Source: Verrucomicrobiota bacterium (GTDB lineage Bacteria; Verrucomicrobiota; Verrucomicrobiia; Opitutales; Opitutaceae). Taken from it: a DNA stretch of 35,911 bases. Positions 1-35,911 of the stretch are shown piece after piece. The stretch is taken from contig JACRKC010000092.1 of assembly GCA_016235555.1 (NCBI GenBank), forward strand, positions 1 to 35,911, given 5' to 3'. Each line of letters opens with the position of its first letter. Within the stretch, counting starts at the first letter, position 1. The notes below the pieces were generated by a model, which worked only from the letters and a program-made list of their open reading frames with translations, was not told the origin of the DNA and made no database searches. Both the position numbers and the translations under genes were made by a program.

Positions 1-65
1 GAACCCCGCCGTGAGCGTCGCTCGTGTTGCACTCAAACCGGCGGGGTTCGGCGACCCCGCCCTAC
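1..65. repeat. REPIN-like inverted palindrome pair, cut by window edge
   Basis: GAACCCCGCC at 1-10 is the reverse complement of GGCGGGGTTC at 40-49. The right arm is itself a hairpin (CGGGGTTCGGCGACCCCG-type stem) ending in a CTAC foot at 62-65. This is the pattern seen at many other gaps in the window. It lies just downstream of the stop of the minus-strand gene that ends at 80. The left part may continue outside the window. Confidence 0.7.
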
Positions 66-79
66 AGGTCACGCTGCGA

Positions 80-2257
80 TCACTTCTTTGCGTCGGCGGC
101 CACCGGCCGCGTCTGCCAGAAATAGCGCGCCTTGCCGTCGGCGTCGGCGTGCTTCGTCGCCTCCCAGCGAATCCAGATCGCCGCGGCGGCGAGGGCGGCG
201 AGCACGACGAGCGTGATCGCGCGCCGCCGTTGCCGCGCCGCTTCCTTGTCCTCGTAAGGATCCTCCAGCGAGCGGTGCGCCCCCGGCGGGAGCTTGGCGA
301 GATCGGTGAGCGCGGTGCCGAAGGGGATGTTGATCGCCACGCGGCCGTTGACGGCCCAGCCGTTGCCCTCGAGGAGCGGCCCGAGCGTGCGCTGGCGGAG
401 CTTGAGCCAGGCGATCGCCATCGAGGGCAGCGAAATCGCGAACATGATGCCCACGAGCACGAGCGGCATCTTCCACGTCGGGAGGTCCATGAACTTGGTC
501 AGGATCACGCCGAGAAACGTGGCGATCGACCCGAGCGCAACGCCGATACCGGTGATGAGCGCGAGATCGAATTTCTTCGGTTCGGCCGGCTTCACCTTGT
601 CCGCGTTGGCGGTTTTTTCGGCCACGACGGCGAGTTTGCCGGTCGATTCCGCCTCCGCCGCGGCCGCGCGCTTCGCCACCTGCTCCTCGATCATCCGGAT
701 GAACTTCTTGTAGGGCGACCAGAACGCCTGGCGGATGCTCACCGGGTTGTCGACGATGCCGGTGATGACCGCGTCCCAGTCGCGGCCCAGGCGGTCGTAG
801 AACACGCCGTGGCGGCCGACGAAGAGGAAGTCGCTGTCGCCCTGCGTGAAGCAGGCCGCGACGGTCATCGGCGGGCAGCCGGGGCGCGTGCAGGCGCAGT
901 AGGCGATGTAGGCCTTGCTCATCGCGGCGAGCGGATTGGGCGCGTCGACGCGGATGCACAGCTCCGTGCTGCGGCTGTCGAGGTAGAGCGTGCCCGCCTG
1001 GAAGACGGCCCAGCGGTCGCGCGAGTAGAGATCGGCGAAGTTGACGAAGTTGTGCAGCACCGTGCGCAAGTCACGGTGGTAGCGGACGAGGCGCACGACG
1101 TCGTCGATGGCCTTGAACTCGGGCTCCAGCGCCTTGTCCTGCGCGAGCAGCGCCGTGATCGCTTCGCGGCCCCGGCCGGCGAGGATCTCCTGCGCGCGGG
1201 CGAGGCCGAGTTTCTCGACCGAGGCGCCGGCCTTGGCGGCGAGCCACGCCTGGTGCGGTGCGAGCCGGCTCTTGATCGCGTTCCAATCGACTTCGCTGAG
1301 GGAGGCTTTGGCCGTGCCGAAAACCGGGACGACCGCCGCGGCGTGCAGCGCGGCGAGCGCGCCGGCCCAGGCGGGGTTGACGCCGTCGAGGAGCGGCAGC
1401 GGTTTCGCGGCGGCGATGGTGGCAAGCGGGAAGCCGCTCACCTCCTCGGAGGTGATCTTCATGTCCTTCGCCGCGATGGCGAGATACTCGGCTTCGGAAC
1501 GGTTGAGGGCGGCGAGGGCGCGGCCGTCGAACGCCGCGAGGCGGCAGCGCGCGAAGTAATCGTCCACCTTGGTGCGCACCGCTTCCACGGCGTCCCGTGC
1601 GGCGCCGGTGCCGCCACCGAGGACCGCGGCCGCCGGGCCGGCCTCCGTCCACGCGACAAAGGCGGCGAGGTCGTTGAAAAATGCGTCGACCTGCCCCGCC
1701 GTCACGCCCGCCGCACCCGAGCGGTCGGCTTTGCCGCCGGTGCAGGCGACGATGTCCTTGATGAGCGCCTGCACGGCGGCGTCGGTGGTGGCCTCGGGCG
1801 GGATCACGCCGTCGCCGTTGAGCGGGCTGGCGCCGAAAATTTTCGCGACGTCCGTGGCGTCGGCGATCGTGATGGCGGCGGCTTCTTGCTTGCCGACGTT
1901 GGCGAGGATTTGTTTCGCCGAGGCGAGCAGCGCCCGGCCCTCGGGTTTGGCGTCGTCGATCGCGGTGAGCGCGAGACCGTCGGTGCCGTTGAGGAGGACG
2001 CCCGCGTCTTTCAGGCGCGCGGCGGCCCACTTCACCGCCGCGAGCAGCTCGGGCACGCGGATGCGGCCATCGCCGTCCGTGTCGATGAGCGCGAGGGTTT
2101 TCTCGTCGAGTTCGAGGCCCTTGACCGGGCACGACAGCGCGACCCAGAGCTTCTGGTCGAGCTGCTCGAGCGCGAGAAGGTCGGCGCCGGAGGTGAGCGC
2201 GACCTGATCGAGGCCGCCGGTGCGGAAGAATTTCCAAGCGTGGACGGAGGATGACAT
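80..2257 (-). CDS. EF-hand-containing membrane-anchored protein of unknown function
   Basis: This 725-residue protein has an unrecognised overall family. A textbook calcium-binding EF-hand loop is visible at residues 59-70, with Asp at loop positions 1, 3 and 5, Gly at 6 and Glu at 12 (DTDGDGRIRVPE). A degenerate second loop (LNGDGVIPPE) lies further on. The middle is a long Ala-rich, mostly helical region, followed by a Cys-containing globular part (AYCACTRPGCPP). The C-terminal third has two adjacent hydrophobic segments (starting near LALITGIGVALGSIATFL and MPLVLVGIMFAISLPSM) and a third near the end (AITLVVLAALAAAAIWI), so it is probably membrane-anchored. I chose the ATG at 2257 over a GTG at 2302 because MSSSVHAWKFF looks like a genuine N-terminus and the upstream residues do not. 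A very long open frame on the opposite strand is a codon-bias shadow. Confidence 0.75.
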   Translation of the reverse strand: MSSSVHAWKFFRTGGLDQVALTSGADLLALEQLDQKLWVALSCPVKGLELDEKTLALIDTDGDGRIRVPELLAAVKWAAARLKDAGVLLNGTDGLALTAIDDAKPEGRALLASAKQILANVGKQEAAAITIADATDVAKIFGASPLNGDGVIPPEATTDAAVQALIKDIVACTGGKADRSGAAGVTAGQVDAFFNDLAAFVAWTEAGPAAAVLGGGTGAARDAVEAVRTKVDDYFARCRLAAFDGRALAALNRSEAEYLAIAAKDMKITSEEVSGFPLATIAAAKPLPLLDGVNPAWAGALAALHAAAVVPVFGTAKASLSEVDWNAIKSRLAPHQAWLAAKAGASVEKLGLARAQEILAGRGREAITALLAQDKALEPEFKAIDDVVRLVRYHRDLRTVLHNFVNFADLYSRDRWAVFQAGTLYLDSRSTELCIRVDAPNPLAAMSKAYIAYCACTRPGCPPMTVAACFTQGDSDFLFVGRHGVFYDRLGRDWDAVITGIVDNPVSIRQAFWSPYKKFIRMIEEQVAKRAAAAEAESTGKLAVVAEKTANADKVKPAEPKKFDLALITGIGVALGSIATFLGVILTKFMDLPTWKMPLVLVGIMFAISLPSMAIAWLKLRQRTLGPLLEGNGWAVNGRVAINIPFGTALTDLAKLPPGAHRSLEDPYEDKEAARQRRRAITLVVLAALAAAAIWIRWEATKHADADGKARYFWQTRPVAADAKK

Positions 2258-2344
2258 GCGGGTAGTCGAATAAAACTGCTCCGCCGGAGCAACACCGCGC
2301 ACGATTGGGAGAAAAGATCATCAATCAGCAGCGGCTGGTCTCGG

Positions 2345-2446
2345 GTAGGGCCGGCTCTCCGAGCCGGCCTGAGTTCCAGCGCGTGCTCGCATCTTGCGCG
2401 CACGAGCGGAAATCAAACCCAGGCCCGCTCGGAGAGCGGGCCCTAC
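2345..2446. repeat. REPIN: inverted pair of GTAG-footed hairpins
   Basis: The left arm starts GTAG at 2345 with a GGCCGGCTC-TCC-GAGCCGGCC hairpin. The right arm carries a GCCCGCTC-GGA-GAGCGGGC hairpin and ends in CTAC at 2443-2446. The spacer is about 45 bp. The two arms have different stem sequences but the same architecture and a shared CTCTCCGAG-type core. The right foot supplies the TAG stop codon of the neighbouring minus-strand dehydrogenase gene (2443-2445). Confidence 0.85.
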
Positions 2447-3441
2447 CTCGCGCCGAAATCCACCAGATAGTGCTCGACGATCGTCTTGAGCGGCGGCGGC
2501 GAGGGCAGGCCGAGCGCGATGGCGCGGGCGCCGTCCACGCTCACGGGCCAGTTGCTCACGATGCCTTGGATGCGCGCGTCGAACGCATCGACGATCGGGC
2601 CGAGTTTGAGGCCGCGTTCGGTGGCGACTTCCTGGAGCGTCGCGGCGGCGAGGTGCGGCGTCACCCGATGCGCGGGCAGAACGTAGGCGCGATCACCGCC
2701 GAGTTTGTTTTCCGGGACTTCGTGCAACGCGACGAGCGAATCGATCACGGTGCGGTAGCCGGTCATCGGGTGCTGTTGCTCGCGGCGCACAGGGAGCAGG
2801 CAGGGTTCGCCGTTGAGCGGTTCGCGGAACATGCCGCTCGCCCAGCTCGACGCGGCGGCGTTGGGCTTGCCGGGGCGGATGATGACGGTGGGCAGGCGCG
2901 CGGAGCGGCCGTCGAAGTGGCCCTTGCGCGAGTGGTCGTTGATGAGCAGCTCGCAGATCGCCTTGGTCATGCCGTAGGTGGTGCGCGGCGTGAGTTTCGT
3001 GAGATCGGTGTTGGGGTCAGCCATGGCTTCGCCGCCGTAGCAGGCGATGCTGCTGGCGAACACGACGCGCGGACGCACGCCGGTCGCGGCGGCGAGGGCA
3101 CGCGCGGCCTCGAAGACGTTGCGACCACCGTCGAGGTTGACGCGCAGCGCGTCGTCGAACCGCTCCTCGCACTCGCCGCTCACCATCGACGCGAGATGGA
3201 AGATCGAAGTCGCCGACTCGGTGCCGATGGCGGCGAAGACGGTCGCGCGATCGCCGATATCGCCCTGCACATGCCGCACGCGCGGGTCGGCGGGCGGGCC
3301 GCGAAACGCCGCGTCGAGCAGCACGAACTCGTGGATTTTTTCAGGCGCGCCGGAGGGGCCGGTGAGCTCGCCGCGCACGAGGAGTTTCTGACAGAGTTGC
3401 GAGCCAAGGAAACCGCCGCCGCCGGTGATGATGACTTTCAT
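2443..3441 (-). CDS. denD: NAD-dependent epimerase/dehydratase-family dehydrogenase, DenD (D-erythronate dehydrogenase)-like
   Basis: This is a 332-residue extended SDR. The N-terminus MKVIITGGGGFLGSQL is the Rossmann GxxGxxG nucleotide-binding motif. The catalytic Ser region is FASSIACYGG, and the Tyr-x-x-x-Lys pair is TTYGMTKAICELL. The ordering and the IIRPGKPNAAASSW segment match the DenD/UDP-glucose-epimerase-like subgroup, whose characterised members oxidise D-erythronate at C2 in sugar-acid catabolism. Substrate is inferred from family resemblance only. The start is the ATG at 3441. A longer open frame upstream runs into the neighbouring SDR on the same strand and is not real. The gene follows the SDR gene with a 110-bp gap filled by a REPIN, so a two-gene catabolic unit is plausible. 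Its stop codon lies inside the REPIN at 2345-2446. Confidence 0.85.
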   Translation of the reverse strand: MKVIITGGGGFLGSQLCQKLLVRGELTGPSGAPEKIHEFVLLDAAFRGPPADPRVRHVQGDIGDRATVFAAIGTESATSIFHLASMVSGECEERFDDALRVNLDGGRNVFEAARALAAATGVRPRVVFASSIACYGGEAMADPNTDLTKLTPRTTYGMTKAICELLINDHSRKGHFDGRSARLPTVIIRPGKPNAAASSWASGMFREPLNGEPCLLPVRREQQHPMTGYRTVIDSLVALHEVPENKLGGDRAYVLPAHRVTPHLAAATLQEVATERGLKLGPIVDAFDARIQGIVSNWPVSVDGARAIALGLPSPPPLKTIVEHYLVDFGAR

Positions 3442-3455
3442 GCGAGGGAAAATCT

Positions 3456-3515
3456 GTAGGAGCCTGCTTGCAGGCGATGGGCTGCGAGCCGAATCGCCTG
3501 CAAGCAGGCTTCTAC
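3456..3515. repeat. REPIN: GTAG-footed inverted pair, GCCTGCTTGCAGGC type
   Basis: GTAG at 3456 is followed by GCCTGCTTGCAGGCGA. After a short spacer comes the exact inverse TCGCCTGCAAGCAGGC, ending in CTAC at 3512-3515. Each arm is itself palindromic (GCCTGC/GCAGGC). It occupies the gap between two minus-strand dehydrogenase genes. A decayed copy of the same type lies at 20963-21018. Confidence 0.9.
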
Positions 3516-3551
3516 CTTCCGGCGGACTCGTTTCATCGCGATCACGTGTCG

Positions 3552-4316
3552 TCAGGAATGCATCACCTGACCACCGTCGACGTTGAGGGTCTGGCCGGTG
3601 ATGTTGCGGGCGAGGTCGGACGCGAGGAACACGGCCATTGCCGCGCACTCTTCCGGAGTCTGCCAACGGCCGAGCGGCGAGACTTTGCGGATCTTCGCCT
3701 CGGCCCACGCGGCGTAGGTCTGGCGCTCGGCCGCGGGGAGCAGGCGCTGCGCGGCGGCCCAGACGGATTCGTTGAGCGCGGTCTGCACCATGCCGGGCGA
3801 GAGGGCGTTGACGCGGATGCCATGCGGCGCGAGGTCCTTCGCGGCGCACTGCATGAAATTGATCAGGCCGGCCTTCGCTGAGCTGTAGGGCGGATCGGAT
3901 TGCGAGCCCATCTGGCCGGCGACGGACGCGAGCAGCAACACCGAGCCGGCGCGGCGCGCGATGAGCTTGGGCGCGAAGGCGTGCGCGACGTTGACGGCGC
4001 CGATGAGGTTGATCTCGAGCACGCGCGCCCAGTCGCCGGGCGCGACGTTCCAGAATGGAAACCCGAACTTCCCCGAGCCCACGCCGACCGAAAACACCAC
4101 GTGATCGACCGTGGCGAACGTCGCCGCGAATGCCTCCACCTGCGCGAGCGAGGCCACGTCGCCGATCGTAGTCGCAAACGGCGCATCGGCCGCCGGCGCG
4201 CGATCGAAGCCGCGCACGCGGCAGCCTTCGGCGGCAAACGCCTGTGCGATGGCGCGGCCGATACCCGCGGACGAGCCGAAGACGGCGACGTGTTGGTCGG
4301 TGAGGTTCAGTTGCAT
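3552..4316 (-). CDS. Short-chain dehydrogenase/reductase (classical SDR)
   Basis: This 254-residue cytosolic NAD(P)-dependent oxidoreductase is of standard classical-SDR length. Visible motifs are the cofactor glycine motif GSSAGIGRAIA near residue 12, the SDR-specific LEINLIGAVNVAHAF segment, the catalytic Ser in LLLASVAGQ, the Tyr-x-x-x-Lys in PPYSSAKAGLINF, the ALSPGMVQTAL loop and the C-terminal ITGQTLNVDGGQ. The start MQLNLTDQHVAVFG at 4316 begins directly before the first beta strand. An upstream extension to 4430 adds an unrelated tail. Substrate cannot be told from sequence. Its neighbour downstream on the same strand is a DenD-like dehydrogenase, so a role in sugar or sugar-acid catabolism is possible but inferred. 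Confidence 0.9.
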   Translation of the reverse strand: MQLNLTDQHVAVFGSSAGIGRAIAQAFAAEGCRVRGFDRAPAADAPFATTIGDVASLAQVEAFAATFATVDHVVFSVGVGSGKFGFPFWNVAPGDWARVLEINLIGAVNVAHAFAPKLIARRAGSVLLLASVAGQMGSQSDPPYSSAKAGLINFMQCAAKDLAPHGIRVNALSPGMVQTALNESVWAAAQRLLPAAERQTYAAWAEAKIRKVSPLGRWQTPEECAAMAVFLASDLARNITGQTLNVDGGQVMHS

Positions 4317-4453
4317 CGAATTGGTGGCTGATGGGAAATCGCACGATAGCGCGCAAGGCATCAAGGTAGCACGTCCGGCGAAATAGATCGATAAGCTGGG
4401 TAACGTCACTCTGGAATCGACAACCTTCACTACGGGACATTGGAATCACGATC

Positions 4454-5638
4454 ATGCCACGTCGAACCACTGGCTCAGACAAGCGACCGGCGAAAGTAGC
4501 AGCCAGACCTGCCAAAAGCCCGCGCAAGCACATGCCTGCGGATAAAAAAGACCTGCGGCTGGATGAACTACTTTTCGATTCTAAGAATCCGCGCCTGCCG
4601 AAACGACCGGACGAGACGGATGAGGGTCCCATCATCGCATGGATGCTCGATAATGCCGACGTCACGGCGTTGATGGGCTCCATCGGTGAGCAGGGATATT
4701 TCGAGGGCGAGCCCCTCATTGTGGTTCCGAGCACCGAGACACCCGGAAAATACACTGTGGTCGAAGGTAATCGGCGTCTGACAGCGGTCAAATTGCTACG
4801 GGATCCCGCGCTCGCAGGAAACACTCGGAAGCGCTCAGTCGCTGAATTGGCGGCGTCGGCGACCTACAAACCCGATCTGCTACCCTGCCTTGTTTTTCGC
4901 ACGCGCGAGGAGATCATGCACTACCTCGCCTACCGGCATGTTACCGGAATAGAGGCTTGGGGGCCACGGGAAAAGGCACGCTACCTTCGCCAATTGGCCG
5001 AGTCGACGGACTTTCGTGGACTGAATAAAGAGGAATTGCGACGACGGCTGGCTCGAGAAATTGGCAGCACGCCGAACTACGTTGCGCGGCTGCTCGCGGC
5101 GCTTGCGGTTTACGACGAGATTGCCGAAGCGAGTTTCTTCGGCGTTCACGGGCTGTCTGAGGATACTGTTTCTTACTCGGTTTTGAGCACGGCGCTCACA
5201 TCATTCAGTAACATCGCACAATATGTCGGGATGGTAAGTCCGACCGACGACGACGTGTCCAAGCTCAAGAAGAAGGAACTGGAAAATTTGACCCGATGGT
5301 TGTTCGAGGAAAACGCCGAAGGTTTCACGCGCGTCGCTGAGTCGAGGGAACTAAAAACCCTGAATCGCGTTCTGGCCGTGAATGCCGCCAGAGATCGTTT
5401 CATCAGCGGTCGTCCCCTGAGTGAGGCAGATATGCTCACCGAGGGACCAGCCGAGGCATTTCGCACCGCCGTAAACGAGTCGAGGGATCGGCTTACCGTG
5501 GCGCGCGATTGCCTGCACCTCGTGCGCGAGCACCATGCGGACGTTGGGGCGACGCTTGAGGAGGTGGTGCGGTTGAGCCGGGCACTTTTCAGTGCGGTAA
5601 ACGTAAGCAAGGACCAGGCCGCCGAGGCCAAGCCATGA
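4454..5638 (+). CDS. ParB/Srx-domain protein, first gene of a three-gene cassette
   Basis: This is a 394-residue protein. Residues 1-32 are basic (many Lys/Arg/Pro). Residues about 33-160 form a ParB N-terminal-like domain: DELLFDSKNPRLP, GEQGYFEGEPLIVVP, then the signature VVEGNRRLTAVKLL (residues 102-115). In ParB relatives that Gly-Asn-Arg-Arg region binds CTP or forms the nuclease site. A helix-turn-helix-like segment (RRLAREIGSTPNYVARLLAAL) follows at about 197-217. The C-terminal half is helical and unrecognised. The TGA stop overlaps the ATG of the next gene as ATGA at 5635-5638, so the genes are translationally coupled. GC and GC3 are visibly lower than in flanking genes, which suggests horizontal acquisition. 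There is no ParA partner or parS-like site nearby, so chromosome partition is unlikely. A specificity, sensing or nuclease role alongside the methyltransferase is inferred. Confidence 0.85.
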   Translation: MPRRTTGSDKRPAKVAARPAKSPRKHMPADKKDLRLDELLFDSKNPRLPKRPDETDEGPIIAWMLDNADVTALMGSIGEQGYFEGEPLIVVPSTETPGKYTVVEGNRRLTAVKLLRDPALAGNTRKRSVAELAASATYKPDLLPCLVFRTREEIMHYLAYRHVTGIEAWGPREKARYLRQLAESTDFRGLNKEELRRRLAREIGSTPNYVARLLAALAVYDEIAEASFFGVHGLSEDTVSYSVLSTALTSFSNIAQYVGMVSPTDDDVSKLKKKELENLTRWLFEENAEGFTRVAESRELKTLNRVLAVNAARDRFISGRPLSEADMLTEGPAEAFRTAVNESRDRLTVARDCLHLVREHHADVGATLEEVVRLSRALFSAVNVSKDQAAEAKP

Positions 5639-6627
5639 GTTCTAGTTCGGGTGCAAGCGTGGGCTATTCTCCTCCCACCGAGCCTTTGTTCGACGTTCAT
5701 CACTGGGCCGATTGGGTGGAACTGCTCTGTGTCGCGAACATCGACGGGGCGATCACTTCGCAAATGGCGGCGAAGCGGGCTCGCCTCGCCCGCGACACAG
5801 GGGAAGGCGGCGGCGAACTCGCCGATGATGCATCGGGGTCACGAGCTGAAATATCTGACGAATGGGCTGTGCGCGTCGAAGAGTGGTTTCATCACTTGGA
5901 GATGCGCGCGTCCTTCCTTGGCGAGGCTTACCCGTTCGCAATTGCTCCAGATCGCCGAAAACTCTCGCTCAGGCCGAATTTTGAGGCACGGCACCGCGTC
6001 TATCTTTTCCTCCTGATTTCATCGAGCCTTCGTAACTTCAAGCGCCATCAGTCGCAACTGACTTCCGCTTTCGAGACGATCGGAGCCCGTGGGATGGAAA
6101 AATTGATGCCCGCTGGCGCTGAGATACATGTATTCGGGGCGAGTGCTCATCGCACCGGGCGGTTCAGTCTGCCGCACCTCTGGGATAATCTAGTCGAACT
6201 TGAGCGTGCCCTTCGCGGGAACCTTCTCGTGAAGAAGGATGATTATTCCAAGCACGATCACGGTGACGGAGGTTTGGATTTGGTTGGCTGGCTGCCGAGT
6301 GGGGATTCTGCCGAGGGTCTGCTTGTAATGTTCGGCCAGTGCGCTTGCACGGAGGACTGGACGCGGAAGCAGTTCTCTTCATCCATCGACAAGTGGAGCA
6401 GCACAATCACGCTGCAAACTGATCCCAGAAATAGCATTTTCATTCCGCTCTGCCCGCGGAAAGCCGATGGAAATTGGCATAAGAAACAGGATCACAGCCG
6501 CACGACATTGGTCATAGATCGTTTCCGGCTTCTACACTTACTACGCGACCTGTCGGACAGCTTGGTGGCGTTGCCGGTTTTCTCGGTTGTGGATTCAATC
6601 CTCAAGGACAAGGAGGACGCCGCGTGA
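5635..6627 (+). CDS. Putative PD-(D/E)xK-like nuclease, middle gene of the ParB-methyltransferase cassette
   Basis: I do not recognise this 330-residue protein as a named family. An N-terminal helical region (HHWADWVELLCVA; DEWAVRVEEWFHHLEMRASF) precedes a central DGGLDLVGWLP (Asp211, Asp215) and then LLVMFGQCACTEDW (Gln235). The pattern D-G-G-x-D-(hydrophobic) followed about 20 residues later by a strand ending in Q-x-(K/A) is typical of Mrr-like PD-(D/E)xK restriction nucleases. Here the usual Lys position is Ala/Cys, so the site is a variant or inactive. The gene starts inside the upstream stop (ATGA) and its TGA overlaps the next GTG (6624-6627). This gene order would fit a restriction or effector subunit paired with the methyltransferase. 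Function is inferred from the motif and context only. Confidence 0.7.
   Translation: MSSSSGASVGYSPPTEPLFDVHHWADWVELLCVANIDGAITSQMAAKRARLARDTGEGGGELADDASGSRAEISDEWAVRVEEWFHHLEMRASFLGEAYPFAIAPDRRKLSLRPNFEARHRVYLFLLISSSLRNFKRHQSQLTSAFETIGARGMEKLMPAGAEIHVFGASAHRTGRFSLPHLWDNLVELERALRGNLLVKKDDYSKHDHGDGGLDLVGWLPSGDSAEGLLVMFGQCACTEDWTRKQFSSSIDKWSSTITLQTDPRNSIFIPLCPRKADGNWHKKQDHSRTTLVIDRFRLLHLLRDLSDSLVALPVFSVVDSILKDKEDAA
6611..6616 (+). promoter_or_regulatory. Strong Shine-Dalgarno AGGAGG deciding the GTG start of the methyltransferase
   Basis: A perfect AGGAGG at 6611-6616 sits seven bases before the GTG at 6624. It supports a GTG start that overlaps the upstream stop codon. Such a strong site is uncommon in this window, where most starts lack an obvious Shine-Dalgarno sequence. 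Confidence 0.8.
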
Positions 6628-7622
6628 AAAAGACCACCGGCAACAGTTGCGTGACCGCCGTGTCGCTCTTCTCCGGCTGCGGCGGTTTTGATTGGGGCGC
6701 TCGTGAAGCCGGAGTCGAAATCCTGTGGGCCAACGACATCGACCCGCACGCTGCGGCGGCGTATCGTTCGGTGTTCCCCGAGGTGCCGTTTCACGAGGGT
6801 GACATCAAGGACGTAGCGGAGTTTCCGGAAGCCGACATCCTGATCGGCTGCTACCCCTGCACCGGGTTCAGTGAGGCGGCCAAGCGCCGCGCCGCCGGTA
6901 TGAATGCGCGCCGAGATCTTACGGAAAATCCCGGCAACTTCCTGTATCGCGAATTCATCCGAGCGTTGCGGCAAATCCGGCCCAAGCTGCTTTTTGTTGA
7001 GAATGTCCGTGGGATGCTGACCGCGGAAAAAGGATGGTTTCTTGAACGACAACTCGATGGTTTTCGCCGACACGGCTACCGGGTAAGCTACCAGTTGCTT
7101 TCTGCCACTGACTTTGGCGTGGCGCAGGAGCGCAAGCGCGTTTTCATCGTCGGTGTCCGTCGTGATCTGGAGGGATTCATCTACCGATTTCCGGCACCTA
7201 CTCATGGTCAGAATGGACAGCCCCCGATCCGAGTCATGCGCGACGTCATAGGATCGTTGCAGGCGATGGTGGACGACGATTATCATCGGAAGCCCTTCCA
7301 CGGTCATTTTCTCACTCGGCCGCGCAAACGCAGCTGGGATGATCCTAGCTACACCATCGTCGCCCATGCCGGCCATGTGCCGCTTCATCCCGATGGCGAA
7401 CCAATGAAGCGCGTTGGCAAGGATCGCTATGTCCTACAGGGAAACCATAACCGCCATCTGTCGTGGCGCGAATGCGTGGCCATTCAGGGTCTGCCTCAAA
7501 CTATCAAGCCAACGGGTAATCTGATGGCCAAATACCGTGTTGTCGGAAACGCCGTCCCGCCTGCGTTCGGACGGGTTTTGTTGGAGTCCGTGATTCGTGG
7601 TTGGACCAAACTGGCCGGTTGA
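6624..7622 (+). CDS. DNA (cytosine-5-)-methyltransferase
   Basis: This 332-residue C5-cytosine methyltransferase uses S-adenosylmethionine. Conserved motifs in order are: I, SLFSGCGGFDWGAREAG (residues 14-30); the acidic strand end NDIDPHA; IV, DILIGCYPCTGFS with catalytic Cys79; VI, LLFVENVRGM (Glu126-Asn127-Val128); VIII, FGVAQERKRVFIVG; IX, WRECVAIQGLP; and X, YRVVGNAVPP. The motif IV residue after the catalytic Cys is Thr rather than the usual Gln (PCT, not PCQ). The target-recognition segment between VIII and IX (about residues 180-280) is short, so the enzyme probably reads a short site. The third gene of the cassette starts at a GTG overlapping the previous stop. The target sequence is unknown. 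Confidence 0.93.
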   Translation: MKKTTGNSCVTAVSLFSGCGGFDWGAREAGVEILWANDIDPHAAAAYRSVFPEVPFHEGDIKDVAEFPEADILIGCYPCTGFSEAAKRRAAGMNARRDLTENPGNFLYREFIRALRQIRPKLLFVENVRGMLTAEKGWFLERQLDGFRRHGYRVSYQLLSATDFGVAQERKRVFIVGVRRDLEGFIYRFPAPTHGQNGQPPIRVMRDVIGSLQAMVDDDYHRKPFHGHFLTRPRKRSWDDPSYTIVAHAGHVPLHPDGEPMKRVGKDRYVLQGNHNRHLSWRECVAIQGLPQTIKPTGNLMAKYRVVGNAVPPAFGRVLLESVIRGWTKLAG

Positions 7623-7634
7623 GACTTCAACCCA

Positions 7635-9020
7635 TCAGCGGCGCAGCGTGAGCACGCACTCGAGGTGGCGCGTCTGCGGGAAGAGGTCGAAGGGCTGCGC
7701 GGCGGTGAGCGTGTAGCCGGCGGTGAGGAAATGGCGGAGGTCGCGCATCTGCGTGGCGGGATCGCACGAGACGTAGACGACGGCGCGCGGGCCGAAGGCG
7801 AAGAGCTGGCGGAGGAAGTTTTCGTCGCAGCCTTTGCGCGGCGGATCGATCACGACCACGGTGTCGGCGGGCGCGAAGGCCGGCGCGTGCGCGGGGAGGC
7901 CGGCGAAGATCTGCGCGGCGTCGGCGGCGAGGAACGTGGCGTTCGTGATGCCGTTGGCGGCGGCGTTTTCGCCGGCGAAGCGCACGCTGCTCTCGCTGAT
8001 CTCGACGCCGGCGACGCGCTCGAAGGCGGACGCGGCGCTGAGCGCGAAGAGCCCGCTGCCGCAGTAGGCGTCGACGAGAAAGCGCGCGCCGCTCGCCGCC
8101 GCCTGCGCGCGAACGTAGCCGGTGAACGCGGGCAAAATGAACGGGTTGTTCTGGAAGAAATCGCGGGCGAGGAAGTGGAGGCGGAGCGGTTGGGAAGGTA
8201 GGGCCCGCTCTCCGAGCGGGCCAGGGTTGGCGGGGAGTTTACTGAAACTCAGGTCGGCTCGGAGAGCCGACCCTACCTCGATCGTTTCGGTGATCACGGC
8301 GTCGTAGTCGGTCGTGACCACGCCGCTCGCATCGCGGAGGAGGAGCGTGGCGCCGCGCTTGAATTCGCCGGTCGCGGCGCGGGCGTGGATGTCGGCACGG
8401 ACGGAGGCTAGTCGTTCGTTGATCGCGTCGGTCGCGATCGGGCAGCGCGGAACATCGACGATGTCGAAGCGCGTGCCTTGGCGGAGAAACCCGATCGGCG
8501 GCGCGACGGCGGGGTCGCGCGGGGGATTGAAATGCGGGGTGATTTTCGAGCGGTAGCCGAGTTGCTGCGGAGAGGCGACGACCGGGGCGACCGGGAAATC
8601 CGCGATGCCCGCCATGTGCTGGAGGAGCTCGGCGACCTGGCGGCGCTTCCACGCGAGTTGTTCGGTGTAGGCGAGGTGCTGGTATTGGCAGCCGCCGCAG
8701 CGAGCAAACAGCGGGCAAGCGGGCGCCACGCGGTGCGGCGAAGGGGTGAGGACGGAGACGAGATCGGCCTCGGAGAAATTCTTGTGGTTGCGGAAAACGC
8801 GGGCGCGGACGCGTTCGCCGGGGAGCGTGAACGGCACCATGACAACCCAGCCGCCCCCCGCGGCGGGCGGCGGAAGTGACAAGGGGGAAGTGGCAAGTGA
8901 CAAGGCGCCGGGCAGCGGCACGCGGCCGAGGCCGACGCCGAGGTTCGTGAGCGTGGCAATCTCCAGCTCGATCTCGGTGTGATAGGCGAAGGGTTGGTCG
9001 TTGAATTTCTTTTTGCCCAC
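7635..9020 (-). CDS. rlmD: 23S rRNA (uracil-C5)-methyltransferase, RlmD/RumA family, with an in-frame palindromic insertion
   Basis: This is a 461-residue enzyme. An N-terminal TRAM-like domain (IELEIATLTNLGVGLGR; VPFTLPGERVRARVF) is followed by the iron-sulphur cysteines CPLFARCGGCQYQH plus a later RCPIATDA Cys. Next come the SAM-binding FLVDAYCGSGLFAL, VIDPPRKG and the catalytic Cys in VYVSCDPATQMRDL. The family methylates uridine in 23S rRNA (RlmC, RlmD) or tRNA (TrmA). The Fe-S motif favours the RlmC/RlmD side. I place the start at the GTG at 9020 (VGKKKFNDQPF), which lies inside a TTTCGTG repeat. The longer frame to 9608 is read through repeats and the divergent gene. Residues about 248-275 are encoded by a REPIN (8197-8277), an 81-bp in-frame insert. 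Confidence 0.9.
   Translation of the reverse strand: MGKKKFNDQPFAYHTEIELEIATLTNLGVGLGRVPLPGALSLATSPLSLPPPAAGGGWVVMVPFTLPGERVRARVFRNHKNFSEADLVSVLTPSPHRVAPACPLFARCGGCQYQHLAYTEQLAWKRRQVAELLQHMAGIADFPVAPVVASPQQLGYRSKITPHFNPPRDPAVAPPIGFLRQGTRFDIVDVPRCPIATDAINERLASVRADIHARAATGEFKRGATLLLRDASGVVTTDYDAVITETIEVGSALRADLSFSKLPANPGPLGERALPSQPLRLHFLARDFFQNNPFILPAFTGYVRAQAAASGARFLVDAYCGSGLFALSAASAFERVAGVEISESSVRFAGENAAANGITNATFLAADAAQIFAGLPAHAPAFAPADTVVVIDPPRKGCDENFLRQLFAFGPRAVVYVSCDPATQMRDLRHFLTAGYTLTAAQPFDLFPQTRHLECVLTLRR
8197..8277. repeat. REPIN inserted in frame inside rlmD
   Basis: GTAG at 8198 leads into a GGCCCGCTC-TCC-GAGCGGGCC hairpin. About 30 bp later a GGTCGGCTC-GGA-GAGCCGACC hairpin ends in CTAC at 8273-8276. 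The architecture and CTCTCCGAG core match the intergenic REPIN at 2345-2446. With one flanking base on each side the element is 81 bp, exactly 27 codons, and the host frame stays open. The peptide it encodes lies between the TRAM/Fe-S part and the methyltransferase domain. Confidence 0.9.
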
Positions 9021-9098
9021 GAAACCCACCAAACACACGAAAGGGACCGAGACGAAGCGGATTCTTTTCTTTCGTGTGTTTCGTGTATTTCGTGGTGC
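9016..9098. repeat. TTTCGTG-type long palindrome between divergent methyltransferase genes
   Basis: The left arm repeats CACGAAA units (9018-9042). The right arm repeats TTTCGTG units (9069-9095), giving an imperfect inverted repeat of about 80 bp that is much richer in A+T than its surroundings. It fills the divergent intergenic region and includes the GTG start codon (9018-9020) of the minus-strand gene. A sister copy lies at 11112-11186. Confidence 0.85.
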
Positions 9099-9113
9099 CT
9101 TCTCGCCTGCGGC

Positions 9114-9974
9114 ATGACCGAAAAAATTTCCAGTCTCCAGAATCCCCGCGTAAAACAGCTCGTGAAACTGCGCGACCGGCGGCCGCGCGATGAGGCGGGC
9201 GTGTTTCTGGTCGAGGGTTACCGCGAGATCCGGCGGGCGTTGGAAAAAAACGTGCCGATAGCGGAGCTCTATTTCGCTCCGGAGTGGTTTCTGGGCGAAA
9301 ACGAGCCGGCGCTCATCGCCCAGGCGCAGGCGGCGGGGGCGAAAGCGTTCGAGTTGACGAAGGAGGCGTTCGCGAAAGTCGCCTATCGCGAGCGGCCGGA
9401 TGGGCTGCTCGCGGTGGCGCCGCAGTGGAAGCGGGCGCTGGCGGATCTCGATGCGATTGCAGGGCGGGGTTTCTCCCCGACACTGGCGACGGAGGGCGTC
9501 GGGCATAAAGCCCGACCTACCGCACCATTTCTTCTGGTCGTCGAGGCCATCGAGAAGCCGGGGAATCTCGGCACCATCCTGCGCAGTGCAGATGCGGCGG
9601 GGTGCCACGCCGTGATCGTGTGCGATCCGGTGACGGACATTTTCAACCCCAACGTCGTGCGCGCTTCGACCGGCGTGCTATTTTCCGTGCCGCTCGTGGT
9701 CGAGGACAGCACGCGCGTGCTCGCGTGGCTGCGCGAGCGGGGCGTGCGCACCGTCGCGACCACGCCGGCGGCGGAAAAGATCTACTCCGATACCGATCTG
9801 CGCGGCCCGCTGGCGATCGTGATGGGGAGCGAGCAATATGGGCTCAGCGAGTTCTGGCTGAAAAACTGCGACCTGCCCGTGCGCATCCCGATGGCCGGTC
9901 AGGCCGATTCGCTCAACGTCGCGATGGCGACGATCATCACGCTGTTCGAGGCGGTGCGGCAGCGGGGAAAGTAG
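9114..9974 (+). CDS. SpoU/TrmH-family RNA 2'-O-ribose methyltransferase with in-frame REPIN
   Basis: This 286-residue SPOUT-fold enzyme transfers a methyl group from SAM to a ribose 2'-OH in rRNA or tRNA. An N-terminal substrate-binding domain (MTEKISSLQNPRVKQLVKLR; EAGVFLVEGYREIRRAL) precedes the knotted catalytic domain. Its motif 1 is EKPGNLGTILRSADAAG, motif 2 is IVMGSEQYGLS and motif 3 is PMAGQADSLNVAMA. The target nucleotide is not predictable. The start is the ATG at 9114; upstream in-frame codons come from the TTTCGTG repeat. Residues about 117-136, between the two domains, are encoded by a REPIN (9462-9520). The TAG stop at 9972-9974 is the GTAG foot of another REPIN. It is divergent from the RlmD-like gene with a 93-bp gap. 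Confidence 0.92.
   Translation: MTEKISSLQNPRVKQLVKLRDRRPRDEAGVFLVEGYREIRRALEKNVPIAELYFAPEWFLGENEPALIAQAQAAGAKAFELTKEAFAKVAYRERPDGLLAVAPQWKRALADLDAIAGRGFSPTLATEGVGHKARPTAPFLLVVEAIEKPGNLGTILRSADAAGCHAVIVCDPVTDIFNPNVVRASTGVLFSVPLVVEDSTRVLAWLRERGVRTVATTPAAEKIYSDTDLRGPLAIVMGSEQYGLSEFWLKNCDLPVRIPMAGQADSLNVAMATIITLFEAVRQRGK
9462..9520. repeat. REPIN inserted in frame inside the TrmH-family gene
   Basis: The left hairpin is GCGGGG-TTTCT-CCCCG (9462-9480). The right hairpin is GTCGGGC-ATAAA-GCCCGAC, ending in a CTAC foot (9498-9520). Read in reverse, the intergenic element at 26515-26579 has the same two hairpins in the same order (GTCGGGC/GCCCGAC and CGGGG/CCCCG around AT-rich loops), so this is a copy of a mobile palindrome family. 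The reading frame is preserved. Confidence 0.88.
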
Positions 9975-10041
9975 GGCGGGTCTGTGACCCGCACTCGAAT
10001 CCTGCAAGGCGCCAAATGAGCGGGTCACAGACCCGCCCTAC
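9971..10041. repeat. REPIN shared by the 3' ends of two convergent genes
   Basis: GTAGGGCGGGTCTGTGACCC begins at 9971, and its near-exact inverse ends in CTAC at 10038-10041. The stems are GCGGGTC-TGT-GACCCGC and GCGGGTC-ACA-GACCCGC. The left foot provides the TAG stop of the plus-strand methyltransferase. On the minus strand the right arm encodes the last five residues (SRAGL) and the TGA stop of the oleD gene. Its position also fits a bidirectional transcription terminator, although there is no T-tract. Confidence 0.92.
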
Positions 10042-11116
10042 TTTTCAGATGCGCCACCAACTCGGCGGTGCCGGCGGCCATCGAAACTTGCGGCGCGTAG
10101 CCGAGGTCGCGGCGGGCGGCGGCGAGGTCGAACCAGTGATCCTTGGCGAGTTCGGCGGCGATGAAGCGGGTCATCGGAGGTTCGCCGCGGAGCGGGAGCG
10201 CACGCCAGAGTGTTTCGCACACGGCGCCGATCGCGGAGGCGGCGCCGAGGGAGATTTTCTTCGTGACGGGCGGCTCGCCGAGGGCGCGGAGGAGTTCGTT
10301 GATCCAGTCCCAGAGGATAACCGGCTCGCCGTTGGTGATGAAATAGGCCCGCCCCGCGGCGCGTGGCCCGGCAGGTTTGTCATCCATTAGATGACAAACG
10401 TTTTTTTCTAATTCAGAGGTAAAAGCGAGGCGTTTGTCATCTAATGGATGACAAACTGTGAGGGCGCGCTCGGCGAGGAGGTGGGCGGTGACGGCGTTGG
10501 CGATGTGGACCAGATCGACGCGGTTTTTCCCACTACCGACGATGCGGAGGCGGCCGGCGCGGGCGCGGGTGAGCACGCGGGGCACGAGGTGGGGATCACC
10601 GACGCCCCAGATGAGGTGGGGGCGGAGCGCGACGGTGCGGAGGGTGGCGGAGCTGGCGGCGAGGACTTCGCGTTCGGCGATGGCCTTGGTGAGCGGATAG
10701 GGGCTCGGGCAACTCGTGGTGAGCGGGAGCGATTCGTCGGCGCCGGCGAGGTCGCGGCCGTTGTAGACCACGCTGGGGGTGCTGGTGTAGACGAGGCGCG
10801 CGACTCCGTGGGCGCGGCAGCCAGCGAGGAGGGCGCGGGTGCCGAGGACGTTGGGGCGGAAAAAATCGTCGTAGCGGCCCCAGACGCCGACTCTGGCGGC
10901 GGTGTGGAAAACGGTTTCGACACCGGCGCACGCCGCGGCCACGGCGGGCGCATCGTCGAGGGAGGCGCGGATGAAGCGGACGCCGCGTTGCTCCAAGTCA
11001 GGGGCGGGCGTGCGGCCGAGCACGGTCACGCGACGGCCTTCGGCGAGGAGGCGCTCGACGAGGTGGCGGCCGAGAAAGCCGGTGCCGCCGGTGACGAGGA
11101 CAGAGGAGGAAACCAC
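10025..11116 (-). CDS. oleD: OleD-like NAD(P)-dependent 3-beta-hydroxysteroid dehydrogenase family reductase
   Basis: This extended SDR has about 363 residues: Rossmann motif VLVTGGTGFLGRHLVERLL, catalytic region VYTSTPSVVYNG, and Tyr-x-x-x-Lys in PYPLTKAIAEREVL. It also carries the ITNGEPVILWDWINELL segment characteristic of the 3-beta-HSD/OleD group. In characterised ole pathways OleD reduces the 2-alkyl-3-ketoacid made by OleA, giving the beta-hydroxy acid that OleC cyclises. OleC is encoded immediately upstream on the same strand, which strengthens the call. The start is uncertain: in-frame GTGs at 11134, 11125 and 11116 all come from a TTTCGTG repeat, and I list the most downstream one. 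A REPIN (10375-10456) encodes an in-frame insert of about 28 residues before AGRAYFITNGEP. The C-terminus is also repeat-derived. Confidence 0.85.
   Translation of the reverse strand: MVSSSVLVTGGTGFLGRHLVERLLAEGRRVTVLGRTPAPDLEQRGVRFIRASLDDAPAVAAACAGVETVFHTAARVGVWGRYDDFFRPNVLGTRALLAGCRAHGVARLVYTSTPSVVYNGRDLAGADESLPLTTSCPSPYPLTKAIAEREVLAASSATLRTVALRPHLIWGVGDPHLVPRVLTRARAGRLRIVGSGKNRVDLVHIANAVTAHLLAERALTVCHPLDDKRLAFTSELEKNVCHLMDDKPAGPRAAGRAYFITNGEPVILWDWINELLRALGEPPVTKKISLGAASAIGAVCETLWRALPLRGEPPMTRFIAAELAKDHWFDLAAARRDLGYAPQVSMAAGTAELVAHLKSRAGL
10375..10456. repeat. AT-rich palindrome pair inserted in frame in oleD
   Basis: GTTTGTCATCCATTAGATGA (10375-10394) begins a hairpin with arms GTTTGTCAT/ATGACAAAC. 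The exact inverse hairpin ends at 10456. The 82-bp element is conspicuously A+T-rich inside a very GC-rich gene. The encoded peptide contains the repeated motif VCH-L-DDK at both ends. It interrupts the region just before the conserved GRAYF strand without closing the frame. Confidence 0.92.
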
Positions 11117-11186
11117 GAAACACACGAAACACACGAAATGGAGAAAGTGTGAATTCCTTTCGTGTATTTGGTGTGTTTCGTGGTGC
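11112..11186. repeat. TTTCGTG-type long palindrome between oleC and oleD
   Basis: Arms of CACGAAA units (11113-11138) and TTTCGTG units (11158-11182) form an imperfect inverted repeat of about 75 bp filling the oleC-oleD gap. It has the same organisation as 9016-9098. The candidate GTG start codons of oleD lie inside the left arm, so the repeat sets the gene's 5' end. Confidence 0.85.
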
Positions 11187-12868
11187 TAACGCTTGGGGTC
11201 GGACTCGAAGCCGGTGGCGGTGGCGGCCCACTTCGCGAGGGTGAGGCGGTGGATCTTGGCGTTGTGGCGGACATCCACCGGGAAGTGCGGGTGGAAATAG
11301 AATGTCTTGATCGGCAAGGTGAGCTCATGTTGCGCGGCGAGTTCGCGGAACTCGCGGGCGAGGGCACGGCAGGCGCGGGAGTCGGGAAGGTTGACTTCGA
11401 CGACGAGCGCGGGGCGTTGCTGTCCGCGCGGGCCGAGGCCGATCAGGGCGCAGCGGAGGCCGAGTTGGTGCGAGCGGAAAATGTGTTCGCACGGCTCGGT
11501 GTGGAGCGTGCCGGAGGCGGTTGCGACGCGCTCGGCTTTGCGGCCGCAGAACCAGAGCCGGCCGTCGGCGTCGAGGTAGCCGCAGTCGCCCAAGCGGTGC
11601 CAGATTGGGGTCCCGGGTTTCGGGTCTGGGATCTGGGAAATTTTTGCGACGGCGGTGGCGTCAGGGAGGGCGTCGTAGAGTTTGGTGACGACGGGGCCGC
11701 GGACGATGATCTCGCCGATTTCGCCACGGGGGAGTTCGCGGGCGTCGGTGATCGTGGCGAGGGGGGCGTCGGTGATGGCGATGATTTTGATTTCAATTTC
11801 GCGCACCGGACGGCCGACGCAGGCGCCGGGGAAATTTTCGATTTTCGATTTTTGATTTTCGATTTCGGCGGCGCTGATCGTGGCCAGCGGGAGCGCCTCG
11901 GTGGCGCCGTAGGGGCTGTGGAGCTGGCCGCGCGGCAGAAACTGCTGCGAGCTGCGCCACAGGGCGGCGGGCACGGGGGCGCCGGCACAGAGCACGCGGC
12001 GGAGCGTGGGGAGTTGGATCCGGTGCGCGAGGCAGTGGTCGCCGATTTTTTTCCAGAGCGTGGGCGAGCCGAAGGAGTTGGTGACGCGTTCCTGCTGGAT
12101 GGCCTGGACGATCTTCGCGGGGTCGACGGCGGCGGGGCGGCGCGGGTCGATCTCGGGCACGATGGTGGTCATGCCGAGCGCGGGGTTGAAGAGCGCGAAG
12201 ATCGGGAGCATCGGCAGGTCGATTTCGCCGGGCTGGATGCCGTAGGTGTCGCGGATGAGGCGGACCTGGGCGTCGAACATGCCGTGTTCGTAGCAGACGC
12301 CTTTGGGTGCGCCGGTGGAGCCGGAGGTGAACAGCACCGCCGCGAGATCCGCGGCGTCGCTGTTCACGGGTTGCGAGTTGAGAGCTGAGGGTTGAGAGGC
12401 GGAATCGGTGAGACGGGCGGTGAGGGAATTCGGGGCGGGGACGCGGACGGTGACGGTGGCGAAGGTTTTCCGGAAGACACGGCTGACGAGGCGGGCGAGC
12501 GGGATGCCGACGAGCGCGCGGGGGCGCGAGCGGACGACGCAGGCGAGGAAGCTTTTCAGCCCCATCCCGGGATCGATCACGACGGGGACGGCGCCGTGGC
12601 GGAAGAGCGCGAAGGCGCTCGCGATGAGGGGCAGGCCCTGACGCACCATCACGAGCGTGCGGTCGCCGCGTTGGACGCCGGCGGCGGCGAGGCGCGCGTG
12701 CCAGGCGGAGACTTCGGCGTCGAGTTCGGCAAACGTGAGCGTGAGATAATCGATGTCGCCGGCCCGGGTGCGGCCGCGGGGGATTTTCAGGGCGGGCGCG
12801 GCGGGCTGGGCCGCAGCCATGAGGCCGAGGTGGCGGGCGATGTTGGCGTTGGGCGGCGGCGTGGACAC
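11186..12868 (-). CDS. oleC: OleC-like AMP-dependent beta-lactone synthetase (ANL superfamily)
   Basis: This is a 560-residue adenylating enzyme. Visible ANL motifs are the P-loop VLFTSGSTGAPKGVCYEH, YGATEALPLAT (A5), LGDCGYLDADGRLWFCGRKAE (A7/A8) and a C-terminal DVRHNAKIHRLTLAKWA carrying the probable catalytic Lys. The N-terminal GAVPVVIDPGMGLKSFLACV and the VRHNAKI tail are typical of OleC rather than acyl-CoA ligases. In known systems OleC converts a beta-hydroxy acid to a beta-lactone, which OleB decarboxylates to a long-chain olefin. The GTG at 12868 is preferred because NANIARHLG follows and because a terminator occupies 12913-12944, next to the alternative TTG at 12913. oleA and oleB are not in this window. 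Confidence 0.88.
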   Translation of the reverse strand: MSTPPPNANIARHLGLMAAAQPAAPALKIPRGRTRAGDIDYLTLTFAELDAEVSAWHARLAAAGVQRGDRTLVMVRQGLPLIASAFALFRHGAVPVVIDPGMGLKSFLACVVRSRPRALVGIPLARLVSRVFRKTFATVTVRVPAPNSLTARLTDSASQPSALNSQPVNSDAADLAAVLFTSGSTGAPKGVCYEHGMFDAQVRLIRDTYGIQPGEIDLPMLPIFALFNPALGMTTIVPEIDPRRPAAVDPAKIVQAIQQERVTNSFGSPTLWKKIGDHCLAHRIQLPTLRRVLCAGAPVPAALWRSSQQFLPRGQLHSPYGATEALPLATISAAEIENQKSKIENFPGACVGRPVREIEIKIIAITDAPLATITDARELPRGEIGEIIVRGPVVTKLYDALPDATAVAKISQIPDPKPGTPIWHRLGDCGYLDADGRLWFCGRKAERVATASGTLHTEPCEHIFRSHQLGLRCALIGLGPRGQQRPALVVEVNLPDSRACRALAREFRELAAQHELTLPIKTFYFHPHFPVDVRHNAKIHRLTLAKWAATATGFESDPKR

Positions 12869-12912
12869 GTTGGGCGCGAGGTCCGAGGCTCGCGCAACGG
12901 CGCAGCGGGGCA

Positions 12913-12944
12913 AAGAAAAACCCCGCGGCGTGGGCGGCGGGGTT
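12913..12944 (-). terminator. Rho-independent terminator downstream of the lipoprotein operon
   Basis: On the minus strand AACCCCGC, a 10-nt loop, then GCGGGGTT form a perfect 8-bp GC-rich stem followed by TTTTTCTT. It lies after the lipoprotein stop (13007) and before oleC (start 12868). It should therefore separate the HDAC-RNase D-lipoprotein transcript from oleCD. Confidence 0.8.
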
Positions 12945-12971
12945 GAGGCGGGCGAACGGAGGGCGTCACCC

Positions 12972-12994
12972 GGCGGTCATAGACCGCCGCTACA
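12972..12994. repeat. Single REP hairpin, GGCGGTC-ATA-GACCGCC type
   Basis: GGCGGTCATAGACCGCC is followed by GCTAC. The same hairpin and foot occur at 28922-28944. It is placed between the lipoprotein gene and its terminator. Confidence 0.8.
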
Positions 12995-13006
12995 GCAGCT
13001 TCTCAA

Positions 13007-13264
13007 TCAATAATCGTGCAGCGTGATGAGGCCCCAGAGGATCGAGGTCTTCTTGCCGGAGGGGTTGCCGTTGCTGACGACTTTGGAGGTATCGGTGTCG
13101 ACGGTCGCCGGCTGCGTGGGCTCAAAGGAGTTGGTTTCGACCGTGACGGCGCCGCCGAGGATGCTGGTCTGGCGTCCGCCGCTGGCGGTGTTGCGCGTGG
13201 CGCAACCGGACGCGAGCAGGAGGGCGGCGACCAGCGCCAGCGGGGTGAAAAACTTGGATTTCAT
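13007..13264 (-). CDS. Small lipoprotein of unknown function
   Basis: This 85-residue protein has a clear lipoprotein signal peptide: MKSKFFTPLALVAALLLASG followed by Cys21 (lipobox LASGC). The mature part is polar, with two similar segments, RQTSILGGAVTVETN and KKTSILWGLITLHDY, suggesting an internal duplication. The start at 13264 is fixed by the signal sequence; the much longer upstream frame is a shadow of RNase D. It is probably exported and lipid-anchored in the envelope. No family recognised. It follows RNase D on the same strand with a 74-bp gap and is followed by a terminator. Confidence 0.85.
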   Translation of the reverse strand: MKSKFFTPLALVAALLLASGCATRNTASGGRQTSILGGAVTVETNSFEPTQPATVDTDTSKVVSNGNPSGKKTSILWGLITLHDY

Positions 13265-13338
13265 GGGCGGAGGAAGGACGCTGGGCCGGCGGGGCTGGTT
13301 TCGCAAGAGTTTGGTTCGTCGGGTGGGACCGGCGCGGA

Positions 13339-14517
13339 TCAGGAAGGTTTCAGGGCCGGCTCGGCTTGGAGCAGATCGCATTGCCAGGGGAGCAGGACGC
13401 GGTCGAGTTGACGCGGGGTGCGCGCGATCCGGGCCAGTTGGGAGCGGTTGGCGATGAGGGTGGCTTCGATGCCGAGTTTCTTCGCCACGCGGTCGCGGTC
13501 GGCACGGATGCGATCCTGGAGGGCGACCTCGGCGTGGGTGAGGGAGAGGTGGTTCGGATCGCGGCCGGGGCGGCGGGGGAGGGTGGTGGGGTCGCGTTCG
13601 AGGCCGGCGCGGACGGCGGCGGCGAGCGACGGGAAGAGGCGCGGGTGGCGCTTGCCGAGGTGGACGGAGGCGAGGAGCTCCTGCTCGGTGTCGCCGTGTT
13701 CGGCGGCCTCGGCAAGCTTGAGGAGGAGGGCGTTGCCGCAGACTTTGAAGGGCGGGGTGTCGAGGCGTTGGGCCTGCGCCTCGCGCCAGTGCCACACGGC
13801 GTGGAGCACGGTGAGGCCGGGGCCGCGGAGGCGTTCGCTGCGGCCGATGCGCCAGTCGTTGTCGGTGGGCGGGGCGAAGCCCTCGGCGCCGGCGGCGATC
13901 TGGGCTGCGCATTGCTGCTGCACCCACGGGAGACGGCCGAGTTTTTTGAGTTCGCGCTGCAGGATGTCGCGCAGCGCGGGCAGGTGCCACACGTCGAGGG
14001 CGGCGTAGGACAGGAGCTTCGGCGTGAGCGGGCGGCGGGACCAGTTGGCCTTCTGGCCATCCTTGTCGAGGGCGACGCCAAAGTGCTGCTCCAGCAGCGA
14101 CGCGAGGCCGATGCGCTGCAGGCCGAGCAGTTGCGCGGCGAGCATGGTGTCGAAAATACTCTTCGGCTGGAAACCGCACAGGTCATGCAGGAGGCGCAGG
14201 TCGAAATCGCTGCCGTGCATGATGAGATGTTTTCCGGCGAGTTCGCGCCAGAGCGCGCCGAGGTCGATGCCGGGCGCGAGCACATCGACGAGGAAGACCT
14301 CCCGGCCCACCAGAAACTGGAGCAGGCAGACGCGGGTCTTGTAGTGATACATGTTGTCCGCCTCGGTATCGAGGGCGACCTCGTCGACGGCTTTGAGTGC
14401 GGCGAGCAGTGGCGCAAGCGAGCCGGGTTGGTCGAGGAGGAGGTAAGTGGGTGGAGTCGACGGCACTTTCACACCGAGTAATCGGCGCAGGGGCGTCGGA
14501 ATCAGGCGTGAAATCAT
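13339..14517 (-). CDS. rnd: Ribonuclease D-like 3'-5' exoribonuclease
   Basis: This 392-residue DEDDy-family exonuclease has Exo I DEVALDTEADN (Asp-x-Glu), Exo II LIMHGSDFDLRLLHDL and Exo III LLSYAALDVWHLPAL (Tyr-x-x-x-Asp). An HRDC-like helical domain follows in the C-terminal half (FKVCGNALLLKLAEAA; later RDRVAKKLGIEATLIANRSQLARIAR). RNase D trims tRNA 3' ends and other structured RNAs. The ATG at 14517 is preferred over the upstream ATG at 14544 because it overlaps the stop of the HDAC-like gene as ATGA, which implies translational coupling. Confidence 0.92.
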   Translation of the reverse strand: MISRLIPTPLRRLLGVKVPSTPPTYLLLDQPGSLAPLLAALKAVDEVALDTEADNMYHYKTRVCLLQFLVGREVFLVDVLAPGIDLGALWRELAGKHLIMHGSDFDLRLLHDLCGFQPKSIFDTMLAAQLLGLQRIGLASLLEQHFGVALDKDGQKANWSRRPLTPKLLSYAALDVWHLPALRDILQRELKKLGRLPWVQQQCAAQIAAGAEGFAPPTDNDWRIGRSERLRGPGLTVLHAVWHWREAQAQRLDTPPFKVCGNALLLKLAEAAEHGDTEQELLASVHLGKRHPRLFPSLAAAVRAGLERDPTTLPRRPGRDPNHLSLTHAEVALQDRIRADRDRVAKKLGIEATLIANRSQLARIARTPRQLDRVLLPWQCDLLQAEPALKPS

Positions 14518-15440
14518 CTGTTGGTCGGGGCGGGGTTCTCCCACGCCGTGAGGAAGGCTTCAACTAACAAAGGAAGATCTTCGCTATAGCCGCCTTCGAG
14601 GAGGGCGGCGGCGGGGATGGCGTGGCGGGCGCGGACTTCGGCCAGCCAGCGGCCGAGCGTGGCGAAGTCGTCGCGCTCCAGCGTCATCGCGGTGATGGGA
14701 TCGCGCGCATAGGCGTCGAAGCCGGCGGAGACGAGGAGGAGGTCCGGCGCAAACGCGATCACGATCTCGAGCGAGGCGCGCAGGGCCTCCATGTGCTGGG
14801 CGCGTGGCGTGCGCGGGGCGACGGGCCAGTTGCGGGTGAGCGGGCCGAGGTCGTGCGTGCCGGTGCCGGGGTAGCCGGGGTGCTGGTGGACGGAGGTGAA
14901 CAAGAGCGCGCCGGCGTCGGGGCCGTCCACGGCCGAGGTGGCGGCGTGGAGGATGGACTCGGTGCCGTTGCCGTGGTGGGCGTCGAAATCCCACACGGCG
15001 ACACGTTTTGCGCCGAGCACGCGGCGGGCATGCAACGCGGCGATCGCGATCTGGTTGAGGTAACAGAAACCCATCGCGGTGCCGGCGGTCGCGTGGTGGC
15101 CGGGCGGGCGCATGAGCGAGAAGACGGGAGTGCGGACCTTGAGCGCGTGCTGCACGGCCGCCAGCGCGGCGGCGACGGAGCGGCGCGCATGGTCGGCGAT
15201 GCCGGGAAACCAGGGCGTGTCGGCGTCGAAGTCGCGCGGTTGGACGAGGCGTTTCAGGTGGGCGGGCGTGTGCGCGAGGAGGAGCGCGGTGTCGGTGGCG
15301 AGCGCAGGGTCGGGCACGCGCCACTCCCAGTCCGGGTGAGTCGCGCGCAGGTGGTCGGCCGTGCGCGTGACGCGGGCCGGCTGCTCGGGTCGCATCGAGG
15401 AACCGTAGCCGGCGCACCGGGGGTCGTGGAGGAGGAGCAT
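14514..15440 (-). CDS. Histone-deacetylase-fold amidohydrolase (class II HDAC / acetylpolyamine amidohydrolase-like)
   Basis: This 308-residue zinc hydrolase shows the family signatures: MRPPGHHATAG (tandem His charge relay), VAVWDFDAHHGNGTES (zinc-binding Asp and His), SVHQHPGYPGTG, LLVSAGFDAYARDP (second zinc Asp) and ALLEGGYSEDLP. Bacterial members deacetylate acetylpolyamines, acetoin-related or protein acetyl-lysine substrates; which one applies here cannot be told. The start MLLLHDPRCAGYG at 15440 is standard for the family and abuts a conserved hairpin leader (15441-15467). The upstream frame to 15749 runs into the divergent gene. Its stop overlaps the RNase D start, so the two are co-transcribed. 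Confidence 0.9.
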   Translation of the reverse strand: MLLLHDPRCAGYGSSMRPEQPARVTRTADHLRATHPDWEWRVPDPALATDTALLLAHTPAHLKRLVQPRDFDADTPWFPGIADHARRSVAAALAAVQHALKVRTPVFSLMRPPGHHATAGTAMGFCYLNQIAIAALHARRVLGAKRVAVWDFDAHHGNGTESILHAATSAVDGPDAGALLFTSVHQHPGYPGTGTHDLGPLTRNWPVAPRTPRAQHMEALRASLEIVIAFAPDLLLVSAGFDAYARDPITAMTLERDDFATLGRWLAEVRARHAIPAAALLEGGYSEDLPLLVEAFLTAWENPAPTNR

Positions 15441-15467
15441 GAGTTTTTTGCTGCGCAAAAACCTAAG
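15441..15467 (-). promoter_or_regulatory. 27-nt hairpin leader abutting the HDAC-like start codon
   Basis: Read on the minus strand: CTTAGG, then stem TTTTTGC-GCA-GCAAAAA, then ACTC directly before ATG. The divergent queC gene has a leader of identical length and layout (15552-15578). Three positions differ in the stem/loop, including a T-A to C-G compensatory pair. It may be a shared operator, an RNA leader or a REP-like pair. Confidence 0.6.
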
Positions 15468-15551
15468 ATGGGTGGAGCGGGGGATGGCAACGGCGAGGAT
15501 GATCGAAAAAGTCGACGCGCTGGTTAGCTTCTTGCCCGGGGAAGTTTGCCT

Positions 15552-15578
15552 CTTAGGTTTTCGCGCGGCGAAAACCTG
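15552..15578 (+). promoter_or_regulatory. 27-nt hairpin leader abutting the queC start codon
   Basis: CTTAGG is followed by stem TTTTCGC-GCG-GCGAAAA and then CCTG directly before ATG. The stem extends to nine perfect pairs (GGTTTTCGC/GCGAAAACC). It mirrors the leader of the divergent HDAC-like gene at 15441-15467. It does not resemble the preQ1-I or preQ1-II riboswitch consensus, although a queuosine-linked RNA element cannot be excluded. Confidence 0.6.
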
Positions 15579-16262
15579 ATGAAAGTCGTCGTGCTCTGCT
15601 CCGGCGGGATGGATTCCGTGACTGCGCTCCACTGGGCGCGGCGGGAGCACGACGTGCGCGCGGTGGTGAGCTTTGACTATGGCGCGAAACACAATCACTG
15701 CGAAATCCCCTTCGCGCGCGAGCACGCCGCGGCGCTCGGGGTGCGGCACGAGTTGATCGCGCTGGATTTTGTGGAGCGGCTGTTCGCGTCGGATTTATTG
15801 AAGAGCGGCGGGGCGGTGCCCGACGGCCATTACGAGGAGAGGGTCATGAAGCAGACGGTGGTGCCGTTCCGGAACGCGATCATGCTCTCGATCGCGTGCG
15901 GGTTTGCCGAGAGCGCAGGTGCGGACGGGCTCGTGATCGCGGCGCACGGCGGCGACCACGCGATCTATCCGGATTGCCGCGAGGAGTTCATGCGCGCGAT
16001 GGGCGAGGCGATGCGGCTCGGGACCTACGCGGGGGTGCAACTGCTGCGGCCGTTCATCGCGCTGAACAAGGGGCGGATCGCCGCCGAGGGCGCGCGGCTC
16101 GGCGTGGATTTCGCCCGCACGTGGTCGTGCTACAAGGGCGGCGCGATCCACTGCGGCACGTGCGGCACGTGCGTGGAGCGGCGCGAGGCGTTTGCCCAGG
16201 CCGGCGTCGCTGATCCGACGGAGTATGCGAGCCAGGCACCGCTGCCACCGAAACCAATCTAG
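15579..16262 (+). CDS. queC: 7-cyano-7-deazaguanine synthase
   Basis: This 227-residue ATP-dependent enzyme converts 7-carboxy-7-deazaguanine to preQ0 in queuosine synthesis. It has the PP-loop motif VVLCSGGMDSVTALHWA at the N-terminus, FRNAIMLSIACGFAE and AAHGGDHAIYPDCREEF in the middle, and the C-terminal zinc-binding Cys cluster WSCYKGGAIHCGTCGTCVERREAF. The start at 15579 begins four residues before the first beta strand's CSGG motif; upstream residues to 15546 belong to the hairpin leader. queE follows after an 80-bp gap filled by a palindromic repeat. Together they supply two consecutive late steps of preQ0 formation; queD and queF are not in the window. Confidence 0.95.
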   Translation: MKVVVLCSGGMDSVTALHWARREHDVRAVVSFDYGAKHNHCEIPFAREHAAALGVRHELIALDFVERLFASDLLKSGGAVPDGHYEERVMKQTVVPFRNAIMLSIACGFAESAGADGLVIAAHGGDHAIYPDCREEFMRAMGEAMRLGTYAGVQLLRPFIALNKGRIAAEGARLGVDFARTWSCYKGGAIHCGTCGTCVERREAFAQAGVADPTEYASQAPLPPKPI

Positions 16263-16330
16263 CCACAGATTACACAGATGGGCACAGATAATCGGTCCTC
16301 TTCATCTGTGTTTATCTGTGCAATCTGTGG
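16263..16330. repeat. CACAGAT-type palindrome between queC and queE
   Basis: The left arm has CCACAGATTACACAGATG and another CACAGAT (16263-16289). The right arm has ATCTGTG units ending AATCTGTGG (16304-16330). The inverted repeat, of about 68 bp, is A+T-rich and has the same organisation as the TTTCGTG palindromes at 9016 and 11112. It ends 12 bp before the queE ATG, so a transcript through it would fold just upstream of the queE ribosome-binding region. Confidence 0.88.
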
Positions 16331-16342
16331 CGGAAAAACCGA

Positions 16343-17038
16343 ATGTTGATTTCTGAGATTTTCTATTCGCTTCAGGGCGAGGGCGAGCTGACGGGCGTGC
16401 CGTCGGTGTTTGTGCGCACGAGTGGCTGCAATCTCCGCTGCGTCTGGTGCGACACGCCCTACGCCTCGTGGAATCCCGAGGGCACGATGCGAACCGTCGC
16501 GCAGATCGTGGCCGAGGTCGGGAGCCACCCGGTCGCGCGGCACGTGGTGTTGACCGGCGGCGAACCGATGATCGCGAAGGAGATCCACGCGCTCGCCGGC
16601 GAACTGAAGGCGGCCGGCCGCCACCTTACGATCGAGACCGCGGCGACGGTCGCGCCGGGCGGCATCGCGTGCGATCTCGCGTCGCTCTCGCCGAAGCTGC
16701 TCAACTCCGCGCCCGATCCGATCGAGCACGGTCCGTGGCGGAAGAAGCACGAAGCCACGCGGTGGCAGCCGGACGTCGTGCGGGCGTGGATCGATGCGTA
16801 TCCCTATCAGTTCAAGTTCGTGGTCGCGCGGCCCGAGGACATCGAGGAACTGGAGCACATGCTCGCGGCGCTGCACCGCGAGATTCCGCGGCACAAAGTG
16901 CTGCTGATGCCGGAGGCGACTTCGCTGGAGAAAATGCGCACGCGGGCCGCGTGGCTCGGCGAGGTGTGCAAGGCGCGCGGCTACCGCTACGCGCACCGGC
17001 TGCACATCGAGCTTTACGGCAACCAACGCGGGACGTGA
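16343..17038 (+). CDS. queE: 7-carboxy-7-deazaguanine synthase (radical SAM)
   Basis: This 231-residue radical SAM enzyme converts 6-carboxytetrahydropterin to 7-carboxy-7-deazaguanine, the step before QueC. The N-terminus MLISEIFYSLQGEGELTGVPSV carries the family's substrate-binding YSLQGEG. The iron-sulphur motif is CNLRCVWCDTPYA (C-x3-C-x2-C), followed by VVLTGGEPM (SAM-binding GGE). The length is typical. The start ATG at 16343 is close to the conserved EIFYS motif. It lies downstream of queC on the same strand and probably belongs to the same operon. Confidence 0.95.
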   Translation: MLISEIFYSLQGEGELTGVPSVFVRTSGCNLRCVWCDTPYASWNPEGTMRTVAQIVAEVGSHPVARHVVLTGGEPMIAKEIHALAGELKAAGRHLTIETAATVAPGGIACDLASLSPKLLNSAPDPIEHGPWRKKHEATRWQPDVVRAWIDAYPYQFKFVVARPEDIEELEHMLAALHREIPRHKVLLMPEATSLEKMRTRAAWLGEVCKARGYRYAHRLHIELYGNQRGT

Positions 17039-17349
17039 CGGCGCGGACGGCGAGTCGGCGGGAGCCGAGCGGGCGGGAGGTGGCGCGGTGCTTCAGTCCG
17101 CGTTGCGGAGGAGAAAGTGCGGGCCGGGCGCATCTCAGACCGTAACTGGTATCACTTTCCTGCCCGGCGGAGGGACGCTTTTCCAAGCGCCCAACCTCGG
17201 CGGTTGAAAACCGCCGCTCCGTCGCTCTCACCGGACGGCGAGAAGGTGAGCTGCGTCAGCCCGATGCGCGAGGCTCAATCGTCCGGCCGTGGTGGGTGAT
17301 GGGATGAAGTGTTGTCGGGGTGGGTGGGTTGGGTTTGAGTGCGCGGGCA
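17039..17349. repeat. Gene-free stretch with a composite nested palindrome
   Basis: No gene is supportable here. Within it, 17145-17256 is a copy of the GCGCAGCTCA-ended composite element. The inner hairpins are GGACGCTT-TTCC-AAGCGCC-like and GGCGGTTGAAAACCGCC. The outer ends are ATCACTTTCCTGCC on the left and GGCGAGAAGGTGAGCTGCG on the right, an imperfect inverted repeat. The rest (17039-17144 and 17257-17349) shows nothing I can name. Confidence 0.7.
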
Positions 17350-17823
17350 ATGGAGACCGGCCCGGCGAAATGGTGGAGGCGCGACAGCGTGCGGCGTGCG
17401 TGCGGTGGCGCGGGGCTGGTGGCGTTGGCGGGGCTGTCGGGCTGGAACGTCGTGGACACGGTCGGACGCGTGCCGGTGCCGCCGCTCGTGGCGAGCGTGG
17501 GCGAGCCGGATGCGGTGGTGGCGATGGAGCGGCGGCTCGGGCGGCTGCGCTTCACGCTGGAGCGCCGCGGGCTACGCGGGCCGATCGGCTACGTGGGAGA
17601 CCGGCCGGGGACCGGGGTGCTCGACGGGCCGCAGACGGTCGCGGATTTTTTTCAGGCGCAGTTCGTGCTCGTGCCGGTGGTGCTGGATCTGAGCGTGGAG
17701 CGGCGGGAGTGGGCGGTGGCAAACTTGCGGGCGGCGAGTCCGCTGACCCGCGTGCCGGCGGGCTTTGCGGTGGTGGAGGATTTCGGCGGCGGCGTTTTCC
17801 TGCTGCGAAAGGCCGCGCCGTGA
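17350..17823 (+). CDS. Membrane-anchored hypothetical protein upstream of a GT-C-like gene
   Basis: This 157-residue protein is not recognised. METGPAKWWRRDSVRR is followed by one hydrophobic segment (about residues 18-34, GGAGLVALAGLSGWNVV) with positive charges before it, so the N-terminus is cytoplasmic and the rest probably periplasmic. The soluble part contains LRGPIGYVGDRPGTGVLDG, QAQFVLVPVVLD and FAVVEDFGGGVFLLRK. Its TGA stop overlaps the GTG start of the next gene (GTGA, 17820-17823), which means translational coupling and a shared role with the membrane protein downstream. The start at 17350 is chosen over 17320 because it is closest to the charged n-region. Confidence 0.7.
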   Translation: METGPAKWWRRDSVRRACGGAGLVALAGLSGWNVVDTVGRVPVPPLVASVGEPDAVVAMERRLGRLRFTLERRGLRGPIGYVGDRPGTGVLDGPQTVADFFQAQFVLVPVVLDLSVERREWAVANLRAASPLTRVPAGFAVVEDFGGGVFLLRKAAP

Positions 17824-19817
17824 CGGCGACGTTGCTCGCCGGGCTTGGTGTGGCGTGGACGCTCGGCGTGCTCCTCGTGGCGGCGGTGTGGCCGCGATCG
17901 CGGATGCTGGCGGCTGATGGGGCGGTGATTCTTCCGCTGGGGCTCGGCGTGGGACTGGGAGCGACCTCGGTGTTGTTTTTCGTCGCCTCACTGGTCGTGC
18001 GACAGCCGGTGGCGATCGCGGCGCTGGGTGAGGCGGTGGCGATCGCGGGGCTCACGTGGTGGCTGTGGCGGCGGAGGGCGGTCGAGGACACGAGCGGGAC
18101 GAGGCGGGACGCCTCATCCACGACGGGGTGGGTGGCCTGGGTGGTGGGTTCGATTCTGGCGCAGGCAGGTGTGGTGGCCGCGGTGGTGGCGCGGCGGGCG
18201 TGGGCGGCGGAGCCGTGGGGCGCGTGGGACGGGTGGGCGATCTGGAACATGCGGGCGCGTTTCATCGCCCGGGCCGGGACGGCGTGGACCGATGCGCTGC
18301 GCTTCACGGAACTCGGTTGGTCGCATCTCGATTATCCGCTGCTGGTGCCGGCGAGCGTGGCGCGGGCGTGGGCGTGGGGTGGCGGCGAGAGTGCGGCGGC
18401 GGCGGGATTGGTTTCGGTGTCATTCGGGGCCGCGACCGTCGCCCTGCTCGTGGCGGTCGTGGCGCGGTTGCGCGGGGTGTTGGTGGCGGGCATCGGCGGG
18501 CTGGTGCTGCTCGGCACGCCGTTTTTCGTGACGTTTTCGGCCAACGAACACGCGGATATCCCGCTCGGTTTTTTCGTGCTGGCGACGATGGCGCTCGTGG
18601 CGCTGAGCGGGCGCGAACCGGCGTCGCGCGGGTGGACGGTGCTCGCGGGCGTGACGGCGGGGCTCGCGGCGTGGACGAAGAACGAGGGAGTGATGTTCGC
18701 GGTGATCGTGCTCGCGGGCGGTGCGGTGGCCGCGGGGAGGCGGGGTGAGTGGCGGACGGTCCGGGCGCTCGCGGCGGGTGCGGCGGCGGCACTGGTGCCG
18801 GTGGGGTATTTCAAACTGGCGCTGGCGCCGGGCAACGACCTGGTGTCGGGCACGCTCGCAGCGCGGCTGGCGCAACTGGTGTCGCCGGAGCGGCACGCGG
18901 AAATCGCGGCGGCGTTGTGGCGCGACGGGGGTGGGTTCGGCGAGTGGCGCGTGCTGCCGTTTGTGGCGATGGCGCTGGCGCTCGCGACGCCGGGCGCGCG
19001 ACGGCTGGTCGGGCGCGAGCGGGCCGTGGCGTGGCTGCTCGCGCTGACGCTCGCGGGTTACTACGCGGTTTATCTCATCACGCCGTGGGATCTGGCGTCG
19101 CACCTCGCGAGTTCCCTGCCGCGCTTGCTGGTGCAACTCTGGCCGGGCGCGGTGCTGTGGTGGTGCCTGCTGGCGGGGACAGCCGTGGACGGCGCAAAGG
19201 GTGGGGCCCGACCGCCGGGCGGGCTGGGCGCTGGCGGCGCGCACGCCGCCGATCAGGCCGGCCCGGAGGTCCGGCCCCACCCGCAGACGTCCGGCGACAT
19301 TCTGGCCGCGCCGTCCGGGTGGAAGCTTTCACGCGGGTTCGCGGCGGCCGTTTGCGCAGCGAATGCAGCCGTGGCGCTGGCGGGCGGTTGGTGGTTCGCG
19401 CGGCAACTCGCGCCGGGCGAGGAGGCGGCGGCGCGTGTCGCGGGCGGAGCGGTGAGCGTGGTGGCGGGCGAGGGTTGGTTCGGTCGCGAGCGGCACGGGC
19501 GCAACACATGGCGCTGGAGTCCGGGTCGCGGCGAACTGAAGTTGCACGTGGAGGCGCGGCGCGGCATGGCGCGGGCCGGGTTGGGGTTTGCGTTGCGGAG
19601 CATCACGGCGCGGACGGTTGCGGTGACCCTCGACGGTCGCGAGGTGTGGCGGGGTGAGGCCGGCCCGAAGCAGACGCCGGTCGTGATCCCCGACGTGGCG
19701 TTGCGGCCAGGGATCTCGACGCTGGTGTTCGCGTCGGAGGCCCCGCCGGTAAGGGAGGCGGCGGACCCGGGAGCGCGGGCGCTGGGGTTTGCGGTTTACG
19801 ACCTGCGGGTGGAGTAG
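17820..19817 (+). CDS. Polytopic membrane protein, GT-C (ArnT/PMT-like) glycosyltransferase candidate, with two in-frame repeats
   Basis: This is a 665-residue protein. Around ten hydrophobic segments alternate with charged loops. The segment AWGAWDGWAIWNMRARF followed by SHLDYPLLVP resembles the first luminal loop and acidic residues of lipid-linked-sugar GT-C enzymes (family 39-like). A C-terminal soluble beta-rich domain (about residue 540 onward) follows the last membrane spans. Two palindromic elements lie inside the frame. One is at 18099-18124 (residues 94-102). The other is at 19201-19280 (residues 461-487), encoding a Gly/Ala/Pro/His-rich loop between two hydrophobic segments. The start is the GTG overlapping the previous stop; a longer frame to 17289 is spurious. 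Donor and acceptor sugars are unknown. Confidence 0.75.
   Translation: MTATLLAGLGVAWTLGVLLVAAVWPRSRMLAADGAVILPLGLGVGLGATSVLFFVASLVVRQPVAIAALGEAVAIAGLTWWLWRRRAVEDTSGTRRDASSTTGWVAWVVGSILAQAGVVAAVVARRAWAAEPWGAWDGWAIWNMRARFIARAGTAWTDALRFTELGWSHLDYPLLVPASVARAWAWGGGESAAAAGLVSVSFGAATVALLVAVVARLRGVLVAGIGGLVLLGTPFFVTFSANEHADIPLGFFVLATMALVALSGREPASRGWTVLAGVTAGLAAWTKNEGVMFAVIVLAGGAVAAGRRGEWRTVRALAAGAAAALVPVGYFKLALAPGNDLVSGTLAARLAQLVSPERHAEIAAALWRDGGGFGEWRVLPFVAMALALATPGARRLVGRERAVAWLLALTLAGYYAVYLITPWDLASHLASSLPRLLVQLWPGAVLWWCLLAGTAVDGAKGGARPPGGLGAGGAHAADQAGPEVRPHPQTSGDILAAPSGWKLSRGFAAAVCAANAAVALAGGWWFARQLAPGEEAAARVAGGAVSVVAGEGWFGRERHGRNTWRWSPGRGELKLHVEARRGMARAGLGFALRSITARTVAVTLDGREVWRGEAGPKQTPVVIPDVALRPGISTLVFASEAPPVREAADPGARALGFAVYDLRVE
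18099..18124. repeat. GAGGCG-GGA-CGCCTC hairpin inside a GT-C-like gene
   Basis: The sequence ACGAGGCGGGACGCCTCATC is followed by CACGAC. The same hairpin plus CCACGAC tail occurs at 31704-31731 and inverted at 31395-31422. Here it lies in frame in a presumed cytoplasmic loop between hydrophobic segments, encoding TRRDASST-like residues. Confidence 0.8.
19201..19280. repeat. 80-bp inverted palindrome pair inside a GT-C-like gene
   Basis: GTGGGGCCCGACC at 19201 is matched by the inverse GGTCCGGCCCCAC ending at 19280. Internal GC-rich hairpins include GGCGGCG/CGCCGCC. It encodes a Gly/Pro/Ala/His-rich stretch in a loop between membrane segments, and the frame stays open. Confidence 0.8.
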
Positions 19818-19899
19818 CGCGGCCCCGGCGGACCCGGACGGAAGCATCGCGCCACGTCGATTTTCCGCCGTCAGTTCAACGCGCGAAGCGCGATGAATG

Positions 19900-20009
19900 A
19901 TGCCAGTTACGTTGTGGTTTGGCATCGCAGGCCCGGCCGGTGACCGGGCAGCCCGCTCACCGGGCGGGCCTACAAAATCCAAAGTGCCGAAGCGCCACGC
20001 AACTGGCAT
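19900..20009. repeat. Composite element with ATGCCAGTT terminal inverted repeats
   Basis: The outer ends are ATGCCAGTTACG (19900) and the inverse CGCAACTGGCAT (ending 20009). Inside is a pair of hairpins, GCCCGGCCGGTGACCGGGC and GCCCGCTCACCGGGCGGGC, the right one with a CCTAC foot near 19968-19973. A half-like copy (CTACC ... CGCAACTGG) lies at about 21247-21316. It sits in the 228-bp gap between two convergent genes. Confidence 0.8.
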
Positions 20010-20045
20010 GACACGCCGGGCATGGGAACGCCGGCGGCGCAGCGG

Positions 20046-20972
20046 TCAAACCGCGAGCAGCCGCTCGCATAGCGCGACCAGGCGGGCGCGCAGCGGTTCA
20101 CCGCGGGCGGTGAAGGCGCGCTGATGTCGTTCGTAGTCCGCGCGCCCCTCGGGGGTCTCGATCGGGATCGGCGGAAAACCGAGCGCCCGCACATCGTAGG
20201 GGCTGGCGCGCATGTCGACCGCGCGAATGTCCCACGCGAGCGCGAAGCAGTCCGCGGTGAGCTCGCTCGGCGTGAAGGGGGCGAGTTTGAACGCCCACTT
20301 GTAGAGGTCCATGTTGGCATGCAGGCAGCCGCGTTGGTCGAGTTGCGGAACGTCGGCGCGCGTGGGCTGGAGCCGGTTGAGGGGGCGCGCGGGCGCAGTG
20401 AAGAACCGGAACGCGTCGAAGTGTGAGCAGCACACCGGCAGCGACTCGGTGATGCGGGCGATCTCCCCGGGCGGATAGCGCAGCGCGCACTGGTTGTGGC
20501 GCACCTCCTCGGGTGTCTGGCGGTAAACCATCGCCCACTCGTGCAGGCCATGGCAGGCAAAGAACGGCGGACGCGTCTGCATCGCAGTAAGCAGCGTGCG
20601 GAGCCAGGCCACGAATTCGCGGCGGTGCGGCGGCAGCGTCGCGCAGTCGAGGATGACGGCGGTCGGCGTGGCCCGGGTCGGGAGACAGGGGCCATTTTCG
20701 ATCTCGCGGTATTCCGGCCGGCGCAGGAATTCGCGCGCGCCATCGCCCGCGAGCGCGAGGTCCGGCCCCGGATGCCAGCGGCGGAACGACGCCGGGCGAA
20801 ACGCGTAGTAGTGGAACAGAAAATCGTGGACGGGGTGCCGCTCGCCCCGCGCCGCGCGGGCCTGGTGCGGATCGGTCCAGACGCGCACGCGGGCCTCATG
20901 CGCGGCCTGGCGCGCGCGCCACTCGGCTTCGGGCAAGATGGTCGCTGCGGAAAGGTGGAAACTGGCTTGCAA
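20046..20972 (-). CDS. 3-methyladenine DNA glycosylase-annotated family protein
   Basis: This protein has about 308 residues. The segments AHEARVRVWTDPHQARAARG, HPVHDFLFHYYAFRPASFRRWHPG, FACHGLHEWAMVYR, CSHFDAFRFFTAPA, GCLHANMDLYKWAFKL and DIRAVDMRASPYDVRALG match from memory a family labelled 3-methyladenine DNA glycosylase in actinobacterial genomes. That label rests on annotation tradition rather than a visible helix-hairpin-helix or AAG fold, so base-excision repair is a weak inference. The many conserved His, Asp and Cys residues suggest a metal or catalytic site. The start is uncertain. TTG at 20972 falls inside a decayed palindrome (20963-21018), and TTG at 20936 (LPEAEWRARQ) is an alternative. 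It is convergent with the GT-C-like gene. Confidence 0.7.
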   Translation of the reverse strand: MQASFHLSAATILPEAEWRARQAAHEARVRVWTDPHQARAARGERHPVHDFLFHYYAFRPASFRRWHPGPDLALAGDGAREFLRRPEYREIENGPCLPTRATPTAVILDCATLPPHRREFVAWLRTLLTAMQTRPPFFACHGLHEWAMVYRQTPEEVRHNQCALRYPPGEIARITESLPVCCSHFDAFRFFTAPARPLNRLQPTRADVPQLDQRGCLHANMDLYKWAFKLAPFTPSELTADCFALAWDIRAVDMRASPYDVRALGFPPIPIETPEGRADYERHQRAFTARGEPLRARLVALCERLLAV

Positions 20973-21018
20973 GCGGTGCGAACGATGCCGGTGCGCCGAA
21001 TCGCCTGCAAGCAGGCTC
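20963..21018. repeat. Decayed copy of the GCCTGC/GCAGGC REPIN
   Basis: The right arm TCGCCTGCAAGCAGGCTCC is nearly identical to the one at 3494-3510. The left arm GGCTTGCAAGCGG has diverged. It overlaps the possible TTG start codon of the minus-strand gene. Confidence 0.75.
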
Positions 21019-21381
21019 CCGGCCGCCGCCGGCCGCGGGGCCTATCTCAGTTTCTTGCCATGCGGAGGGGCGCTTTTCCAGGCGCCCAAGCCCGGCGGTT
21101 GAAAACCGCCGCTCCGTCTCGCTCACTGGACGGCAGGAAACCGAGCTGCGCCGCCGGCCTCGCAGACGACGTGGGCGGCGGCGGGCCGCGCCGCGTGGCC
21201 TTCGGCGGCGGGGTGAAGCGCGCGCGGGCCGGCCGGCCGCGGCGGGATCGACGGCCAGCGGGCTGCCCGGCCGCCGGCCGGGCCTACCAAGCCATACCCC
21301 GACGCAACTGGTTTTACCCCTGCGAGCGCGGCGGGTGCTTCCCTTTTGGCGGCGATTCGGCAAGGTGCGGGGCGTCCCACG
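20973..21381. repeat. Gene-free stretch holding composite palindromes
   Basis: No gene is supportable. At 21041-21152 lies a GCGCAGCTC-ended composite element. Its left end is TATCTCAGTTTCTTGCCA and its right end is GGCAGGAAACCGAGCTGCG. The inner hairpins are GGGGCGCTT-TTCC-AGGCGCCC and GGCGGTTGAAAACCGCC. Another partial element at about 21247-21316 has GGGCCTAC followed by a CGCAACTGG end, like the element at 19900-20009. Confidence 0.75.
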
Positions 21382-21822
21382 ATGTCCGACCATCCGAGAG
21401 TCTCCGCGGCCGAGCCGGTGCTGTTGTTCGATGGCGAGTGCGGGTTGTGCGTGCGCATCGTGCGGTGGCTGCTGCGGATCGATGCGCGCGGGACGTTGCG
21501 CTTCGCGCCGTTGCAGGGGCGGGCCGCGCAGGCGTTCCTGCGGGCGCACGGGCTGCCGGCGGATGATTTCGACTCGCTGGTGTTCGTGGCGGATTGGGCG
21601 GGGGGAAATGCACCGGAGGCGGCGATCGCACGGCGGACGGATGGCGTCATCGCCGCCCTGCGGGCGGTGGATGCCCGGCGCCGGGCCGCCTGCCTCGCGA
21701 TATGGCCGCGGCCGGTGCGCGACCTGGGCTACCGGCTGGTGGCCCGCTGGCGGCGGCGGATTTTTGGCGCGGGAGCCGTGCGGTCGGTCCCGGCCCAAAG
21801 CGCCGCGCGATTCCTCGACTGA
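21382..21822 (+). CDS. DCC-family (DUF393) thiol-disulfide oxidoreductase-like protein
   Basis: This 146-residue protein is of typical family length. The hallmark PVLLFDGECGLCVRIVRWLL contains Asp-Gly-x-Cys-x-x-Cys (the DCC motif) at the N-terminus. It is followed by the thioredoxin-like pattern of a family whose biochemical role is unproven. RFAPLQGRAAQAFLRAHG and the C-terminal DLGYRLVARWRRRIFG are also family-like. The start at 21382 (MSDHPRVSAAEP) is preferred over 21346, which reads through repeat sequence. It is convergent with the TerC gene with only a 4-bp gap. Confidence 0.88.
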   Translation: MSDHPRVSAAEPVLLFDGECGLCVRIVRWLLRIDARGTLRFAPLQGRAAQAFLRAHGLPADDFDSLVFVADWAGGNAPEAAIARRTDGVIAALRAVDARRRAACLAIWPRPVRDLGYRLVARWRRRIFGAGAVRSVPAQSAARFLD

Positions 21823-21826
21823 CCGC

Positions 21827-22780
21827 TCAGTCTTTTTTCGGCGGCGCCTTGATCAGCACCGACATCAACACGGAGGTCGCCAGCACGCCGCCGATCACGC
21901 CGAGCGACGTGGCGGTCGTGATGGGCACCCAGTGCGCAATGAGCATCTTGACGCCGATGAAGCTCAGGATCACCGCGAGCCCGATCTTCAAGAAACGGAA
22001 CAGCTGCATGATGCCGTTCAACGCAAAGTAGAGCGAGCGCAGGCCGAGGATCGCAAAGATGTTCGACGTGAGCGCCACGAAGCCATCGCTCGTGATCGCG
22101 AGCACGGCGGGCAGCGAGTCGAGGGCGAAGACGAGGTCGGTGGTTTCGACGACGATGAGCACGATGAACAGCAGCGTGGCGACGCGCCGGCCCTGTTCCT
22201 CGACGAAGAAGCGCTCGCCGTGAAACTGATCGGTCACCGGGAAGTGTTTCCGGAAGAAGCGCACCGCGATGTTCTTACTGGGATCGACCTCGTCGTTGTC
22301 CTTCGCGGGCAGCGCCAGCTTGATGCCGGTGTAGAGGAGGAAGGCGCCGAAGAGATAGAGCACCCAGTGGAAGCGCGCGATCACCCCCACGCCCACGAGG
22401 ATGAAGATGCCGCGCATGATCACGGCGCCGAGGATGCCCCAGAACAGCACGCGATGCTGGTAGCGCGGCTCGACCTTGAAATAGGCGAACACGAGGATGA
22501 ACACGAAGACGTTGTCCACGCTCAGGCAGAGCTCGATGAGGTAGGCCGCGAGGAACTGCTGGCCGGTCTCCGGGCCGCGCCACCACCAGACGAGTCCCGC
22601 AAAACCCACCGCCAGCAGCGCCCACACCACACACCACGCGAGCGCCTCGCGCATCCCCACCACGTGCGCCTGACGCTGGAACACGCCGAGGTCGAGCGCC
22701 AGCATGGCCGCGATGAACACGAAGAAAGCCGCCCACGCCCACAGCGGCATGGCGGAAACGACGGCGAGGAGCGGAAACAT
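21827..22780 (-). CDS. TerC/Alx-family integral membrane protein
   Basis: This 317-residue polytopic inner-membrane protein has segments typical of TerC: MLALDLGVFQR, AYLIELCLSVDNVFVFILVF (the conserved Ser-Val-Asp-Asn with acidic residues in a membrane span), VLFWGILGAVIMRGIFI, VVETTDLVFALDSLPAVLAIT (second acidic motif) and SNIFAILGLRSLYFAL. Members are linked to manganese export (Alx, MeeF/MeeY-like) and tellurium resistance; metal-ion efflux is inferred. The start is ATG 22780, with ATG 22750 as an alternative. I see no yybP-ykoY manganese riboswitch in the 156-bp divergent gap to the MscS gene. Confidence 0.93.
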   Translation of the reverse strand: MFPLLAVVSAMPLWAWAAFFVFIAAMLALDLGVFQRQAHVVGMREALAWCVVWALLAVGFAGLVWWWRGPETGQQFLAAYLIELCLSVDNVFVFILVFAYFKVEPRYQHRVLFWGILGAVIMRGIFILVGVGVIARFHWVLYLFGAFLLYTGIKLALPAKDNDEVDPSKNIAVRFFRKHFPVTDQFHGERFFVEEQGRRVATLLFIVLIVVETTDLVFALDSLPAVLAITSDGFVALTSNIFAILGLRSLYFALNGIMQLFRFLKIGLAVILSFIGVKMLIAHWVPITTATSLGVIGGVLATSVLMSVLIKAPPKKD

Positions 22781-22936
22781 CGGCGCGCAGTGTGGCGAGC
22801 CCCTCGCGCCGTCGGCAAGCGGGGACTTGGTTGAATCCGCCGGAGGATTTCCACCGCGGCCGGGGCGGGCGGAGCCGGGCACCCGGGCCGCGCGCCCCTT
22901 GACTTTGCGGCGCGCGGCCTTTCAAACGCGCCCCTT

Positions 22937-24172
22937 ATGCCGCGTCTCTGTCTGATTTTCACCGTCCTGTTGGGTTCCCTGACCGCCGCCCGCGCTGCGG
23001 ACGAAGCCGCCGCGCCCGCCGCGTCCCGCGCCCCCGTCAACTCGGTCGCCACCGGCGCCACGGACCTGCTCGAACGCTTCGTCAACTGGCTCCATGAGTC
23101 GTATTTTCCGACGACCAACGACCATCTCGTGCACTGGGTCGCCTGCGGCATCCTGTTCTTCCTCGCGATCCTCCTGCGCAAAATCATCACGAACGTGATC
23201 TTCTTCTACCTGAAGAAGCTCGCCGCGAAAACCGAGACCACGCTCGACGACAAGCTGTTTCCCGCCCTCGAGACGCCCACGGCCACCCTGGTGATGGCGC
23301 TCGGCATCTCCGCCTCGCTCACCGTCCTCCAGGTTTCCGAGCAGGTCGACCGGCTGATCGGCAAGGGCTCGATCATCGCCATCCTCGGCGTGATCCTGTG
23401 GGGCTTCATCCGCGCGGGCGGCGCCATCCTCGATCACTTGGAGGAGATCGCCCACGAGAAGCAGATGACGGTCGCGACGTTCATGCCGCTGATCAAGAAG
23501 TCGCTCTTCGTGCTGACCGTCGTCGTCGGCCTCATTATCATCGCCGACAGCCTGGGCGCCAAGATCGGTGCGCTGCTCACGTCCCTCGGCATCGGCGGCC
23601 TGGCCTTCGCCCTCGCGGCCCAGGACACCATCGCCAACCTCTTCGGCTCGCTCGTCGTCGTGATGGATCAGCCGTTCAAAGTCGGCGACACCGTGAAAGT
23701 CGGCGCCAACACCGGCACGGTCGAGGACATCGGGCTGCGTTCGACCAAGATCCGGCTGCTCGACAAATCGCTCGTCGTCATCCCCAACAAGTCAGTCGCG
23801 TCCGAAGCGATCACCAACCTCGCGCGCTTCACCGGTCGCCGCGTCGAACAGGTGCTCGGCCTCACTTACAACACCCGCCCCGACCAGATGGAATCGCTCG
23901 TGGCCGAGTTGCGAAAGATCGTCGAGGGCGAATCCGAGATCGATGCGTCGTCGGTGCACGTCTACTTCCGCGACTTCAACGCGTCGTCGATGGATGTGTG
24001 GCTCGTCTACGTGGTGAAGTCGCCGGACTTCGCGGCGCACATGAAGCTGCGGCAGCGGTTGAACCTCGCGTTCATGCGCGCGGTCGAAACGCGCGGGCTC
24101 TCGTTCGCGTTCCCGACCCAGACCGTCATGCTCGACGGCCCGGTGGCGAAGCAGATCGCGGAGCGGAAGTAG
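22937..24172 (+). CDS. MscS-family small-conductance mechanosensitive ion channel
   Basis: This 411-residue membrane protein has a probable signal peptide (MPRLCLIFTVLLGSLTAARA) followed by a periplasmic segment. Several transmembrane helices then lead to the pore-lining TM3-like region GALLTSLGIGGLAFALAAQDTIANLFGSLVVVMDQPFKVGDTV, which is the MscS signature. The beta domain (VGANTGTVEDIGLRSTKIRLLDKSLVVIPN) and a C-terminal alpha/beta domain (LVYVVKSPDFAAHMKLRQRLNLAFMRAVETRGLSFAFPTQTV) complete the fold. It releases osmolytes on hypo-osmotic shock. It is divergent from TerC. A nested palindrome (24186-24301) begins 14 bp after its stop. Confidence 0.95.
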   Translation: MPRLCLIFTVLLGSLTAARAADEAAAPAASRAPVNSVATGATDLLERFVNWLHESYFPTTNDHLVHWVACGILFFLAILLRKIITNVIFFYLKKLAAKTETTLDDKLFPALETPTATLVMALGISASLTVLQVSEQVDRLIGKGSIIAILGVILWGFIRAGGAILDHLEEIAHEKQMTVATFMPLIKKSLFVLTVVVGLIIIADSLGAKIGALLTSLGIGGLAFALAAQDTIANLFGSLVVVMDQPFKVGDTVKVGANTGTVEDIGLRSTKIRLLDKSLVVIPNKSVASEAITNLARFTGRRVEQVLGLTYNTRPDQMESLVAELRKIVEGESEIDASSVHVYFRDFNASSMDVWLVYVVKSPDFAAHMKLRQRLNLAFMRAVETRGLSFAFPTQTVMLDGPVAKQIAERK

Positions 24173-24185
24173 TCACGCGAAGCCC

Positions 24186-24301
24186 GGGCGCAGATCAGTT
24201 TCTTGCGGTCCGGAGAGCGCGACGGAGCGGCGGTTTTCAACCGCCGAGCTTGGGCGCTTGGAAAAGCGCCCCTCCGCAGTGCCAGAAAGTGAGCTGCGCC
24301 C
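24186..24301. repeat. Best-preserved composite element with GCGCAG terminal inverted repeats
   Basis: The left end GCGCAGATCAGTTTCTTGC (24188-24206) and the inverse of the right end, GCGCAGCTCACTTTCTGGC (from 24281-24299), match at 16 of 19 positions. Inside are the hairpins GGCGGTT-TTC-AACCGCC and GGGCGCTT-GGA-AAAGCGCCC. It is a 116-bp MITE-like unit without coding capacity. Relatives lie at 17145-17256, 21041-21152 and 28946-29099. Confidence 0.88.
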
Positions 24302-24420
24302 GCGGAGACGGACCTGGCAAAAGCGACCTCGCTTGCGGGGCCGGTCCCGGTTTTCGTGCCGCTCGTCACTGCTTTCCTCCTCCGCTGAAACTCGCCCCGC
24401 CCGGGTGCGTCAGCCCCCGC

Positions 24421-26430
24421 ATGACCAACGCCGCTGAACCCCCCGCTGCGCTGCCCGCGCCGATCGCGCCGGCGTGGCTCCCGCGCGCGGGTGCCGGTGT
24501 GCTGGCGGTGCTGACCTTTCTGTGGCTGCTGCTCCATTTCGCGCCGGCCATCGCCGGCCCCGATACCAACGGCTACATCGTGCAGGCGCGGCTCATCGCC
24601 ACGCAGGGAAAAACCCACCTGACGACGGCGTCGCCGGCGCAATTTGTCGGCATGCACTGGCTGGAGACGACCGACGGCGTGTTTCACTCGCGCTATCCGG
24701 CGGGGCTGCCGCTGATTTTCGCGGCGGCGTGGAAGATCGGGGGTTTGCGCGCGGCGCTGCTGGTGAATCCGCTGCTCGCGAGCGCGACGGTGTTGCTGGT
24801 TTTTCTGCTCGCGCGACGGTTCGCCGACGAGTGGTCCGCGCTGCTCGCGGCGGCCGTCTACGCGACCAACGCCGCCATGCAGCAGCACGCGCTCGATGCC
24901 GATGCGCACATCGGCGCGGCGTTTTTCCTCACGGCAGGCGTGCTGGTGCTGTTGCGGTTTGCGGATGAACTGAAGACGGCGGCGCCGCCGAAACCTGCGA
25001 TGGGCACCGGCTTTCTTGCCGGCGTGCTGCTCGGCCTGGTGCCGACGATTCGCTACCCGGAATCGCTCGCGGGAGTCGCGATCGGCGCGTGGCTGCTCTG
25101 GCAGGTGCGGTCGCTCTGGCGCGTGTGGCCGGCGGTGGCGGGTGCGGCGCTGCCGATCGGCGCGCTGTGCGTGCACAACGCGGTCGCGTATGGCGCGTTC
25201 TGGCGCACGGGCTACGCGCTCACGAATGAGCAGACGGGCTTCGGGTTGAATTACTTCGTGGCGCACTGGCTCTCGTATGTGCAGGCACTGGGCGGCGCGG
25301 GCCTCGGGGTGTTTTTTGCGTTTGGGGCCGCCGGCCTGGCGGGCCTGATTGCGGACGCGCGGCATCGGGCCGCGGGCGTGCTCTTCGCGGGCATCGTCGT
25401 GCCGCTGCTGCTGCTCTACATGGCGTATTATTTTGGCGATGGCCAAAGCAACCTGCGGTTCCTCATCCCGCTTTATCCGTTGCTCGCGGTCGCCGGCGCG
25501 TGGCTGCTCGCGCGCGTGACGTCGTCGTTCGGCCACGCCGGGCGCGCGGTCTGGATCGTGGTGGCGGTCCTGCAACTGGTGCCCGCGGGAGCGGCGGCGG
25601 CCGGCACGGTCGCCCGCGTGCGCCACAGCCTGCGCGGCGCCACGACCCTGCGCACCACGCTGGAGAAACATGCGCCCGCCGGGAGCGTCGTCATCGTGGA
25701 CCGCCAGCTCGGCGAGAGCCTCGATGCGACCGGGCAGTGGCGGCTGGTCGAGGAGAGCCTCGCCGGCGGCCTGGCGGGGCGGGCGGGCGGGCCGGGAGGT
25801 CCGCTGATGGGGCCGGGCGGGCGTCGCGGTGGTCTGGCGGGCGGGCCGATGAACCCGGGGCTGCGGGGCGGAGCGCGGGGTGGTGTGGCGCCGGGCCCCG
25901 ACCAACCGAGTCCGCAGCAGGCGAATAAAAATCGCGCCCAGCGCGTGCGCTACGAAAACCTCACGCCGCCGGAGCGCCGTGCGCGGGTGTGGGCCGACAT
26001 CCGCGAATTCGCGGGCGACAAACCGATTTTCTGGTTCACGCGTTCGCTCGAGGCGCTCGACAGTCTCCTGCCCGACGAGGCCGATTACGAGTCGCTCGCC
26101 GAGATCGATGCGCCGCAGATGATGATGGGGATGGGTGGCGGTGGTCCGGGCGGACGCGGCCCTGGCATGGGTGGCCCCGGGATGGGACCGGGTGCGGGTG
26201 GTGGCCCGGGAATCGCGGGCGGCCCCGGTCCGCGCGGCGGATTTGCGCCGGGTGGCGGCCCGATGGGTGGACCCGGGGCAGGCATGGGCCCGCCGCAGAT
26301 GAATCAATTTGGTCCCGGTGGTGGTCTGGCGGGCGGTCCGCCCGGTGCGATGGGTGGCCCGTTCCAACCGCAAGGCCCCGCGCAGAATCAAAAACTGCGG
26401 CTCGTGAAGGTCACATTTGCGAAGAAGTAG
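24421..26430 (+). CDS. GT-C/family-39-like membrane glycosyltransferase with Gly/Pro/Met-rich inserts
   Basis: This 669-residue protein begins MTNAAEPPAALPAPIAPAWL, followed by about ten hydrophobic segments. The first extracytoplasmic loop contains IAGPDTNGYIVQARLIATQG and HSRYPAGLPLIFAAAWKIGG, typical of PMT/ArnT-like enzymes in which acidic residues bind the lipid-linked sugar. After the last membrane span a soluble domain begins (HAPAGSVVIVDRQLGESLD). It is interrupted by a Gly/Pro/Arg-rich stretch at about residues 447-503, resumes (ENLTPPERRARVWADIREFAGDKPIFWFTRSLEAL), and is interrupted again at about 566-654 by GGPGMG-type repeats. It ends LRLVKVTFAKK. The start is the ATG at 24421; the much longer frame to 23398 overlaps the MscS gene. 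A possible weak terminator follows. Confidence 0.8.
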   Translation: MTNAAEPPAALPAPIAPAWLPRAGAGVLAVLTFLWLLLHFAPAIAGPDTNGYIVQARLIATQGKTHLTTASPAQFVGMHWLETTDGVFHSRYPAGLPLIFAAAWKIGGLRAALLVNPLLASATVLLVFLLARRFADEWSALLAAAVYATNAAMQQHALDADAHIGAAFFLTAGVLVLLRFADELKTAAPPKPAMGTGFLAGVLLGLVPTIRYPESLAGVAIGAWLLWQVRSLWRVWPAVAGAALPIGALCVHNAVAYGAFWRTGYALTNEQTGFGLNYFVAHWLSYVQALGGAGLGVFFAFGAAGLAGLIADARHRAAGVLFAGIVVPLLLLYMAYYFGDGQSNLRFLIPLYPLLAVAGAWLLARVTSSFGHAGRAVWIVVAVLQLVPAGAAAAGTVARVRHSLRGATTLRTTLEKHAPAGSVVIVDRQLGESLDATGQWRLVEESLAGGLAGRAGGPGGPLMGPGGRRGGLAGGPMNPGLRGGARGGVAPGPDQPSPQQANKNRAQRVRYENLTPPERRARVWADIREFAGDKPIFWFTRSLEALDSLLPDEADYESLAEIDAPQMMMGMGGGGPGGRGPGMGGPGMGPGAGGGPGIAGGPGPRGGFAPGGGPMGGPGAGMGPPQMNQFGPGGGLAGGPPGAMGGPFQPQGPAQNQKLRLVKVTFAKK

Positions 26431-26899
26431 CTGGAGCGCGTCACCCTCAACGCGCTTCTTGTGGAGGGGGCTTTACGGGGTGTGATACCAACGTCTGTTG
26501 AGATTTGGATAATCGTAGGTCGGGCTTTACGCCCGACACTTGTCCGCCTACGGCGGATGTCGGGGATAAACCCCGACCCACGGGACCCAATAGTCCCTTC
26601 TTCAGCAGCCGTTGGTATGACTCAAACTGATGTCAGACAGCGTCGAAAAACCCAAAGGCGCGCGCTCACCCGCGCCGGATCGGCGTAGCGGCGGGCGTCC
26701 CGGCCCGCCGGTTCAGGACTTTCGCCCGATCCGTCGGCGGGCAGAGACGCCCGCCGCTACAGCCACGGCATTCGAGAACTGACGTCAGTTTGAGTTGCAC
26801 CCGGCTTTACGCCCCGACGAGTCGCGGGGTAAACGCGTTCCCACCTTCAAACCAGCGCGTTGGGGGCAACACGCTCCACCCGTCCGAGGCGAGCGTGCC
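26431..26899. repeat. Gene-free stretch with two abutting nested palindromic elements
   Basis: No gene is supportable. The first element (26485-26618) has ends ATACCAACGTCTGTTGA and the inverse TCAGCAGCCGTTGGTAT, around an inner REPIN (26515-26579) starting GTAGGTCGGGC. The second begins one base later (26620-26795). Its ends are ACTCAAACTGATGTCAG and the inverse CTGACGTCAGTTTGAGT, around an inner REPIN (26684-26760) that starts GTAGCGGCGGGC and ends GCCCGCCGCTAC. Further CGGGG/CCCCG fragments lie at about 26800-26835. Confidence 0.85.
26435..26456 (+). terminator. Possible weak terminator after the GT-C gene
   Basis: AGCGCGT (26435-26441) pairs with ACGCGCT (26450-26456) across an 8-nt loop, followed by TCTT. 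The stem is perfect but the T-tract is poor, so termination is only plausible. Confidence 0.4.
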
Positions 26900-28183
26900 C
26901 TATTCCAGCCCGCCCGTGATCTCTTTCAGTTTCGCGAAGAACGCTTTTTTCCGCGGCGAGTTGATGCCCCAGTCGACCGGAGTGCTTTGGTAGCCATCGG
27001 CGAAGCCTTCGCCCTTCATCCGGAAATCAAAGTAGCCCCACGAGGCGCCCGCGCGCACGGCGGCGGTGAAGTTGCACTCGGGTTGTTCGAAATCGAAGTG
27101 ATCGTCCTCGTTGAACACGATCGGCATCGGGCGCCACGCGGGGAGCGCGCGCGTCTTCGTCACCAGCGCGGTGATTTTTTCGGGCTGGGCCTGGCCGTTG
27201 CCGTGCACGAGGAGGAAGTCGGACACTTTCACGACGTTCGCCTCGGGCACCTTGCCGCCGCCGTAGCTTGTGCCGGCGAGCAGGCGGCGGCCGGCCTTCG
27301 CGCTGCGCTCCTGCACGCGCGCGATGAGTTCATGCACGCGGTCGGGTTTCAGAATCGCGTGGTCATACTTCACGTTGCACTCGTTGTTCACCTCGATGAG
27401 CACGTGCCGCCAGCCGCGCGCGACGAGCCAGTCGACGGTGGCGTCGACCGCGCGCACGACGGCGGCTTCGTCGGCGAGGCGCTGGTCCTGGCCGAAATAA
27501 AAAATGCCGAGGATGACGACCATACCGAGTTCGTCGGCACGATCGAGGATGCGCGCGGCGCGGGCGAGGTAGTCGGGGCGGAGCGAGCCGTCGGGTGCGA
27601 TCGCGGAATTTTCCCACGGCTGGTTCTGCGAGTAGCCCTCGGGGCTGCCGCCCTGGAGGTTGAGAGTGAAGGCGAGCAGCCCGTGGCGCCGCCACTCGGG
27701 CATCGCGGCGATGAATTCGCGGGTGTTGCGCTCGGCGTCCCATTTCCCGGTGTCGGGGTAGGCCCACTTGGCGCGCGTCGCGGGATTCAGGTCGTCGAAG
27801 ATGCCCTGCACCATGCGCGAGTTCATGAGCCGGCCCTCGATCGAGACGCCCGACCACACGCGGCCGGCGTAGGTGGGCCGGCCGTTGAGCAGGAATTTTT
27901 CGCCGGCAATGGCGACTTCGGTGCGCGGCGTGGCGGCGAGGGCGAGTTGGCTCAGGCAGATTTGCCCTAAAAGACTCAAGAGACACAGCGCGATTTTGCC
28001 GTAACCGAAGGATTGAACAGGAAGGCCGGGGAGATCGGAAAGAGCAGACTTTGGTCTTTCTTCCCGTCCTTCCCGAACTTCCTGTTTGGGAATCTTGTCC
28101 GGGCTGCGTGATTGTCCGACGTGGTTATTCAGCTGAAGGCGTTGGGTTCTTGAGCCGTCTGGGCCTTGTGTGGTCATGTTCAT
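26900..28183 (-). CDS. Exported glycoside-hydrolase-like TIM-barrel protein (GH5-like clan)
   Basis: This is a 427-residue protein. A hydrophobic signal-like segment (KIALCLLSLLGQICLSQLALAA, about residues 63-84) is followed by a mature domain starting VAIAGEKFLLNGRPTYAGRVW, the usual N-terminal strand of GH5-like barrels. Probable catalytic glutamates lie in HVLIEVNNECNVKYD (acid/base, Asn-Glu) and PIVFNEDDHFDFEQ (nucleophile region). The substrate is likely a polysaccharide or glycoside outside the cytoplasm. The ATG at 28183 lies two bases before the stop of the Mpo1-like gene, which suggests translational coupling (28177 is also possible). The unusually long N-terminal region before the signal segment is partly encoded by a palindromic element (28014-28087), which may affect export. 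Confidence 0.75.
   Translation of the reverse strand: MNMTTQGPDGSRTQRLQLNNHVGQSRSPDKIPKQEVREGREERPKSALSDLPGLPVQSFGYGKIALCLLSLLGQICLSQLALAATPRTEVAIAGEKFLLNGRPTYAGRVWSGVSIEGRLMNSRMVQGIFDDLNPATRAKWAYPDTGKWDAERNTREFIAAMPEWRRHGLLAFTLNLQGGSPEGYSQNQPWENSAIAPDGSLRPDYLARAARILDRADELGMVVILGIFYFGQDQRLADEAAVVRAVDATVDWLVARGWRHVLIEVNNECNVKYDHAILKPDRVHELIARVQERSAKAGRRLLAGTSYGGGKVPEANVVKVSDFLLVHGNGQAQPEKITALVTKTRALPAWRPMPIVFNEDDHFDFEQPECNFTAAVRAGASWGYFDFRMKGEGFADGYQSTPVDWGINSPRKKAFFAKLKEITGGLE
28014..28087. repeat. Palindromic element inside the leader of the glycoside hydrolase gene
   Basis: GAACAGGAAGGCCGGGGAGA (28015-28034) is matched by an imperfect inverse ending CCCGAACTTCCTGTTT (to 28086), with AAAGAG/TTTGGTC-like sequence between. 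In the minus-strand frame it encodes about 25 charged residues (KQEVREGREERPKSALSD) just before the hydrophobic signal segment. The frame stays open. Confidence 0.7.
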
Positions 28184-28184
28184 C

Positions 28185-28664
28185 TCAGTATTTCTGCCCC
28201 AGCTTCCGGTAGACCATGCTCATCAGCCACGCCGGGCCGATCAGCAGGAAGATCACGTCTTTGAAGAACGACGGTTTCTTTCCCTCGATCCGGTGGCCGA
28301 TGAACTGGCCGATCCACGCGAGCACGAACAGCACCGCGCAAATCCGCCACACCGGCCACGGCGCGAACATGTCGAGCGCCACGATTCCGCCGTAGCACAC
28401 CGTCATGAATAACATCAGGCCCGCGCTGAGCGCCGGCGACAGCCGCACATAAAAGACCATCGCGACGACGATCGCGGCCAGCGTCCACGTGAACCACGGC
28501 GCGCGGCCCTCCCACGCCTCCGGCATCGGAATTGCCCACGTGAAGCCGAGCACGCAGAAAAAAATGACCGGCACGCAGACCCAGTGGATGAGTTCGTTGG
28601 TGTGGTGCTGATGGCTCTCGCCGTATTCGGCGAACCACTGGTCGGCGGTTTTCTTCTCGGACAT
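28185..28664 (-). CDS. Mpo1-like (DUF962) membrane protein
   Basis: This 159-residue protein is of typical family length. MSEKKTADQWFAEYGESHQHHTNELIHWVCVPVIFF contains the conserved Tyr, Ser-His and His-x-x-N..H residues of the DUF962/Mpo1 family. Several membrane spans follow, with a second conserved RLSPALSAG, WIGQFIGHRIEGKKPSFFKDVIFLLIGPAWLM segment. The yeast member Mpo1 is an Fe(II)-dependent dioxygenase acting on 2-hydroxy fatty acids; a lipid-oxidation role in bacteria is inferred. The start is the ATG at 28664; the upstream frame is repeat-derived. Its stop nearly touches the start of the glycoside hydrolase gene. Confidence 0.9.
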   Translation of the reverse strand: MSEKKTADQWFAEYGESHQHHTNELIHWVCVPVIFFCVLGFTWAIPMPEAWEGRAPWFTWTLAAIVVAMVFYVRLSPALSAGLMLFMTVCYGGIVALDMFAPWPVWRICAVLFVLAWIGQFIGHRIEGKKPSFFKDVIFLLIGPAWLMSMVYRKLGQKY

Positions 28665-29177
28665 GGGGCGGGGCGGTGGCGCATCCCACCGCAGGCCGCG
28701 ACGCAGGTCAACGCGCGAGGCGGCGGGCCACCATTGAGACTCGCAAGATAGCCTACAGTGAATCGAGCACGTGCGGTAGGGCGAGGTCTTTGACCCGCCC
28801 TTGGCGCCGTGGACCGCGAAAGGGCGGGTCAGAGACCTCGCCCTACGGCGCGCGGCGCGGCGAACCGATCGGCGAGATGCAATCGTGTATCGGCGCTCTA
28901 TGAGCGCCGATTGCCGAACCCCGGCGGTCATAGACCGCCGCTACAGGCGCAGCTCACTTTCTTGCAGCGGGCCGAAAGGTGGGCCGGCCGCTGCTCCGCG
29001 GACGGCCAGGAGCGAGCGGGAAGCGCCGCGCGCTGGCCGGGCGCGGAGCGCCCGGCCCACCCCTGCGGTGCGGGCACATTGCAGAAAACTGAGCTGCGCT
29101 CCGCCGCTACCGGCCGGACGAATCCGTCTCGCGTGCAACGCCGCACCTCGGTTGGCTCCGGCGCGTCCATCTTCCCC
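28665..29177. repeat. Gene-free 513-bp stretch packed with four palindromic elements
   Basis: No gene is supportable. There is a REPIN at 28776-28846 (GTAGGGCGAGGTCTTTGACC, inverse ending in CTAC). A single hairpin follows at 28889-28911 (ATCGGCGCTC-TAT-GAGCGCCGAT), then another at 28922-28944 (GGCGGTC-ATA-GACCGCC plus CTAC foot). Directly abutting is a GCGCAGCTCACTTTCTTGC-ended composite at 28946-29099, with right end GCAGAAAACTGAGCTGCGC and different inner hairpins (GGCCGGGCGC/GCGCCCGGCC). Promoters for both flanking genes must lie within or beside these. Confidence 0.85.
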
Positions 29178-31385
29178 ATGCTCCAGCGCCTTTCCCTGCT
29201 CTGCTCGCTCGCCCTGCTCGCGCCGGTGGTGCGCGCGGAAAAACTCACGCCCGCCCGGGTTTTCGGCGACCCCAGCCTCGCCGGCAAATCCGCCCGCGGG
29301 GTCGCGCTCTCGCCGGACGGCCAGCGCGTGACCTACCTGCGCACCAAGGAAGACGACGCGCAGGTGCTCGATCTCTGGGCGGCCGATGTCGCGGGCGGTG
29401 AGCCTTACCGGCTGATCGACGCGCGCACGCTGTCCTCCGGCAGCAAGGAACTCTCGGAGGCCGAGAAGGCCCGCCGTGAGCGCCGGCGTGTGACGACCCG
29501 CGGCGTGATCGAGTATTTCTGGGACGACGAGGGGCGCTTCATCCTCGTGCCGGTCGACGGCGATCTGTTTCTCTTCGACGTCGCCGCGGCGAAGACCCGG
29601 CGCCTCACCGAAACGCCCGGCGACGAGGTCGACGCGAAGGTTTCCCCGAAAGGCCGCTACGTTTCCTATGTGCGCGACCAGAACCTTTACGTGATGGAGC
29701 CCGCCACCGCGCGCGAGACCGCGGTCACGAAGGACGGTCGCGACACGCTGTCGTTCGGCGTGGCGGAGTTCATCGCGCAGGAGGAGATGCATCGCTTCAC
29801 CGGCTACTGGTGGTCGCCGGACGATGCGCGCATCATCTACGCGCGGGTGGACGAGCGCGGCGTCGACATCGTGCCCCGCGCCGACATCGGGGCGAAGGGC
29901 GCGATCGTGGTGCAACAACGTTATCCGCGCGCCGGCCGGCCCAACGCCGCCGTCGATCTCTTCGTGCATGATCTCGCCACGGGGAAATCGGCGGCGCTCG
30001 ATCTCGGCGCGAACAAGGACATCTACGTCGGCCGCGTGCACTGGGCGAAGGACGGCAAGACCATCTATGTGCAACGCCAGAGCCGCGACCAACGCACGCT
30101 CGACCTGCTGGCGTTCGACGCGAAGGGCGGCGCGGGCCGCGTGATCCTCACCGAGCGCAGCAACGCGTGGGTCGAGCTCACGGATGATTTCCGCGCGTTG
30201 GCCGGCGGGAATTTCCTGTGGTCGTCGGAGCGCTCGGGCAACCGCCACCTCTACCTCTATCGCGGCGACGGCACACTCGTGCACGCCGTCACGCGCGGCG
30301 ACTGGCTCGTCGACAAGGTCGCGGGCGTCGACGAGAAGCGCGGCGTCGTGATCTTCGGGGCGTCGAAGGACACGCCGCTCGAGCGCCGGCTCTACGAAGT
30401 CGCTTACGCGCAGCCCCGCGAACCGCGCGCACTCACGCCGGCCGGCGGCTGGTGGACGACGACCGTGGCGAAATCCGGCGGCGCGTTTGCGGGCACCTAC
30501 TCCGACCTGCGCACGCCGTCGCAGACCGCGCTCTACAACGCCGAGGGCAAGCGCGTGCGCTGGATCGAAGAGAACCGCCTCGACGAGAAACACCCGTTCT
30601 GGCCCTACCGCGACGGGCTCGGCGCGGAGGAGTTCGGCACGCTGCGCGCGAGCGACGGCCAGACGCTGCACTACGTGATCAAGAAACCGGCGGGTTTCGA
30701 CTCGGCGAAAAAATATCCGGCCATCGTCTCGGTTTACGGCGGGCCGCATGCCCAGCGCGTCACGCGGGCGTGGTCCGGCGCGAGCGACCGGGTGCTCACC
30801 GACGCGGGCTACGTGGTCTTCACACTCGACAACCGCGGCTCGAGCAACCGCTCCGTCGCCTTCCAGACCGCGCTGCACCGCCGCCTCGGCACCGTCGAGG
30901 TCGAGGATCAGCGGGCCGGCGCGGCGTTCTTGAAATCACTGCCCTACGTCGACCCGGCGCGCCTCGGCGTGATGGGGTGGAGCTACGGCGGGTTCATGGT
31001 GCTGATGTTGCTGACCGAGGAAAACACGCCGTTTGCCGCCGGCGCGTCGGGCGCGCCGCCGACCGACTGGGCGCTCTACGACACGCACTACACCGAGCAA
31101 TTCATGGACAAGCCCGCCGACAACAAGGACGGCTACGCGCGCTCCGACGTCGTCACGCGCCTCGGCCGGCTCAAGCCCGGCGCGCTCCTGCTCCTGCACG
31201 GCATGGCCGACGACAATGTCATTTTCGAAAACTCCACGCGCCTGATGGCCGCGCTGCAGACGAAGGCGATCCCGTTCGAGACGATGCTCTACCCCGGTGC
31301 GCGCCACGCCGCCGGCGGCACGCGCGCAACGGGGCCGCATGTGTTGCAGACGCAGCTCGATTTCTTTGCGCGGAAGTTGAAGTGA
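29178..31385 (+). CDS. S9B prolyl oligopeptidase / dipeptidyl peptidase IV-like protease, exported
   Basis: This 735-residue serine peptidase has an N-terminal signal peptide (MLQRLSLLCSLALLAPVVRA) and an eight-bladed propeller-like region with VALSPDGQRVTYLR-type repeats. The active-site-region EFIAQEEMHRFTGYWWSPDD is typical of DPP IV, where a Glu pair binds the substrate N-terminus. The C-terminal alpha/beta hydrolase domain has nucleophile Ser602 in GVMGWSYGGFM, Asp678/679 in HGMADDNVIFENS and His710 in YPGARHAAGG. It likely releases X-Pro dipeptides in the periplasm or outside the cell. The start at 29178 is set by the signal peptide. Repeat elements flank it on both sides. Confidence 0.93.
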   Translation: MLQRLSLLCSLALLAPVVRAEKLTPARVFGDPSLAGKSARGVALSPDGQRVTYLRTKEDDAQVLDLWAADVAGGEPYRLIDARTLSSGSKELSEAEKARRERRRVTTRGVIEYFWDDEGRFILVPVDGDLFLFDVAAAKTRRLTETPGDEVDAKVSPKGRYVSYVRDQNLYVMEPATARETAVTKDGRDTLSFGVAEFIAQEEMHRFTGYWWSPDDARIIYARVDERGVDIVPRADIGAKGAIVVQQRYPRAGRPNAAVDLFVHDLATGKSAALDLGANKDIYVGRVHWAKDGKTIYVQRQSRDQRTLDLLAFDAKGGAGRVILTERSNAWVELTDDFRALAGGNFLWSSERSGNRHLYLYRGDGTLVHAVTRGDWLVDKVAGVDEKRGVVIFGASKDTPLERRLYEVAYAQPREPRALTPAGGWWTTTVAKSGGAFAGTYSDLRTPSQTALYNAEGKRVRWIEENRLDEKHPFWPYRDGLGAEEFGTLRASDGQTLHYVIKKPAGFDSAKKYPAIVSVYGGPHAQRVTRAWSGASDRVLTDAGYVVFTLDNRGSSNRSVAFQTALHRRLGTVEVEDQRAGAAFLKSLPYVDPARLGVMGWSYGGFMVLMLLTEENTPFAAGASGAPPTDWALYDTHYTEQFMDKPADNKDGYARSDVVTRLGRLKPGALLLLHGMADDNVIFENSTRLMAALQTKAIPFETMLYPGARHAAGGTRATGPHVLQTQLDFFARKLK

Positions 31386-31729
31386 AGTCGGCGTGAGTCG
31401 TGGACGAGGCGTCCCGCCTCGTGTTGGTGGGAACCCCTCAACGGGATCGTTGCAGTGGAAGTTCGCGAAACGTGGTAGCCGCTGAGGTAACGAGGCGGGT
31501 TGACGCGACTCACCTTGCGCCAGCCTCCTCACGTCGGCTGCTACGGTCGACTGCTCACTTCCGGCCCGGTGGGTGGCGAAAAAGGACAGGTTTCGGAGGG
31601 CTGCGCTCCGTCGCAGCCGTTCTCCCGCTCCCGGCGCCGACAGAGCGGCGCCCTCCAAATCGGGCCAAACCTGCCCTTTCTCGACGCGCTCTCAGGCAAG
31701 GAAACGAGGCGGGACGCCTCGTCCACGAC
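31386..31729. repeat. Gene-free stretch with nested palindromes
   Basis: No gene is supportable. The outer arms at 31395-31422 (GAGTCGTGGACGAGGCGTCC) and 31704-31731 (its inverse) are the GAGGCG/CGCCTC type also found in a GT-C-like gene at 18099. Inside, 31581-31679 is a composite element. Its ends are AAAGGACAGGTTT and the inverse AAACCTGCCCTTT, around hairpins GGCTGCG/CGCAGCC and GGCGCC-GACAGAGC-GGCGCC. The right outer arm overlaps the TGA stop of the DUF1080 gene (31730-31732). Confidence 0.8.
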
Positions 31730-32452
31730 TCACTTCACCACCGGCGCGACCTGCTCGCCGGTGGCGCGGCCGCCGGGGAGTTCGAGGATGCGGATGTTGC
31801 GGAAATTGATCTCGGCGCCCTCGGATTCGAGGCAGAGGTAGCCCTTGCGCACACTCGCCTGGCTCACGCCGTTCACGAACTTGCCGTTGACCGAAAGCTT
31901 CACGACGCCGTCGACGGCGACGACGTCGTAGGTGTTCCACTGGCCTTTGCCGAGGCAGCGGTTTTCCCACGACATGCTGCGTTTGCCGCGCGGGTTGTCG
32001 GGCACGGTCTCCATGCCGCCGGCGCCGAACAATTCGCCATGCACGTAGGCGAGCGGCCGTGGCGAGCCGTCCTTCTCACGATTCAATAACGGCCACTCGA
32101 GCTCGAGCATCTGCACCTCCATGCCCTTCGGCAGGCGTGAGCGCTCCTGCGGCGTGGCGTCGCTCCAGAGGAAGACGCCGGAATTTCCACCGGCCTCCAT
32201 GTGCCGCCATTCAATGTGGAGGATGAAGTTCTCGTATTGGCGATCGGAGCGCATCACGCCGATGGGCTTGCCGCGGCAGACGAGCAGGCCGTCGCGCACG
32301 AAGAAGGTGTCGGGGTCGAGATTGACCGGCACCCAGCCGGTGAGGTCCTTGCCGTTGAAGAGATCGCGGAAGGCGGCGGGGTCATCGGCCCGGGCGGGGC
32401 GAAGGGCTGACACGAGTGCAAACAGGAGAATAAGCGACGCCGGGATCTTCAT
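31730..32452 (-). CDS. Exported DUF1080 / 3-keto-disaccharide hydrolase domain protein
   Basis: This 240-residue protein has a signal peptide ([22 protein letters not shown]) and a single concanavalin-like domain: [94 protein letters not shown] and [22 protein letters not shown]. These are standard DUF1080 motifs. The family is greatly expanded in Verrucomicrobiota, Planctomycetota and Bacteroidota. Some members hydrolyse 3-keto-glycosides; the rest is inference. It acts outside the cytoplasm. Its stop codon overlaps a palindromic arm. Confidence 0.92.
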
Positions 32453-32467
32453 GTGAGCGAGGATTGG

Positions 32468-32579
32468 AGGTGGAGCGGCTTGTCCTCAAGCCGCTTCGTG
32501 CGAACATCGCTCGCGAAGCGAACGTGAAACGAATTCGGGCATGACAGCCCAAGCGGCTTGGGGACAAGCCGCTCCACCT
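32468..32579. repeat. REPIN, GCGGCTTG-type, between DUF1080 and sigma-factor genes
   Basis: AGGTGGAGCGGCTTGTCCTC (32468-32487) leads a hairpin GCGGCTTG-TCCT-CAAGCCGC. The inverse copy AAGCGGCTTG-GGGA-CAAGCCGC ends CTCCACCT at 32579. The foot is GGAG/CTCC, the alternative REP foot, instead of GTAG/CTAC. Confidence 0.88.
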
Positions 32580-32602
32580 CAAGCAGACGCGCGAAGGAAA
32601 TT

Positions 32603-33364
32603 TCAACGCACCTTCGCCCGCACCGCGGCCATCAGATGGCGCAGCTCATCCGCCGCCTCCGATTCGCGCACGACGGTCGCCATCACTTCGGCGCGCAGCC
32701 GTTCACGCAACCGCTGCCGCAGTCGCGACACCGCGACCGTGAAAGCATGTTCGTTCATACCGAGTTCCTGGGCCGCTGTGGCCTGCGATTTCGCCGCCCC
32801 GTCGCTCCACACGTGCCGTGCGACGGCCGCGTAAAGCGCACCGCGTCCGCCCGCCTCGTATTCCAGCCGCAGCCCGGCCAGCGCGCGCTCGATCATCTCC
32901 AGCGCCCACGCGCGATCGAACGCCGCTTCCGGCGTGAGCCCGGGATCGACCGGCTCGGCGGCGAAACGTTGCTCCGCGCCCGCGATCGGCAGCGGCGCGG
33001 GTTCTCGGCCGCCGCCGCGCTTCTGCGCGTGCGCACGCCGCCATTCGTCGGTGAGAAAGTTGATCGTCGCCCCGAGGAGAAACGTGCGAAACCGCCCGCG
33101 TTCCGGCCGGGCGCTCGCGAACGCGTCGGCGTCGAGCAGCCGCGCGAAGAGCGCCTGCGTGAGATCCTCGGCCTCGTGGTGGCCGCGCCCCTGCCGCCGC
33201 ACAAACGCGTAGATGGGATACCAGTATTGCCGGCAGAGCGATTCCAGCGCCGCGCGTGCCGCCGGCGCATCGAGCGAACGCGCGCTCAGCACGATTGACC
33301 AGTGCGTGGTGGGAAACGCGCCACGCGCGCCGGAGCCGTTCGGCGGTGGTTTCGCCGAAGTCAT
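32603..33364 (-). CDS. ECF-type RNA polymerase sigma factor
   Basis: This is a 253-residue protein. The N-terminal FPTTHWSIVLSA is typical of the Planctomycetota/Verrucomicrobiota ECF groups paired with Ser/Thr kinases. Region 2 is ALESLCRQYWYPIYAFVRRQG-HHEAEDLTQALFARLL (the DLTQ of region 2.2) and FRTFLLGATINFLTDEWRRAHAQK. Region 4 is AAQELGMNEHAFTVAVSRLRQRLRERLR. A longer linker and C-terminal tail (VRESEAADELRHLMAAVR) than usual ECFs may be regulatory. It is followed on the same strand by a kinase-WD40 gene whose ATG overlaps... the arrangement in sequence is that this gene's ATG (33362-33364) overlaps the kinase stop TGA (33361-33363), so the kinase is translated first and the sigma factor second. 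Kinase-controlled sigma activity is inferred. Confidence 0.93.
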   Translation of the reverse strand: MTSAKPPPNGSGARGAFPTTHWSIVLSARSLDAPAARAALESLCRQYWYPIYAFVRRQGRGHHEAEDLTQALFARLLDADAFASARPERGRFRTFLLGATINFLTDEWRRAHAQKRGGGREPAPLPIAGAEQRFAAEPVDPGLTPEAAFDRAWALEMIERALAGLRLEYEAGGRGALYAAVARHVWSDGAAKSQATAAQELGMNEHAFTVAVSRLRQRLRERLRAEVMATVVRESEAADELRHLMAAVRAKVR

Positions 33365-35911
33365 TTCGCTGAATCGCCCGCCCGTTTCTCCGCCGCCTCA
33401 ATCTCCGCCCACGACGGCGCGCGCCAGAAGTGGATCGTGCCCTCAAGCGCGTAGTTGCTCTGCCCTGCGATCACGTTGCCGTCGGGCGAAAACGCCACCG
33501 GCGCAACCGCTCCCGCGCGCGACCCAAGGTTGAGCAACCGCTCGAAATTGTGGGCGTCCCAGAGCGTGACCGCCTCCTCCCCCGTGCTGCCGATGGCCAG
33601 CCGTTGCATGTCCGGCGAATACGCGGCGGAATGGACGCCACCCATCAAGCCACTCAGCGTGGCCACTTCCTGATAGGATGCGGCATCGAGAATCCGGGCA
33701 TAGCCGAGCATGCTCGGCACCGCCAGAAACCTGCCATCGGGAGAAAATCTCGTCCCGAAGCTGACCTCGGACACCTTCAGTCGATGCGTGGTGAAACGGC
33801 CGGAGGCCAAATCAAACCGCGTCGTTTCACCGGCACCGGGGAAAACCATGATCAACTGGCGGCCGTCTGGAGAAACGATCGGAGCAAGTTCGCTGGCGGC
33901 AACGGACCGGTCAGGGAAGTTGAACGATCGAGTTTCCCGGCCGGTATCGATTTCCAATTCGCGGCAGGAACCGCCGCCCGCGCCGTCGAAGATCACGACC
34001 AGCTTGGTTCCGTCGACGGAAAAGCGGATTGGGGTGACAAACCCGATCCCGGCGGGCCGGTCCCACTCCCGCAAAAGCGTCCGGCGCTCCCAGTCCCAGG
34101 CCTGCAGCTTGCCGGCCTTGGTCATCATCGCCAGGAGCGGGCGCTGCGGATCCAGCAGCACGCGAATTTGTCTTGGTTCAAATCCTGCCACCGGGCCGAG
34201 CTCAACCAGCGTTGTTTCCACTTGGAAGGCCCGGCCGTGCCGTCGCGCCAACCGGCCGTTGGCGTCCAACGTGACCATGGATTCTCCGTCGCCAGCCAAC
34301 CCCCAGGCTTTCTTCCCTGCGCCGAGCGAGCCCGAGGAGGAGACGTTCCGATCGGCGTTGAGATCCCAGACATAGGCGGAACCGTCCTTGCACCCGCTGA
34401 TGAGGGTCCGCTGGTCCCGGGCCAGCGCCAGCGCATGCACTTCCGTCTTGTGGCCGCGAAACGTGCGCACCGTCGTGCGCGATGCGAGATCCCACAGCCG
34501 GAGCGTTTGGTCCCAACTGCTGGAAACAAGATGTTTCCCATCGGCCAGAAACTCGATGCCGCTGGTCGCGCCGCGCTGTCCGATCAGGCGGCCGAGCGGC
34601 TGCCCGGACCCGGCATCCCAAAGGGAGATGGTCGAATCGACCGGCCCGGCACCCGCGGCGAGCACGCGCCCGTCGGGCGAAAAGGCTAGGCAGGTGATCT
34701 GATTGTCGGATGCCACGATGCTCCAACGCTCCCGTCCCGACTTCAGATCGATCACCCCAATCCGGTTTGGGGCGGTAACGATCGCGGCGGCGGCGGCATC
34801 GCGCGCGGCGGCAAACCAGGAATTGCCGGTGCCGGTCGTCGTGTGCCCGGCGGCCCAGCCTGCCACCTTGGAGCCGTCGGCCGTCCGCCAGATGGAGATT
34901 TCACCGGTGGTGCCGGCGACGGCCACACCGCTCCCGATCACCAGCGTTTCGCCGTCATCCGAAAAGGCCAGGCCGGAGCAGGTGCCGACAATGCTCAGTT
35001 CCCGGAGAACCTGCCGGGTGTTCAAATCCCACAGCAGCACGCGATGGGTTGACGGAGAAGCCGCCGCCTCCGCGATACGGAGGGGGTCACGAAAGAAGGG
35101 ATCGGCAGTGGCAATCGCAACCAGGGGCTCGCGCGGCGAAAACGCGGCGCGGACCCCACCGTCCCTCCCGGCCGGCACACGGATTTCCTCTCTGGTCTGA
35201 AGATTGCAGATCAAGAGCTGGCCCCCGTCCCGACTGCCTAGAGCGGCCCATTTTCTGTCGGCGGACGTTGCCACGGAGAGAATCGCATTGCCGTCGGCTT
35301 CCTTCAGGACCGATTGCGCGTCGCTCTGGCAAAACTGCCAGAGGTAGCGCCATTCCCAGCCGCGCAGGTCGCTTTCGCCGGGCCGCGGGCGGTGACGGTA
35401 GAGGAGCTCGCGCGCGCGGCCGAGGTTGTCGTTGGCGAGCGACTGTTGCACGAGGTTGATGTCCGCCGCGTAGGCGCGGCGGCGCGTGGCGAGTTCCTGG
35501 GTTTCGGCGATGCCGCGAAGGACGAATTCCCTCGCGCGCGCTGAATCAGCGGCGACGCGCAGTCGCGATTGCTCGTGCTCGGCGCGCGTCGCGCGCACCG
35601 CCTGCCAGGTGCTCACCACGGCGCCGATGACCAGCACGGCCGCAATCGCTGCGGCGGAGGCGAAGGCAACGCGGTGGCGGCGCATCAGTTTTTGCAGCGT
35701 GTAAGCCGCGCTCGGCGGGCGCGCGATCACGGGCTCGTTCGCGAGGTGTCGCTGCACATCGGACGCGAGCGCGGCGGCCGACTCGTAACGCCGCGCGCGG
35801 TCTTTTTCGAGGCAGCGCATCACGACCCAGTCGAGATCGCCGCGGAGTTCAGCGGGAGAGATGGCGGAGGGAGGTTGTAGGGCCGGGTGGGCCGACCCCC
35901 CCCCCCCCCGC
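33361..35911 (-). CDS. Ser/Thr protein kinase C-terminus fused to a WD40 propeller (5' end outside window)
   Basis: The visible part is about 850 residues and open to the window edge. It begins with the end of a Hanks-type kinase domain (ELRGDLDWVVMRCLEKDRARRYESAAALASDVQRHL), then NEPVIARPPSAAYTLQKLMRR. A single transmembrane helix follows (FASAAAIAAVLVIGAVVST), then a helical linker (ATRAEHEQSRLRVAADSARAREF). An extracytoplasmic WD40 propeller comes after that, with several blades visible: LAAGAGPVDSTISLWDAGSG, LVSSSWDQTLRLWDLASRT, LISGCKDGSAYVWDLNADR and LAIGSTGEEAVTLWDAHNF. Such proteins probably sense an external ligand and signal by phosphorylation. The catalytic core lies outside the window. 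The reading frame passes through a GTAG-type repeat remnant (35877-35895) and a run of 14 C on the plus strand (35896-35909). Confidence 0.9.
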   Translation of the reverse strand, partial: RGGGGSAHPALQPPSAISPAELRGDLDWVVMRCLEKDRARRYESAAALASDVQRHLANEPVIARPPSAAYTLQKLMRRHRVAFASAAAIAAVLVIGAVVSTWQAVRATRAEHEQSRLRVAADSARAREFVLRGIAETQELATRRRAYAADINLVQQSLANDNLGRARELLYRHRPRPGESDLRGWEWRYLWQFCQSDAQSVLKEADGNAILSVATSADRKWAALGSRDGGQLLICNLQTREEIRVPAGRDGGVRAAFSPREPLVAIATADPFFRDPLRIAEAAASPSTHRVLLWDLNTRQVLRELSIVGTCSGLAFSDDGETLVIGSGVAVAGTTGEISIWRTADGSKVAGWAAGHTTTGTGNSWFAAARDAAAAAIVTAPNRIGVIDLKSGRERWSIVASDNQITCLAFSPDGRVLAAGAGPVDSTISLWDAGSGQPLGRLIGQRGATSGIEFLADGKHLVSSSWDQTLRLWDLASRTTVRTFRGHKTEVHALALARDQRTLISGCKDGSAYVWDLNADRNVSSSGSLGAGKKAWGLAGDGESMVTLDANGRLARRHGRAFQVETTLVELGPVAGFEPRQIRVLLDPQRPLLAMMTKAGKLQAWDWERRTLLREWDRPAGIGFVTPIRFSVDGTKLVVIFDGAGGGSCRELEIDTGRETRSFNFPDRSVAASELAPIVSPDGRQLIMVFPGAGETTRFDLASGRFTTHRLKVSEVSFGTRFSPDGRFLAVPSMLGYARILDAASYQEVATLSGLMGGVHSAAYSPDMQRLAIGSTGEEAVTLWDAHNFERLLNLGSRAGAVAPVAFSPDGNVIAGQSNYALEGTIHFWRAPSWAEIEAAEKRAGDSAK
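35877..35911. repeat. REP remnant and 14-bp C homopolymer at the window edge
   Basis: GTAGGGCCGGGTGGGCCGACC-like sequence (GTAG foot at 35877-35880) is followed by 14 consecutive C (35896-35909). Both lie inside the kinase reading frame, just N-terminal of the last kinase helices. The homopolymer may be genuine slippage-prone sequence or an assembly or sequencing artefact near a contig end. Confidence 0.6.

Follow-up and report, generated by a model that had tools for sequence, protein, structure and literature searches.

The AT-rich palindrome lying inside the oleD gene of this Opitutaceae genome is, with a probability that we put at about 0.7, one copy of a dispersed, non-autonomous REPIN-like element of the Opitutaceae that has been vertically inherited and whose stems have been rewritten. 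Its architecture is that of two inverted 25-bp hairpins, approximately 57 bp apart, arranged around a short core, and it belongs to a multicopy family with copies residing in frame in the loops and linkers of recognisable proteins; units of this design occupy the OleD loop in many genera, where the stems vary among species and yet remain complementary. The window, that is the whole stretch of DNA analysed, comprises 35,911 nucleotides, and the coordinates are collected in Table 1.

Table 1. Coordinates of the oleD element, its parts, its host gene and the neighbouring gene in the window.
Feature	Coordinates	Strand	Basis or make-up
Host ORF, OleD-like NAD-dependent reductase, 369 aa	10025..11134	-	NCBIfam OleD; Pfam 3Beta_HSD and Epimerase
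Variable OleD loop holding the element, residues 226-260	10355..10459	-	Orthologue loops and structure model
Paired REPIN-like palindromic element	10375..10456	.	Arm, 32-nt spacer, arm; 82 bp
25-bp arm 1, a 10-5-10 hairpin with centre CATTA	10375..10399	.	Inverted-repeat and family pattern search
25-bp arm 2, inverted copy with centre TAATG	10432..10456	.	Inverted-repeat and family pattern search
Spacer core TACCTCTGA (consensus TACCTCTGG), common to other paired copies	10413..10421	-	8/9 match to consensus
Neighbouring AMP-binding gene, OleC-like	11186..12913	-	AMP-binding domain

The sequence-only reading had described exact, AT-rich inverted arms of 25 bp within a GC-rich gene, and this description holds: the arms measure 25-26 bp, the 26-nt version (10375-10400 and 10431-10456) being 100% complementary at a separation of 30 nt, and the GC content is 0.36 at 10380-10459 against approximately 0.65-0.75 in most of the surrounding intervals. 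The duplicated VCH-L-DDK peptide noted in the same reading is likewise present in the translation of the ORF through the element (VCHPLDDK...VCHLMDDK), and this extra, repeat-derived segment stands in frame before the GRAYF strand, with the OleD motifs resuming afterwards. What had been missed is that each arm is in itself a near-perfect palindrome, able to form the hairpin GTTTGTCATC-CATTA-GATGACAAAC, and that the arms recur across the genome. The predicted fold energy of the element is far beyond chance (z -10.95 as DNA and -11.50 as RNA, equalled by none of 200 shuffles), and within the whole window a perfect TGTnA unit is found at the oleD element only.

The best NCBIfam model for the host ORF is OleD (E 5.6e-117), yet the match stays under the curated cut-off (390.8 of 580 bits). 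In the predicted OleD structure, residues 228-256, between a helix (211-226) and a strand (262-266), have pLDDT values below 50 and are probably disordered, the model being a shallow one (25 rows only) in which other stretches are also of low confidence. A structure search with this model listed 50 matches of the epimerase/dehydratase and short-chain dehydrogenase kinds, which are uninformative on the insert. An AMP-binding gene is expected beside oleD, and the one located there, which is oleC-like, would fit an ole cluster. A further inverted repeat (cacgaaacacacgaaa ... tttcgtgtatttggtgtgtttcgtgg, 11116-11183 of the window) lies at the 5' end of the oleD ORF; it too is AT-rich (GC 0.43 at 11100-11179) and supplies the first residues of the ORF (VCFVCFVV), so that the true start of oleD is probably further in. 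Just past the 3' end lies an inverted pair of GTAGGGCGGGTCTGTGACCCGC (9971-9992 on the + strand and 10020-10041 on the - strand), with GTAG outside, which looks like a classical GTAG-tagged REP dimer; its 18-mer is absent from the 321 loci examined, save for four containing the same stretch. An Rfam search of 9900-11300 gave nothing above the gathering score, the sub-threshold matches being nearly all to microRNA models.

A genome search for the arm, which the sequence-only reading had recommended, disclosed a multicopy family: the arm pattern matched 68 times at up to three mismatches in 8.03 Mb (140 contigs), with no match for the reversed-pattern control, and a pattern also admitting TGTCACC stems matched 75 times in the same genome, again with a control of 0. 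The copies occur as solo arms or as pairs, and the 22 distinct pairs examined all display the same inverted order of centres and a start-to-start spacing of 55-57 bp. Accordingly, two features by which REPs and REPINs are recognised, a multicopy palindrome of 20-40 bp and inverted doublets at regular spacing, are present in this family. The spacers of the pairs are variable except for a core near TACCTCTGG at an offset of 8-11 nt. Agreement reaches 7 or more of the 9 core positions in 15 of the 22 pairs, against a mean of 1.25 and a maximum of 5 after shuffling; this comparison is flattered by the derivation of the core from the very copies that it scored, and the constant offset is the safer observation.

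Read from its arms, the unit of this genome carries stops in two of the three frames on both strands, and the copies inside recognised genes occupy the stop-free frame. Ten copy-bearing ORFs were scanned and eight have recognised domains (five TPR-repeat proteins, an exosortase, a response regulator and ArgS), the other two giving no match. The copy in the exosortase falls between its two domains, that in the response regulator between the receiver and the DNA-binding domain, and that in ArgS between the catalytic and anticodon domains. In the TPR-repeat proteins (L002, L005, L006, L041 and L055) the unit stands at apparently one homologous place, after ...LTLY.FAR, as a pair in four of them and as a single arm in L055. 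Overall, for comparison with REPs and REPINs, which are mainly extragenic, 9 of the 36 loci examined in this genome lie in genes with recognised domains, and the remainder are either outside any ORF of at least 130 aa or in ORFs without assignment. The ArgS loop measures 153 nt here versus 54-57 nt in 26 of 29 relatives (the best-scoring 29 of 238 other genomes with a match), and the other three, with loops of 87, 186 and 87 nt, hold no such unit; the absence of the pair from all 29 relatives examined indicates that units do move. Compared with these relatives, the extra segment in ArgS is approximately 93-96 nt long, with no clear target-site duplication of the kind that would mark a MITE, the ends of the element being approximate.

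Relatives of OleD are present in 237 of 252 genomes of the family, and the loop, defined between the helix ending in AEQAL and the strand GRAYF, was compared in 90 oleD loci (30 initially returned and 60 picked further down the list of matching genomes). At least one unit, with 6 or more of 7 pairs, is present in 44 of the 90 loops, amounting to 56 units that all lie in one frame, and in 34 of these 44 loops the first unit begins at an offset of 6 nt, exactly at the same codon. No clear unit was found in the other 46 loops; sequences resembling decayed relics are seen by eye in L108, L112, L118 and L120. Units were also seen in 26 of 80 loops from GTDB genomes titled Opitutaceae, Opitutae, Opitutus or Ereboglobus, a set that overlaps the 90-locus sample and is not independent of it. 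The stems are of several types, TGTCATC, TGTCACC, TGTCACG, TGTCACT, TGTAACC and TGTCAAC among others, mostly accompanied by their complements. The two orthologues with the best scores come from another genus. Their loops, of 105 nt as here, contain a pair in the corresponding position, the stems being CACC in one and CACG in the other (6/7 paired in the first unit in both cases) versus CATC in this genome; the 105-nt pair is thus common to three species with three stems, and its spacer core is similar by eye. The loops of L113, L115, L119, L127, L129-L135, L137 and L168 encode peptides that resemble, by eye, other repeat families (LSTLNSQ-like, NVERSMLNVERS-like and KFQVPSSKFQ-like), as if the OleD loop were a general landing place for repeats.

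These comparisons bear on the age of the insertion. From the perfect arms, the sequence-only reading had concluded that the insertion was recent, and it had proposed an alignment of OleD orthologues in which the same insertion in related genera would speak against this view. That is what the alignment displays: hairpins of the same design, with different stems, occupy almost half of the loops, including those of another genus. A recent foreign insertion private to this genome, with which the perfect arms and low GC would agree, is consequently extremely improbable, and a unique or recent event was rejected on the basis of the 68 genomic arms and of the same site and architecture in other genera. 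In fact, perfect arms are no sign of youth, since their complementarity persists as spacers and species drift apart. We consider it likely that the oleD hairpin is an old guest with a repeatedly renewed stem, rather than a fresh insertion.

Of the 77 loops measuring 36 nt or more, 36 served to assess the covariation of the stem, selected solely for having TGT or TGC (Cys) at +6. Among 396 cells 84.6% are paired, and 73 cells are changed on both sides versus 32.2 after shuffling. The covariation score is 0.410 versus 0.155 in shuffles, which ignore relatedness and none of which, in 500, reaches it, the best slid control, a kind that keeps relatedness, being 0.136. Counted by pairs, two-sided change is unremarkable (7 versus 6.7 shuffled), and perfect 7-bp stems occur in 25 of the 36 loops versus a mean of 5.3 after random re-pairing of arms (maximum 14 in 10,000). 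Such very strong covariation, together with the stable predicted fold, could be expected if the hairpin itself were selected, by way of mRNA stability, translation pausing or a DNA-binding site, and pairing were preserved for that purpose. Nevertheless, we regard this as quite improbable, given that a clear unit is missing from 46 of the 90 orthologues, that there are sequences with the look of relics, and that the same hairpin is found in unrelated genes and outside long ORFs. Conservation at the protein level, in the form of a functional metal-binding peptide Cys-His-x-x-Asp-Asp, deserves hardly any credit: CH..DD does recur in several orthologues, but the residues change in couples (CN..GY, CQ..VD, CH..RD, CH..SD) that track the base pairing of the DNA, the loop is predicted at very low confidence, and the same 46 orthologues do without a clear unit.

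Units of this kind also occur in other genomes of the family. The exact pattern TTGTCATCNNNNNGATGACAA is found in 27 of 252 family genomes (control 0), and the generic unit TGTMAYN-centre-NRTKACA occurs at 12-124 sites per genome in all eight selected relatives, with a control of 0-1. In G063, a single-contig genome, runs of regularly spaced units, with steps of 90 and 124 bp, are seen at C1:2648302-2648680 and 3433491-3433757. Stem types were tallied by hand for five relatives (G198, G063, G128, G205 and G096), with G145, G162 and G003 outside the tally. The type present in oleD accounts for 15 of 18 sites in G198 (TGTAACC, oleD copy included), for 30 of the 50 listed sites in G063 (70 in all) and for 12 of the 25 listed sites in G128 (53 in all). 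For G205 the counts of TGTCACG, the stem of its oleD, are 13 of 33 sites with the oleD copy and 12 without it, TGTCACC being found at 13; in G096 the oleD type, TGTCACC, stands at 4 of the 24 listed sites (74 in all) and TGTCACT at 15. Hence the stem seen most often is that of oleD in three of the five relatives, in the other two the oleD stem ranks second once the oleD copy is excluded, and in the present genome CATC is the commonest stem under the search patterns used. A CATC stem in oleD accompanies other CATC sites (7/8 versus 14/82, oleD copies subtracted; p 1e-4 in a Fisher test, which ignores relatedness), with G143 and G161 as counter-cases, which have 15 and 12 CATC-type sites yet other stems in oleD.

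The turnover of the stem at the oleD site may be viewed either as renewal of a resident copy or as repeated arrival of new ones. On a quick OleD tree that excludes the loop, and in which 42 of 87 inner branches are under 80, the 35 perfect rows require no fewer than 20 changes of stem type, and the presence of a perfect unit, with decayed or 6-of-7 units scored as absent, flips at least 27 times. These flips, along with the many loops devoid of a clear unit, also fit repeated gain and loss, and recurrent independent insertion, in which the OleD loop would be a permissive hot spot for whichever palindromic family is currently spreading in each genome, draws on this patchy presence, on the peptides resembling other repeats in the same loop of other species, and on the tendency of oleD stems to accompany genome-wide types. 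We judge it rather unlikely, because the first unit is so often at an identical codon, because the 105-nt pair is held by three species with three stems around a similar core, and because of the loops of identical length. Fourteen loops are exactly 51 nt long; in 11 of them, from 11 species, a unit with 6 or all of its 7 pairs stands at +6, and these units comprise four perfect and two near-perfect stem types, the remaining three loops having 5, 3 and 3 of 7 pairs. The same place and the same length with a different paired stem point to a stem that has been rewritten in place, rather than re-inserted, at the oleD loop.

Under vertical inheritance with rewriting of the stems, the history of such an element could be as follows. 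Copies would spread in hairpin form, probably while single-stranded at replication forks, by means of a putative enzyme, and insertions into genes would survive only in the stop-free frame and only in loops; in OleD, the element would be tolerated by virtue of falling in a loop and having one open reading frame. A settled copy would then be inherited vertically, and its two half-stems might be rewritten together. Template switching across the hairpin is one way in which this could happen and conversion by copies located elsewhere in the genome another, a co-evolving hairpin enzyme being a further candidate for the renewal of stems. Joint rewriting of this kind would leave arms that are perfect and species-specific without selection on the enzyme. 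As for the mobiliser, this genome has ten Y1 transposase genes, whose loci (up to approximately 1.5 kb on each side, less at contig ends) contain no unit, and for the Y1 transposase matches in seven relatives one unit was found in the 30 loci examined of 49; a distant Y1 gene acting in trans may serve. A bolder proposal, which we put forward only tentatively and hold to be doubtful, is that the Opitutaceae possess a trans-acting hairpin-processing system, specific in each genome for one or two stem types, which converts old copies to those types where they stand, even within essential genes; stems would then evolve in concert, and the in-gene hairpin would have been renewed at least 20 times within the family without leaving its codon.

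The nearest known kinds of element are REPINs, intragenic GTAG REPs and the Rickettsia palindromic elements (RPEs). Opitutus terrae, in which intragenic REPs occur, belongs to the Opitutaceae. A REPIN is described as a REP doublet forming a hairpin (PMC3116915), and the available part of that description is matched by the oleD family in its inverted palindromic repeats, fixed spacing, diverse spacer, compensatory changes and genome-wide dispersal, as well as in solo copies that are likely remnants. Likewise, REP singlets have been reported as decaying remnants of REPINs, with RAYTs being vertically inherited (PMC8049555, in the portion available). Unlike REPINs, the Opitutaceae element was found without an adjoining Y1 transposase gene and without a GTAG-type tag, resides in frame, and occupies an orthologous in-gene site across genera with its stems turning over. 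In fact, GTAG was seen at 1 of 114 flank ends of 12 nt each (2.7 in shuffled flanks) and CGTC at 2 of 114 (3.5 shuffled), the oleD arm is paired right to its ends, leaving no unpaired tag, and the RAYT (Y1 transposase) loci examined contain no unit in this genome and a single one in the relatives. Since tag and transposase neighbour, the marks of classical REPs and REPINs, were looked for in this way and not found, our view is that the element works as a REPIN does, but we refrain from classing it among them.

Intragenic GTAG REPs, both singles and dimers, have been described in genes such as those for UvrA, DNA ligase and RNA helicases of O. terrae, the species with the highest number of them in that study, and dimers or groups are said there to add 20-30 residues to the protein (PMC3733652, available sections). 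The oleD family resembles them in belonging to the same bacterial family and in comprising in-gene singles and dimers, and is set apart, as far as the description goes, by the unpaired GTAG-type end that the O. terrae REPs carry and the oleD family does not (PMC3733652). The available sections of that study also report alternative complementary stems within REP families, and roughly the same REP position in the recB genes of two Xanthomonas species (PMC3733652). RPEs, as far as the parts of the accounts at hand describe them, are palindromes lying in frame in unrelated protein genes and adding a tolerated peptide (PMC10969869, PMC3733652), and the oleD family is likewise inserted in frame in unrelated genes, namely those for OleD and for the eight domain-bearing hosts listed above. 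Compared by description, RPEs as first reported are approximately 150 bp long and from Rickettsia, whereas the oleD family is a 25-bp unit or an 82-bp pair from Verrucomicrobiota, and stem covariation at one orthologous site, as seen for oleD, receives no mention in the available portions of the RPE accounts (PMC10969869, PMC3733652). Template switching, in the part of the work available, offers simultaneous changes on both sides of a stem and perfect stems from one mutation event; it is described for RNA genes, and alone it would not make stems alike genome-wide (PMC8794818).

In-gene REPs of O. terrae, alternative complementary stems and a REP site in the same gene of two species are therefore already in print (PMC3733652, in the sections available). 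The literature searched contained no account of the untagged family, of the OleD site, or of a cross-genus in-gene site with stems renewed in place. The novelty here lies in such a site, old and common to several genera, at which the hairpin seems to undergo renewal where it stands. A selected structure is the usual conclusion from covariation. In oleD, a hairpin with textbook covariation lies in a coding loop and is missing from about half of the orthologues examined, so that covariation may also arise from the copying of mobile hairpins, and the oleD site, with over 40 homologous hairpins, provides a natural series in which template switching or conversion can be weighed against selection. 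For the Opitutaceae, oleD illustrates how repeat DNA lengthens the peptides of enzymes through its one open frame.
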